Source: Hesseltinella vesiculosa
Lineage: Eukaryota; Mucoromycota; Mucoromycetes; Mucorales; Cunninghamellaceae
DNA length: 64,000 nucleotides
Assembly: GCA_002104935.1 (NCBI GenBank)
Contig: MCGT01000001.1
Location: 124,001 to 188,000 of the forward strand
Direction: 5' to 3'
The stretch's first letter is position 1, and every line of letters begins with the position of its first letter. The translations under genes were made by a program, and so were the position numbers. Below are positions 1 to 64,000 of the stretch, one piece after another. Below the pieces are notes generated by a model, which was not told the DNA's origin, ran no database searches, and saw only the letters and a program-made list of their open reading frames with translations.

Positions 1-3000
1 GATAATTCATGGACTGTGGTTCAAGTGCTACAAAGGTTTAAACAACAAATGAGAACATACTTTTTTTTTTCTGACTTGGGCTGACGCTCGTTGCCTTACA
101 AGAGAGAGATTGAAGTAGAGTGTCAACAAGATCAGGAATGTATTTCTTGAGCAAGGCGGCTCCCGTTTTGCACACACGCAGCACGGCATCCAGGCTGAAT
201 TTTTGCACATCCTCGGCATCCGAGACGATCCCCTTTTGGAGCAGGAAGGGCATGACGATATCCATGACTTTAGCACCGTCGGCCAAGGACACCACTTGGG
301 GGTCACAATAATGCACAGTCAGCTTGGTCAATTGTTTGCAGGTTTGTGTGGCCGCTTGGCGCACCGAGCCTTTGATGTCGTCGAGCGCACGGAAGGACAT
401 GAACCAGAGTGATTCGAGGTACTTTTCGACTTGCACCAGCGGGCGGCCTTGAACGAGATCAGTGACCGCCGCACAGCACGCTTCACGCACTCGCCACTGC
501 CGGTTGCCGAGGCCCTTGATGACATCGTCCATGATTTCGTCAAAGTATTTGTCAGTGGTCTTTTGGTTGTCTTTGACCAGGCTCTGCCAGATAGATTTCA
601 TGCTTTGGTTGACTTGGGGGTTGGGGTCGAACTGGTAGCGGTAGAGTTTTGGAATGAGACGGTGAAGGTAAGGTTCCATTTCCTTTTCAGCCATAGCCAT
701 CAAGTTCTGGAAGCCAAAGGCAGCGCCGCGCCGGGAGGTCCACATGGCATTGTGGTTGGCAAGGTTCATGAACTTATAGATCAAGTCAGGTTGGTTTAGC
801 TCTGACGCCAGAGAGCACAGCTCCTTGTAGGTGGTGATCGAATTGCCGTCCGGAGAGGAGCCCAGGGTGCCCTCATCAAACAGGATGGTGTTGTCCGACA
901 CAGACTGGGCCTGGATACGCTGGCCATCGGTGAATGTGCCCACCAGCGAGTAAAGCATGTCTTCTTTAATCTTGGCATCGCCGTATTCGTACACGAGACC
1001 CAGCCCCTTGCTTGCGCATTCCTGCGTAAAGTCTAAAGAGGCACGCACATCATTAAACACAAGATCAGCATGCATTGCCTTTCTTTTGCTTTCTTACCAT
1101 CACGATCACTGAGTAAGCGGGAAAACGAGGCATGGATCACGCGGAGGTTAGACTATGTGAAAGAGAACACTCACCAGATCAACATCACATTCCTTTGTTG
1201 CATTTGCAAGGCTTACGGAAATGATGTCTTGGCCACTGCCAAATTTGAGGATGGACAACAGCCAAATACAAGAGGCCTTGCGGTACCAGGCACGGTCACT
1301 GGCAACGTACTTTTTGACAATGGTGTCGATGACGGTTTGAAAAGTCTGAGACCGCGCTGACCAATCGACAGATGATAAGGCGGAAGGCGAGAAAGTCGTG
1401 GCGGTGCTGATATCTTTGTATTTTTGAAGAGCCTGTGAATTCCAACCAAACGCAAAGGCAGACCAAGCTTCACCTCCAGCAAAGTAAAGCTCTACCTGTC
1501 GAGAATCGGCACTGGAAAAGAGGACCTCTGTGATTTGCTGCAAAACCCCGTCGTTGGTGAGTGTGATGCTGATGTTGCCCAAGGCCAATAAGGCTTGCTC
1601 TTGGAGCTTGGCATCCTTGCTCGACTTTGCAAATTCGGACAGACGGCTGATAATCTCGACTGCAGATGGCACCATGATTTGGTCAACATCACTGTTGGCA
1701 GTGGAGGGAGGCGCAGGTAAAGCGAGAAGGGTTTCTAAAGAGCAAACTCGGCCGATGTCAGCCAAAGTATGGCAGGCAGCTCCAGCCAACAACTGCTGGG
1801 CAGAGTCTCGGGCGGGATCGTCCAGGACCTGGCTCAATGCTGTCATACATTGGGCTACCACATTGTCCGAGACCGTGCGCTGACGATAATAGGTGCGACT
1901 GAGAAGGTAGCCGATGGTCAAGATGGCGCCATGTCGTCGATCCGTGTCGTCGGCTGCTAATGACTTGCTGGCCTTGTTTTGAACAATGTCGCAGTATTCG
2001 ATCAATGTAGCTTCAATGTCTTCTTGGGGCACGATAGGGTCGCTGGCAATAATACCATACAGGCGCGTCATCCACAGTCGGGTGTCAAGTTTGTTGGAAG
2101 TCGTGAGGGTCTTGAAGAGAGGTAATTTCGAGCTAAAGGCAGACGTGATCGAGGCAGGACCTAGGGAGATCATATCCAGCAATGACTTGGCAACCGTTGA
2201 CATAAGTAAAGGATCTGAAATAAAAAAAAATAAAAATAAAAAATGAGTACGGTAAGGCTGGCTACTGCATGTGCGATGGTCTACCTTTCAGGTTTGGATC
2301 CAAAGCATGGCTGAGCAAGTTGAGCCAGGATTGAAAAGCCTCGTGTTCAACGGAGTCAGGTTGGTCCCAAAAGGAAGCAAGCAGCTGCTTGACATTGTCC
2401 ATGGCTACAGGGTCGTCAGACATGCCATGGTCGACCTTGGATTCAACATAGTCATCGATCAGAATATGTTCGGGATTGGCTTCGAGAACTAGCAACAGAC
2501 GCAGGAACGCAAGCATATCGCTATAGACTTCCAAGGGGTAGCCGGCAATCAAAGGCGAGCGTGACGCCATCCGGTATTGGTCGCCAGGTTTGTGAGCAAC
2601 CAGGTACGTCACCATGTCGGCAAAGGAAGGCAATGCAGATGCTGGCACACGTTCCTGAGAAATCCCATTCTCAACACGAACAAATGGATGCAAGCCCCGC
2701 TTGGATTCCTCCAAGATCTCCAGTTTGCTGATGGTTGATGAGCGGGCCAGCAGACACACGTATCGTCCAAATGGAAGGGAAAAAGGATAAATGCCATTCA
2801 CATATTTGAGCGCCATGTATCGTGTGTTTGCATTGTTCTACCAAAAGTAGAAGAGAGGTGAGAGGATGAGCTCGTAGATCGGCAGAGGAGGTTCAAATGC
2901 ACATGACTTACCAGCTCGACAGCTTTCAGGATGGTGTTTTGTATGGTGTCATGAATGGGTGATGCGAGATCCAGGTCGCTGAAGATACCGATGATGGACG

Positions 3001-4931
3001 AGAGCGCGTCTTGCACATACACACGGATGTTGGGAGGTTCGACGAGTAGGTTTTCGAAAAACATGGAGACGATTTCCATGTCATCCAGGCCAACCTTGGG
3101 AACTATTCAAAAATGGTAGTGGTTGGTATTGGCGAGACAAAGGAGAAGTAGGTCAACTCCAATGGTACCTTTTCGGATGATCAAACCACAAGCAACGTAG
3201 GCATAGCCTTTGATGGTCTCGGCATCTAAGTCATGGGGTAAGCACATGTCACAGGAAATCAAATCACTTATTTTACCGTGACCAGATACTTGAGGATTTT
3301 CACGAATGTATTTTGTCAGGCCAGACACAATGATCGGTGCTATGGGGGTGAGCTGGCTCTCGTCGCACTTTTTTTTTTTTTTTTTTTTTCGGCAGGAGGG
3401 AGAATGAGAAGGGTCAAGCAGTGTGGGATAGAAACGGAGATTGAAATCTTACCATTCTTGTGCACCATTGTAAATAGGCCATGGTGGATCGCTGCAGTCG
3501 CATATTTGATTTTTCGCCGTAGAGACCATCAAACACGACTTGGATCATCTTGGATGACATGTTGCTTGCTGTGATTGATTTGCCGAGGTATTGTAACAAT
3601 TTGATTTTGGTGGGGTTACCGCATGGAACACGGCCGTTTTTGCCTTCTAGAAAAAATGCCGTAGAAAAAATGGATGAGATTCTTGCGCTAGCTTTTATCT
3701 GAGTGTCTACTTGCGTCCTTTGTCGGTGCCAATATACATTCCATAGAGCGCCTGTACCAGAGCGGTATTTTCCAAGTCAACGGTGCCAGTCCACCGACGG
3801 AGACCATCCTCACACGCAGAGATGACTAAATGACTAGCATCACTTGTCCCAGCAATTAAAATCGGCAGTCGCTCGTTGTCAGTAAACACCTTGGATAATA
3901 TGAAATGGATGATCCCCAACTGATGGAATGGCAGTGAGTCACAGGTTCACGCTATGTCCACCCCGCATTTTTATTTTACCTTTGCATCAGCCAGGGACGC
4001 CGACGACCAAGAGACCTTGCCTAGGTTGGTGACATCGCCCAAGGCATTCTGGGAGAGGCCAGGGTAATGGACGATGGGAACTGAGCCATCTTCAGAAGCA
4101 GCCTCTTTCAGCTGTCGTGGCGTCAAGGGTTGGTACAGGATCACGTTCAAAAAGAAAGCCAAGAGGGTGGTGGCGTCATCAGGTGTTTGATCAAAATGGA
4201 AAACATTGGCACGAGCCAGTTCCTGGTCTGCGGGCTCCATGTGCCATTGACGTAGCGCCTATTTACACAAAATTAAAATCAGTCGAGTCACACACAATAC
4301 GCGTCATACTTTTCCACGTCATTCTTTTAAATTATTTTCTTACAGGAAGAACCATATGCATCAGGGTGGCACGGTGGGGTGCCGGCCGTTTGGAAATGCC
4401 CGTCAACAGTTTGGGGATGTACGAGGCGGTTTTTTCTGCGTCAAAGCGCTTCATTCCCATATCCAGGTAGATAATCGTAAAGTTCTTGACAAAGGCAGAG
4501 ATCTGAGGGTCACAGTATTGATCCAGTAGCACATCGAATGGCAATTCGATCGCTTGGTTGGATTTTACTCGTTTATTGATATGAGCCAGCAGCTCCATGA
4601 CCTAGACGTTCAAAATAAAACGAGTGGGCAATGGGGCAAAATGAAGGTGAGGTGTAAGTGAGCAAGGGGGGGGGGCGAATGCTTCTTTGTAAACAAAACG
4701 TACCTTTTTGCGGGTCTGCTCATGAGGACTTGCCAGCTTCAGCAGAACAGGAGGCAAAAACGTAGACACAGTTCTTTGCAGCTGATCATCGGTGCTGCTC
4801 ATCGCCAGCTTCAGCTCCACCTTTTCTGTTGACGCATGTTAGACAAAAGCAGAGCCGGTGCATGTTAGATCCGTGACTATGATTTGGTAGAAGTAGGCAT
4901 TACCTAGGAGTAGCAATTCATTAGCTGCCAT
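1..4931 (-). CDS. ECM29: Proteasome adaptor/scaffold ECM29 (3' part runs off the left edge)
   Basis: HEAT-repeat protein that binds the 26S proteasome, bridging the 20S core and 19S cap; in yeast and animals it acts in proteasome quality control and localisation. Start chosen at 4931: a 28-nt first exon (4904-4931) splices to 4825 and reads MAANELLLLEKVELKLAMSS, followed by a segment typical of the family N-terminus (FLPPVLLKLASPHEQTRKKV). Further exons run leftwards through many short introns; the piece at 100-1070 has the family block ASKGLGLVYEYGDAKIKED and FMNLANHNAMWTSRRGAAFG. A 72-bp intron (28-99) joins it to 1-27, which reads SLEPQSMNY, so the C-terminal part lies outside the window. 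No internal break was seen. It is divergent from nothing nearby; URM1 lies upstream on the same strand. Identity is by remembered family similarity, and exact internal exon ends were not all resolved. Confidence 0.9.
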
Positions 4932-6101
4932 CGATTCCAAAGTAATAAAATAAAAAGCAGGAAAATGTGAAAAGAGGGCAGAAAAAAAGGCGCCTGCTGA
5001 CGTTTTTTATTTCGTTGCCAATTTTGCTGCCGGCGTGCGGAAGCATTCGTTCCTTTTTTGGCAATTGACGAACGCGGCCGTGTACCGAAAATAAAACGTG
5101 GTCAGTGTTTTTTTGAGAAAGAGGGTACCCAAGCTTGCAGCAATTTATCTGAAAGGCACTCACTTGGCTGTGCCTTGACAATAAAGAAAAGGCAAAAGCT
5201 ACATACCATCGCCGGCCATATAGATTTTCCCTGCCTCTGAAAGAATTGCGATTTAAAATCAGGTTTACTGTGTTTTTAAGCTGTGGATTTTTTTTTCTAA
5301 GCAGGCACACCAATCTGACAAACGGCTAAATTATATTCAAGCGCAAAACCTTTTCTAGTGCGTGCAAGTCAAACGATGAATTGGAGGGGGGGAAAAGGTC
5401 GAACCATTTCCAAAGAACCGACATTTTTGAGCTGCTATTGTCAAGCCAAACTGAGGAGAGTGACATTGAAACCGGTACGACATCGAAAGAAGAGATTACC
5501 AGCATTGGAACTGTTTGTAAATGGTGACATGGGCTTTTGGATTACTTTTTAATATCGAGGTTAGTGTTCGCTGATGACCATCTGCCGTGCGTACCCTGTG
5601 CGGAAATTGAATTTGAGCCCCAGTTCCTTCATTTTCATTTTGAAAAAAAAAGAGACACAGATGCTACGCAACACTTTTGAGGGATCAGATCAGCCAGAAA
5701 TTTGTAAGGGTATGCAAATGCATGAATGATGATGGTACTAAAAACATAGGCTGACTGGTGAAGTTTGCCCAGCAAACTTTCGATCAGTTTCGATTTGACA
5801 CCTCCGATTCACCAGCTTAAAAAAACGAAAAAACCGCCATTTTCCCCATGGGATCCCCAGGCGATCTGATCAAAAAGCACAGTGCAAATTTGCTCAATAC
5901 TGTATTTCACCTCAAATTTTGCATACCAGCACAAAACAATGAGGGATGACCTTAACAAAATTGCAGGTCTCTCAGTCCTCGAAGGGAAGAGCTAGAAGAC
6001 CAGTAAAAAGGGCACGATGACGAGCACAAATGATGTTGCAGTACAGGGTGGACATGTCACTTTTTTATTTTTGCTACAGAATTTATCGTGTGCAATTTGG
6101 T
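4932..6101. other. Intergenic stretch between ECM29 and URM1
   Basis: No convincing gene. Open frames here are short and lack family features. It carries one full copy of a dispersed repeat (about 5590-5960, listed separately). The 5' flank of ECM29 (4932-5350) presumably holds its promoter, but no clear TATA or other motif stands out. Confidence 0.5.
5590..5960 (+). repeat. Dispersed repeat family R1, copy 1
   Basis: Non-coding element of about 350 bp. Shared landmarks in order: GTGCGGAAATTGAAT near the left end, CATTTTGAAAAAAAAA, AGCACTTTTGAG followed by GATTNGAT, CCCAGCCAACTTTTGGTC, CAGCTAAAAAA, CGGCCATTTTC, then CTGATCAAAA and a TTTTGCATACCAG right end. In this copy the first landmark is near 5600 and the CGGCCATTTTC block near 5837 (as CCGCCATTTTC). 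Found by eye against copies near 10.4, 27.5, 41.8, 49.4 and 61.4 kb. Confidence 0.7.
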
Positions 6102-6619
6102 TCATCCACCGTGAAGGGTGCTGATGAACACAATTTGGTCCTTGTCTTCTAATTCATATTCCAGCTCTTCGCAAAGTTCCCAGTCAACATCGTTGACCAG
6201 CACCAAAATTCCGGGGCGTCTGTGATAAAAAAAAAAGATGAGCGACTGTCAGGCCAATTCTAAAAAGAGAGCGCATACACGGTGTCGTTGTCGACAAACA
6301 GGTCCTTTTTCTCGGTCATCAAGTGATCGCGGATATGGAAAATCAGTTGTTGCAGTTTGGTAGGTTCGCCATTGGTTTGTGAAGGTAAGGTGATCTTGTG
6401 CTTGCGTTCATTTTTAAACAGTAGCTCCATGCCACCGCTAATTCATACCAAGAATGAACAAAAAAAAGGGGGGGGGAGATCGTGAGTGAGATCTTGAACA
6501 GTTTTCGTGGACACATAATAGACAATCGAACTAGCTGTTGCTATTTCTATTTTCTTTTTTTTTTTCGATAGGGATGTGAGACGCTACCTAAATTCCACAT
6601 TGATTGTAAGATCGGACAT
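6102..6619 (-). CDS. URM1: Ubiquitin-related modifier 1 (URM1)
   Basis: Ubiquitin-like sulfur carrier. After activation by the E1-like Uba4 it becomes a C-terminal thiocarboxylate, supplies sulfur for wobble-uridine thiolation of cytosolic tRNAs, and can be conjugated to proteins. Three exons: 6588-6619, 6437 to about 6281, and a last exon ending 6102. The joined product is 102 residues, a normal length. It begins [18 protein letters not shown] and has the family block [17 protein letters not shown], ending in the diagnostic STLHGG whose terminal Gly-Gly is the activated end. Intron phases all agree (AG/C, GT/A), supporting the model. The third intron boundary uses a GTATGC donor. Confidence 0.96.
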
Positions 6620-7024
6620 GGTGGATATATATGATAGTCTGGGTACCAGGAAGAAAAAAAAAACGAGGGAAAAAAAGATTTTTTTTTTTCAGCGCATTGC
6701 TGACAACCAAAATGTGCCGAGGGTCAATTTTTCACCTGGTTGCCAGTCCAGTAGTTCGCAGGAAAAGAAGGTTGAAAAGCTAAAAAAAAAAAAAATACGG
6801 CTGGTTCGCCATTGTAGTTTTGTAATCAATGATCGGCTTGGCAACAAATTAAGGTAAAAAAAGGCGAGTGAGGGGAGGAAAGGACAAGGGGCGGACGACC
6901 GGCGATGCAAAACTGCTGTGTGCACAGCTCAGCTTTTTTTAAATTGACTGGCCGGGTGGCCGAACTTCCTTTTTCCTTTTTCTCGCATTTTTTTTTTTTT
7001 ATACAGCTTGTTCCTAGTGAATCC
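6620..7024. other. Divergent intergenic region URM1 / ABC transporter
   Basis: About 400 bp between the URM1 start (minus) and the transporter start (plus), with many A/T homopolymers. It should contain both promoters. No gene seen. Confidence 0.4.
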
Positions 7025-9919
7025 ATGGCGTCCACCATGTCATCAACTGTGCCGTATCCGCCTTACTATTCCTCTGGCGCATGGACATTTTCGTCACCGC
7101 TTGTGTTTGTGCCTACGATTCTCTTTGGGTTTATTTCCATTGCTGGCTTGGTACGTTATTGGCAATCGCCTCGCCGATCCCTTTCGCTCTCAAGTGACCA
7201 GCAACAAATGTCTGCCTTCTCCAAGCTGATCATAGCATTGACGGCCGTCATTGTCTTTTCGTATATTGCCGATGCAGCAGTACTTGTGTCTCGAGCGTTT
7301 ATCGAAGGCACTTGGACGTCCGCCTCCCTTGCCTATTATATCCTGACTTCCTACTTGGCATGGACACTTGCCTTGCTTTCGCTCGCTTACGAATCACAAC
7401 TGAATCGCCAATGGTACTGGATCCAATATGCTTTTTGGCTCATGGCCACGGTGTTAGATGTCACTGTTGCTTGGCTGTGGGCTATGGGCTTCAAGCACCC
7501 CAAGGATGGTAAGTTTTCTAAAAAAAAAAAAGGAAGGACTTCACGAGCGTGCTCAACAGCTGTTTTATGAATGATTTCCATGTTAGGCACCCTATTTACG
7601 GTGTACGACCGTCTTTGGATGGCGATTTTCATTGCTCGATACGTGGTGGAAGTGATCACGACCCTCCTTGCTTTGATGCATATGTTCATCGAGCCTAAAC
7701 GGTCGCAGCAGGACTTGCAAGAAGAACGGGAACCTCTCCTACGCCAGTCAGCTGCTACTACGTCTGCTGGTGACGACAGTGGCATCAAGAACTTCTTCAA
7801 GAAGATGGAGCAGATCTTCCCGTATATCTGGCCTAGACACGACCTCCGTCTGCAATTCTTGATCTTTGCCTCCTTTGCTCTGATGATTCTGGGCATGGCC
7901 ATCAATGTCTTGACCTCGCGCCAAATCGGTATCGTTGTGGATGAAATCACATCCATGCCTGGCAAATTTGCTTGGGCGGCTGTTTCCATCTACATTGGCT
8001 ACCGCTTCTTGCAAGGCGGGGTAAGTCGGTAGAGGGGCAGCAGAATGACGTTTTTTTTTTAATGATTCTCTTTGGCTAGTCTGGATTGATCCAAGCATGT
8101 CAAAACTGGCTTTGGATCCCTGTTCAGCAGTATACCAGCCGCGAAATTTCCCTCAAGATGTTCTCCCACTTGCATTCATTGTCGCTGGCTTTCCACATCA
8201 ATCGCAAGACGGGCGAAGTGCTCCGGGTGATGGACCGAGGCACCAACAGCGTGATCCAATTACTGCAGCAAATCGTGTTCCAGATGTTCCCGGCGATTGC
8301 CAACATCCTTGTGGCTGTGGTCTTCTTTGCCGTCCACTTTTCGCTCGCGTTTGGTCTGATTGTGTTTGTCACCATGGGCTTGTACCTGTTCGTGACTGTG
8401 CGAATGACCACCTGGCGCACAAAATTCCGACGCGAAATGAACCAACTCGACAACCAGATGCGCACCAAGGCTGTTGACTCGCTCCTGAACTTTGAGACCG
8501 TCAAATATTACGGCGCTGAGGCCTTTGAAGTGGGCCGCTATCGTGATGCTGTCCTGGAATATCAAAAGGCCGATTGGAAATCGTCGGTGTCCCTCAACTT
8601 CCTAAACCTCACTCAAAATGCCGTCATCACCGCTGGCCTCTTGGTTGGCAGCTTGCTCTGCGCATGGGAAGTCTCTCAGGGCCGATTCACTGCTGGTGAC
8701 TATGTTACCTTCAACATGTACATGATCCAGCTCTACTCGCCGGTAAGTGCCAAAGAGGCTGAGCAAAAAGAACAATGGGTCTGATCGCGTTTTGTGTTAC
8801 GTATTTCTTTTTCGTTAGCTCCATTTCTTTGGCACCTACTATCGCATGATCCAACAAAACTTTATCGACATGGAAAAAATGCTGGAGTTGTTGCAAGAAG
8901 AAGAAACGGTCAAAGATAGCCCTGATGCTACTCAAATGGTTGTTAAGCAAGGCGAAGTTACCTTTGGTAAGCTTCAACCAACAGCGCCACGCCAAAGCAC
9001 CTGGCTGACCCCCCCTTTTTTTTTTACCCATTCAAGAAAACGTGACCTTCAGCTACGATGTTCGACAAACGGCATTGAAAGGGATTTCCTTCACGGTGCC
9101 TGCAGGCAAGACCGTGGCACTGGTTGGTCCTTCTGGCAGTGGGAAGAGCACCATCCTGCGATTGCTCTTCCGTTTCTATGATCCTTCCTCGGGCAGCATC
9201 TCCATCGATGGCCAAGATATCCGCAGTGTTACTCAAGAATCTCTACGCAAGAACATCGGGGTTGTGCCTCAAGATACCGTCCTCTTCAACGACACGATCA
9301 TGTACAATATCCGATATGGCAATATTCATGCCACCGACGATGAAATCATCCAAGCCGCCAAGGCTGCCCAGATTCATGACAGCATCATGCAATTCCCTGA
9401 TCAATACGAAACCAAGGTTGGTGAGAGAGGGTAAGTGCCTTATTGGACCCACAAGCGACCAATTGTAACTTTTTTTTTCTTCACAGTCTTCGATTGTCAG
9501 GTGGTGAAAAGCAGCGCTTGGCCATTGCTCGTACCATTGTCAAGAACCCGCCCGTGATTCTCCTCGATGAAGCCACCAGTGCTTTGGACACGTAAGTCAG
9601 AAAAAAGAAGAGAGAAAGCCTATGGCCTGATCATGCTTCCTTTCTTAGCACCACGGAACGGCACATTCAAGAAGCGTTGAACACGATGACCAAAGATAGA
9701 ACAACCTTGGTGATTGCTCACCGTCTTTCTACCATTGTCAACGCCGATTTGATATTGGTGATCAAGGACGGAAAAGTAGTAGAGTCCGGCAGCCACGAAG
9801 AGCTGATTCGCCAAGGCACCGAATCTGGCCAAGGGGTCTACTTTGAAATGTGGGAGAAGCAATTGGATGACACACCTTCTGCTGATAGCTCGACACTGGC
9901 CTTGGAAGCCGACTCATAG
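7025..9919 (+). CDS. HMT1/ABCB6-type half ABC transporter (heavy-metal tolerance)
   Basis: Half-size ABCB exporter with an extra N-terminal membrane domain, as in S. pombe Hmt1 and animal ABCB6; relatives move glutathione- or phytochelatin-linked metals or porphyrins across vacuolar/organelle membranes. About 830 residues in seven exons. Residues 1-200 give roughly five hydrophobic segments (TMD0). The six-helix core follows (7790-8850, e.g. [14 protein letters not shown] and [13 protein letters not shown]). The nucleotide-binding domain has Walker [10 protein letters not shown] (about 9127), Q-loop [12 protein letters not shown], signature LSGGEKQR (about 9497), Walker [13 protein letters not shown] and H-loop VIAHRLST. 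Start 7025 was chosen over an in-frame upstream Met because it follows a poly-T leader and opens the membrane domain. Substrate is inferred from family only. Confidence 0.92.
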
Positions 9920-10274
9920 TTTCTCACCGTCGTTTTTTTTTTTTTACTACCAACACTTGAACTAAAGTATATGCATCGATTTCCCCCCCCTGCCTTTTTC
10001 TTCTTCTTCTTTTTCTCTCGGTCGATTCGGTTTCATCACCTCGTTTCTCACCAAGAATCAGACGCCTGGAAGGCAATTGGGCCAGGTATGGTTTTCTGCC
10101 CCCGCTAAAATGTTAGAATATAGCATGGCTATTGCCAATAGTTCAGCATGACATGGCCAAGTGCATGCGAAATCATTTTTAGGCAGTGTTATCCAGCCGT
10201 CTAACTATTCCATTTGGTGCTTGGCTCATCATTTTGAACTGTGCACTGTTTTTTTTTTTTTTTTTGTTCCGGCT

Positions 10275-10460
10275 GGTCTGGTCGCACAGCTGTGAGACCT
10301 GCCGAATTGGAGCATAGTTAGCATCTGCATGACAGCAACAATAGTCTTCGTTCCTTCTTTCATTCTCCGATTCCCCAGCTAAAAAAAAAAAAAGAAATTT
10401 CGGCCATTTTCTCCAGGCCAACTGAGCAAAAATCACAGCGCAAAATTTTAAGTCAATTCA
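10275..10460 (+). repeat. Dispersed repeat family R1, partial copy 2
   Basis: Only the right part of the family is clear: GATTCCCCAGCTAAAAA near 10370, CGGCCATTTTC near 10401, then CCAGGCCAACTGAGCAAAAA and ATCACAGCGCAAA, matching the order in the full copies. The left part is too diverged to bound. Confidence 0.55.
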
Positions 10461-10554
10461 GGTAGTGAGTGCTCTACTAGTATTTTTTTTTTCTTTGAAA
10501 CAGGAGGTCAAGACGCTTGCTCTGACACCCTTCTCTTCTGCCCTTGGCCCTACC

Positions 10555-11035
10555 TGGTTCTTTCTTGGTGCACTGCCAATGAGTCAAAGTTACCGATAGG
10601 CATTATCTGAGCTCAAGTCTGTAATGATGACCTCCCCATGCTGTCCCCGAAAAGGTTTCTGTGCTCCTGCTTATGCATGGTAAGACGTGTTCTTGCTTGG
10701 CTTCTGCTTGCGGTTTTATTTTTTTGCTTCTTCGGCCCTTCACGCCCATTTCCTGAGCTCGGGTCGGGCCTGTTATGATGATCTTCTGCTGCTGTCATGG
10801 CGATATTGTTAAACTGATGCTCCTTCAAAGGTATGGTCAGACATGATCATGGCAAGCTTCCACGGCTCATGTAGTCCTTTTATTTTTTTGCTTCTTAGCT
10901 CTCGCCTTTGCGTCTACATTCACGTCGATATATAATTCCAATGTCTTTGCTATCCTTCAATAGATACCATGCTAGTCCTACGAAGGTATGATCAGACTTG
11001 GTCCTGATGATTTCCACAGTTTTGCTCACTTTGTT
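10555..11035 (+). repeat. Degenerate tandem repeat, three units of about 160 bp
   Basis: Three successive units (about 10555-10714, 10715-10875, 10876-11035) share a T-rich start (TTTTATTTTTTTGCTTCTT in units 2 and 3), a CTGAGCTC...GT.ATGATGA segment in units 1 and 2, and an AAGGTATGGTCAGACATG-like core in all. Unit identity is low and judged by eye. Confidence 0.45.
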
Positions 11036-11198
11036 TCTTTTTTTTTTTTTAAGCAGAAAACCGGAAATCACTTTCAACTCGACTTTTACCTGGTCCGTGA
11101 TGGTTAGAAAAATAGAGAAGGTCATGTGAAAAAAAAATAAATAAATAAAAGAAGGATGGGTCAATGCACCGACATGCTACCAGGTGTCAATGTCTCAT

Positions 11199-11882
11199 TC
11201 ACAGATTCGAATTTATTCTCAAAAGCAAAATAAACGGCGCTATTACACTACGATTTTTATTTTTTTTTTTTTCGCGATAGTAAACAGCTTTTGCTGCTTG
11301 GGCGTTGTTGAATGTTGAAAAATAGCCCTGGGAGGAGCCAGAAACGAAGCATGCTTCCCAGTTCATTCTCTTTGACTTTCGTCGGAAGTCGTCGGCGAAT
11401 GCCCAATCTCGCTCGTTGCGAGAGCGGAGGACTTTGACACCATTGCTGTGGTTTGAGGAAGAGGCAACGGCTGGTGGTGTGCTGCACGAGGTGCGCTGGG
11501 AATCAATGCCATGGTTTTCGGCAATTTCGCAGATCAAGCGGATGCCATTGTCGAGACAATCCATTGCACGCTTTCGCTCGGATTCGTTGACCACATCTTC
11601 CAAGAGAATTTGCTTCGCCATTTCAAAATGATCGCATGAAGGCAATGAATCGCAGTTGCTTGTCAGCTTGTTGAAATCCTGGGAAACGCCATGAATGCAA
11701 AAAATGACAATGATTGGAATCGCCGAGTATTGCTCGCTAATGCTCACCGCATACTTGACAAGGCGGCGGAAAAATGCCATGTTGGCTGTATGCTGCACTT
11801 TGATGAGCACAGGGGGAATGCTTTGGTATCGTTGCGTTTGGACGGGCAATACAGGACGTCCGATTTCAAAAAGTTGGGCCAT
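11199..11882 (-). CDS. Uncharacterised protein, resembles a Mucorales-expanded family; possibly a relic
   Basis: Open frame of 227 codons. The first third (PVLIKVQHTANMAFFRRLVKY, then a hydrophobic stretch with IPIIVIFCIHG) has the beta-strand and helix pattern I associate with PD-(D/E)XK/Rpn-like proteins, where the expected acidic-x-Lys-type core motif would sit at the IKVQ position; here an acidic residue is missing. The C-terminal KRMNWEACFVSGSSQGYF...AVYYR resembles tails of repeated uncharacterised proteins in Mucorales, from memory. It starts abruptly in mid-domain, and the upstream DNA (11883-12090) continues with coding-like but out-of-frame pieces, so the gene may be 5'-truncated or frameshifted. 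Function unknown; a mobile-element-related origin is a guess. Confidence 0.45.
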   Translation of the reverse strand: MAQLFEIGRPVLPVQTQRYQSIPPVLIKVQHTANMAFFRRLVKYAVSISEQYSAIPIIVIFCIHGVSQDFNKLTSNCDSLPSCDHFEMAKQILLEDVVNESERKRAMDCLDNGIRLICEIAENHGIDSQRTSCSTPPAVASSSNHSNGVKVLRSRNERDWAFADDFRRKSKRMNWEACFVSGSSQGYFSTFNNAQAAKAVYYREKKKNKNRSVIAPFILLLRINSNL

Positions 11883-12228
11883 TCTGTTGGTTTAGAGCTA
11901 TATTTATTTTGGGCTTGTTGGCCTGTAGTTTTTATCGAGTGCAAAATTTTAGTTAGATTCCAGGATCTTCACCATATTGAGCTACATACCAACTACTTCC
12001 ATGACCACAAAATTAATAATAGCTGGTTCAATGAATATCCATTAGACATTGTGTCTGTGCCAGGGGTGTATCTTGGCTGTAAATGAAAAGAGAGAATATT
12101 TTCCTCGACCAAGTTTTTTTATCTGAATTAACAGACTCAGACCGGTCATGGGGTGGTGATCGTTGATAAGTTGGCGGCGGTGGTGATTAAAAGGCTAATG
12201 ATTAAAAGGCTAACAGTGCGTGTGGTAT

Positions 12229-12271
12229 AACTTGTTTATAACTTGTTTATAACTTGTTTATAACTTGTTAT
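12229..12271 (+). repeat. 11-bp minisatellite
   Basis: Unit AACTTGTTTAT occurs three times in perfect tandem with a shortened fourth copy. Confidence 0.9.
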
Positions 12272-12410
12272 ACAGCGTCCGTGTCGGCCTGGTCGTCGAC
12301 AAGTTAGGGTAGAAATGAATAGGATAGAACTATTGCTCTTTAGTTTTTTTTTATTTTTTTTATTTTATTTTATTTTATTTATTAATGGAGGAAGGGGGGC
12401 GGACGTGGAC

Positions 12411-12466
12411 GTCAACTACCTCCTCGTGGTCACGTCTGGGCAACCAATCTTGGGCTGAAAGTTGAC
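12411..12466 (+). repeat. Small hairpin element SH, copy 1
   Basis: Ends are the perfect inverted pair GTCAACT / AGTTGAC. The interior carries the family core TACCTCC.CGTGGTCA, CTGGGCAACCA and TTGGGCT. Other copies lie at 43039-43100, 44321-44386 and 44951-45008. Confidence 0.65.
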
Positions 12467-12668
12467 AACGTTGTCTCTCATTTTTTTTTTCGTAGGCCCA
12501 CCCTTGGTTCGCTCTTGGCTCACGTACGGCGCACTTTGACTCACTTGTGGCTCGTCTAAACCTGGTGCGCTTCCAAAATATCGGTACAGTAAATAAAAAA
12601 AAAGAAGAGGAGGGTCATAATGATTACACTTTCTGTTAAGGATGATATGCATTTGATTTAATTGCTGT

Positions 12669-15374
12669 TTAGCTAGAGTGGGAGAGGGTGGAAAGGATCC
12701 AGCCGGTGACGAGCTTGTAAACCTTGACGGAACCAGAGACCTTGCTGAAGCGAAGGGCCAGGAGACGGTTGTCGCTTTTGCTCTTGGTATCGAGAGCTTC
12801 AATGTCGATTGTGAAGAAAATGGAGCTGTGGGCTGCCATGGTTGGGTTGGCGATGTTGGTTGAAGGCAGAGCGTCTGGGCCAGATGTTTTGCTGATGGCC
12901 GAAGGCTTGTAAAGGGATCGGAGACTCTGCATGCTGGAGGAATGGCGCAAGGATTGAGGCAAGGAGATGCGCTGGAAAGGTTTGTGCCACCAATGGTTTT
13001 GTTGGGTGTCATCGAGCAGATCAGTACTGTGGGTGGAAGGCAGGATGGTATCACCAAGAAAGGTACTGTCGGCGTGAAAAGAATGGCTGCTCTTTTTCTT
13101 TTTTAAAAGACCAGGGGACTGGATAGGCCAGGAGCCAAGATCATCACTATCGTTGTCCGTGGTGGTAGCCAGGAATGGGTCTGGTTCCACTAGGTTCATC
13201 ATGCAACTGAGTTGACATCGAGAGGCATGAGCGTATGTGACACCCAGTAATTCACAGGTGGAACGCACAAGCAGCATCAGTTCCAGCTCATCCTGCTCGT
13301 GGTCGACAAGCGTGACGGGGACTTGGTGATCATCACGGTAGGTGGACACAGCGGTGCTGGAGGAGGTCAGTGAAAAGAGAGTGGCAGATGAGATGGCACG
13401 AACGTTGGCTTGCATGGTGAAGTAGACAGTTTTGTCCTTCGATCGCTGCAACCATAAGTTCATTTTCGATGGCTTCTTCTTCAAGTGCTGCTTGGTGATG
13501 GGTGGCGGTGTGGGGGGAGACTCCGGCATGGCCATGGATGACATGGTGGAGACAGAAGAACGCCGTGAATCAGGTTGCTGGGTAGTCGACGGATCGTGTG
13601 CTTGGACGGAGGCCAATAGGTTCAACATTGTTAGAGAAGGACGCGAAGCGAGGAGCTGTTTTAGCCTGGGCTGGCGCGGTTGTGGTGTGGGAGAGGTGGG
13701 CGACGACGGCTGAGGTAGGTGCGTTGAGGAGACAGGTACATATTCCGGGTCGTGATCCAACAAAAACAGCGAGTGGTTGGGCTCGGGCCGTTTTCGGTAA
13801 AAATCCTGAAAGGAAGTGAGCAGGCTGGGATTGGCAGTTTTGAGCACGATTTGCTCCAGGACGGCAAGGATATCTTTGTACAGGGCAGCACGTCGTGGTT
13901 CCAGAAAAGATTTGTCTTCGCGGTAAGCGTGGGCAGTATAATAGACGGCTGGGTTGTAGGCATGGTGGAAGATGGTTTTGCGGGCATGGTAGCCTATTCG
14001 TTTCTCTTCTTCCATGTCCCGGAGGTACTGGCGTTGTTGCAGCTCGCGTTCTTGCTGGCGCGCCTCCAAAAAAGCATTGTCCATGGTGATAGTGGATGGC
14101 AATGCGAATTGATAAAGGGAGGAATGGAAGTTGGTGGTGCTATCAAATAGGTCCGGCAATTGGCCATGATTGTTCAGCCAGGGGTCGTCACGCAAAGCAT
14201 TGCATAGGCTGGACCGGCGTCGGCGATCGGTGGAGAGGCATTTTTGGATGGTGTGTTTCAATCCTTCACTGAAATGGGCTGGCATGGTATAATTGCGTTG
14301 GGTGATGTGCTGTCGTAGTTCATTGCGATCTGTAGATGAAAAGGATGTCAGGGCCAGGCTGTGGTACACCGAGTTACCGAGCCTTTTACTCGTTTTGAAC
14401 AATGGTTCCTTTCTTCTTTACCCCGAGCACGTCGAAAAGCCTCATAACCAGCCGTCATTCTAAAAAGACAAATGCCGAGACACCAACAGTCTATTTCAGG
14501 ACCAATGTAGCGTTTGTGATTGATGATTTCAGGGCTGTAATACATCATGGATCCTACAAGAAGCAAAAAAAAAAAGAGAGTGAGCCAGGGTTTCACAAAC
14601 AATGGGAGAAAGGGTCACTGACCACAAGAGGTCTGTAATCGCTCCAAGCCAAACCGATTACTTAACCCAAAATCAATCAGTCGGATTTGTTTGTCTTTGG
14701 TAAGCAAGATATTGGGTGCCTGAAAAAAAAAAAAAATGAATGAGCGCGCATGATTTTTAATGATGATTAGAGTCAAAAGTGCTTGCCTTGATGTCACGGT
14801 GCACCACCCATCGGCGATGGCAGTAATCTACAGTGACGACCATTTGACGAAAAATCATGCGAGCCTCCTCTTCTGAGAGTTTGTGGCCTTGCTGATGGAG
14901 ATATTCTTCCAAGTTCATGCCTTCAACATATTCCATGACGAGGTAAATGGTGTTTTCAGTTTCGAGGGTTTCGTACAAATGAACGATATTTGGATGGTGG
15001 AGGGCTTCCATGACTTGGATTTCTCTTATCAAACGTGACATGATATGATCGCTATGTGCACGTTTGTCAATGACCTATACAAGAAAATTCAGCCTTGGAG
15101 CCTTGCCCTGTTTCGTATTCTTTACCTTGATGGCAAACTTTTCTTGTGTTATATAGTGCTGCGCAAGCATGACCTTGCTAAACTTGCCTTGACCAAGAAT
15201 GGAGAGAAACTGGTAGTCGCTGATGCCATTGAGCAATGAATCGGGACTTGCAGGTAGATCATCCTTTGTCGACTTTTTCTTTGGCATGTCTTGCTGAAGA
15301 GTCTCGGCCAGCTTTGAATCAGATCGTCGACGCCAGTTTTTTTTCACTGGTGTTTGCATACTCGGGAAGGGCAT
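12669..15374 (-). CDS. Ser/Thr protein kinase, AMPK/Kin1-like, with KA1-like C-terminus
   Basis: Protein kinase of the CAMK/AMPK-related group. Start 15374 has an in-frame stop just upstream. Exon 1 holds the glycine loop LGQGKFSKVMLA and catalytic-lysine strand FAIK; exon 2 (from 15065) has REIQVMEALHHPNIVHLYET and the catalytic loop HRDIK; exon 3 starts APNILL and has the LIDFGLSN magnesium motif; exon 4 has SPEIINHKRYIGPEIDCW. The last large exon (from about 14327) ends the kinase domain and continues into a long low-complexity region with many Ser/Pro. The final 50 residues (LLALRFSKVSGSVKVYKLVTG) look like a KA1 membrane/phospholipid-binding domain, as in Kin1/MARK kinases. No break seen. 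Exact orthology (Kin1, Hsl1 or another) is not settled. Confidence 0.85.
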
Positions 15375-15835
15375 TTACAGAATAAAAAGAAGAGAAAGGG
15401 GGACGTGGATGAAAATAAGAAATGAGCCAGGGCGGAAATAATAAAAGAGTAACAAAAGTGAGGTGATGTGAGTGAGGAATGACAGGCAAAGAGAGGCAAG
15501 TAGTAAAAAGATCAAACAATGTTGACGACAAAGACAAAAGAATGCACAAAAGGAAAAAGGGGACGAAGAACAGCGAGAGTAAAAAAAAAAGCGGCATTGC
15601 CGTGGGATGACCAAAAGAGGGCGTTTATTTTGTGCCTGCCAAAAAAGGCGATCCACGTGAATGATCAAGGACACGCTTTTTTCCAAGTTTCAATGAGATT
15701 CCTTTTTTTACTTTTTTTTGTTTAAAAAAAAAAAAAAAAGAAGGCGAGGTGGGGCGGCAATAAACAACCAAAAAAAAAAAAAAAAAAAAAAAAGGGAATA
15801 ATAAAAAAAACAACGTCAACGTTGAAAAACGGGTG
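15375..15835. other. Intergenic region
   Basis: Kinase 5' flank and ankyrin-gene 3' flank; A/T-homopolymer rich, including a 22-nt A run near 15771-15793. No gene. Confidence 0.4.
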
Positions 15836-17996
15836 TTAAAAATCATCATCACCACCAAAGAAACCATTGCGGGCCAAGGTACTTTCCAAGTGGACAGGGG
15901 CTTCTTTTGCCATTTCTTCTTCACGACGCCGTTCCATTTTTTTTGCTGTTACGGCACCGAGACCTTTGAGATAATCGACTAGGCGACGATGATTGCCAGC
16001 ACGAGCGAGGTCCAAGGGTGTGCCAACTCGTCGAGGCACATAGGTGTTGCAGTCACATCCGCAGCGTTCCACCAGCAATGTCACGACTTCAAGTCGGCCA
16101 TGGCGAGCAGCCCAATGCAACGGTATTTCTCCTCGGTAATCAGGTTGATCGACAGGAATTTCGCAAGACCGAGCCAGGAAGGACACCAGGTCGGTGTGGC
16201 CAGAAGCGCAAGCATAATGTAAGACGGTTGCACCTGCAAAAAAAAAAAAAAAAAAAAATCATCAACAAAGGCAGTCAGCGGATAGGGCTTGTTTTTACCG
16301 AGGCTGTCGACTTCCAGATTCAATTGGTCTTGTGTGACACCAACAATGTATTCCACTACGGCTGCATGGCAATGTTCAGCAGCGACATGCAGGGCAGTCT
16401 TGTTTTTGGCACCTCCACCTCGTGCTGAGACAAGATCTCCACCGGCTTGGACCAATTTCTGTAGACCGGGTAACCAGCCCACACTGGCTGCAAGGTAGCA
16501 AGGTGTCATCTAGAACAAAGAGGTTAGCCAGCCTTCTCTCTGGGTTTCAACCTTGCTTCTCGTGTCACCTTGTCATCCTCGGTTTGGCTTAGAGTAAAAG
16601 CATTGGGGTTGGCTCCTTGCTGCAAAAGTAGATCCAAGCTGCCAGGGGCTTTGGTCACAACCAAGGCATGGATCATACCATAACCATATTTGACAGAATT
16701 GATCGAGGATGATTGTTTGGCTGTGTTGGGCGACCCGCCTCGACGGAGGAAATTACTACAAGAGTAAAATCGGCTGAGTCTCTCCTTTTTTTTTTTTTTT
16801 TTTCCTGAGCACTCCTTTTTGGCACCTCCTTCGTCTTACCTGATCATTTTTTCCACAGTGACATCACTTCCTTTTGATTTGGAAATGGTTTCCCACAAGG
16901 CATCTGATCCACCAAAAATCAGAGGATCGACACGACGTTGTTGAATTAAAGAAGCCCCAGTGTAGCCATTGGTGGCTGTACTGGAGCGGACAGGCGTCAT
17001 TGGGACAGAGTTGACGTTGATGTTTGGACTGTAGTCCTTGGCATTGGTGGAGGCAGACGATGAGGGCGCAAGAGAGGGTGCTGAGATTGTGCTGGAGGCG
17101 CCAAAGGTGCTGACGACCGAAGGGTTATGCTGCATCAGCTGCCAGGACTGTTTCTTTTTGGGCGATTTCTCCTTGCTACTGGTGGAGCTGGTGTCTGAGG
17201 AAGAATGGGAGCTGTGGACCGAGGTAGAGGTGGAGTTCTGGCGCAGGCGGGGAAAAGGCGGGGTGGCATCCGCAGAGGAAATCGAAGGTTGTTTTTCCTG
17301 CAGTTGCGTGGAGTTCAGATTCCAGTAGGGCACGCCTGGGCTGGAGTTGTTGGTGGAGGTGGAGGAGGAGCGGGAGGGCATGGAGACTTTGCGAGGGCAG
17401 CTGCCTTCGCTGTGATGCTCATGAAAGGAAGGGGCTTCATTTGGGATGGTGGATGGCTGTGGGCTGGTAGGGGTCAATGGATAGCTTTGAAAATGTTTGG
17501 TTGAGCTATTGGCAGGACCATGTTGGGCATGGATGTCAGCCGAGGTGCTGGATTCAATGGACAGGCTGCGCGGTCGTGTCGAAGCAGAGGCGTGCTGAGG
17601 AGGCAGAGGTGGGGTGGTGGTTGACTGATGCTGTTGGACAGCAGCATTGACATATTGCTTGTTGACTTCCATAGCCTTTTCGTATTTCTTTCGAAAGAAT
17701 TGCATTTCCCGCACAGCCTTATCATAACGACGCTGATAGTCAGCAGCCAGCGACTTGTATTCTGCATTTTCTTGTTCCATGGCTTCGGATCGGGCTTGTA
17801 GCATGCTGATAAGGCGGTCATGATTAGCAAAGATGCGTTTCATTTCGATCTTCATCGCTTGCTTGAGTTCCTCCCGTTCCACAGCGTCAGCCATCTCCAC
17901 TAAGTTTTCTTTGGGTGTCCTTGGCTGTTCGTCCTTGGTGATTCCTGTTTCCTCCATGCTGTTGTAGGAGATAGAAGGTGACAACGCAGGTGACAT
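15836..17996 (-). CDS. Ankyrin-repeat protein with N-terminal coiled coil
   Basis: Start placed at 17996 (MSPALSPSISYNSMEE); the open frame extends upstream but only through a pyrimidine-rich leader. Residues of about 30-130 form a charged predicted coiled coil (REELKQAMKIEMKRIF...KAVREMQFFRKKYEKAM). A Ser/Thr/Pro-rich linker of about 200 residues follows. The C-terminal half, spread over several exons, contains ankyrin repeats (MTPCYLAASVGWLPGLQKL; KTALHVAAEHCHAAVVEYI; ATVLHYACASGHTDLVSFL; EIPLHWAARHGRLEVVTLL; GTPLDLARAGNHRRLVDYL) and ends with an acidic tail GGDDDF. Likely a scaffold; partner unknown. The poly-T tract in the intron at 16239-16258 is typical for this window. Divergent from the Zn2Cys6 gene, about 970 bp apart. 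Confidence 0.82.
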
Positions 17997-18964
17997 CACT
18001 TGTCTTGTAAAAGGATGGAAGAATGGAGAAAAAGAGAGAGAGTAAAAAAAAAAAAAAAGAAAAAGGAAGGAAAAAAGGGAAGCACTGCGGAGACCCAAAG
18101 TGTAAAATGGGTGTGTGTCATAGCTACAAAAGCAGCATTTCTCCTTCTTTTCTACCCCTTCCATTGTCTTTTTCTCCTCCCGTTTTGTAAATGACCCCTA
18201 CTCGCTTCTTTTTTGCAACAAAGGAATCCAACAGGTCTGTTTCAAGTAAGATTAGCTTTTTGTCAAAGAACAAGTCAACTTTATCTGAGTTTTTTTTTTC
18301 AATTGCATGAACGGATTCATGCAATGAACACTTTCATTACCAAAAAAGGATCAAAATCAATATAGAAACAAAAAACAATAAAACTACGCAGGTGGTTCTC
18401 CTCTCTTGCACGATTTGATCATCTTTTGCTCCTCTTTGGAAAAAAAAAAAAGTGTTTGAAAAAGCCGTCGAGTGTTAGAAAAGTACGGGGTATCCAAAAA
18501 CAGTCAAACTGTACAACAAGCAATGAGAAACACTCAGCAACTTTAAATAAATGAGGGGGCCAGCATTCAAAAAAAAAAAATGAAGGGAGAAATGAAAAAC
18601 AATGAAAAAAAAAAGGAGCAGCACAGGAGCAATAGCAAAGAAAGAAGAGAAAATAAAAGAAATAAAGAGACTTCCTTGCGACTTGGAAAAAAAAAGGGTC
18701 CACAAAAGACACTTTGGTCGGTTCGGATGGCTATCCGAACGAAAACGAACACATTCATGATCATCTGACAACAACAGAAGTGTGTGATGTTTTGGTGGGA
18801 CATGACCTTGGTTGCAACAGTGCGGAGTTACAAAGGAACAAACGGTCAAAGCGGCGGTTTTTTCCCCTTTTTTTTTTAGCCTACAAACTCTTTTTCTTTC
18901 TTTTGTTTTGGTTTTGCGTCTTGGCCATTTGTACATTACCTGTATATATGTATGATTCCTTTCC
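17997..18964. other. Long divergent promoter region
   Basis: About 970 bp between the ankyrin-gene start and the Zn2Cys6-gene start. Very rich in A and T runs. No gene recognised; the length suggests a regulated promoter for at least one of the two genes. Confidence 0.4.
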
Positions 18965-21900
18965 ATGTCCGTCGATTATCGTTGGAATTTTTGTACCAAG
19001 GAAGGATACCCCAATCGCCGTGTTAAAGTAACTCAGGCCTGTGATCAATGTCGAAACAAAAAGGTGCGATGTTCCGGAAGTAAGTGATGGTTTTAGAAAA
19101 AGAAAAAAACAAAGCTTAAATTTGCGTTTTGCTGTTGTTGGCCTAGAATCTCCTTGTGAGCGGTGCACTAAAAACAAATTAGCATGCTTTTTTGATGAAC
19201 GGAAATCAACGAAACCACCAGCATCCTCCAAATCTCTCAACACGGCCATCACCAATGTCGTCACACCGTCAGCAACGCCACCCGTCTCTCCCCTGAAGGC
19301 GTCATCGTCTTGTCCAGACATTTCTCATTCTTCTTGCATTCCATTGCACTGGCGAGCCATTCAAACCATCTCCCTGAACAGTCCGCTGTATACTTCTCTT
19401 GGCGACAGCAACTCCTCCACTCAACATCATTTCCCGCCCCTGTTTATGGAATTCTTTCATTTTTCAGACGTCCTCCCATCTCCTTGGCTTCAGCACCTCC
19501 CTCTGTTCCAGTCGTTTTATTCCTTCTTCACTTCTGTCCATTCTACCCCATGGACTTCCACAGTCATACCGTCTTCATCCCCATCACCCACAGCCGCCAC
19601 CAACGCTCGCCTGCTCGCCAAGACTCTCTTTTCCATTTTTAAGCAGCATAATATCCTTTACAGTGCTTTTTTGGATCTTCCTCAACTTGAGACAGCGTTT
19701 CTCTCATCCGGCCACATTCCCTTTTACGACCTGCAGCCAACCTCTTCCACCATGATCGTCCTCTCCTATAGCATTTTTGCCCTCGTCTTGTACAAACTAT
19801 CTTTTGCATTGCCTGCCTTTAAGTATTTTCTGACCAATCTGGCTCAACGCTGCTACTCACTCGCTCGTCACCACTTCCTTGCTCTGATTTTCCCTTCCTT
19901 TGGTCCTTCTGAAGAGTTGCCCGACGCCTCTCTTCTCGACCTCGTCTCTGCTTCCGTCCTCCTGGCTCACTATGAATGCACCCTCGCCAATGAAGAGCAG
20001 GCTTACATGACCTTGCATATCGCCATTGGCTGTGCACTCCGAGCCCATCTCTTTGACCGACAACAATCCACCCCGTTCATTGTCCTGCAAAGAGTCCTCT
20101 TTGCCTGGCAAGTCTGGCTCTCCTTTTATCTTCATCGTAATAACCAGCTCTGGAACATTTACGATCAATACCAACGCGATCTTCCTGCTTTTACCGTCAA
20201 TCATCATTCCCTTCCGTCTCAGCAACTTGGCTGGACCCTGATCATTTTGGATACCCTCACTGGTTTGTTGATGAAATACAATTGCCCTGATACCTCGGAT
20301 CTCCAAGCCACGTTTGAAGATCTTCTGGTAAAAAAAAAAAAAAAACCATCTACTCCCTGCAAAAAATTGACACCACCCTTATCTTTTTTTTTTTTTTTTT
20401 TTTTTTTGTTCTTGCTTTTAGGCTGATTTAGAGGGTTCGCATCGAGACTTATGGCGAGTGTCCAAGAAATTGGAAAAGCTGGAGCCTTTGGCTTTTGATC
20501 CTCAGATCGCTTTACTCTACCATGGTCTCTTGTCGTGTCAGCTTTACTGCTCCCAATGGCAATCCGTCAGCTCAGACATCGCTCATGACTCGACAAAAAC
20601 AAGGTTGAACGCCACATCTAGCACTCAACCACCCGATCCATCTAACCTCCTGATTCGGTCCGACCTTGGCTTATTAGCCCACCACTGTCACAAGTGCTTC
20701 CAAAGTATCTGGGGCCACATGTTGTCTCTCCAAAACCGCAACGAAGCCTCAACCATGGTTTTCTACGCTCTTTGCCTTGATATTGAGCTCTTCTGGTCCT
20801 TTGTCTCATCGCTGACTCCCTCACAGTTCGCTGAACTTGGCCATGACGCCCTTCCGACCACCTTTCAGTCTCTTATCAACCATGTGCAAACCATCGTACC
20901 TCCTTCTCTTCTCGATACCTTTCTTGCCAAAGTCACCGATGTCGGCCACAAGCTGGGCGTCATGACAACCATCGAACCCGCAAAGTTTTCTCAGCCTCCA
21001 CGCCTCATGGCCCCGCTCAAAAAGGACCCCAGTCTGGGCCGGGCAATGGTCGATCAGTTGCTGATCGACAAACTATCCAACAGCACCAAAACCGCCTCCT
21101 CTTCACCCGTCTCAGCCTCAGCCTCCCCTTCGACTTCTATGCTTGGCAAGCGCAAAGCACCCATATCCCGCTCCAAGACGTTTCATCTTACTAGTGGTTC
21201 CTCGGATGTGTCCAATCCTGTTCAAGAAAAGAAAGCAAAACACACAGCTCCTTTGTTCTCAACTGCGCCTCTGTTTTCTCCAACGCCTCCGCAGCCGCCT
21301 CCGCCTACTCCAACTTCGCCCCAGCTCTTCCCCCCATCATTCCAGCCCATGTTTTCCCTTGTACAAAGCCTGCCCGTTGCCACTCCGTCTGCTTCCCCAG
21401 CTACCGATCGACCTCCGCAACACCCGTTGGACACGTACTCATTATCCTACCCTTCGTTACAAAAAGCCCCTGCAGTGTTGTCATCTACTATGATGTCACA
21501 AGAAAGTATGTCTGATCCATTTGAGCAGCAACTCTTTCAAATGGCATTACCCACGACCGCCTCCACCAACCCAGTCAGCACCATGACGGTCGACAATAAC
21601 GGATACATGTTTTTTAATGGTTGGTATCCAATGATGTATGAAGATGAGTTGGATGCCTGCTGCACAGAGGGCAGCCTTGGCTTACAAGGCAGCGACGACA
21701 AACCCAGGCGAAGTAATGCCTCCACCATTTCCTCCTCTGGCACCATTGGTCCCACGCCTCCCTTAGCCCCTTCCCATATCCAGCCATCATCCTCCACCAT
21801 CACCTCACTTGTCTCATCCTCACCCGCATCTGTGCCTTCACCCCCCTCTTCTGCCTCATCCTCGACACCAGCCAACACGTTTGCCTCCGCCAGCATGGAT

Positions 21901-22260
21901 CGCTCACACGAAAATGGTCTTGCCCTGCAGTTACCTCTACCAAAAAGCAAAGCCAATGCTGTATCCAAGTCTTGGATATACAACCCACCTATCAACGTCG
22001 ACTGGAATGTCTTCTTCTCGGCTGAAACCATGCAAACCCTACATCAACCTGCCATTCATGTTCAGCAGTCCAGGCCTCTACAACACCAACCCTCCGCCCA
22101 AGATGACATGATGGTGTATTTCTTTCCTCCATCGCACCAGTCGTCCTTGCCTCCAGCTCCTCCAGCTTCTGAGTCACCCCAACTTACTGCATTTAATGCA
22201 CCGCTTCATCCATCCACTGTACCCACTTCTCAACAGGTCAACTTTTTGGACCATTCGTAA
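18965..22260 (+). CDS. Zn2Cys6 binuclear-cluster transcription factor
   Basis: Fungal zinc-cluster regulator, 1044 residues from three exons (18965-19079, 19147-20327, 20422-22260). The DNA-binding domain is split by intron 1: TQACDQCRNKKVRCSG in exon 1 and ESPCERCTKNKLACFF in exon 2 give the pattern C-x2-C-x6-C-x6-C-x2-C-x6-C, at about residues 26-53. The start at 18965 (MSVDYRWNF) is the ATG in the same frame and gives the usual N-terminal position. A middle region of about 600 residues resembles the helical fungal-specific regulatory domain; the C-terminal third is Ser/Pro/Thr-rich with a likely nuclear signal GKRKAP. XlnR/AmyR-like placement is possible, but target genes cannot be read from the sequence. 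Confidence 0.88.
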
Positions 22261-22675
22261 AAAAAAAAAAAAAAAAAATCCCAACCTGCGCTTTTTAAAT
22301 TATACATAGCACCATCCCCGTTTCATAGTTCATAGTTTGTTATTCTGCTTTTCTACATATTTATCTATTTTACATCTTGTTTATTGTATATGATTTATCT
22401 CATCTCAAATTTTCAATCATAAAAACATGACATAACGTTTCCACTCTTTCGAACGTTTCTGATGGGTGACATCTTTTCCCTTGGCAACAAACTCTAAATT
22501 CAAAACAATTCACTGCAAAAGGCAACCTCGTCACTGCACAAAGGTTACACCTGTGAAGGTTGGTTTTTTTTTTTTTTCCTTCCAGTCCCTGGCACACCTC
22601 CTTTTTTATTTTTTTGCTTCTCGACGATTTTTCCTCTCTTTTTCTTTTTATATGCCCACTCTGCTTTTTTTTTAA
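22261..22675. other. Intergenic region
   Basis: Tandem-gene spacer with poly-A at 22260-22278 and a pyrimidine-rich leader before 22676. No gene seen. Confidence 0.4.
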
Positions 22676-23715
22676 ATGGCAGACTTGGAACAGCCAACCA
22701 CGAAGCGTACGAAATCAAAAAAGAAGCATGCCTACCTACCTGCACAAACGGCCAGTTCATTTGGCCAGCTCTCGTATACACCAATGGACTTTCCAGTCGA
22801 CCACGTTGACGATTACCTAGGAACATACATGAACCAACTTACCCTCGATGATGACACCATGTACCCTTTGTACCTTGGCAGTGAACCGACCACTCCTCGA
22901 CCTCACAGCTCGCTACCCTGGTCCACATCCAATTATTACGACACTGATCCGTATGCCCTTTATCCTGCCGATCCACGCTCTTCCCCGCATAAACACAGCC
23001 AATCCCGTCGCCGTCGTCCCACCAAGCCTAGGAGGAATTCGAAAAAAAAACCTGCCCGTCGATTTTCAAGACCGTCGACACCCGAGCTTGGCTACTGGCC
23101 ATTGGACGGCGACATCCGTGACCAATTTTACGACACTCGAGATTGGTATGAGAATGTCTATCCTGACCCCACTGCTCCTCCAGCCCGGTCAAGGAAGAAG
23201 AAAAAGAACCGGCCTCCTCTTCTCCGAAGTCATTCCATGGGAGCAACCCGACCGTCTTCGTCTGCAAGACGTCACCCTGATCATGTTACTTTTGCTGACA
23301 TGCCCGATGATTTCCATTTTGGCCCTCCGCCACACTCGCACGCAATACCCCACCCCTTTCCTCCCGATGACCTAGAACCCGATGATGCTTACTTTATCGG
23401 CGTACGAAGTGCTCCTACCTCACCATTGATGCGACCTCATCGTTTTGACAACGTCGACGACCTCCTACCTGTTGCTCCGCCCTCCATCCTGCGACGAGCA
23501 AGTTCCATGCATATGCCTGCCATGCCGCCAGCTGACATACCTGGTCCATCTCAAAATATCAACCCTCCACCACCCATCCTTCGTCGTCATTCCACCATCG
23601 GTGTTGCAGGTAGAGTCAACATCAGAGTTTCATGTATGGAAGGAGAGGAATCATAGAGCTTGTTGTGTGAAGAGGGCATAGGCAATTAAGTTACGGAAAA
23701 ATGAGGATTAAAAAA

Positions 23716-23748
<33 letters not shown>

Positions 23749-25614
23749 AATGTCATGTGGAGAGACTTGTCGAAACGAAACACACCACCGAGGATGTTGG
23801 AGAAAATTGAAATAGTCCTCGCACTGACCGCATTTTCCTTTTTTTTTTTTTTTACGCTCCATGTAGAGGATGTAATGGGCTCGGAAAATATGGCCATGGG
23901 CGACTGGTTTCCCCAACAGCAGCACCCATCTGGGCTTCCTGGACCTCCTGGGAGCAACGGAATGATGTCTGGCTCATTTATTCCCATAGGAACCGGACCG
24001 ATACCCAATGGCCATCATCACCTGCCATCTGAACATCTCGACGGCAGCACTGTGACTATGCCTCCTCCAGCTTTGGTTAACAGACATGCCCAACAAATCG
24101 ATCCAACGCTTCAGTCTCCGCCCAGCAATGCTGACAACGCTGCTTCCTCGGCGATCCAAGCATCTGCCGCCACTTCCATGGGCATCACCTCTGATATCAA
24201 CCCCATGCCTACCATGGTACCACCTCAGATGCCGACGATGCCGAACGCCAACATGATGAATAATTCCATACTGCCACCCATTCCCATGATGAACACTATG
24301 CCCACTCACAGCGGCATGATGGGCATGGGTATGCCCCCAGCGTTCCATCCTCAACCGCCACCCTTTGGCAACCCTGCATTTGGCATGCCTCTAGGCCCAC
24401 AGAGTATGCCACATGGTATGGGTCCTCATCTTCCCTTTATGAACGGTGGACACAACTACATGATGCCACCTTTTGATCCAAGAATGATGCCCGATGGCGG
24501 AGGTATGCATCCTCCTTTTGGTTTTGGCATGCCTCCCGGTGGCATGGACCCAATGATGATGAACGACATGGGCATGATGCCGCCTATGATGGGAATGGAC
24601 GGTGACAACATGCCTTTGGAAAAATCTAGCAAGAAGGCGAAAAAAGGAGACAAGGCCAAGGATAAAAAGGTGACGATCCATGATCCTGCCAGCGAAACTT
24701 TACCGATGGTGACTGGCAGCGACATGAACCATGGCTTGCCGCCGTTATCAAGTGGTCCTGTAGCAGCAGCAGCAGCGGCCATGGCCGCCTCTGTAGCCGC
24801 TGCCCCTCCCGAGCCTGGGCCTGTCGTTGCCCTGGAACCTCCTCCTCTCCCTGATGCCCCACCTCTGGAACAAGCCGCTGCCGTTGCCGAACGGGCCATG
24901 ACACCTGTCGATGCTGTCGTGGCTGAACATGCCAGGGCATTGAAAAAAAAAAGTTCATTATGGAACTTGTTTGGATTGGGTGGGCTCAAGGGTCAGGTAC
25001 CTTTTCGCGACGCCCTCCCTCATTGGGACAGCATGATCCTTCCACCGATGCACCATCATCATGGACATGAAGCACTCAACCATCCTTACTTCAGAGAATT
25101 CAATCGCGATATTGTCAAATATCACCACCACAACTGGGGTGAATTACCCAACAAAGGGCTTGAAGAAAAAATTAACCAGATCCGACGGCTACCTTATGTG
25201 TTTTGTTTTATTGCAACAACGAACCCGGGCGTCCGCACCTATTTTGCCTTCCGCTATCACAACCAGCTGAAGCTCAATCGCGCCTTACGCACCAACCGCA
25301 ACCGTGTCATTGCTATCGACAATGAGCCAAATATCCGAGGCCGTGCCTATGTCAACGCCATCACAGGCTATGCATTTTCCTACGAGAGTATGTTTGCCAC
25401 CACTAAACGTCACCTCAGGGTTGAGCGTATCACCCAGGACCAATTCCAAAGTGTCCAAGTCCCGATCTCCATGGACCTCTTCTACCGCTATGTTCAACCC
25501 CAGGCCCGCCGTCAATCCCAGAGTTATATGCGTCATTTTAACGACCTCTTTGTAAAAGACATCAACCGTGGCCGTGAGGATCCATTCCACTACCTGCCCC
25601 CACAACATCGATGA
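22676..25614 (+). CDS. Unrecognised 893-residue protein with Met/Pro/Gly-rich middle and conserved-looking C-terminus
   Basis: Two exons: 22676-23609 and 23867-25614, joined in phase (GCA G/AG GAT). The N-terminal third is basic and disordered, with RS/RR-rich clusters (SQSRRRRPTKPRR). The middle is rich in Met, Pro, Gly and Asn (e.g. GMMGMGMPPAFHP), then Ala-rich. The last 200 residues look folded: VPFRDALPHWDSMILPP, then LPYVFCFIATTNPGVRTYFA, and FNDLFVKDINRGREDPFHYLP. I recognise no family. The intron (257 bp) is unusually long here and holds an (AG)n run. The two halves could be separate genes, but the frame-preserving splice and shared low-complexity style favour one. Confidence 0.65.
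23610..23866 (+). other. Long intron with (AG)n microsatellite
   Basis: Starts GTAGAGTC and ends ATGTAG after a T tract. Contains an A run followed by a GA dinucleotide run of about 13 units (23722-23748). Confidence 0.6.
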
Positions 25615-26025
25615 AATAAACTTCTACGTCACTGTTTTATTATTTTTTTTTTTTACGTTTTTCTTGGTTTGTCTTTTCCTAGCTTGATTTTGGGCTTGTG
25701 ATAAAATAGGCTGGTCTTACACAGCAGGCCAATCAACAACCTGATCTGTTAGCCTTCATCACTATGTCATTTGTGAAGATTACCTGCTAATGTTGGCGCT
25801 GTCAGTAGATGTTGATGCTGAGAAGGCCAAATCAACCAATATGGTATTCTAGCCTTCTACTTCTTCCCTCCTGTTTCCAAGAGAGCTGCAATGTTTAATC
25901 AAGATCGTTTCTCGTCATTTGTACTGGTATTCAAAATTTGGGGTAAATTCATATATACTGTAAAGAAGCATTGTGATTTTCACCGTTCTTGATTTTTTAT
26001 CGGACCCAGACCCTCTTTTTTTTTA
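25615..26025. other. Intergenic region left of the transposon
   Basis: 3' flank of the preceding gene and left flank of the Tc1 element. No gene seen. Confidence 0.4.
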
Positions 26026-27388
26026 CAGTACAGTGACCGGACAAAAAAAAGTACCCCTTTTCCTTTTCCGTCACACCTTGCATAAATCTTCAGAGTTAAT
26101 AAATACAACCTTTCTTGAAGACCAATCGATCGATCCTGCTGGAAATTTCGTATATGATTCAGTTACGGATATTTATTCCTTAGTAAAAAAATCTTTGTCA
26201 TTGTGCTTATGAAAAAAAATTGAAGTTGAGATCAATAGCGAGTAGGTCCGCCACGATTGCAAATAACAGCTTGCATTCTCAACCTCATGCTGGAGATGTA
26301 TTTATTGAAGTCGTCCTCAGTAAACTCGTTCCACACCTCCTGGAGAACCTTCCGGAACTCAGGAAGCTTCATCCCTTCATGAAATCTAAGATTGACGCGA
26401 AGCTTCATAATACCCCACAAATTCTCGATCGGGTTGAGATCTGGCGACTGCGCCGGCCAGTCCAATTTAACGATCCCTCGCTTTTGACGCCAAGCCTTGG
26501 TGAGGTTGCTCCTGTGGATGGGAGCCCCATCTTCCATCAATACGAAATCGTTGCCATGGGCTTCCATAAAGGTCGTAAGAGGTCCGTTGTAGACCTGTTT
26601 AAGGTAGTCCTTGGATGTGCTACAAGTCTTGCGGTCGTTGGCACCCTCCTTCTCGAAAAAGACAAGCTCTGTCTTCTGTCCATGCATGATGCCTCCCCAC
26701 AACATCTGGGAGGTACGTCCGCTCTTAAAAGTGGGCTGCAGGTTATCGGGGTGGTCGCCTTCATTATCTTTTCTCCATACGCGAACCCTGCGGGAATTCT
26801 TTCCAATTTCAAACGTAGATTCATCGGACCATAATACCTTCTTCCATTGTTCTTGCGTCCAGTGAAGATGGTTTCTAGCGAAAGAGACTCGTGCTTTACG
26901 CTGTTGTTTGTTTATAAACGGTGTTTTCTTGGCAACTCTCGAATGGATGCCCATTGCATGTAGGTGACGTCGAAGTGTACGGTTGCTCACTTTAATAGCA
27001 AGCATTAGTCGTAATTGATCTAATGTAGCTCGTCTGTGCTTTCTTGCCAAACGTCCCAAACTACTCAAGTCATACTTCGAAAGCTTTCTTGGGCGACCAG
27101 ATCCTTTCATCCGTTCGAATGATCCGCGTTCATTGTACTTCTTTATCGTGAGCCTAATCGTTCTACGTGTAACATGAAATTGGCGGCTAAGTGATGTCGT
27201 AGAGATCCCTCGGTAATGCAATGCAACCACTTGAGCCTTATCCTCAACTTTCAGAACCATTCGAAGCGAAAAAAAAACATTCCCCGCACTCTCAGGGTAC
27301 GAAATCACTGCGCTCTTATTGGACGAATTTCACTGGGCAATTCCGTTTTCGGAATAGGGGTACTTTTTTTTGGCCGGCCACTGTACTG
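26026..27388 (-). mobile_element. Tc1/mariner-type DNA transposon, apparently complete
   Basis: 1363 bp, flanked on both sides by TA (26024-26025 and 27389-27390), the expected target duplication. Terminal inverted repeats start CAGTACAGTG and run about 38 bp: left CAGTACAGTGACCGGACAAA, right (reverse complement) CAGTACAGTGGCCGGCCAAA, both followed by a run of A and GTACCCC. Only about three differences are seen in the first 38 bp. It encodes one transposase on the minus strand with no stops, so it may be recent and potentially active. Confidence 0.95.
26232..27260 (-). CDS. Tc1-like DDE transposase (DD34E)
   Basis: Cut-and-paste transposase, 342 residues from ATG at 27260 (MVLKVEDKAQVVALHYRG); an open frame upstream has only a GTG. 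Residues 1-110 contain two helix-turn-helix units separated by the GRPR-like hook GSGRPRKL. The catalytic core shows LWSDESTFEIG (first Asp), LMEDGAPIH (second Asp) and SPDLNPIENLWG (Glu), with 34 residues between the second Asp and the Glu, the Tc1 signature. The C-terminus ends with a typical YISSMRLRMQAVI helix. Length is normal for the family and there are no frameshifts. No intron needed. Confidence 0.95.
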   Translation of the reverse strand: MVLKVEDKAQVVALHYRGISTTSLSRQFHVTRRTIRLTIKKYNERGSFERMKGSGRPRKLSKYDLSSLGRLARKHRRATLDQLRLMLAIKVSNRTLRRHLHAMGIHSRVAKKTPFINKQQRKARVSFARNHLHWTQEQWKKVLWSDESTFEIGKNSRRVRVWRKDNEGDHPDNLQPTFKSGRTSQMLWGGIMHGQKTELVFFEKEGANDRKTCSTSKDYLKQVYNGPLTTFMEAHGNDFVLMEDGAPIHRSNLTKAWRQKRGIVKLDWPAQSPDLNPIENLWGIMKLRVNLRFHEGMKLPEFRKVLQEVWNEFTEDDFNKYISSMRLRMQAVICNRGGPTRY

Positions 27389-27770
27389 TAGTGAGCGAGG
27401 CATTGTGCGGAGACTGAATGTGGATTTTTTTATTCTTTTTCACTTTGAAAAAAAAAAAAAGCGATCGCTGTACAGCACTTTTGAGCTATTAGTTTGGTGT
27501 GAGCTTTTGAAAAAAGGTTTAAATGCGTTAGAAATGAAGGTGCTGTAAATATTAGGTTGTTTGGTGGAGGTTGCTCAGCCAGCTTTTGATCCGCTTCGTT
27601 GTGAGGCTTCCAACCCCCCAGCTAAAAAAAATGAAAAACCGGCCATTTTCCGCAGGGGGCCCCTAGACCACTGGGCAAATAGCACAGTGTAAATAAATTC
27701 ACCTCAATTTTTTCGTACCAGTGCAGCTTGTTGAGCAATGCCATGGATTAAAATTGTAATTCTATCAGAA
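27389..27770 (+). repeat. Dispersed repeat family R1, copy 3, abutting the Tc1 element
   Basis: Landmarks in order: TGTGCGGAGACTGAATG (about 27405), CACTTTGAAAAAAAAA, AGCACTTTTGAGCTATTAG, CTCAGCCAGCTTTTGATC, CAGCTAAAAAAAATG, CGGCCATTTTC (about 27640), then CACCTCAATTTTTTCGTACCAG. The left end lies within about 15 bp of the transposon's right TA, so the transposon landed at or just outside the R1 boundary. Confidence 0.75.
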
Positions 27771-28564
27771 AATGCAGGAAAGAGCGTAGAGGCTAGTAAA
27801 CATGCGCTTAAAATGACTTCGCACGCACGCAATTTGATTTTACTTTCTCGCAAGCTGCCCCATAGAAAAGGAAGTCCTAAATCAAAAATTGCATTTCAAG
27901 AGCCTCCTCAATTACTTCGAAAACCCTCCAGATCTTGTCGTTCCTCGAGCAATTTTGATCTGTGATTGACACGTGCAGGCCTCCTGGAACACACAGCCGA
28001 TCAAGCAAATTAAAAACACCCAGGAGCTGCCAAATTACTGTAGAAAATGCTGTGCTTTTTTCTAAAGTGAGTCACAGCAGTCTCAAGTACCTCAAGGGCT
28101 GGGGAACAACAGAGATTGCTGACCGCTGTTTTTTCCATGTGTATAAAAAAAATAGAGAACTCTTTTTGAGATCTCAGAAGAATTTCCCTGTCTCAAAAAT
28201 GTGCGTCGTTGGAACAGTATATTTTTATGAAACATGAACATCTCCAAGGCGGGAAATGTTGCATTTCTCAGGCACCTCTCTTTTCTCATGGTTCCGGTCT
28301 CATGCTTGACCCGGAACAGACCCTTTATTTTTATGGCGTGACAACTGATCACAAAAAAAAAAAAAAAGAATTTCTCTACTAGGAAGTGATGGCGTGGAGA
28401 AGTGAAAAATTGCAGGTACAATAAGATCAAAGTGACGTGATTGGCGAAAACCGTGCGAAACGAGGTCGGGAGCAAACAGAATAAAAAATCAAGACGCTTG
28501 GTTCCCCGCTCTTTCCCTCTCCTTTTTTTTTTTTTTTACTTCGTCCTTCGCTGTAATTATAAGC
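27771..28564. other. Intergenic region upstream of asparaginase
   Basis: Holds a T-rich leader (28522-28539) and short open frames without family features. Presumably the asparaginase promoter is in its right part. Confidence 0.4.
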
Positions 28565-31062
28565 ATGCCTCTATCTAATGAACGATTGCTAGACGATATG
28601 ATCTATGGTAACGCTGCTGTTAGCCACCAGCTGAATGCTGATCGTCAGGTTATGATGGCCCCTGGTAAAGATCCCTCGCAAGAGTTCCCTCAGCGCTTCC
28701 AGCCCAGGATACTAACCAAAAGAACGATCCACCTTTATAGACGTTTCAAGAGTGCTTATCATTTACACTGGAGGCACCATTGGCATGAAACATACTACCG
28801 AGCATGGCTACATCCCTGTAAGTCTTCATTTGTCTCATGGCATTCGCCGAAGGCTCGGATCTAGATCTTTTTTTTTTTTTTTTTTTTTTTTCCCACTAGT
28901 ACCCAAACTACTTGGCCAAGTCACTTTCCAAAGTACAACGTTTCCATGACCCACGGCAAGCGTTTGGTGAAACCACAATGTCTCGTAATCCATCTTTAGA
29001 TCGTCTGGAAAACGCCAGCGGTTCCAACAGCAGCAGCGACAGCGAGACTGAGCGACCATCTTCACCCACACCTGATCCTACCCTGTGCAACCTGACAAAT
29101 ACCGTTCGAGCTGTCAACGATGGCAAGGAAACCATTGCCCAGCTTCACAGTTTGATAACCCCTATCAGTTTATATGGAAAGCGCATCAGGTACAAAGAAA
29201 CTGGGAAAGGGAAGCTACCTCCACGTGCGACTCACGCATTCTCATAGATACTCCATCCTCGAGTATGATCCCCTTTTGGACTCGTGCAATATGACCATGG
29301 AAGGTAAACTCGCTGGGACCATAACAGAGTAGTGGACCAGAATACTCAGCGGCAGGGTTTTCCGCTATAGATTGGATGCGTATTGCCAAGGACATTGAAG
29401 CCAACTATGAATACTTTGATGCCTTTATCGTGTTGCATGGCACAGATACCATGGCCTATACCGCAAGTGCATTGAGCTTCATGTTGGAAGAATTAGGGTA
29501 AGCTAACCATCAGCCATAAGCTTGGCGTTTGATTTGAACTGACCGGTCGGTTTTTTTTTTTTGTTTTCTTTTGTAGGAAAACAGTTATTATCACCGGGTC
29601 TCAGGTGCCACTGACCGAAGTGAGGAACGATGCTGTGGACAATTTACTGGGTGCTCTTACAATTGCTGGTCATTTTGTGATTCCTGAAGTGACGCTGTAT
29701 TTTGGCAAAAAGCTATATCGAGGCAACCGCACGAGTAAAATCAGTGCTGTCGATTTTGAAGCATTTGATTCTCCCAACATGCCGCCCTTGGTGGATGTGG
29801 GCATTGACATTGATGTGCGATGGCCACTGGTTCTACGTCCGACCGAGATCACCCGCTTCCAAGCCCGCACCGATCTCAACCCTTATGTGGCTACCCTGCG
29901 TTTGTTCCCTGGTATCAGTGCTACAACCGTCCATATGATGCTGGCCAACCCGACCCGTGGCGTTGTACTGGAAACATACGGCGCTGGCAATGCACCTGCT
30001 CGGGCCGATCTACTTGAAGAACTGCGCATGGCCAGCGAGCGCGGCGTCGTCATTGTCAACTGCACCCAATGTCGCAAAGGTCTTGTCACAGATGTGTATG
30101 CCACCGGCAAGCAGCTTGCACGGGTGGGCGTTGTGGCCGGCGCAGACATGACACCCGAATGTGCCCTGACCAAGCTATCGTATCTGCTCGGTGCTTACCC
30201 TGACGATCCAAGCCGTGTGCGTGAGCTCATGACCCGCAATCTCCGAGGCGAACTGACTGTACGCCGCACACATACTCAATTCAGCGACGACCGCAACCGA
30301 ACGCACGTGCTTGTCGAGCTACTGATGGCCTGCATTGCCCAGGGCAAAGGCGCTGCTCAACATGCCCTGCGCGACTGGACACTGTCCAACCGTGACCAGC
30401 AAATGGCCGAACGATCCCTTGCACCCCTGCTGCTGTGCTCTGCAGCTGCTACGAGTGACCTGGAAAGCATCGAAACCCTGGTGGATAACATGTCGGGCGA
30501 TCTGAACTTGAACTGTGTTGACTATGATGGCCGCGTGCCGCTGCACGTTGCCAGCCGCGAAGGCCATGCGCAGGTGGTGGCTTTCCTTTTGCGCCATGGT
30601 GCTAGCGTCCACATCCGCGACAAATCCGGGCACACCCCCATCTATGAGGCTTTAGCCAACCGCCGCACTGAAGCGGCCAAGTTACTGTGCCAAGCTGGCG
30701 GGCATTTGGCTGAATCGGAAGCCGATGATTTTGGTTATCTGTGGCTCAAGGCTGTGCAGCAGGGCGACCTCAAATTTGTCAAGCTGGCGCTAGACTGTGG
30801 CTGGAAGATCAACTGGGCTGAAAGCCTGGAACAGCGACGCGCCATCGATGTCGCTGTCCTTGAGCGACGGCTGCCAATGATCAAAGCGCTGCTGGGCGAG
30901 CGCGACCTCGACCTGAACCTGACTGACCGCTGGGGTGTTTCCGTCTTGGACAAAGTCCAACGTTCACTGGCCCAAGCCGACATCGATAGCCAGCCCCTTT
31001 TGCAGGAGATACTCTTGCTCATCAACAATAGACTCGCCAAAGCAGCTGTAAATCATCAATAA
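28565..31062 (+). CDS. L-asparaginase, cytosolic type I with C-terminal ankyrin repeats
   Basis: Hydrolyses L-asparagine to aspartate and ammonia. 711 residues from six exons (28565-28664, 28741-28817, 28900-29189, 29248-29303, 29371-29497, 29577-31062); every junction keeps frame. First catalytic block VLIIYTGGTIGM (about 28750), second VLHGTDTMAYTASALSFML (about 29430), and VIITGSQVPLTEVRND start the family core. The C-terminal half has ankyrin repeats (DGRVPLHVASREGHAQVVAF; GHTPIYEALANRRTEAAKLL), as in eukaryotic cytosolic asparaginases related to mammalian 60-kDa lysophospholipase. A Ser/Asp/Glu-rich insertion of about 40 residues (SNSSSDSETERPSS) sits between exon 3 motifs. The small first exon is supported only by splice phase. 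Converges on the next gene with 120 bp between stops. Confidence 0.92.
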
Positions 31063-31182
31063 ACCATTTTTGCTTTGCAACTTCCTTTCATTTTTATTAT
31101 AACTCGTGCTGAGCTTGCTGCAACCATGGAGTAGCTTGGCATCTAATCCATGATTCAAACAAAAGAGAGAATGTGGATTTGT

Positions 31183-33960
31183 CTATGAAGACTTTGGTGC
31201 AAAAACAGTGCCAAAGAGGGAATATGCATGGCGCTTAACCTCTACCCAGAACGGATCGATCTTGTTCATCGCTTCATCCATATCGGTAAGCCATTGTTGG
31301 AACCCGCCCTTGTCCTTGTAAGCATCAAGCAGCAAATCTCGTTGAATGGTGTAAAATGGAGGCAATGGGGGTAGTGTTTTCTTTCTTTTCCGCCGGTCAG
31401 GGCGCTTTTCAAATTTTTGTACGCTTTCCAATTGTCGCAGATTGGTCACCATGGCATAGAGCATGAATCTCACTGTGGGATCCGCAAGTCCTAGAGTGTT
31501 GCAGGGCAAAACCAAATCGTCAATATCACGGATTATATGAAAATAAATGGTGATTATTTTACCAGACTCTGTTGCAGGGCCAGTGAAGTGTAAGATGTGA
31601 CTGAAGGGGAGGTGCAGGTCGCGCTTGTACAGCTTGGGGAGCTTGAACTTTCGCGCTCGGCCAACACGAGCCTTGACTTTGATAGGTGCTTTTGATTGTT
31701 TATCATCGTGGTCATGAGCAGGCGACTTTGGAGCGAGCCCTTGAAAAGACCAGGAAACAGGTTTGGCATCAGCAGTATGATTGGGATCAATGGGTAAAGC
31801 CGGTGATGCACTTGTTACGGTTGACTCAATAGGCAGACCAGGTAATTGGCTGGCAGGCGATTGGGTTGGGGGCTGAGAAGTTTCATGCATAGGCGTTGTC
31901 AGAGGTTTGCTTTCGAGACGAGGCTGGACCTGTGGTAGCTCATCTGACATAGGTTGGCCGTTTTGGATCGGAAGGTCTGATTGGTCGTTATGAGTATGAG
32001 TATGAATATGAGGCATGGTAGGCAATGGAATGGACAATGATGGTTCGCCAACAGGTAGCTGATGAGGGGTGGTGATGTTGTCTTCGGGTTGATGGACGAC
32101 AGTATGCCCACCTTGAGCGTCAAGATTCGACGTTTGATCTTCGCTCTGTTGACCATTGTCGGAGGCTGTCGAAAAGATATCAGGTGGATTTTGGCTGGAG
32201 GAAGTGTCCAGTGGGAATTCGACAGTGAGAAGAGCGTCGTTGTGCAGCAGTAGCACCCAATCCTTGAATTTGTCAACAATATCTTCAAACGTAGGTGACT
32301 TTTTTAATCGCGAGGAGATCTGTTGCCATCGATTCAGTTCCTTCACATCACTGGGATCCAAGTTTTTGATCCGTTCATGAATCTTGTCACCAATAAACTG
32401 CCGCACTAGCTCTCGCAGTTTTGATTCCTTTTTTTTAAAAAAAAAAAATAAAAAGGTGTCAGTCAGGAAAAGAGGTAGCTGCTGCCATCCACCCACTTAC
32501 AGCTATGCTCATGTCTTTTCTATCACGCTCTAATTCAGCATCCCTATCAAATCGTTCTTGTGCCAAGCGTGCTGCTTCCATTTCCAATTCGTTTTGAGCA
32601 TGATCTTCGACTGCACGTCGTTGTTCATCGGCCTCCGACTGTTCAAAAAAAAAAAAAGTGAGTCTTTGATTTATGGTATCGTTGTTGTTCTTGGTGCTAC
32701 CTTGACCTCAATACGGCGACTGCGCTTCTTGGGGGTGATTTCATATAAACGGGCACGTTCCAAACGTGCCGCTTCTCGCTCCTGGGCGGCTTTGCGAGCT
32801 ATGAGTCGTTCTACAGCGACAGCACCTACGATTCCCAGCTGCTCAGAAAGGAATTTCTCGGCAGGCTTCTTGCTTTTCGACCACTTGGTCATATATGCTT
32901 CCCACTGTTCAACATCACTGGCAAGCTACAGATCATTTGCTCGTGTCAGACTCATATTCGAGTTAAGGAGACATCTTACCAGCTCAAAGGTGTAATCATC
33001 ATTTTCCTTCTTTGTTGCTCCAGGGATTTCGCGATAAAGTCGTAAATCACTGATCAGCCAGTAGGTCCAGCCATCACTGTCTTTGCCCAATGGTCGATGT
33101 CTCTATTGTGACAAAAAAAAAAAAAATAAAAAAAAAAAGTGAGCGGGGCTGAAGGTTTAGCGCACACACAAAGGAGGAGGATAGTACCATCGTGTCAGCT
33201 TCCACTTCATTGCGCCAGTATGCCCCATGGCCGGTATCAAAGACGTGATCGATCAAATCCTGCATCGCAAACAGCCGTTCTACAACGGTAAGCTGTTCCA
33301 TATGAAATCGAACAGTTTGCCGCTCGAGAACTTGCTGCACTAGAGTATCCAGTGAGTGATTAAAGTAAAACTTGTAGAGTTTTTGCTGGTAGTTGGATTC
33401 ACTGTTAAGATATAAAAAAAAAAAAAAGTGAGCAATGGAAGACAGAGCAGTGGGTACAAGCATACTTGATGTGACCACGGTCATCAGCATACACACAAGC
33501 CAAGAGAGGGATCAAGAGCTTGGCCCATTGTTTTTGTAGATCGGCATCAACAGCTGAGGGATCGGTAGCTGAAGGCTCGGTAGAAGGTGAATCAGTAGAG
33601 GCATCGGTTACGGGGGGTCCGATAAAGAGCGATTCCAGTTTAGAAAGTTTGACGGCGGGTAGATTGAGCTGTTTTTGAAAATGACGAAGGAACAAGTAGA
33701 CGTGGATGAATCTCCAAGACGCATGGACAATGTCAACTAAAGAAAAAGAGGCACAGTCTGGTCAAGGGTTTTCTTTTTCTTGTGATGGAAATGGTGCAGT
33801 TTGATGAGAAGAAGGGCTTACTTGGATCGGACGTGTCAGATACATTAACCTTGTTCGCAGGCTGGCGTAGCTGTTTAGGTTGAGGTGCTGCAGTGGGTTT
33901 TTCAGGAGCGTACGTGGCGACAGCCGTCTTTGCTCGTCTACCAGGGCGAGCTGAAGGCAT
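31183..33960 (-). CDS. DDT/WHIM-type chromatin-remodelling subunit (RSF1/CECR2-like)
   Basis: Probable nuclear protein of an ISWI-type remodeller. Start 33960 (MPSARPGRRAKTAV) with a basic N-terminus. After intron 1 the frame joins as SDPIDIVHASWRFIHVYLFL...LNLPAVKLSKLESLF, the helical pattern of a DDT domain. A later exon has RHRPLGKDSDGWTYWL then LRLYRE, the WHIM/RSF1-CECR2 hallmark (x-P-L-G-x-D-x-x-G-x-x-Y-W). A charged coiled-coil (QEREAARLERARLYEITPKKRSRR) follows, then a Pro/Ser/Thr/His-rich linker and a C-terminal block (GGFQQWLTDMDEAMNKIDPFW). No bromodomain or PHD finger is visible. Roughly 780 residues in about seven exons. Shares a 173-bp divergent spacer with CK2 alpha. Confidence 0.75.
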
Positions 33961-34133
33961 GGCGATCGTTGGCAAATGAAAAAAAAAAAAAGAGAGAAAA
34001 AAGAACAATTTTTTTTGACCTGACCATTTTTAGGTGGAAAGAGCTGTGGGCAACGGAAAAAGTCACACCGATTTTTCGCTTTCACTCCTTTACACTTTTA
34101 ATTTTTTTTTTTTTTCTGTGCGTTCAATTTACA
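33961..34133. promoter_or_regulatory. Compact bidirectional promoter spacer
   Basis: Only 173 bp separate the start codons of the DDT-domain gene (minus) and CK2 alpha (plus). Both promoters and leaders must fit here; T and A runs are prominent and no TATA box is obvious. Confidence 0.4.
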
Positions 34134-35619
34134 ATGTCAGCGCCAGAAAGCTCCAATTGTCGTAGTTTAGCTCGTTGCTATGTCGATGCCAACTCGAAAA
34201 TGCCAAAGTCTTACTGGGACTATGACAATCTTCAAGTCACTTGGGGGTAAGTGGGTGGGACAACTCCTGAGAATTTGGATGTTTTGCAGTTTTCACTAGA
34301 CTGATGCTCACGTACCGCTTTTGTTTTCTTATTGTGTCTTTGTATCAGCACGCAAGAGCAATACGAAGTGGTCCGCAAAATGGGTCGTGGTAAATATTCA
34401 GAAGTGTTTGAAGGTGCCGATGTGTCCAATCACAGTAAATGTGTCATCAAGGTCTTGAAGCCGGTCAAGAAGAAGAAAATCAAGCGTGAAATCAAGATCC
34501 TAATGAACTTGGCTGGAGGAACCAATGTCATTACATTGTACGATATTGTGCGAGACCCTTTGGTAAGTTCTGCTTTTTCCTTCTTGTTGCCCACTAATCA
34601 GCATCTTTTGCCTTCTTCCGCTATTTTCAACTTTGAACAGTCCAAGACGCCTTCCTTGATTTTTGAGCACGTGAACAACACCGACTTCAAAGTGCTGTAC
34701 CCTCGGTTCACCGACTTCGACATTCGATTCTACATGTACGAACTGCTAAAGGCCCTGGACTTTTGTCACTCTAAGGGCATTATGCATCGGGACGTCAAAC
34801 CTCACAATGTCATGATTGATCACGAAAGACGCCAGGTAAATTGCCCAGCACTACTCTAGCTGCTAAACAACAGGTCACCCCATCAACTCCCATTTATTTT
34901 TACTTTTTTTTTTGTAGTTGCGCTTGATCGATTGGGGGCTGGCTGAATTTTACCACCCTGGCACGGCTTACAACGTGCGCGTGGCTTCACGTTACTTCAA
35001 AGGACCTGAGCTACTGGTGGATTTCCAAGAATATGATTACAGTTTGGACTTATGGAGCTATGGCTGTATGTTTGCAAGCATGGTAAAGACTGTAGAATGC
35101 ACAGAGTCATGGAATTGCACAGAGTTTTGTGAGATCGAAGAGAAGGGAAAAGCTGACTTTATTTTTCATTTGCGACTGCTTTTGTGCTCTGCAGATCTTC
35201 AGAAAGGAACCGTTCTTCCATGGCCATGATAACTATGATCAACTTGTCAAGATTGCTCGTGTGCTTGGGACTGATGAATTGTTCGCTTATCTAGACAAAT
35301 ACGACATCAAGTTAGACTCCCAATACCACGAAATCTTGGGGAGGTGAGGAGCAAAAAAAAAAAAAAAAAAAAAGTAGTACTGCGGAAGAAGAAATGTTGG
35401 TGAGACTGATGGGTTCTTTTTCATGTCACCTTTAGATACCCTCGAAAGCCATGGGCAAAATTCATCAAGGATGACAACCGTCATTATGTGTCTGATGAAG
35501 CCATCGACTTTTTGGACAAGCTTCTTCGCTACGATCATCAAGAACGACCTACCGCCAAGGAAGCCATGACCCACCCCTATTTCGCCCCAGTCTTGGAAGA
35601 GGTTCGAACGAACGCATAA
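34134..35619 (+). CDS. CKA1: Casein kinase II catalytic (alpha) subunit
   Basis: Constitutive acidophilic Ser/Thr kinase acting in nucleus and cytoplasm as a tetramer with beta subunits. Six exons in phase. N-terminal [20 protein letters not shown] is the family start, followed by the glycine loop [13 protein letters not shown], the basic substrate/regulatory stretch [15 protein letters not shown], catalytic loop [12 protein letters not shown], the DWG form of the magnesium motif ([15 protein letters not shown]), [11 protein letters not shown] and C-terminal [21 protein letters not shown] instead of DFG is normal for CK2. About 340 residues expected, full length. Ends 168 bp before the convergent OB-fold gene's stop. 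Confidence 0.97.
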
Positions 35620-35787
35620 TACTGTACAGCCCAACTTTTATTACGCCACTATTTAAATAGCTATTCTTTGCAAATGGTATCTACCGAGAGTGTGATTTTG
35701 AAGCAGTATGCGATAAACCAGCGGATTTTTTTTATTGCTATCAAAGAGAATGCTGGGAGGGGTATCTTGTCATCCTGCAACATCGAA

Positions 35788-36936
35788 TCATTGATCATCA
35801 CCGCGTTCCAATACGTCAAAGTTAATGTTGGCAAAGGTCGAGTCGTCAGAAAAGCCAAAATTGTCCTGAGAAGCGGTGGTCGGGAGGAAAGGGGTTTGCT
35901 GAAGTGGTGAAGATTGAACAGATCGGAATGCGTTTTGCTGGGAGTGAACGCGATCATTGGACGAGGAAGAATGCGATGGCAAGGGTGTTGTTGACAGAAA
36001 GGTTTGCTTGAGGGGTGTCGATGTGGCAACAATGTGATCTGGAGACCAGTGCCAACGAGGATCATCCCTAAGCGACTGCGAATCCATTGACACTGGCGAC
36101 GAGGACGAGCGCTTGGCCGTTGGCGACAAGTCTAGGAAATTCAGAGAGCTCTGAATCGCTGAGGGCTGTGAGGACAGTGTACGAAACATGTTGTTACTGG
36201 TTGCAGTTTGACGCGGCTGTAGAGGAGAAGCCGTCGGGACGGTGCAGTTGACCATCGTTGACAGGAATTGATCCGTGCTGGTGCTGGTTTTGCGCTGCTC
36301 CAGGATCCCCAACATGTGTTTCAGTTCCTCGTTTGGGTCATTTTCCACTTCATAACTATTCAAGTGTCAACACCGAATGCAGAGATCAGCAGGTGAATAA
36401 ACGACGAGCAGGTTGACGTTTACCCTTTGCAGCAGAGAAACAGGTCTTTTTCGGCTGTGAGATTGACATCAGCAATGATAGAAATGGACGTAGCAACTTC
36501 AACTTCATTGATATCCAATCGTTCACAGACTCTATTTGATAGATGAACATCGATCACCCCTGTGCCATCGTCTACGTAAAACGAAAATAAATATAAAAAT
36601 TGCGAAGTCAGTGCTGCAGTCGACTCTTTTACCAGTGAACGCTTACCAATGATAAGAATACGTCTAGGAACAGCGTTATCATTGACAGGTATGTCTGTGT
36701 TGTTGAAAGTCTGTTGTACAATCACCCCATTGATCCTAAAGGAGAAACGAAAAAGGCTTTGTTTGGTTGCTTCATAGACGAGAACACACATGGACTTACT
36801 TGACTTTACGAAAGAGCACCCCTTGTTTGGTGCAGAAAGTCAAAGGGTTTTCCTTTTTGATGCTGGCAGATATGATATCGCTGATCAAAAGGTGCTGATG
36901 TGACAGGACTTGCTCAGAAGGTAAGAGTTTGATCAT
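35788..36936 (-). CDS. STN1: OB-fold protein, probably the CST telomere-capping subunit STN1
   Basis: Four exons join in phase. The N-terminal part MIKLLPSEQVLSHQHLLISD leads into CTKQGVLFRKVKINGVIVQQ, a beta-strand pattern of an STN1/RPA2-type OB fold, then RRILIIDDGTGVIDVHLSN, where DDGTGxIxV is the common OB-fold turn of STN1/RPA32 proteins. A second half (from 36363) is Ser/Thr/Pro/Gln-rich with no visible fold. STN1 with TEN1 and CTC1 protects telomeres and recruits polymerase alpha. Start at 36936 is the first Met after a T-rich acceptor-like tract; an upstream non-coding or coding exon cannot be excluded. It could instead be another RPA2-like protein. Confidence 0.5.
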
Positions 36937-36999
36937 GCCAATTCGGAAACCTGGAAAGCTGAAAAAAAATAGACGCTGGTTCTCGCGCCTCTAAAAAAA

Positions 37000-37540
37000 A
37001 AAAAAAAAAAAAACTCCGCCGAGCAGGTTTGCCGAATCAAAGTGAACACAAAACGCGCCCCTCTACAGTATAATCATCTCGGCTAGGAACAATGAACACG
37101 TTTCTTGAAAATTACGTTTCTAATGATGTACTATTGTTGTTGGCATATTAAGTCGGTGGGAGTAGCATCCGCCATGAGTTTGACATTGGCTTACCCGAGG
37201 CGACCCAAGGCTCGATTGAAGATTCGCATTGGGTTTGCCTCTATTGCAGCTCGTCATCGAACCATCTCCCAAGTCTGCGATAATTGCCATGGCCATCTAT
37301 CTTCATCTACTACCACCGTGCCAAGTTTGATATACATCGGGAGAGGGCGATTTTAACTTTTTTTCTATTTTTTTTTTTTTTTTTTTTTGGCTTTTTATGG
37401 ACTGCTCCTTTGTCAGTTTCAATGCTTTTCACAAGTACAACTTGCCTGTAGACAGCCGTGACAGAACTCATTCATACATTAACATGAAATCAAAGGCTTA
37501 CAACAACCATCTGTAGTTATCACTTAACCAAAGGGATAGG
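37000..37540. other. Transition into the repeat-rich block
   Basis: A short open frame (37105-37356) with a Cys-x2-Cys pair (VCDNCHGH) and basic residues is present but lacks a convincing start or homologue; it may be a truncated gene piece. Long A (36991) and T (37367) runs bracket it. Confidence 0.3.
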
Positions 37541-39110
37541 GATGGCTTGACGAAATACAGTGATATGGGAAAAACACTGAAAAAAAGAGGGGAGCGATAC
37601 TTCTTCTCCCTTTGTTCAAACGGCAACGAAAAAAGTTTGAACTGAACCAAATTTGGTAAAGGAGATTGGAGGATTGTGTTGATGGACGCTCGAGGCCATC
37701 CATCCATTTTGTGCTACGCCTCCCCTCTCTTTTTTTTTTTTTTTCTCCAACAGCTCCAACGCATGGCTTGCAGGTAAACAAGAAAAGCAACAAAGTTTAG
37801 CCACTGGCATCCTGTCTTATCTCCATTCATACGACCTTTGAAAAAAGGTGAAGTCATAGACTCGAACGAACATCGGTTGCAATGTTTGGTGGCAATTTTC
37901 CCAGCCAGTTTAATGGATAAAATAAAAATCTGGAACTTTTTACAAGGCATTTTCCATTTGTTGATCAATCATGTGAAACGAAAAGACTAAAAATAATTGA
38001 TGGGAAAGAGATAGAAAGAAAAAAATAGGGGGGGGATGAGGAAGTGTATTCTACTGCGATCGTCTGTCGACGCATTCAAAAATGGAAAGCACTTTGTCAG
38101 CGGGATCGAGTTGCATAGCGTAGTTTGAATCCATCTTCTTCTCTTTTTTTTTCCCATCGTTTTTTTCACTGCTTCGTACGTTTGCACGACAATGAAATGG
38201 TCTTGACTGGGCGTTCTCGGATTCATTTTCAGGCTTATAACCAAGCTTGTAAAGCATTAACACTGACCAACTAGCAAGCCTTCAATTTGCGGTGTTACCA
38301 TCATGCCTCAGCTGTTTTGACAAAGAGCATTTGCACAAGATCTCGCACAATACCCTTTTGATTTTGCCATGATATCTCGTTATCTCCAAATAAATAACCA
38401 TCGCCATGCTTTCAGTTAAGCTTTTCTCATTTGAAAACAATGAAAGAGATAGCAGAAAAAAATGCATACATCCCTCAAAGCAGCCTCTTTTTTGTTGCCA
38501 TCCAGTGAGCAAGAGTCTCTGCATTCCAACTCGTTATTCAACATAATAAGAAGAAATACACTAGACTCAATCATTTTTTATTATTGACAGGACTTTCTCC
38601 TTATCTTTTGTTTTTCAGACTGCTCTGTGGGAACAGGTGAATCTCAAGGGAAATCTCAATTGAAGACCTTTTTCATTTAACTGTATTTTTTTTCCTTGTT
38701 GTCGGATTCCCGATAGCCTGCCAGCCAACGGGTGGCATGTTCCCTTGGCCGCCTCCCTACGGAGGCCCCTCCACCTGGAGGGTAAGCGGGGGATACTTGC
38801 CTACCAGTACGCCAAGCTAAAAGAACAGACGTCCTAGCTCCAAGGGCGCAACCCCTCGGCCATTAGGATATCGAATGTTCACTCCAAGAAGTGAAGGTGC
38901 TAGCCGGCCCTAGCACCAAAGAATGATCGCGTAGGAATCACCCCACTCAGAGCCGCAGAAGGTTACCCTTACAACGAGAAAAAGCAGCGTTTGGTGGAAA
39001 CAAGGGGTCTCGCCACCCTCGTATCCACCGGTGAAAAAAAAAAAAAAAAGCGAGAAAGTCGACAGAATGGCCTCTTTTTTATACTTTTTGAAGTAAAATC
39101 AGGATTTGGT
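37535..39110 (+). repeat. 1.6-kb direct duplicate, copy A
   Basis: Matches 46005-47650 in the same orientation almost end to end, with small indels and mostly single-base differences. Shared marks include GGAATGGCTTGACGAAATAC-like start, CTCCAACAGCTCCAAC, TGGCTTGCAGGTAAACAAG and GCATAGCGTAGTTTGAATCC. Contains copy A of the hairpin-dense element. Confidence 0.85.
38701..39048 (+). mobile_element. GC-rich hairpin-dense element with poly(A) end, copy A
   Basis: About 332 bp, far richer in G and C than its surroundings, ending in a run of 16 A. Inverted pairs in order: TCGG/CCGA (38702/38710), TGCCA/TGGCA (38719/38733), GCCTCC/GGAGGC (38751/38761), CCCTCCA/TGGAGGG (38767/38776), TTCCC/GGGGA enclosing the last two (38740/38789), TCCTA/TAGGA (38832/38864), TTCACT/AGTGAA (38878/38890), GGTGCTAG/CTAGCACC (38896/38910), GGTGG/CCACC (38993/39013). 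Looks like a retrotransposed structured RNA (SINE-like) or the 3' end of a LINE. No pol III boxes or coding frame recognised. Confidence 0.6.
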
Positions 39111-39120
39111 TTATTTGAAG

Positions 39121-39440
39121 AATGTTTCAAGTTTTTTTTTTTTTCAAAATAGGTGAAGAAGCTTGGTAACACAGTAACTTGACAGCCTTTTACTCTGTCG
39201 GTTTTAACGCCTTTTTTTTACTCTATCTATGCATGTCCGTAGATAGCCTTGGTCTAAACTTTAAAATGAGAAGAGCAACAGAGCCAAAAAAATCATGAAT
39301 AAAGCGATGGGAAAAAAAGGGGATTGAAACAATGCAGTGACAGTGTAGTCCCGGTGACATGTTGATTTCCGTTTTTATGGCCATGGACAAGCGAGTCCCC
39401 CCATTATTTTTATTTTCACATGATTGAAGAACAATGGAGA
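39121..39440 (+). repeat. Inverted arm IR-left
   Basis: Matches the reverse complement of 47699-48034 at high identity (for example CAAAATAGGTGAAGA, GGTAACACAGTAACTTGACA, CTGTCGGTTTTAACGCC). A more diverged relative in the same orientation lies at about 43330-43640. Confidence 0.8.
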
Positions 39441-39449
39441 CATTTTTTT

Positions 39450-40480
39450 AGCTTGCAAGAAGAAGCTGGTTAAGGGGTTGCCACCTTGCTTTTTTTTGTT
39501 TGCTCACGAGTTTTAAGATGTGACACCAAGCTTTTTTTTTTTTTTCATGCCCTTTCAAACTTGGTGACACAATCCTTTTCAACCCTACTCCTTCACCAAA
39601 TTCGGCTCTACTCTAGCTTCATATGTGCGTGTGAGTAGACTTGGTTGCAAGCAAATTCAGCCCACCATTGCATCGCTGCTAAAACGGCAAACCAACGCAA
39701 CCCCCCCTTTTTTTTTGGCTTTATCCCACATCCTTTTTTCATCATCACGCCATTCCTATCGCGCGTTGCTCATATCTTTACGAAAACGTCGAACTGAAAC
39801 ATTTAGAAAGGAGAATGGTCAAAAGGATTGTGTTACCAGAATTGACAGCAAAAAGTATCAGGAAAAAAAGCCCCAGGCCATCTAGTCCATTTTCTGCTAC
39901 GCCTCACCTCTCTATTTGTTTTTCTCAACAGGTCGAATGCATGACTTCAAGTAAACAAGAAATGCAACTATGTTTAGTCATTAACAGACTGCCTTATTTC
40001 CATTCATACAACCTATGTAAATAGGTGAAGTCATTGGCTCGAAAAAACACTGCTGCCGAAATATTTAGATGTAGATTGCTAGTCAGGTTTATTGATCTTC
40101 TCAGTCTTTGAAATGAAATCAGGGCTTTTTACGAAAAGCTTTCCATTATCGTTTCATGTGAAAATGTTACGTAAAGACCAAAAATAAATGATGTGGGAAA
40201 AAGAAAAGAATGGGGGGAGGGGTGAAGGAATGCTTTCTTGAGGAAAGCTCTTCGTCACCAGGATCAACTTACCATAGCGTAGTTTCAAATCCCATTTTTC
40301 TCTTTTATTCCCCAATGTTTGCTAACGGTGAAAGAGATGGCTTCTAAAGTAGCCTCATTTTTTCTTGCCATTATGCATCCCAGCTACTTTTTCAACACGA
40401 TAGGTAGGAATAAACTTTATGATTTTATATAATTGACAGGGTATACTCTTTATCTTTTTTTTTTTAGACTTCTGTGTGGG
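39450..40480 (+). repeat. Diverged third copy (C) of the desert repeat
   Basis: Aligns with 45770-47200 through AGCAAATTCAGCCC, GCTACGCCTCACCTCTCT, GGTGAAGTCATTGGCTCGAA-like and AAATAATTGATGTGGGAAA-like blocks, with many substitutions and gaps. It lacks the hairpin-dense element. Confidence 0.6.
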
Positions 40481-41604
40481 AACCAGTGAGAACCAAGGAG
40501 GTTCAGGCAATTGAGGTGACACCGAGTGTATGTCCAAACCAAGCAAAGCCATGGCTGTCGCTTGTTCTTGCTCAAAAAGCTATTTTCTGGAAATATGACA
40601 ATGATGACACGAACATTGATGATGATAGACGTGCAGTGCACAGACCAGTAGCACCAAACTGTCGGTTCACATCCAAACAGAGATAAATTAATTTAGCCAA
40701 TCGCGTTTCGCCTTCCTTCATTTTTTTCTTCAGCGATCACCTTTTTTTCTTTTTTTCTCTGAACGTCCTTGTTCCTTTCCGCCGTTGAAAATAATAGAGA
40801 AAAGACAAGAACTGTAACAGTATCACATCTTTAATCGTAATGTCAAGCAATCATGCCTTTTGCTCTCGCCATGATCTGCAGAGCTCGATGCTAATCTTTC
40901 TTCATTCTGTCAACGACCGACTTGCATCCTTTCTGCATTGGAGCAAGGCAATAGTGCTATTTGCAAGAGTTATTATGAATCTGAACATAAAAGGATAATA
41001 TCGTTCATTTGACAGGGATGGCGTGTAAGAGGATGGAAAAATAAGAATGTAAGATGCTTGGAAAATTTTCAGATCATCCACGCGTGTTTGTTCCGAAATT
41101 GCAGCGCCTCTGCAGTTTTTTATCAGCTCACACCAAGGCAGCAAATCATTGTCATCAAGTCCATTTTTATCGCTAAATCTGGCACTCGCATGATCTTATA
41201 GACGTTTACTTCATCAATGGATTTACTCAATCATCTGGCGTGAGCATTGCTTTTTTTTTCAGCCTCAGAAATGTTTTTAAAAGCAGGCACGTCAATTGGG
41301 AAAACCACGACATGACTGTTGTGTGCCTGGAAAAGGAAAATCTGATGTATTCAGAAGATCGGCTTGCAGATCAACCGTTCGTGCAGTCTCCAGAAAAAGG
41401 TGGCACCAGTTCAAATCGTCAATGTTTTGGAGCTGCTCTGGACGAGGAAACGGTCGTCACTGGACTAGGTACGACACGGGAAGAGGAAACGGATACATAG
41501 GAATAGTTTGTAGACAATTGGTTACGCTTTCGACATCTGGATCACATTTTGATAGGCAGGGCAGTATCCACGGACAAGCACCAGGCTTCTGTGCTCGATC
41601 AGGA

Positions 41605-41960
41605 ATCGAAAGGGCGGTGCGGAGGTTAAATATGGCCATCCAAATTCTTTTTCATTTTGAAAAAAAAAAGCAGTATGATGAACAGCACTTTGGAGTGATT
41701 GGATCGATTTGATATTTTGTATGGGCGCTGAGATGTATGAGTAAAGACAATCCTGCAAATACCAGGTCGATTCGTCAAGGTCGCCCAGCCAACTTTTGGT
41801 CGATTTCGTTTTGGCACCTCCGACTCATCAGCTAAAAAAGTTGAAAAATCGGCCATTTTCACCAGGGAACCCCCAGGCGATCTGATCAAAACTCGCAGTA
41901 CAAAATCACTATATATTATTCACGCCAAATTTTGCATACCAATAAAAAATGTTCAGAAAT
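41605..41960 (+). repeat. Dispersed repeat family R1, copy 4
   Basis: GGTGCGGAGGTTAAATATGG (about 41615), CATTTTGAAAAAAAAAAG, ACAGCACTTTGGAGTGATTG, GCCCAGCCAACTTTTGGTCG, CAGCTAAAAAAGTTGAAAAA, CGGCCATTTTC (about 41853), GGCGATCTGATCAAAA and TTTTGCATACCA. The best-preserved copy together with copy 1. Confidence 0.75.
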
Positions 41961-43038
41961 GACCTTAGTTTAAACTGCATCTATCTTACACATCAGAAGG
42001 AGGGCTAGAGGGTATCGGCTCCTTTTGTCTGTTTTGCCCATAGACGCCAGCAAAAAAAAAAAAAACATTCATACGTGCAAGTACACGGTCTCACAAAGAT
42101 CGCAATGATGAGGACGCCGAAAAATGCAATGCCAAAATCCCTGCCTAGACGGCCCCTCTATTCTAGGAGAAGTGGCAGCAGACCACGCACGAAAACATGA
42201 ACTAGAAATCATGACAGACACAAGTCAGCGATGAACGCCCATGCTGTCTTCAAATGGTGGAGAACCACCGTGGCTTCCTCTACCCTGCCTGCCTGGCTTG
42301 AGCAATCGCGTAGTCCGTCCCTTTTTTCATGTCTACTGAAAGGCTGTTTATGTTAATATTTACATCAAATTTGAGTAAAATCAGGTGCTCATCGAATCCA
42401 AAAGTCCAGTGATGTGCACATCACCACACCATGGCAACCGATGCACAGAACGGGTTATAGGTCCATGTTAAGGGCATAGATGCTCATGTTCAATGGCAGG
42501 GGCTTTCTTGTTTCTACGTCTGCTAGAACTGTTAAGGGTTTTGTAAAAAAAAAAAAAATAGAATATTCATTAATTTCGACATGAATTCAAAGTGGCACTA
42601 GAAAGGTCGAAAAAAAAACTGACACCGAGCCATGTTGATTAATTGGCAAGATAATTTCTCATTATGGCTAAATATTCGCTGCCGTTGCCCTTTTGACAGT
42701 TTATCCGCTGCTATTGTCAAACACATTGGACACCATTAAAATGAGGATAAAAAAATAACGAAAGAAACAAACAGTTCCATGAAAACGCCGAACGAAGAGG
42801 AGGCTGAAAAATAAGGGAAGAGCGAAGCAGGATTGGATATTTAATTTAGCTCTGCTTGGAAATTCAACGAGCAATTGGGTTGCCATTGGTCTGTGCGCAA
42901 CGCGTCGATCACAACCGATGTTAAGTTGTTGTCAACCAACCAAAAAATTGCTTCTTAGAACACGAAAAAGCGGTGATTGCCATTTTTTTTCATCCTGCAC
43001 CTCCCTTCGCTTGGGCAGAAATCAAAAAGGGTATGTAC

Positions 43039-43100
43039 GCCAGCTACCTCCACGTGGTCATAGCTGGGCAACCAACTTATTAGTTGGGCTAGTTACTGGC
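43039..43100 (+). repeat. Small hairpin element SH, copy 2
   Basis: Ends GCCAG / CTGGC; core CTACCTCCACGTGGTCA, CTGGGCAACCA and TTGGGCTA conserved. Preceded by GGGTATGTA as in copy 3. Confidence 0.7.
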
Positions 43101-43329
43101 ACTTTTTTTAAACTGCATGAAATGAAAAAGACTAAAGGGAAGTTTCCTCGTTGGGAGCAAAAAAAAAAACGACCTCTTGAGAAACGAGTGCCTTATTTTC
43201 AATTCTGCAATGCTTTGCCGGCTATTCCTTGTTGTCATTGAAGAATGTCTTTCAAGAAGCATCATCATTAAATTTATTTGATGATAAAAGAGGTGCCTTG
43301 TCTCGATAACTGGCAAAGAGCAGATCTCT

Positions 43330-43640
43330 ATTGAGAGCGTTTGCGGTTTTTTTTTTCTTCAAAATAGCTGAAGAATTTTGGTAAAAATAACGTGAGAGCC
43401 CTTTACTCTGTCAGCTTTAATACTTTTCTTACCCTCTATGTGCCTATGGATGCTCTAGGTTATAATCTTTAAAATGAAACCAAGAACGCCTTTTCAATGC
43501 CACTGCACTGTCGATTTATCGTAGTAAACAGAAATGGGACAACCAAAAAAAAAATGGGGAAAAAAAGGGGATTTGAAACGACGCAATCAAGATCGATCAG
43601 CAGATCGATCGTTGCCCATTCTCGGGACAAAGTGATTTCC
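43330..43640 (+). repeat. Diverged relative of the inverted arm
   Basis: Shares TCTTCAAAATAGCTGAAGA, CCTTTACTCTGTCAGCTTTAA and CTTTAAAATGA blocks with 39135-39290. Just downstream (about 43755-43820) ATTCATTTTAAAGC...CCAAGGCTATC resembles the opposite-strand arm near 47885-47920. Confidence 0.55.
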
Positions 43641-44320
43641 TATTGGTACAACAATAGAACATTCTTGGTTTCAGTCACCTTTTTTTCCCACCAATTTCTT
43701 GATGATTTTTTGGTTGTCCTTTACTGTTTATTGCGATTACTCCACAATGGGGTGGTATTTCCTAGGCGTGTTTAGATTCATTTTAAAGCTACGAACCAAG
43801 GCTATCCGTAGGGAAGCATAACGTTGGAAAAGCAATGAAACTAGCCGAGAAACATGCTCTCAAGTAGTTGTGTAACCAAAATTCCTCTGCTGTTTTTTTG
43901 TCAATACGACCAAAAACAAGCAAAATGGAAGCGGGAGCTTGCTACTGTTCAAAAAAAAAGAAGGCTATCTTTTTGAAATGAAAGATGTCAAGCACAGACC
44001 AGGAGAATGTAGATCTCTATTATGTCAAACATAGTTAATTTAGCTCTGTTTGGAAATTAAACCGAAAATTGAGTTTCCATTTGAAACCCTCTCTTTACCC
44101 TTTTTAGTTTGGCACCTTTTTATGACCAGCTGACTGCCTCCTCAGTTCTTTTTTTTTCAGGGTCAAAAGGCATGTTTTTTGATTTTTCCTTTTTTTTTCT
44201 TCACTCAAGAACCCGCTGGAACCAGGCCAAGCAAGGTCCATAAGAACAAGGTCCATAAGAACCAATAATGCCAAGAAACTTTTCCTACAAGAAAAAAAGT
44301 CATGTCATTGATGGGTATGC

Positions 44321-44386
44321 ATGTCAGTACCTCCACGTGGTCATACCTGGGTAACCATCTTTTTTAAGTTGGGCTAAACCTGGCAT
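44321..44386 (+). repeat. Small hairpin element SH, copy 3
   Basis: Ends ATGTCAG / CTGGCAT (one G-T pair); core TACCTCCACGTGGTCATACC, TGGGTAACCAT, TTGGGCTA. Confidence 0.7.
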
Positions 44387-44668
44387 TTTTGTTTAAAAAC
44401 AAAGATGCAGCGTTGGTAAATATCATTAGAGCGAAGCTTTTTGATCACGTGATTATTTGGTGCGGAATCCCAAATACCCCACAAAAAAAAAAAAAAAAAC
44501 TGCTTTGAGCACAGCTACTCTCACTCGTATGTTTTCCATTCCTGTTAGACATCACAAGGAAAGGACAAAAGAAGCAGGTAAACACAAAACAAAAAGTATA
44601 ACAAAGTTTACTAACATTTTTGCGGTGGGAACCTAATTTATGGTTTGAATGGCCTAGCAAACTCAAGA

Positions 44669-44719
44669 CCTGGGGAAACAAGTCATAAGCTTGACGAACT
44701 TATGGCGGGAAACCCCAGG
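44669..44719 (+). repeat. Nested perfect inverted repeat (hairpin)
   Basis: CCTGGGG (44669) pairs with CCCCAGG (44713), and inside it CATAAG (44684) pairs with CTTATG (44699). The two equal-length internal strands (8 nt each) make a symmetrical stem-loop. No second copy found. Confidence 0.6.
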
Positions 44720-44950
44720 CCCGGCTCTCGGCTCGTATTCCAGGGTGATTTTTCCCGTTGACCGTTGGCTGGAAGGAGGAAGGATGGACAGGATGGTAGG
44801 ATGGCACGGTTTTTGTCTTTGCTCGAGGAGCTTTATGTCCTTACCGGTTATGAAACGCGAAAAGGAAAAATCATAAATGGTTTTCTTCGTCTTCCCCAAG
44901 CGGGTTATGCTTCTCTTCCGCTTCAAAACAGAAGTCATAAGGGTGTGTAA

Positions 44951-45008
44951 GCCAACCACTTCCACGTAGTCACACCTGGGCAACCATGAAAATGGGCTAG
45001 GAGTTGGC
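44951..45008 (+). repeat. Small hairpin element SH, copy 4
   Basis: Ends GCCAAC / GTTGGC; core ACTTCCACGTAGTCACACC, TGGGCAACCAT, GGGCTAG. Preceded by GGGTGTGTAA. Confidence 0.7.
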
Positions 45009-46004
45009 ATTCTTTCTAGTTTCTTTAGACAGTTAAAATTTTAAGAAATAAAACGATGAAAGAGAATGGTGGCGGTAATGACTAGTTTTTTTTTGTTTAC
45101 TTGATTGCTACATACTGCAAACGCTGTAGCAGTAGATTAAAAAAAGAAAAGTGAGTGACTGGGAAAAAGAAGTTACTTCTCATTTCCAACATCCTTATGG
45201 TAGGGAAAGATGAGAATGGAGCAAGCCAAAGTCCAAATAAAAAAAGCCCGTATATATATATATATATTTTTTTTTTTTGCCAGATATGATTGATATAAGA
45301 TATAATATTCTAAAGCAAGTTCCTCTGCTCGTTTTATTGCTTTTCTTACTTTGACAAACGTGTGAATAGGCCTGGTTATAAATTGTGAAATAAGCAAGCA
45401 TGTTCAAAAAACCAAACGACCAATTTTTTTTTTCAGAGGATGGCTACCGGTATATATGAACAAATGAGAAGCAACGTCGGCCAAGGCTTGATGTTAAAGC
45501 AGGACAGTCCAATGATTCTTTGACCGTTTTGTGACAGAAGCGTATTGTGAAGCGGGCAAGAGTGTGCAAGGGAATAAATATATAGGTTGTTGGCGGGATG
45601 TGCCTATGGAAGTCATCGAGCTTTTGCATCTTTCAGCTATGGTTTTTGACAGTGACTTTTTTTTAAAGAAAAAGAACAATTCAACACTGACTTCTTTTTT
45701 AATTAATGAGAGGCAAAAAAATGTTGTTTTATCTAATCTTCCCCTTCAAAAGAACAATCATCAGAACCAGAGCTAGCAAGAAGCTGGTTAACGTGTTCCT
45801 TGTCACCGTGCTTTTTTTCCTTTTTTTTTTTCATGTGTGCGCGTGAGTAGGCTTGGTTGTAAGCAAATTCAGCCCGCTATTGCTCCATCGATCATCTTTT
45901 CGCTGCCGTTTGCTAAAACGGCACATCCCCCATTTTTTTTTTTTTTTTTGGTTTTTCCCACATCCTTTTTCATCATCACGGCATTCCTATCCTCCTGATT
46001 AAGA

Positions 46005-47650
46005 GGTAGGAATGGCTTGACGAAATACAGTAGGATGTGAAGGGCTACTTCTTCTCCCTTTGCTTAAACGGCAACGAATAAAAGTTTGAACTGAACCAAA
46101 TTTGGTAGAGGAGAATGGAGGATTATGTTACCAACTTTGACAGTAAAAAGTGTAATGGAAAAAAATTGGCGGCTGCTCATTGATGGGCGCTCGAGGCCTT
46201 CCATTCATTTTGTGCTACGCCTCACCTCTCTTTTTTTTTTTTGTCTCCAACAGCTCCAACACATGGCTTGCAGGTAAACAAGAAAAGCACCAAAGTTTAA
46301 CCACTAGCATCCTGTCTTATCTCCATTCATACGGCCTTTGAAAAATGGTGAAGTCATGGACTCGAATGAACATCGGTTGCAATGTTTGGTGGCAATTTGC
46401 CCAGCCAGTTTAATGGTTTTCTCACTCTTTAAAATAAAAATCAAGGGCTTTTTACGAGGTACTTTCCATTTGTTGTTCAATCATGTGAAGATGAAATGAA
46501 AAGACTAAAAATAATTGATGTGGGAAAGTGAGAGAAAGAAAAAAATGGGGGGATGGGTGAAGAAGTGTATTCTACTGCGATCGACTGTCGACGCATTCAT
46601 AAATGGTAAGCACTTTGTCAGCGGGATCGCGTTGCATAGCGTAGTTTGAATCCATCTTTTTCTCTTTTTTTTTTTCCCATCGTTTTTTTTTTTCACTGCT
46701 TCGTACGTTTGCACGACAATGAAATGGTCTTGACTGGTCGTTCTCGGATTCATTTTCAGGCTTATAACTAACGGTTCCCATAGGCATGCATAAAGCTTGT
46801 AAAGCATTAACACTGACCAACTAGCAAGCCTTCAATTTGCGGTGTTACCATCATGCCTCAGCTGTTTTGACAAAGAGCATTCGCGCAAGCTCTCGCACAA
46901 TACACATTTGATTTTGCAATGATATCTCGTTATCTCCAAATAAATAACCATCACCATGCTTTCAGTTAAGCATTTCTCATTTGCAAACAATGAAAGAGAT
47001 AGCAGAAAAAAATGCATACATTTCTCAAAGCAGCCTCTTTTTTGTTGCCATCCAGTGAACAAGAGTCTCTGCATTCCAACTCGTTATTCAACATAATAGG
47101 AAGAAATACCCTAGACTCAATATTTTTATTATTGACAGGACTTTCTCCTTATCTTTTGTTTTTCAGACTGCTCTGTGGGAACAGGTGAATCTCAAGGGAA
47201 ATCTCAATTGAAGACCTTTTTCATTTCACTGTATTTTTTTTCCTTGTTGTCGGATTCCCGATAGCCTGCCAGCCAACGGGTGGCATGTTCCCTTGGCCGC
47301 CTCCCTACGGAGGCCCCTCCACCTGGAGGGTAAGCGGGGGATACTTGCCTACCAGTACGCCAAGCTAAAAGAACAGACGTCCTAGCTCCAAGGGCGCAAC
47401 CCCTCGGCCATTAGGATATCGAATGTTCACTCCAAGATGTGAAGGTGCTAGCCGGCCCTAGCACCAAAGAATGATCGCGTAGGAATCACCCCACTCGGAG
47501 CCGCAGAAGGTTACCCTTACAACGAGAAAAAGCAGCGTTTGGTGGAAACAAAGGGCCTCTCCACCCTCGTATCCACCGGTGAAAAAAAAAGCGAGAACGT
47601 CGACAGAACGGCCTCTTATTTATAATTTTTGAAGTAGCTTTTTTTTTCTC
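46005..47650 (+). repeat. 1.6-kb direct duplicate, copy B
   Basis: Same orientation as copy A (37535-39110). Slightly longer through small insertions (for example near 46140-46180). Its left neighbour 45770-46000 continues the match to copy C instead. Confidence 0.85.
47249..47590 (+). mobile_element. GC-rich hairpin-dense element with poly(A) end, copy B
   Basis: Differs from copy A by about five substitutions in some 330 bp and by a shorter A run (9 versus 16). One substitution opens the last pair of the TTCACT/AGTGAA stem and another touches the GGTGG/CCACC stem; the other stems are unchanged. Confidence 0.6.
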
Positions 47651-47698
47651 ATGAGACTTTTCCAAACTTTGAAATCAAGGCCTTTCACTAAAATGCCT

Positions 47699-48034
47699 GC
47701 ATTGTTCTTCAGTCATGTGAAAATAAAAATAATGGGGGGGACTCGCTTGTCAATGGCCATAAAAATGGAAATCAGCATGTCACCGCGATTACACTGTCAC
47801 TGCATTGTTTAATCCCCCTTTTTTCCATCGTTTTATTCATGATTTTTTGGCTCTGTTGCTCTTCTATTGACAAGGCGTTCTTGGGTTCATTTTAAAGTTT
47901 ACAGCCAAGGCTATCTATGAACATGCACAGAGTAAAAAAAAAAGGCGTTAAAACCGACAGAGTATGAGGCTGTCAAGTTACTGTGTTACCAAACGTCTTC
48001 ACCTATTTTGAAAAAAAAAACTTCAAACACTGCC
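47699..48034 (-). repeat. Inverted arm IR-right
   Basis: Reverse complement of 39121-39440. Together the arms enclose about 8.3 kb. Confidence 0.8.
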
Positions 48035-49209
48035 CAACGGGGGTTTGTTTTTTTACCATTCGTTGGGACAAGATATCTCTTTTATCTTCAAATAAACATA
48101 ACGCTAATTTTTTAAATGGCTACTTCTATTACAAACACTGAAAAGACGACAGGGCATAAAAGTGTTGCAGAAAAAAAAATGCAGATCACGCGTTTCTTAC
48201 ATCCTTTTTCAAGAACCACACCAAGACTATGCACAAGTTCTGGCATTCTCTTCTCTGGCACACATATTTTGCTCTTTCTTCCGCTTACAAGCCCACACCC
48301 TTTCCTACATATTACTCCTCAACCAATCATTGCACAACCCTTGTAAAACTATGAATTTACTCATCCACTATGTCTCTACATCGGCCATCCATACACTCGT
48401 TTTTGCCTCCGTCATTCGCTCGCTCTGCCATTTTTTCTATTGACCTTCTTATTCCAAATCGGGAATTGTAGCTTCCACCCGTTGTCATGGGTAAAACTTC
48501 GCAATTATTATTCAATCGTTCTGAAAATTGGGCTGTCACCTACAAAATATATCTTCTATTTGTGGTTTCAAAGAAAAGTCATTATCTCTCCTAGATCAAA
48601 GAGTCGATGTGTTTACAATCCTAGGCTTGACCAATAGTCAAGGCTCAGCTAAGCGGTCAGCGAATAAAAAAGCCTGCCTTGTGATTTTTTTTTCGCTTCT
48701 TTTTCTCAAAACCCCTTCAACATCGGTCTGCAAGGTCTCGCTCAAAGTGCATTCGACAGGGATTCCAGAGCTTGGTCTAGTGATTACAACAATGCATGGC
48801 GTCATATTGATTTTTGAAAATAGATTTTTAAATAAACCAGCAGGCGCACATGTAAGATTCATTGAAGCAGCATGTTGGTTAAAATAAAGTAGGCTTCGGG
48901 ATTGAAATGTAAGCACGCGATCAATGCTCTGTTTTTTAAGTGATGGGGAGTAGAAGGTTAGGACATTGACTTTTCAACGAAGACGCAATTACGCATAATG
49001 TCGGCACAAGCCTTCAGTCAAGGTTGGACTGCGTCCTTGCGTTTTGCGATGGTCCTTGCGGGTTCATGTATGGTAATGAGATGTGGCTTTTACGTGAGGA
49101 TTTTCATGTACTTTTTCACAGATCGTTGGAAGTCGCTGGTGGTTGGATGACAAAGACAAAAAGCAGTAGATTAGGTACGCAAGGGGAAAGATAAGACCCA
49201 AAATAAAGA

Positions 49210-49500
49210 AACCAACTGCGCGGAAATTGAATTGTGGCAATCCTCGTCTTTTCGAAAAAAAAAAAAAAAAAAGTAAAAGCTGCACAGCACTTTTGAGTGA
49301 TTAGATAGATGTGAAATTATGCAAAAGTACCCAAACCAACCAGTGATGATGATTCTGAAAATATCACATGGATTGATGGACAACTCTCAGCCAACTTTTG
49401 AGCAGTTTAATTTCAACTCAACGGCTCCTCCAGCTAAAAAATGAAAAAATCAGCCATTCTCGTCAGGGGACTGATGACCAAAAATCGTAATGCAACAAAA
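49210..49500 (+). repeat. Dispersed repeat family R1, copy 5
   Basis: CTGCGCGGAAATTGAATTG (about 49216), CGAAAAAAAAA, CACAGCACTTTTGAGTGATT, CTCAGCCAACTTTTGAGCAG, CAGCTAAAAAATGAAAAA and CAGCCATTCTC (about 49452). Right end more diverged. Confidence 0.7.
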
Positions 49501-51268
49501 TAAAAAAATACCATCTGCTCTTTTTTCCATCTCCTGATAGCATTCATCTCCTCCCTGTGCACTTAAGAACATCGCTGCTCGTTAGTGCTATTTGCAGAAT
49601 TGAAAAAAAAAAATGAGCTACCAAAAATCAGTACCTCCCAGGCTGCTTGCTGCACAAAGGTGTCAAATCCCAGGCTGAGCAATCAAGCAAGTCTCGGATC
49701 ACCTCCTGATGAGATGGATCCTTTGCACTATTTTGCAAATGGGGTATTTCGACAATATAGGGAATAGGCATAGTCTTCGCCCTTGTCAACAGCTGGGCCA
49801 GAGGCATGAACACTTGAGATTAGAAAAAAGTAGGTTGAGCGACGGTTTTTTTTTATCATACTTGCGAATTTGGCGAAGTGGTATGGTAGCTACTCACATT
49901 TGGCTCCTATTGTGCATAGTTGAGGTACTTCACAGCCTTTGCATGTGATGGAATGGTGACGATCGTTCAAAAAAAAAAAACGAAGACCTCCGGTTGACCC
50001 AAAATCGCCTTGAATTCAATTTAATCCACTCAAGTGTTTTTTTCAGGTAGCCCAATTACCTATAATTGTTGGTTATCGAGGCAGAGAAAAAGGCATGGGT
50101 GAAAAAAAAAAAAAAAAAAAAAAAAGTAATCAAAGCGGGGCTGGCGATTGGGAGGGACGTGCTTTGAAAGGGAACGTGTTTTGACGACAGAGCGTGTTCT
50201 GCGTTTGTTCAAAAAAGTTAATTTTGGTACTTGTTCTACTTCATTTAGACATTATTTCTCGCAATTTCCTATTTTTTATGCTTTCCCAAGATTCCAAAAA
50301 GACCAGCTTGTACCTTCTTATCCAAGCCTCTCTTCGCCAAAAAAAAAATAAATCTTGAGTTTCTTAACTTTTTTTGTGCATTTTTTTATTGGTTTATGAA
50401 AACAGTGTTATCATACTTTGCAAATTGAACCATGTGGACCTGTCATACAGTGTCCAAGCTTGACCAGCAGCCTGCGTCAATTGAGACTTTTTTTGAGGGT
50501 AAAAACGTATGGCAACCCATTGAGATATTGTGAGGAGTCCAAGGTATAGAATGACATTTTCTTGGCGTCTCATTTTTAATGTGCAGACACAGAAATGCTT
50601 TTTTTTTTCTTATGATCACTTGTTTCATTCTTTCCTTGCTTTGAATGTAACAAAGCATGTGCCAGAAATGGTAAAGAAAAATGAGATGCCGCGCTTGTTT
50701 GAGATTTTTCGCGTAACACCATCCTATCTCGGACCTCGAAGTTTTGATAATTGGGTCATCGTTTTCAAAGAAGTATGAATACTCGGAAATCCCTGATTGC
50801 AACAGGGCAAAAAAAAAAAGTTTATTTTCTACTTATTTTCTGAGCGGCAGAAAAACCATTGCACAAATGCTTGCTGTTAAAAGTAAATTTAATAAAACAA
50901 AGGTGATGAGTCTGGATCACCGACGTTGCCGTGAGTATGTTTGGCTTTGCAGTTGTATCGATGTCATACTAGGTCGATTATATACATATATGCCAACAAA
51001 GGAACTTTTTTGGGTGTGATTACATTTGTTCAATGGAAAACGAAGAAACAGCACACAGTGCAAACCAACTCAATGCAATATTTGGCTCGTGTAACCGTTG
51101 CCTTCAAATGGAAATTTTCGAGGTTTCTACCCAGGGAATCGACAATCTAAAAGTCCCTTTTCGCTACTCTCACTTTATTTTCTCTCTTCTTCTTTATTTT
51201 TCTTTTACTCTTTACCCCCCTTCCCTTCATTCTTATAACCCGCTCTCTTGCGTTTGATTTGGATCAAA

Positions 51269-51285
51269 CCTATCTATAAACCTCA
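51269..51285 (+). promoter_or_regulatory. Possible TATA box of the LysM gene
   Basis: CTATCTATAAAC lies about 40 bp before the start codon, after a CT-rich stretch (51170-51240). If used, the leader would be very short, so this is tentative. Confidence 0.3.
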
Positions 51286-51315
51286 AACTACCCATTCCTT
51301 TTTTTTAAAAAAAAA

Positions 51316-52710
51316 ATGCGTTTACCCACCCTTGCTACTTTGGGCTGTCTTTTGCTCACGACATCCAAATTTGTTACTGCCGACATGATGCTTGAAGCTC
51401 GTGCTGTGGACAGTGCTAACGCCTATTCCGATTATTACAACCAAGTCTTTGGCCAAGAAGACAGCGATAGTGACAACTTCGAATTGGTGGAAGAACCCGC
51501 TGTCAGTGCCAACGCTAATACTTTGGCCAAACGTGCCACCTGCTCTGAATACCACACCGGTAAGCGCGGCCCTAAAATCACGACTGCCATCCCCCCCCCA
51601 AAAAAAAAAAAAAAAAGAAATCTCGGCCCTCTCATTATTAACTCATTTTTTTAAAGTTTCTGGCAGCGACACCTGTATTGGTCTTACCAAGAAGTATGGT
51701 ATCCACCTTGATGACTTTTACAACTGGAACCCTCAAGTCAACCACAAATGCACCAATTTGAACGACGGCAAAAAGTACTGCGTCGGTGTTAGCGCTTCTT
51801 CCTCCGGCTCTGGCTCCTCCACCTCTGGCTGCTCCAAGACTCACGTCGGTAATTGCCCACTTTCTCATTTTTCTGAATTATTTTGCTAAGCAATATATTA
51901 CCATCGCCAGTGTCTGGTTCTGATACCTGCGAAAGCTTGGCTAAGGAATTCAACATCAGCCTCAATACCTTCTACTCCTTGAACCCCAAGGTGCACCGAG
52001 GTTCCTGCGATAACTTGGACAACGGCAAATCTTACTGTGTCCAAGGTGGCTCCAGCCACAAGGGTACTCAACTTGGCCAATCCTCCGGTGGTGGCAGCAA
52101 GAAGAAGCATCACGGCTCCAAGAAGCAACCCTCATCTGGTGGCTCTGGCAAGAAGGAACAACGCAAGCGCATCCAATCCAACACTGCCTTTACCTACTAT
52201 TGGATTGCTGACCCCTCCTCCTACTCCAACTCTGGCAAGATGGTTACCGTCAAGACCTGCGGTGGTCAAAACATCGGCAAGGTCCACGAAGACTATGCTG
52301 ATGCTTTGGTCATGGAAGGCACTGGCGTCCTTGGGTCCAAGATTGTCAACCTCGGCGGCTGCTCCTGCAACAACTACAAGTGTTTCGAATTGGTTGACAA
52401 GAGCGACGATCCCTTTGGTTTGACCGCCTACGGCTCTCCTCTCCGTCCCTACATCACCATTGCTGCCAACGATATCTCCAAGGGTACCAAGATCTTTGTG
52501 CCTCAATTGGTCGGCTGGAAGCTACCCAACTCCAACAAGCGACACAACGGCTGTCTCTTGGTTGAAGATCAATCCTGGAGCTTTGGTGGCCACCACATCG
52601 ATTTCTATGTCTACCAACAATCCCACTACAAGACCTTGGACAAATCTCACCGTATTACCAAGGTTGATATCTATGAAGGCGGCAGCTGTCAATTGCTCAA
52701 CTATCTTTAA
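51316..52710 (+). CDS. Secreted protein with two LysM domains and a C-terminal 3D (double-psi barrel-like) domain
   Basis: Three exons: 51316-51559, 51657-51848, 51911-52710. Signal peptide at residues 1-22 (MRLPTLATLGCLLLTTSKFV). A Kex2-type LAKR site near residue 74 suggests a propeptide. Two LysM units start with the same VSGSDTC: DTCIGLTKKYGIHLDDFYNWNP and DTCESLAKEFNISLNTFYSLNP, each with a closing Cys; LysM binds chitin/N-acetylglucosamine polymers. A Ser/Gly/Lys linker leads to the C-terminal domain (FTYYWIADPSSYS, then DPFGLTAYGSPLRPYITIAA, SKGTKIFVPQLVG, VEDQSWSFGGHHIDFYV) with Gly-Thr and paired Asp features of the 3D/RlpA-like fold. Likely acts on or in the cell wall. Each LysM is set off by an intron, suggesting exon duplication. 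Confidence 0.85.
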
Positions 52711-52857
52711 ATAAACACCTCCCCCGAGACACTGTCTCCCTTACTTCAGTGGGATTTGGTCTTTTCCAATTGGAGTGCAAAAAAAAAAAAAAACTTAATT
52801 TAATGTGGTCTAATGGGCTGCAACGTTGGAAATTTAAAAAAAAAAAAAAAGGCGTGG

Positions 52858-54797
52858 CTAAAGTACAATGGTTTCACCAAAGGCGGTGGTAATGAAATTG
52901 GAAGGTGAGGGATTGGAGGAGTTGTTGCTGAGGGTTGAAGAAGACGTGGTTGTGCTGTCATCGGGCGAGGATGATTGTGGATCCGCAGATGACACATGCT
53001 TGAGGCTAGGATGACGCTGTTCCCATAATCGAGCCAACGACCTCGGTGCTTCCATGTAATGCTCTTCAGACATCATAAACGTGCCCCAATGGACCCCAAC
53101 AGACAGTCTTGGCATTTTCAAATCCTCATGCACTTGGATTGCTTCTTCAGGGCTGATATGGACACATTGCATCAACGATTTTGGTTTGAAACTACCAATG
53201 GGTATAGCTGCCAGGGTAAAAGGTGCATACAGGTCGCCAATGGCTTGATACAGATCTTGTGAATACCCTGTGTCACCACTGAAGAGAAAAGAAATTAATA
53301 AACCAAACCCTTTTTAATGCACGATGAAGTCAACTTTTTTTAAGCTTACCAAAAGAAGACGCTGTCATGCTGACTCTTGATCACGTAGCTGCACCACAAT
53401 GTCCCATTCTTTTCAAATGGCGTTCTAGACCCGCTCCAATGCTAACCACAAAAAAAACCACGGTGAGTTTTCTTGGCCAATTCTTCTTCTCTTTTTTTTT
53501 TTTTTCTTTTACCATGGCTGGCACGCAGGCAATCATTATATCTGGTCTTGTGCTATGACGAATTTCTTGCCACCAATCCATTTCAACAAACTACACCAAT
53601 GAAGCTATGAGCTTGGCTATTTATATCATGATACCTTGTCATTCTCCTTACATTTTCAACTTTGCGTTTCAAAAACCAATCTCGTAACCCAAGCGGGATG
53701 TACCATGTCACCGAGTTTCCTAATTCATACACAACATTTTCGTCTATATAGAAAAGAATGAGCTCTAAACTGGTTGCCATCCTGGATCGACATACCTAGA
53801 TGGTCAAAATGGTCATGAGAGATCAAGACAATATCCAACTTGTCTTTGAATTCTTTGAGAGGACTTGGCACAGGGCGCAGTCGTTTTGGCCCCACATAAT
53901 CATTTACTGACCGCTTTGCAAAAGCCGGATCTAGGCATGAGACGTTAGAAAAGATAAAACATGGTTACACACCCATCAGCACCCATTGACATATAAAAAA
54001 AGCATGTTCCTTCCGGCTTCACAATCACATCCGCACTAACCTGTTAAAATAGCCAATCCATGCAAACTGATCAGGCACGTTGATTGTCTACGGTGGCGAA
54101 TGCCAGTAAAAAAATATAATTATAAAAAAAAGTGAGCAAACGAGTTAAGCCAGTGAGCCCTAATCGAATTTGTTTGTTTGGATGCAAAAGATAACCTTAC
54201 CCGAACCATGTAAACGTAACACCGCTTGCCTTGTCGGGTGCGTCCGTTGGCAAAGCTTGTTTGATCTGTTGCGCAAAAACTGTCTCAAAATCGGGCAATT
54301 TCACAGGCAGCGACAGCGCCAGTTCCTGGGACATGTACAAAAGCCGTTAACTATTACACCTTTCATTTCTCTCTAGATCGATTACCTCATGCGATCGAGG
54401 TAAGCCATTACCCTTCCAACGGCGTAACCAAAACCATGTTGTCTCTATCAATGACGGATTTTGCCATTCATCAAACGGATTCACAAAGTAGCGCTCCACC
54501 TGGAAGAAATGCGACAAAAATAATGGTTCTTCTTGTTATCATTATGTATCAAGGATCTCTTCCCATCCGCACTCTTACCTTTAGACTGGCGTAGCGATCT
54601 TCAGGGCGCTTTAATACACGTCTTTTCTTGATTTCTCGTTTTCTGACAGCTTCAATCAGTTCCGTGGTGTGAGTCCATTGCAAATAATGATAAAGAATTG
54701 CAGAAGCAGCTACAGTAATTGCAAGCGTAGGGATCGTTAAAGGGTGATCAAAAGGAATAGGGAAGCTAGAAAGCGAGGGCCTCTTATTGTGCTGCAT
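52858..54797 (-). CDS. NAPE-PLD-like metallo-beta-lactamase-fold hydrolase
   Basis: Resembles N-acyl-phosphatidylethanolamine-hydrolysing phospholipase D and yeast Fmp30 (mitochondrial membrane). Start 54797 (MQHNKRPSLSSFP) gives an N-terminal membrane segment IPTLAITVAASAILYHYL. Following exons read FVNPFDEWQNPS, TFTWFG, QSTCLISLHGLAILTDPAFA, and the zinc-binding motif LISHDHFDHL (about 53800, H-x-H-x-D-H). Later exons give HWSGSRTPF, FSGDTGYSQDLYQAIGDLY and PRLSVGVHWGTF, positions where family metal ligands Asp and His occur. A Ser/Thr/Asn-rich tail ends the protein. About eight exons. Activity on NAPE is inferred from family only. Confidence 0.85.
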
Positions 54798-55492
54798 GGG
54801 TTTGAGAGGCAATTGGAGGAATGAGCAAGAGACAAAGTGGAAAAAAAAAATCAAGGGGGTTTTATTTTTTTTATTTTTGACCCATCCCGTGATCCCCGCC
54901 TGCCGAAGCCAGCCTGACGAGTGGGTATGGAAAATTTGAGAAGAAAAAAACAGCGCAACCAATCAAATAGTCAGATGCATATGTGCTACTAAGCGCACTA
55001 ACATGATCCGCTGCAGAAAAGAATTTGTCGCATCTTTCTGCAAAGCATGTTATTTTACCACCTTGGATTTATAGACCAAACATGGTAAGGCATAGGGAGA
55101 GGCATGCGTGAAATAGACAGAATGGTATGGATAGTCGCAATTTCTTCAATCTGGAGCATTTTTGTTTAACTGAGGATGACTCTGGGGCCTGAATTTTTTT
55201 TTTTCGTGGTTTGGTTTGCCAGGCAGTGTTAAGTTTTTATTTAAGAAGCACAGTAAAATTAGCAATAGAGATAGGCAAATAGTGTTACCTTTATCATTGA
55301 TGGTACGCTACTTCATTTTATATTTCAAAAAGAAAGGTACGTAGTAAAAAAAAGGGCTAAGGATGTGATTGGCGATCATTCTCGCTGGCATTGGCAAAGG
55401 TTTGATCATCCGCAACACGCGATTCTTTTTTTTGTTTGTTTATCTAGGCTCTTCTATCTTTTTTATTTTTGCTCATTTTCTATCTATCCCAG
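54798..55492. other. Divergent intergenic region NAPE-PLD-like / Fanzor
   Basis: 695 bp with no gene seen. It must hold the promoters of the two divergent genes. A pyrimidine-rich leader (55430-55490) precedes the Fanzor start. No transposon ends could be established. Confidence 0.4.
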
Positions 55493-58400
55493 ATGCAATC
55501 GCTTCTTCAAGCTGTCTACGAAACTCTGTGCCACATCCCTGAAGAAGATTTCGGCCGGGCGTTGCCTGATCTGTTGGATCAAGCTTGGATGACCACCGAA
55601 CAAATCTACACTGTTTGGTCACAAGCAAAAGTCTATCGCAAACGTAAGTCATCCATCACTTCAATCATGTCTTTTTCTTTACCCATCTTCGTAGGACGGG
55701 AAACTGGGCCCACGCCACAACGACGTGCCCAACAACAGGAACAAAACGATCGCGCCGAGGGGAGACGGCAGCGCCAAGAAGATGAGCGAAATCCTGATGC
55801 TGTGGGACCGTGTGCCACATGCGGCCAAATGGGACACTGTTCGTCTGCCAGCCGCCTCTGTCCTTACCATCGCATGAACAAGAAGGATTACATCAACGAA
55901 ATGATGCCAGGTGGTGAGCGCTACACGATAAAAAAAAGCTTTGAAGATGCCGTCCGGCAGCCTTTCAAGCTCGCTTTGAAGCGCAACATAGAATCGACCA
56001 GCGCCTGCAACAAGAACATCCTTTTCCGCCTCCAATTGTTTCTCAACCATTTTGCTCTCACCCACCCGTCTGACTTTAAAAGCATCATGATCAGCCAGAA
56101 CGGTCTCCTGTCCATCTCGCAACTCGTCTATCCCCGCAACCCGCGTCGACCAGGGATGACCAACGCTCATGTCCTACGAAACCTTCCTCCCACCTTCCTG
56201 CCTCACTGGAACCAGTTTGTCCGTGACCACCCGAACATCACCTACAGCCCCAACGACCACCAAGGCATGGGTCCGCTCGACAATGCAGCCCTTCTCATTC
56301 CTGCTGATCACCGCAGCCTTTACTTCCACCACCCGCATAAATTCTATGCAAATACTTTTGGGCCATGCTTGTCAACGCTTGCCACAGCTTACTCCAATTG
56401 TTTGGTGATCGACTTTGAGAAAAAGGTCAAGAAGTTTATTCGATTCTCCTTTGCCATCACGGATCTCAGCGTAGGTTTTATAAAAAAAAAAAAAGAACCA
56501 AAAAAGGGATATGTTCTGACTTTTTTTTTGTCTCTTTCAGATCCCTCACATTGACCAGCAGGTGGATGATATCTACACGAGCTTTGCAGAGAGACCTTCC
56601 CATCCTCAATCAGGGGTAACACCTGGATCGGCCACAAGCAATGTCCCTGGTGTGTCTACCGAAGAAGCGGCCATTGCCAGTGTGAAGGCGAAAACACTGG
56701 CCTTGAAACCCCACTACGTTGGCAAATTGACGTCGACAACCCTGTCCCGAAACCCCAGCAGTGCCTTGCTTGTCTACATCAACATCAACAAGCACTACGA
56801 GCAATACAAGTGCCAGCCCAATGCCAACCCTAAAAAATGCCCGAAGCTTACCATCCTTCCTGAGCCTCACTTTGGACGCCGATTCATCCCCATTTTACCC
56901 GACACGATCAAATATCTAGCCGAATGCGATGCTCCTGGTAACGCTGTGGCTACCATTGGCAATGAAACAAACAACGACAACACTGGTGAACGCGACGCCG
57001 CTTTCATCCGTGCCTTGCCCATGTTTTTCAAGGTGTTCCACATGGAAAAGTTCGACTTTGGCAGGCCTGGGTACGGGAGGTAAGTTTCGCAGACACCAAA
57101 AAAAAAAAAAAAGAACAACCTCCAACTTTTTTCTTCTTCTTCTCACCTAGTGCCCAGGACATGCTTGAGGGTATACTATACAACCGTCCACTGTTTGCTT
57201 GCCACATTTGGTGTGATGGCGTTTCGTGCTGCTTTGAATTTATTCGTTTGCCAACCACGCATCGCCCAACGATGAAGCTGCCCAGCCTGGACCACTGGGA
57301 TACCGAACTGGTAGAACGCTTCGATATGGTTGCCGTCGATCCAGGCCGCCGTGCCATCGTCACCGGAAGCTATGGCACACCTTATCCACTTTCTATACTC
57401 CCTGAAACCCGGGATGACGAAGACTCTGCAGGGGAAGGTGAACCCGATAACGATAATGACGAAGAACAAATGGCTATCGACACCCCATGTCCTATTCGTA
57501 CTGCTCAGCCTGCACATCAACATCAGGACTTTGACAACGCCACTGGCAGCACTGATATGGAACAAGGAAATATCTCTATGCCTATGATTGACGATGCCGA
57601 TCCTACCACCCCGATCCCCCAGTCTCACCATCTGCCTTACCGAGTCATCAAAGTTTCTGCAAAGGAATACCGCTCGCAATGTGGAACGCAGCGACGAATC
57701 CAACAATTGGAACGACGCAAGGTTTCCACAACATACTCCTTCCGAGGTCAGCAAATACCGTTCAATCAGATGGAAGCCGCCATCCCTTCCCACCAAACCA
57801 CCAGCCCCACTGAATATGCCACGCGAATCCAGCACCTGTTTGATCGTCTCCCGCTCTTTTTCGACTTTTGTGGCCTCCAGCACTCCATCGACCGCTTCAA
57901 TGCTTACAGAGGGCGTCAGCGGGGCGTGGCATACGTTGCCAGTGTTCTTGCTGGCCTGTCCAAGAAGTATGTCAAGTCCCAGCGCAATGTGCGCGGCCAC
58001 CGTAAACGTACCCACCGCAATCGGCGCAAGCGTCAGAAGAAAGCTCGGAAGAAAAGGGCCATCAGGATCAGCAAGGCCAAGGAGGCGATGCGAAAACACC
58101 TTGCTGCAATGGACATGGCAATAACGAAGATCGAAGATTTGCTGAAATGCAGTGCTGGTTTGATATTGCATGGGACGATGGATCTATGGGAAGCAACATT
58201 ACATACCATGCGCACCCAACGCGACCTGGACCGTGACCACCGCATTGATCTGATCAATGAAATGGAAGTAAAGAGGCAAGTCGCCGTGGTATTCAGGAGG
58301 TCCAGGTGGGCTTATTTTTCCATTGTAGACCTGCGCCGCAAATGAAGCCATGCACACGTCTTCGTCACGGTGTGACAAAGTTTCCCAGCGAAAGAGTTCC

Positions 58401-58838
58401 ATTAATACTCTTTGGTGATGGCCTCAAGGGCCGGAAGGTCGCCGCCCCGCTCAAAAAGCAGCTTCCTGGCTCGTCTTCCCTGGTGTTTGACCAATTGGAA
58501 AACCGACAACGTCAGGGCAAGCTTGCTGTTATCTCACTGAATGAGTTCAAAACAAGCAAGGTGGGTGAAAAAAAAAGGCATGGCAACCGCAACGAAGTGG
58601 TTCATTCTCTTTCTTTATGCAGCTCTGCTCTGTCTGCCATGGCCCAACCAAAAACCCAGTCATGAATGGGGGCAAGATTTATGGACTTCTGCGCTGCAGC
58701 TCCTGTGCGGCCATCTTTGACCGGGATGTCATGGCAGCTTGCAACATGATCTCCATTGGTCAACACTTTTTCCAACACCAGCAACGCCCCCTGGCCTTTT
58801 GCCCGCGCCGACGCCCCCAAACCTCTCCTATCGTTTAG
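55493..58838 (+). CDS. Fanzor, eukaryotic TnpB-like RNA-guided DNA nuclease
   Basis: About 1000 residues. Exons 55493-55643, 55695-56470, 56541-57079, 57151-58267, then 58348 (or 58381)-58560 and 58623-58838; all but one junction keep frame unambiguously. RuvC-I is DMVAVDPGRRAIVTG (Asp codon at 57338). The family marker VSAKEYRSQCG follows, then a Lys/Arg-rich helix (RGHRKRTHRNRRKRQKK), likely for guide RNA binding. RuvC-II region is PLILFGDGLKG. LNEFKTSK (Glu codon at 58543) carries the rearranged Fanzor glutamate just before the zinc ribbon CSVC...CSSC, followed by RuvC-III IFDRDVMAACNM (Asp codon at 58725 or 58719). The N-terminal half has a Cys/His knuckle (CATCGQMGHC). Known Fanzors cut DNA guided by an omega RNA from the gene's 3' flank. 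Whether this copy is active is inferred only from intact motifs. Confidence 0.87.
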
Positions 58839-59024
58839 TTTTCATTTTTATTCACCAAAGCAACCCCGCAAAAAGGGTTACCGTCTGCTCTGGCAAGAAC
58901 GCGTTTAATGCTTTTATCCGGTAATTGGTGTTTTTAGCCAACACTTAACACAAGTTCTGATTGGTAACGGAGTTTTCTTTTTTTTCATAGTGGAGTGGGT
59001 ATGTCGTGATGTGAATTCCAATAA
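58839..59024 (+). other. Fanzor 3' flank, candidate omega-RNA region
   Basis: 186 bp between the Fanzor stop and the stop of the convergent helicase gene. Contains hairpin AACCC/GGGTT with an 8-nt loop (58862-58879) and a GTGTT/AACAC pair (near 58928-58945). Fanzor/TnpB guide RNAs usually start in or after the 3' end of the gene, so this is where one would lie. No direct proof. Confidence 0.35.
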
Positions 59025-60971
59025 CTATGGCAAGAACCTTTTCAGCTGTGGTGGAAGAGGTGTGACTTGGTGCATAGCTTGATTCGATAGCATTTTCATG
59101 AACGGTGGCAAAAGGGCCTGGTGATCCTACCAATGGCAAAAAAAAAAAAAATACAAATGTCAAATAGAGTCGGTGGGCATCTCGTTATTTCAGACTTACT
59201 TGGTTGACAAAGGTGATGGCGCAGCCAAGGTTGGAGTTCGAGGAGGAGGAGCCAGGGCCTGTAGGAAGCACGGCACGGCCAACTCGGTGGATATAGTCGT
59301 CCAGGGTAGAGGCCATGTCGTAGTTGATGACGAGTCGCACAAGCGGAAGATCCATACCACGTGCCAAAATATCCGTTGACACAACGACATCCCATGATGG
59401 TGACACGTTGGGCCGGGTCAAGTTGGCAACCACAGCTTCCCTCTCCTCTGGGTCTTTGTCCGCATGCATGGCAACCACGCTGAGTTGCTGACCAAAACGT
59501 TTCGTCAATGACTGGGCTAGGAACTCTGCCCCTAGTCGGCTTTCCACAAAAATCAAGATCGGCGGCATAAAATACTTTGGGTTGTTGAGAATGGAGTAAA
59601 GCCTCTTCGGTTTGCTTTTGTTCTCTATCCACAGGACTGTCTGCCGGACGTTGGGGGTAGGAAGTGTCGGAAGCAAAGAAGGTGCCGATGACGACGTATT
59701 AGGAGGAGAAGCCGAGTGGGAGTCAGAGCTACCGCTGGCGGTCAATTGGATGGTGACGACATCGGTTAGGTAACGGGTAATGCGGCGGATCTGGTCGCTT
59801 GTGCCGCCAGCGGTGGCGGAATAAAGCATAAGCTGGAGTGTGTGTTTAGCAGAGGTGGTGATAGTGCGAAGAAGTTTGTTGATTTCCTTGCCAAATCCCA
59901 GGCCAAGCATGGCATCTGCTTCGTCGAGCACAACCATGGACAATCGCCATAGACGCAGTGTTTGGGGGTGGTAGGTCGCTATTTGGCTCAAGCGACCGGG
60001 CGTTGCGATGATGAGTTGCACGCCTTTGTGAAGTCGATAGACTTGCGAGCTCAAGGGCTGACCACCGACAAGGAGAGAAGTGCGCATATTGGTGAGTTGT
60101 CGTACCATCGTCTTGGCGATGGTTTCCACTTGGATAGCGAGGTCGCGTGTGGGGACCACAATCAATGCATACGGGCCATAGCGGCGTTTGTCGTGGTTCA
60201 TGCGGTTCAAGGAGAGGCAGTGTGTAATGATAGGAATCAGATAGCTCCCTGTCTTTCCAGAGTGTGTGGGAGCAATGACATGCACGTCATTTCCTGCCAG
60301 ACCCACTGGAATGGCCATACGCTGGATGCTGGTAGGAATATGCCAGTCAAGATCTTGAGTCACATTGTGATGAAGCTGGTCGCCAAGCACATGCTTTAGC
60401 TGATCCATGCTGGCGATCGGTCGTGGCAGCTGCTTTCCATGGACAACCAAATCGTGCGCTTTGAGGATTAGGCGACGTTGTTGCTTGGTCATTTGCTGGA
60501 GATCTTTGCTTTCTCTGTACGCAGTCCACTTCACGTGTACCTTTTCTGCGATCGTATGCTGTACATGACCTTGTTCAATCGCATTGATTTTGACATTAGC
60601 ATTTGTGGACTTTAGTACTACGCGATCGACATTGTTGCTGGTATCTATTTGTTTGCATTCCAAACTTGAAGTAATATAAAAAGACAGGTAAAACATCTTT
60701 GAATAGGCTTTTTTTGATTGTTTGTTTGTTACCTGCAAACATCATGATCGGTATCATCGTTGATATATTCACCGTAACGCCCACACACACAGCAAGTTTC
60801 TTCATTGGATTGAGCAGATCGTTGCTGAGAGCATAGCTTCTTGATGGGTGCAAGCGATGGCTGTTGGATAGGTGGAGATGCGACTGTGTTTTGCTTTTTT
60901 TGGGGAGCCTCGAGAGGCTGATCGGTCACATCATGGCATTGTTTTCGTTTCACAGCTCGAGGGGTAATCAT
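59025..60971 (-). CDS. DEAD-box RNA helicase with N-terminal HIT zinc finger (DDX59-like)
   Basis: Exon 1 (60971 to about 60735) ends in the HIT finger CCVCGRYGEYINDDTDHDVC, joined in phase to SLECKQ in exon 2, an arrangement specific to DDX59/ZNHIT5-type helicases. Helicase motifs: Q-motif region PTSIQRMAIP, motif I APTHSGKT, Ia VPTRDLAIQ, GG, TPGRL, II VLDEADAML, III YSATAG, IV ILIFVESR, V STDILARGMDLP, VI HRVGRA. A last exon continues DHQALLPPFMKML and stops at 59025. Motif I has His where AxTGSGKT expects Gly, and VI reads IHRVGRA. About 570 residues. Function in animals touches snRNA biology/ciliary signalling; in fungi unknown. Convergent with the Fanzor gene. Confidence 0.87.
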
Positions 60972-62134
60972 ACATGTAAACTACACACGCCAACAGGGTA
61001 GCTAACTACAAAGGGTTCGATCCACAGTAAAAAAAACGAAAAAGTGAAAGAAAGTCGCCCAAAATGTTCTCACAATGCGGCGTTTTTACCTTTTTTTTTT
61101 TTTTTTTTTTCACAGCTCTGTGTTTCTTTCTCTCGCTCTTGTTGTTTTTGATAGCACTTTTCAGATTCCTTTGCTATCGGCAATGGTTATACAGGCTCAT
61201 CACGAAGCGTTGGTGCATAGACCCTCTTTCGTTTTGCCAGCTTCCTAGTAATTTCTCGCATTAAGCTCCAATCCACGCTTGAAACACGAAAATTAGAAAA
61301 AGATGTATTGTATAAAACCGCCCTTCTGACCAAGGGTGACAACCTGGCAAAGACGGCCACCTTTTAGCTTGGGATTCTGAGTTTCAAAATGCAATCAACG
61401 CAAAATTGGCTGGGTGGCCATGGTTAATCAATGTGATTTTTTCAGTATCATTATCATTCATACACTACTTTATCCATGAAAAAATTCAGCACAATCCAAT
61501 CGTTCAATAGCGCTGTGCAGCAAGACATTATTTTTTTCGTTTTTCAAAAAAAAATGAAATATCTCCTTCGGAGCTGGAAGCGGTCGGATCACCGGTTCAG
61601 TTCCGACACCATCACTTTTCTCTTGCCAATTTTTTTTTTTCGAAAATGGCGTGCAATTTTTCTTGCTATAAACATGCTGACACTTTTTTTTTTCGTTTTG
61701 CTTTGTCTGGAACATACAGTAAACCGTAAACCAAATGGCAGCTGTTGTGTGACATCGATACAAGCCCTAAACTTGGCTGTAGGTTGTATGAGATGTTTCA
61801 AACTAAGAAATCTACTAGTAAAACACAACTGGGTGACGTTTCTGCGCCGTTCTCCTTGGAAATAAATTGCTGCAGTGTGGAAACGAACTAACCCCAAATC
61901 TGGCTGCACCACTGGAAAGACAGAAAAAAAAACGGGATTGTTGCACAGGAAAGCAACAAATACAGGAATGACATCAACGCAGAAAAATTAAAAGAAAGGT
62001 TACTGTATTTGTGAGGAAGAGACAAGTATAAACGGCCTCGGAAGTTTTATTATGCTAGCTTCATTCTTTCAAACTTTGTTTGCGGGGAAACGTCTGTTTT
62101 CGCCTTCTTTCTTTTTCTTTTTCCTTACATCAGG
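60972..62134. other. Intergenic region DDX59-like / GH5 gene
   Basis: 1.16 kb. An inverted R1 repeat copy occupies about 61300-61610. An open frame of 130 codons (61476-61865) overlaps it and is hydrophobic without family features; not called. GTATAAAC at about 62027 lies 105 bp upstream of the GH5 start and may be its TATA box. Confidence 0.5.
61300..61610 (-). repeat. Dispersed repeat family R1, copy 6 (inverted)
   Basis: On the minus strand, in order: GGTGTCGGAACTGAACC, CATTTTTTTTTGAAAAACG, CTGCACAGCGCTATTGAACG followed by ATTGGAT, CCACCCAGCCAATTTTGCG, GATTGCATTTTGAAACTCAG, AAGCTAAAA, GGCCGTCTTTGCCAGG. Same landmark order as the plus-strand copies, more diverged. Confidence 0.6.
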
Positions 62135-63964
62135 ATGCCAACAGCAATAGGAGAAATTGATGTTGTAGGCTTGGTAAACAGCAAAAAAAAAAAAAAAGGC
62201 AAGAAAATGCGTGGTTGTTGTCTAACAGACGCTTATCTCGTGATCATCTTGGGTATATCACCAATAGGACACCAAAGAAGTAGCACCCGGTGGAATCGAG
62301 ACCAGTGACACAACGAAGAAAATCAACTTTCTCACAAGCAAACGGGCCATCCTGAAGCACTGGTGCAAATATCGACGTTCACGCATTGTAACACTCGGGC
62401 TCTTGATCTTGTTTTGCCTTGCCATAATCACCGTCGTGCCCATTGTCGTTGTAGAGTACGTGAATTATACCAAAGGCAGAAAAGAGGAAAGACCACCTGT
62501 GCCGCCACATGGTGAAAAAAACAAGGTCCTCGAACACGCCCAGGCAAACGCGTTTGTGCCTCCAATGAATGAACCCTTTCCTTATCACGAAATACCTGTG
62601 CGCGGGATCAACTTGGGTGGATGGCTCGTGCTGGAACCCTTCATCACTCCCTCCCTTTTTGAAATAGCCAAGAATGATGGCACTGCCTTGAGCTATAATG
62701 GTACCGAGCTGAAGAAATTTAACGTCGATTACTTGAACCTGACACAGCCACAAGACCAGCGCATCGAAAACGACAAAGACAGAGCGCCTATTGCTACGGA
62801 TGAGTGGATGCTATGTAAGCGATTGGGCCCCATCAGAGCAAAGGAATTGCTGGAGCACCACTACGAAACATTTATTACTGAAGCTGATTTCGAGCAAATT
62901 CAAAAAATGGGATTCAACCATGTACGCATTCCCATTGGCCACTGGGCTATTCGACCTCAGCCAAACGAGCCATTTGTACCTCACCTGTCCTGGAAGTATA
63001 TGCTGCGCGGCATTGAATGGGCGAAGAAATATGGCTTGCGTGTGATGATCGAGCTGCACACAGCTGCTGGGTCTCAGAACGGTTGGAATCACTCGGGCAG
63101 GGAAGGTCGCATTCGCTGGCTGGTTGACCCCATTGATGGCGAATATTTTGCCCAGGAAGCGATCGAGGCTGTCAAGGACGTGGTTGACTATTTTTATACC
63201 AACCAAACAATGCCTGGACAAAATGAGCTATTGATTCCAATGATAGGTGTACTGAATGAGCCTGCTATCATGATGCTGCCACACGAGCCCGTGTTCAAGT
63301 GGTACCGCCGCTCCCATGACGCCATTCGCAACATGACTGGCAAAGGAAGTGGCCCCATCATCACTTACCATGATGGATTCCTAAGAATTCATTCTTGGAA
63401 TGGCTTCTTTAGAAAGTATGATCGCGCTGTCCTCGGTAAAACTAAACCACCCACAGAAAAAGAAAAAGAAAAAAAGAATGAAACCTGTCTTTGTGAGCTG
63501 ACTGTTTTATTTTTCTTCCTCGACCTTCAGAGTCACATCTGTATTTGATTTTTGAACCCAACATGATGACACTTCCCCACAGCGAGCAGATTGCTATTCC
63601 TTGCAATACTTGGCGACAAGAACTGACAGAATCCAAAACGCTGGTTGGCGAGTTCTCATTTGCAACGAATGATTGTGGAAAATACCTAAACGGGGTGAGG
63701 ACACCTGCCCGCTACGAAGGTACTGGCAGGAGCTGTCATGGCGTCGATGATTGGCTGAATTGGACAGACGAGTACAAGGAATTCATGAACGTGCTGATCC
63801 AGAAGCAGATGAACGCGTACGAAGCAGGCATGGGCTGGTTTTTCTGGACATACAAGACCGAGGACCATGTCAACCCGCACTGGGATTACCTGCTTGCCTG
63901 GAAAAAAGGCTGGGCACCAAAAGATGTCAACACACTCGCTTACACTTGTGACCAAACAGTCTAG
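62135..63964 (+). CDS. GH5 exo-1,3-beta-glucanase, type II membrane-anchored
   Basis: Glycoside hydrolase family 5 enzyme that trims beta-1,3-glucan at the cell surface, like fungal ExgD/Xog2. 546 residues from exons 62135-62173, 62268-63435 and 63531-63964, all in phase. A cytoplasmic basic segment (KHWCKYRRSR) precedes one membrane helix (IVTLGLLILFCLAIITVVPI, about residues 50-70) and an extracellular catalytic domain: VRGINLGGWLVLEPFITPSL, GFNHVRIPIGHWA, ELHTAAGSQNGWNHSGR, acid/base Glu in GVLNEPA, LIFEPN and nucleophile Glu in LVGEFSFATNDCG, closing with GWFFWTYKTEDH. N-glycosylation sequons (NLT, NGT, NQT) are present. The 13-residue first exon rests on splice phase and the only nearby ATG. 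Confidence 0.93.
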
Positions 63965-64000
63965 GCGAAAAAAAAGCAAAGACTGCGACACTCCTTTACT

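Follow-up and report, generated by a model that had tools for sequence, protein, structure and literature searches.

The window analysed here, a 64,000-nucleotide stretch of DNA from the fungus Hesseltinella vesiculosa, contains a gene whose product resembles Fanzor nucleases. The locus raises the question whether the gene is a lone survivor in the host genome or the cargo of a mobile element with its own guide RNA, and, if the latter, how such an RNA is formed. The gene, its catalytic residues, the element borders, the copy number and a conserved RNA core were established by sequence analysis. The most likely reading, to which a probability of about 0.88 is assigned, is a mobile element coding for a single RNA-guided DNA nuclease of the Fanzor1 type and, immediately downstream of the stop codon, for an omega RNA.

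The gene runs from an ATG at 55493 to a stop codon at 58838, which is the span proposed in a preliminary description of the locus. The description also placed all named motifs on one spliced plus-strand gene of about 1000 residues, and the six-exon model agrees with this, giving a spliced product of 1012 amino acids. The exon borders were set by alignment of 23 copies of the element:

55493-58838, plus strand: Fanzor1 gene, six exons, 1012 amino acids
55493-55643, plus strand: exon 1, from copy comparison
55695-56470, plus strand: exon 2, from copy comparison
56541-57079, plus strand: exon 3, from copy comparison
57151-58275, plus strand: exon 4, carrying the RuvC-I aspartate D552 (57338-57340)
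58276-58328, plus strand: intron 4, of the GC-AG type; all 23 copies have the donor GCAAGT
58329-58560, plus strand: exon 5, carrying the relocated glutamate E936 (58543-58545)
58623-58838, plus strand: exon 6, carrying the zinc ribbon and the RuvC-III aspartate D976 (58725-58727)

Intron 4 (GCAAGT...TAG) was recognised through the comparison of copies. A GT donor, for which the only frame-keeping options are introns of 23 or 29 nt, was rejected in favour of the GC-AG form present in every copy. The exon borders can be transferred to every one of the 23 aligned copies; some of these have an individual splice site altered, for example donor 1 in copies L024 and L030, donor 2 in L011, and acceptor 5 in L031. 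In the 12 open-frame copies, all differences in exon length are multiples of three, whereas the introns vary freely in length.

Judged by its sequence, the window gene is a real and apparently intact Fanzor1-type gene, encoding a eukaryotic relative of CRISPR nucleases. The DPG signature and the relocated glutamate are marks of Fanzors (PMC10711439). In a four-row alignment representing three families from this genome, the RuvC-I signature D552-P553-G554, E936 directly before the zinc ribbon, and the third aspartate, D976, after the ribbon are invariant. The zinc ribbon of the window protein corresponds to the Pfam domain TNB (PF07282; E=6.5e-9, 36.3 bits, cut-off 26.3), and TNB is found in all four rows. 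These motifs and the TNB domain uphold the Fanzor identity proposed in the preliminary description. Copy L011 has an open frame, but in it an aspartate replaces E936. In a search of the PDB, the TnpB-like protein L79 (9b0l) was the top of four matches at E≤1 (E=0.013), and E936 aligns with the same glutamate of L79 (NEYLTTK). When the four-row profile was used, Fanzor1 of Guillardia theta (9cer) was the top of six matches at E≤10; the match is weak (E=0.1) and consists of two colinear stretches with i-E values of 1 and 1300, the second of which is not significant alone, so that it is suggestive of Fanzor1 kinship and not proof of it.

The window protein is longer than the 600-700 amino acids of typical Fanzor1 proteins (PMC11423790) and the approximately 800 amino acids of large Fanzors (PMC10711439). 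By eye, the protein has a CCHC-like knuckle close to its N-terminus and, after RuvC-I, an acidic, low-complexity stretch; the best match of the Pfam zinc knuckle PF15288 (E=0.0012) is in one of the four alignment rows, which is not that of the window. Exon 4 folded alone gave an uninformative model with a pLDDT of 45.8. Residues 480-1012 used as a query against a protein collection yielded 5861 candidates, none of them at E≤0.001, and a further homologue search of the collection yielded 7754 candidates, none at E≤0.1. None of 346 pattern matches in viral contigs was confirmed as a relative.

The genome (27.05 Mb in 85 contigs) contains at least 93 exon-level matches to the query 57158-58303, which is mostly exon 4. 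The matches were grouped into at least 76 loci, both counts being lower bounds, and 23 of the loci, including that of the window, are 80% or more identical. These are the 23 near-full copies used above, about two dozen similar elements in the same genome. Similarity of the copies to the window begins at 54926-54962, varying from copy to copy, and ceases at 58993-58994, and 20 copies with long flanks have no further match to window positions 52000-61500 at E≤1e-10. The following features define the element:

54919-54929, no strand: left copy of an 11-bp direct repeat flanking the element, GAGTGGGTATG
54930-58992, plus strand: Fanzor element, borders from 23 copies
54941-54965, plus strand: left subterminal inverted repeat, 25 nt, 76% complementary to its partner at 58958-58982
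58981-58992, plus strand: right terminal inverted repeat, TTTTTCATAGTG, the YAG of which is the would-be 3' splice site
58993-59003, no strand: right copy of the 11-bp direct repeat, starting with GA; predicted guide source here and beyond

The element is approximately 4.06 kb long, and outside the exons it has 563 bp upstream of the gene and 154 bp downstream. The subterminal inverted repeats of both ends pair, and the consensus ends of the family are CACTA...TAGTG, as in EnSpm/CACTA transposons. CATAGTG forms the right end of 20 of the 23 copies, the exceptions being L020, L027, and L028, and the two bases to the right of it are GA in 22 copies, compared with a GA frequency in the flanks of 0.065. 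The left end was counted in 17 readable copies, which match a pattern for the terminal segment; the remaining six carry further changes at the left end and were left out for that reason. The full left terminus CACTATGG is present in 8/17 readable copies, and YGANN directly precedes the 8-nt left box in 11/17, with a YGA frequency in the flanks of 0.03; the other six of these 17 left ends lack YGANN. The left terminus of the window copy is eroded to GGGTATGG where CACTATGG is expected, and its last bases are shared with the direct repeat. Since left flanks read YGANN and right flanks start with GA, the target-adjacent motif is probably YGA, as read from insertion flanks and not from cleavage. 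The statement in the preliminary description that the gene has no visible transposon ends is contradicted by the common ends with inverted repeats across the 23 copies.

Two kinds of direct repeats flank the elements. Exact 4-bp repeats are present at the intact ends of three copies (GATT in L019, GAAT in L021, GAAG in L022). Repeats of 10-12 nt flank four of the 23 copies, all with eroded left ends (11 nt in the window copy, 10 in L027, 12 in L020, and 12 in L017, where by eye 8 nt touch the junction). Shuffled flank pairings produced a mean of 0.35 copies with 10-12-nt repeats and at most three in 2000 trials. The remaining copies have no clear duplication, though GA is often present on both flanks.

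More distant Fanzor families are present in the same genome. Family 2 is 51% identical to the window family in part of exon 4, and four of its at least five copies were compared. The right end of family 2 is CTAGTG followed by CA in 4/4 copies, its left end CACTACGG is whole in 2/4, and its target motif would end in CA. Family 3, of which four copies were compared, is 39% identical and has a distinct right end, ...GGAAAAACAGTAT. The L053 family is 35% identical to the window family in part of exon 4. Locus L037 is a degraded piece of the window family with left and right parts joined, and L054 is a 350-bp mini-element that has related ends and no match to the RNA core model described below.

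The tail of the element, between the stop codon and the right end, contains two features of interest:

58857-58920, plus strand: candidate omega-RNA scaffold core, with the closing helix AAAGC/GCTTT, the hairpin AACCC/GGGTT, and a second hairpin
58921-58990, plus strand: putative tail intron of 70 nt, GTAATT...CATAG

The 64-nt block, which starts 18 nt past the stop codon, is by position and conservation the best candidate for the omega-RNA scaffold core. It is common to family 2 and the degraded relatives, and recurs in changed letters in family 3; overall, the core is common to three other Fanzor families, with compensatory changes. A covariance model built from the alignment that includes family 3 finds the core with E=2.7e-4 in L053, a family outside the model-building set, in which the core is positioned by eye approximately 30 nt after the stop codon. 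The claim of an RNA rests on the compensatory changes, because folding stability gives no clear signal: the window tail is not more stable than shuffles (z 0.79), nor clearly are four cores folded singly (z -0.13 to -1.39). The closing helix and two hairpins form in three of these four cores, and that of L037 differs.

Covariation among the sequences without family 3 is no better than in shuffles, of which 286/500 and 146/500 reach the observed score. When family 3 is added, the score is reached by 2/500 shuffles, and when L053 is included as well, three of the five pairs of the first hairpin are changed on both sides and 0/500 shuffles reach the score. The covariation alignments are composed of eight rows hand-picked out of more tails (31 extracted), and relatedness can inflate the shuffle control; alignment A4 is alignment A3 minus L029 plus L053. 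No pair of the closing helix is changed on both sides, and it adds little to the covariation. The second hairpin was seen by folding the cores (3/4) and is outside the cross-family covariation count. Even with its filters off, the covariance model failed to detect the core of L052, the tail hairpins of which were seen by folding. A second match of the model in the window, at 16589-16653 on the minus strand (E=2.7), was taken as chance. An Rfam scan of 54900-59100 gave only one match, with E=0.36 and below the gathering score. Positions 58861-58992 differ by 3-4% among copies of the window family, compared with 9-14% in introns 2-5, and the 5' non-coding part of the element is equally conserved.

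The omega RNA is moderately likely to be unspliced. A single transcript, with a scaffold of about 137 nt, would then start at the core, pass the right terminus and continue into the flank, which is the arrangement of other Fanzor1s. On this reading the GT behind the core and the T-rich terminus would belong to the transposon end or to RNA structure, and would not be splice sites. In the ascovirus Fanzor1 element, the inverted repeat and the target duplication are predicted parts of the scaffold, and the RNA ran approximately 15 nt past the duplication (PMC10711439); the omega RNA of GtFz1 is 150 nt long (PMC11423790). Within the window family, the tail donor is GTAATT or GTAACT in 21/23 copies, and every coding donor of the gene outscores it on a matrix trained on the gene's own coding introns. 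The open-frame copy L027 has lost the tail AG. Positions 58926-58992 are less variable among copies (0.033) than introns 2-5 (0.087-0.136). What speaks against a continuous RNA is the recurrence of GT...AG after the structured tail in all five families compared, together with the donors of family 3 and L053, which are within the best 0.03% of the GT sites in the window.

By analogy with published Fanzors, the tail RNA would bind the protein, and the 3' end of the RNA would carry the host DNA just right of the element as a guide. The complex would cut a matching empty site beside a short motif, probably YGA, and repair would restore the element there. For transposition to new sites, a transposase supplied in trans would be needed. 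No transposase-bearing partner with the same ends was found among 28 left-end and 38 right-end matches, most of which were judged by position only. The genome contains seven Transposase_21 matches, none inside the 23 copies, and one Helitron_like_N fragment, at C9. It is possible, if somewhat doubtful, that the element moves in a one-sided or break-repair manner, Helitron2-like or nuclease-assisted, and not by ordinary cut-and-paste. One-sided movement would account for the fixed right and ragged left end, that is, CATAGTG in 20/23 copies and the full left terminus in 8/17, and it is consistent with the confinement of the 10-12-nt direct repeats (4/23) to copies with eroded left ends. Left-truncated copies with variable duplications have been described for Fanzor Helitron2 elements, and Mucor MCi-2 has 11-12-bp duplications and fuzzy left ends (PMC3627910). 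The inverted repeats at both ends, the exact 4-bp repeats at the intact ends of L019, L021, and L022, and the presence of only one Helitron_like_N fragment in the genome speak against one-sided movement.

A tentative and on balance unlikely reading of the tail is that a spliceosomal intron separates the covarying scaffold core from the flank-derived guide, so that this fungus would make a spliced guide RNA. The 64-nt core would form one exon, 58921-58990 would be removed, and the element's right end would provide the 3' splice site. A GT directly follows the core, and the T-rich right end closes in AG in 22/23 copies of the window family. The GT...AG stretch after the tail, found in 5/5 families, is 69-70 nt long in the window family, 74 in family 2, 109 in family 3, 144 in L053, and 169 in L052, and in the window family it covers nearly all of the right inverted repeat. 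The donor AAA|GTAAGT of family 3 and L053 ranks at 0.0003 of the window GT sites; the donors of L052 and the window copy rank at 2% each, and that of family 2 at 12.5% (0.125). The donor and acceptor of L052 were read by eye. Degraded relatives carry the donors GTAAGTG (L037 and L039), GTAAGCG (L041), and GTAAATG (L038), because of which the donor of the window family looks weakened from a better one. The 64-nt length of the core is near that of the 75-nt omega RNA of PpFz1 (PMC11423790). Splicing is made less probable by the weak donors of the window family and family 2, by the failure of the covariance model to recognise the L052 core, and by the alternative that an intron in the 3' untranslated region could serve the mRNA only. 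A search of the Fanzor literature, with most subscription papers outside its scope, found no statement of a spliced guide RNA, and the word intron is absent from the main texts of PMC10432273 and PMC11423790.

After splicing, the RNA would consist of core, TG, GA, and flank in this order, with the scaffold joined to the flank-derived guide. Splicing would remove nearly all of the transposon end that a transposase needs, relieving the scaffold of that constraint. Three roles would fall to the right terminus, those of transposon end, 3' splice site, and start of the guide exon. A spliced guide RNA would be a eukaryotic answer to the conflict of one DNA stretch serving as both transposon end and guide-RNA scaffold, and would change the prediction of guide RNAs for intron-bearing Fanzors. 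IStrons are bacterial TnpB elements with a group I intron, the self-splicing of which competes with the formation of the guide RNA. They would resemble the window family in the coupling of splicing to a TnpB-type guide RNA, but in the window family spliceosomal splicing would create the guide RNA.

The ends of the window element agree with those of EnSpm/CACTA transposons, which have the termini CACTA...TAGTG, a 3-bp target duplication, and their own transposase; the full left box is present in 8/17 readable copies. Unlike in EnSpm/CACTA, three copies have exact repeats of 4 bp and 4/23 have repeats of 10-12 bp, and none of the 23 copies contains Transposase_21. Helitron2 elements insert beside TTTT and have Rep/helicase in autonomous partners, whereas the left flanks of the window family read YGANN in 11/17 copies. 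Some Fanzor2/IS607 elements carry a serine recombinase beside the nuclease; the parts of the window element to the left and right of its gene measure 563 bp and 154 bp.

Multi-copy Fanzor1 elements are already known in fungi (PMC10432273; PMC3627910), and the window element is a member of this kind that differs from it in size, exon structure, ends, and a tail with an intron-like stretch. Like the window element, Spu-1 of the fungus Spizellomyces punctatus, which encodes SpuFz1, occurs in multiple copies, carries a single Fanzor gene between inverted-repeat ends, and has a conserved tail behind the stop codon; its sequenced RNA of 88-90 nt includes a 14-15-nt flank-derived guide (PMC10432273). 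Spu-1 is about 2.1 kb long with a single open reading frame, whereas the window element has six exons encoding 1012 amino acids in about 4.06 kb; the ends of the two differ, and the main text on Spu-1 describes no tail intron (PMC10432273). PpFz1 of Parasitella parasitica is also a fungal Fanzor1, enlarged by an insertion in RuvC, and its FRI domain of approximately 100 amino acids binds cyclophilin; the window protein has the acidic low-complexity stretch, seen by eye, after RuvC-I, and the motif of PpFz1 is ATN, as opposed to the predicted YGA of the window family (PMC11423790).

Mucor circinelloides has ten Fanzor1 families, among them MCi-2, which together with CRe-1, CRe-2, and CRe-3 of Chlamydomonas shares with the window family a fixed right end, a ragged left end, and variable direct repeats (PMC3627910). 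The ends and target motifs of MCi-2 and the CRe elements differ from those of the window family; CRe elements share ends with Helitrons, and MCi-2 has no recognisable inverted repeats (PMC3627910). The SfAV Fanzor1 element is also non-autonomous, with inverted repeats, Fanzor1 as its sole protein, and a predicted three-stem guide RNA (PMC10711439). The scaffold of the SfAV RNA is predicted to retain the inverted repeat and the duplication (PMC10711439), whereas in the window family they may be spliced out.

The frame is intact in 12 of the 23 copies and broken in 11. The median dN/dS among the 12 open-frame copies is 0.26 (range 0.15-0.46), calculated from pairs with dS>0.02, which are 64 of 66; dS is 0.015 in the closest pair. 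Copies L011 (donor 2) and L024 (donor 1) have open frames yet changed splice donors. The open frames and low dN/dS fit recent activity and selection for the protein, and are not proof of activity. The open frame and the purifying selection among copies support the proposal of the preliminary description that this copy is functional or recently so. Its suggestion that the gene may be domesticated or its transposon decayed does not hold for one of 23 near-full copies that has inverted-repeat ends and an 11-bp flanking repeat. A domesticated single gene is ruled out by the 23 near-full copies with common ends, and a domesticated host gene or dead relic, for which the 11 broken copies could be cited, is very improbable in view of the 12 open frames and their low dN/dS.

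The 23 natural copies, 12 of them with open frames and each beside its own flank, offer a direct way to read the target motif of a Fanzor and to study how RNA-guided nucleases of eukaryotes serve the transposons that carry them. Some of the copies are mosaic: L023, L024, and L026 differ from the window copy by 16-17% in exons 5-6, but only by 0.6-1.3% in the tail.

The Fanzor element of the window has two neighbouring genes:

Genes adjacent to the element (window coordinates)
52858-54962, minus strand, metallo-beta-lactamase-superfamily gene (PF12706 pieces)
59185-60741, minus strand, DEAD-box helicase gene (PF00270, PF00271)

Three copies of the window family, L023, L024, and L026, are mosaic when compared with window positions 58329-58992. 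Their exons 5-6 differ from those of the window copy by 16-17%, whereas their RNA tails, the stretches that follow the gene stop, contain just 0.6-1.3% differences. The other type of tail is present in loci L025 and L032. This pattern suggests conversion or recombination among the copies. Intron 4 of the gene (window 58276-58328) is of the GC-AG type, with the donor GCAAGT in all 23 copies. The GC-AG form of intron 3 (window 57080-57150), with the same donor, is found in 10 of the 23.

Besides the window family, the genome contains at least 53 more Fanzor-like loci (at least 76 altogether), which include several diverged families and some of which are close to contig ends. In L046, a locus of the diverged family 3, the main Fanzor match is preceded by a direct duplication (112-579 and 830-1352, ~70% identical), and each of its copies encodes a zinc-knuckle-like motif. 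In three diverged Fanzor families (L043-L046, L053, and L055), inspection by eye identified TGCGACAT downstream of the candidate acceptor, where the surrounding sequence is rich in T. This shared segment may form a second conserved portion of the RNA. A 350-bp mini-element related to the Fanzor element, with the ends CACTTTGG...GCAAAGTG, is located at L054:77-426; the covariance model of the RNA core has no match in it.

The genome contains seven matches to Transposase_21 (EnSpm/CACTA), with open frames of 124-561 amino acids. Several of them adjoin contig ends. They are possible movers and are not linked to the Fanzor ends.

Transposase_21 matches (contig:position)
C85:533881
C42:1886
C39:9070
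C46:131037
C65:786
C5:656828
C34:1239439

The 16-mer CACTAAGGAAATTTTG occurs 12 times among the own-genome matches listed, and at least nine of these occurrences lie no more than 5 kb from the end of a contig. Because of this location, the 16-mer is probably a subtelomeric repeat.

Examples of the 16-mer in the genome (contig:position)
C4:932
C8:282
C23:249
C12:1511584
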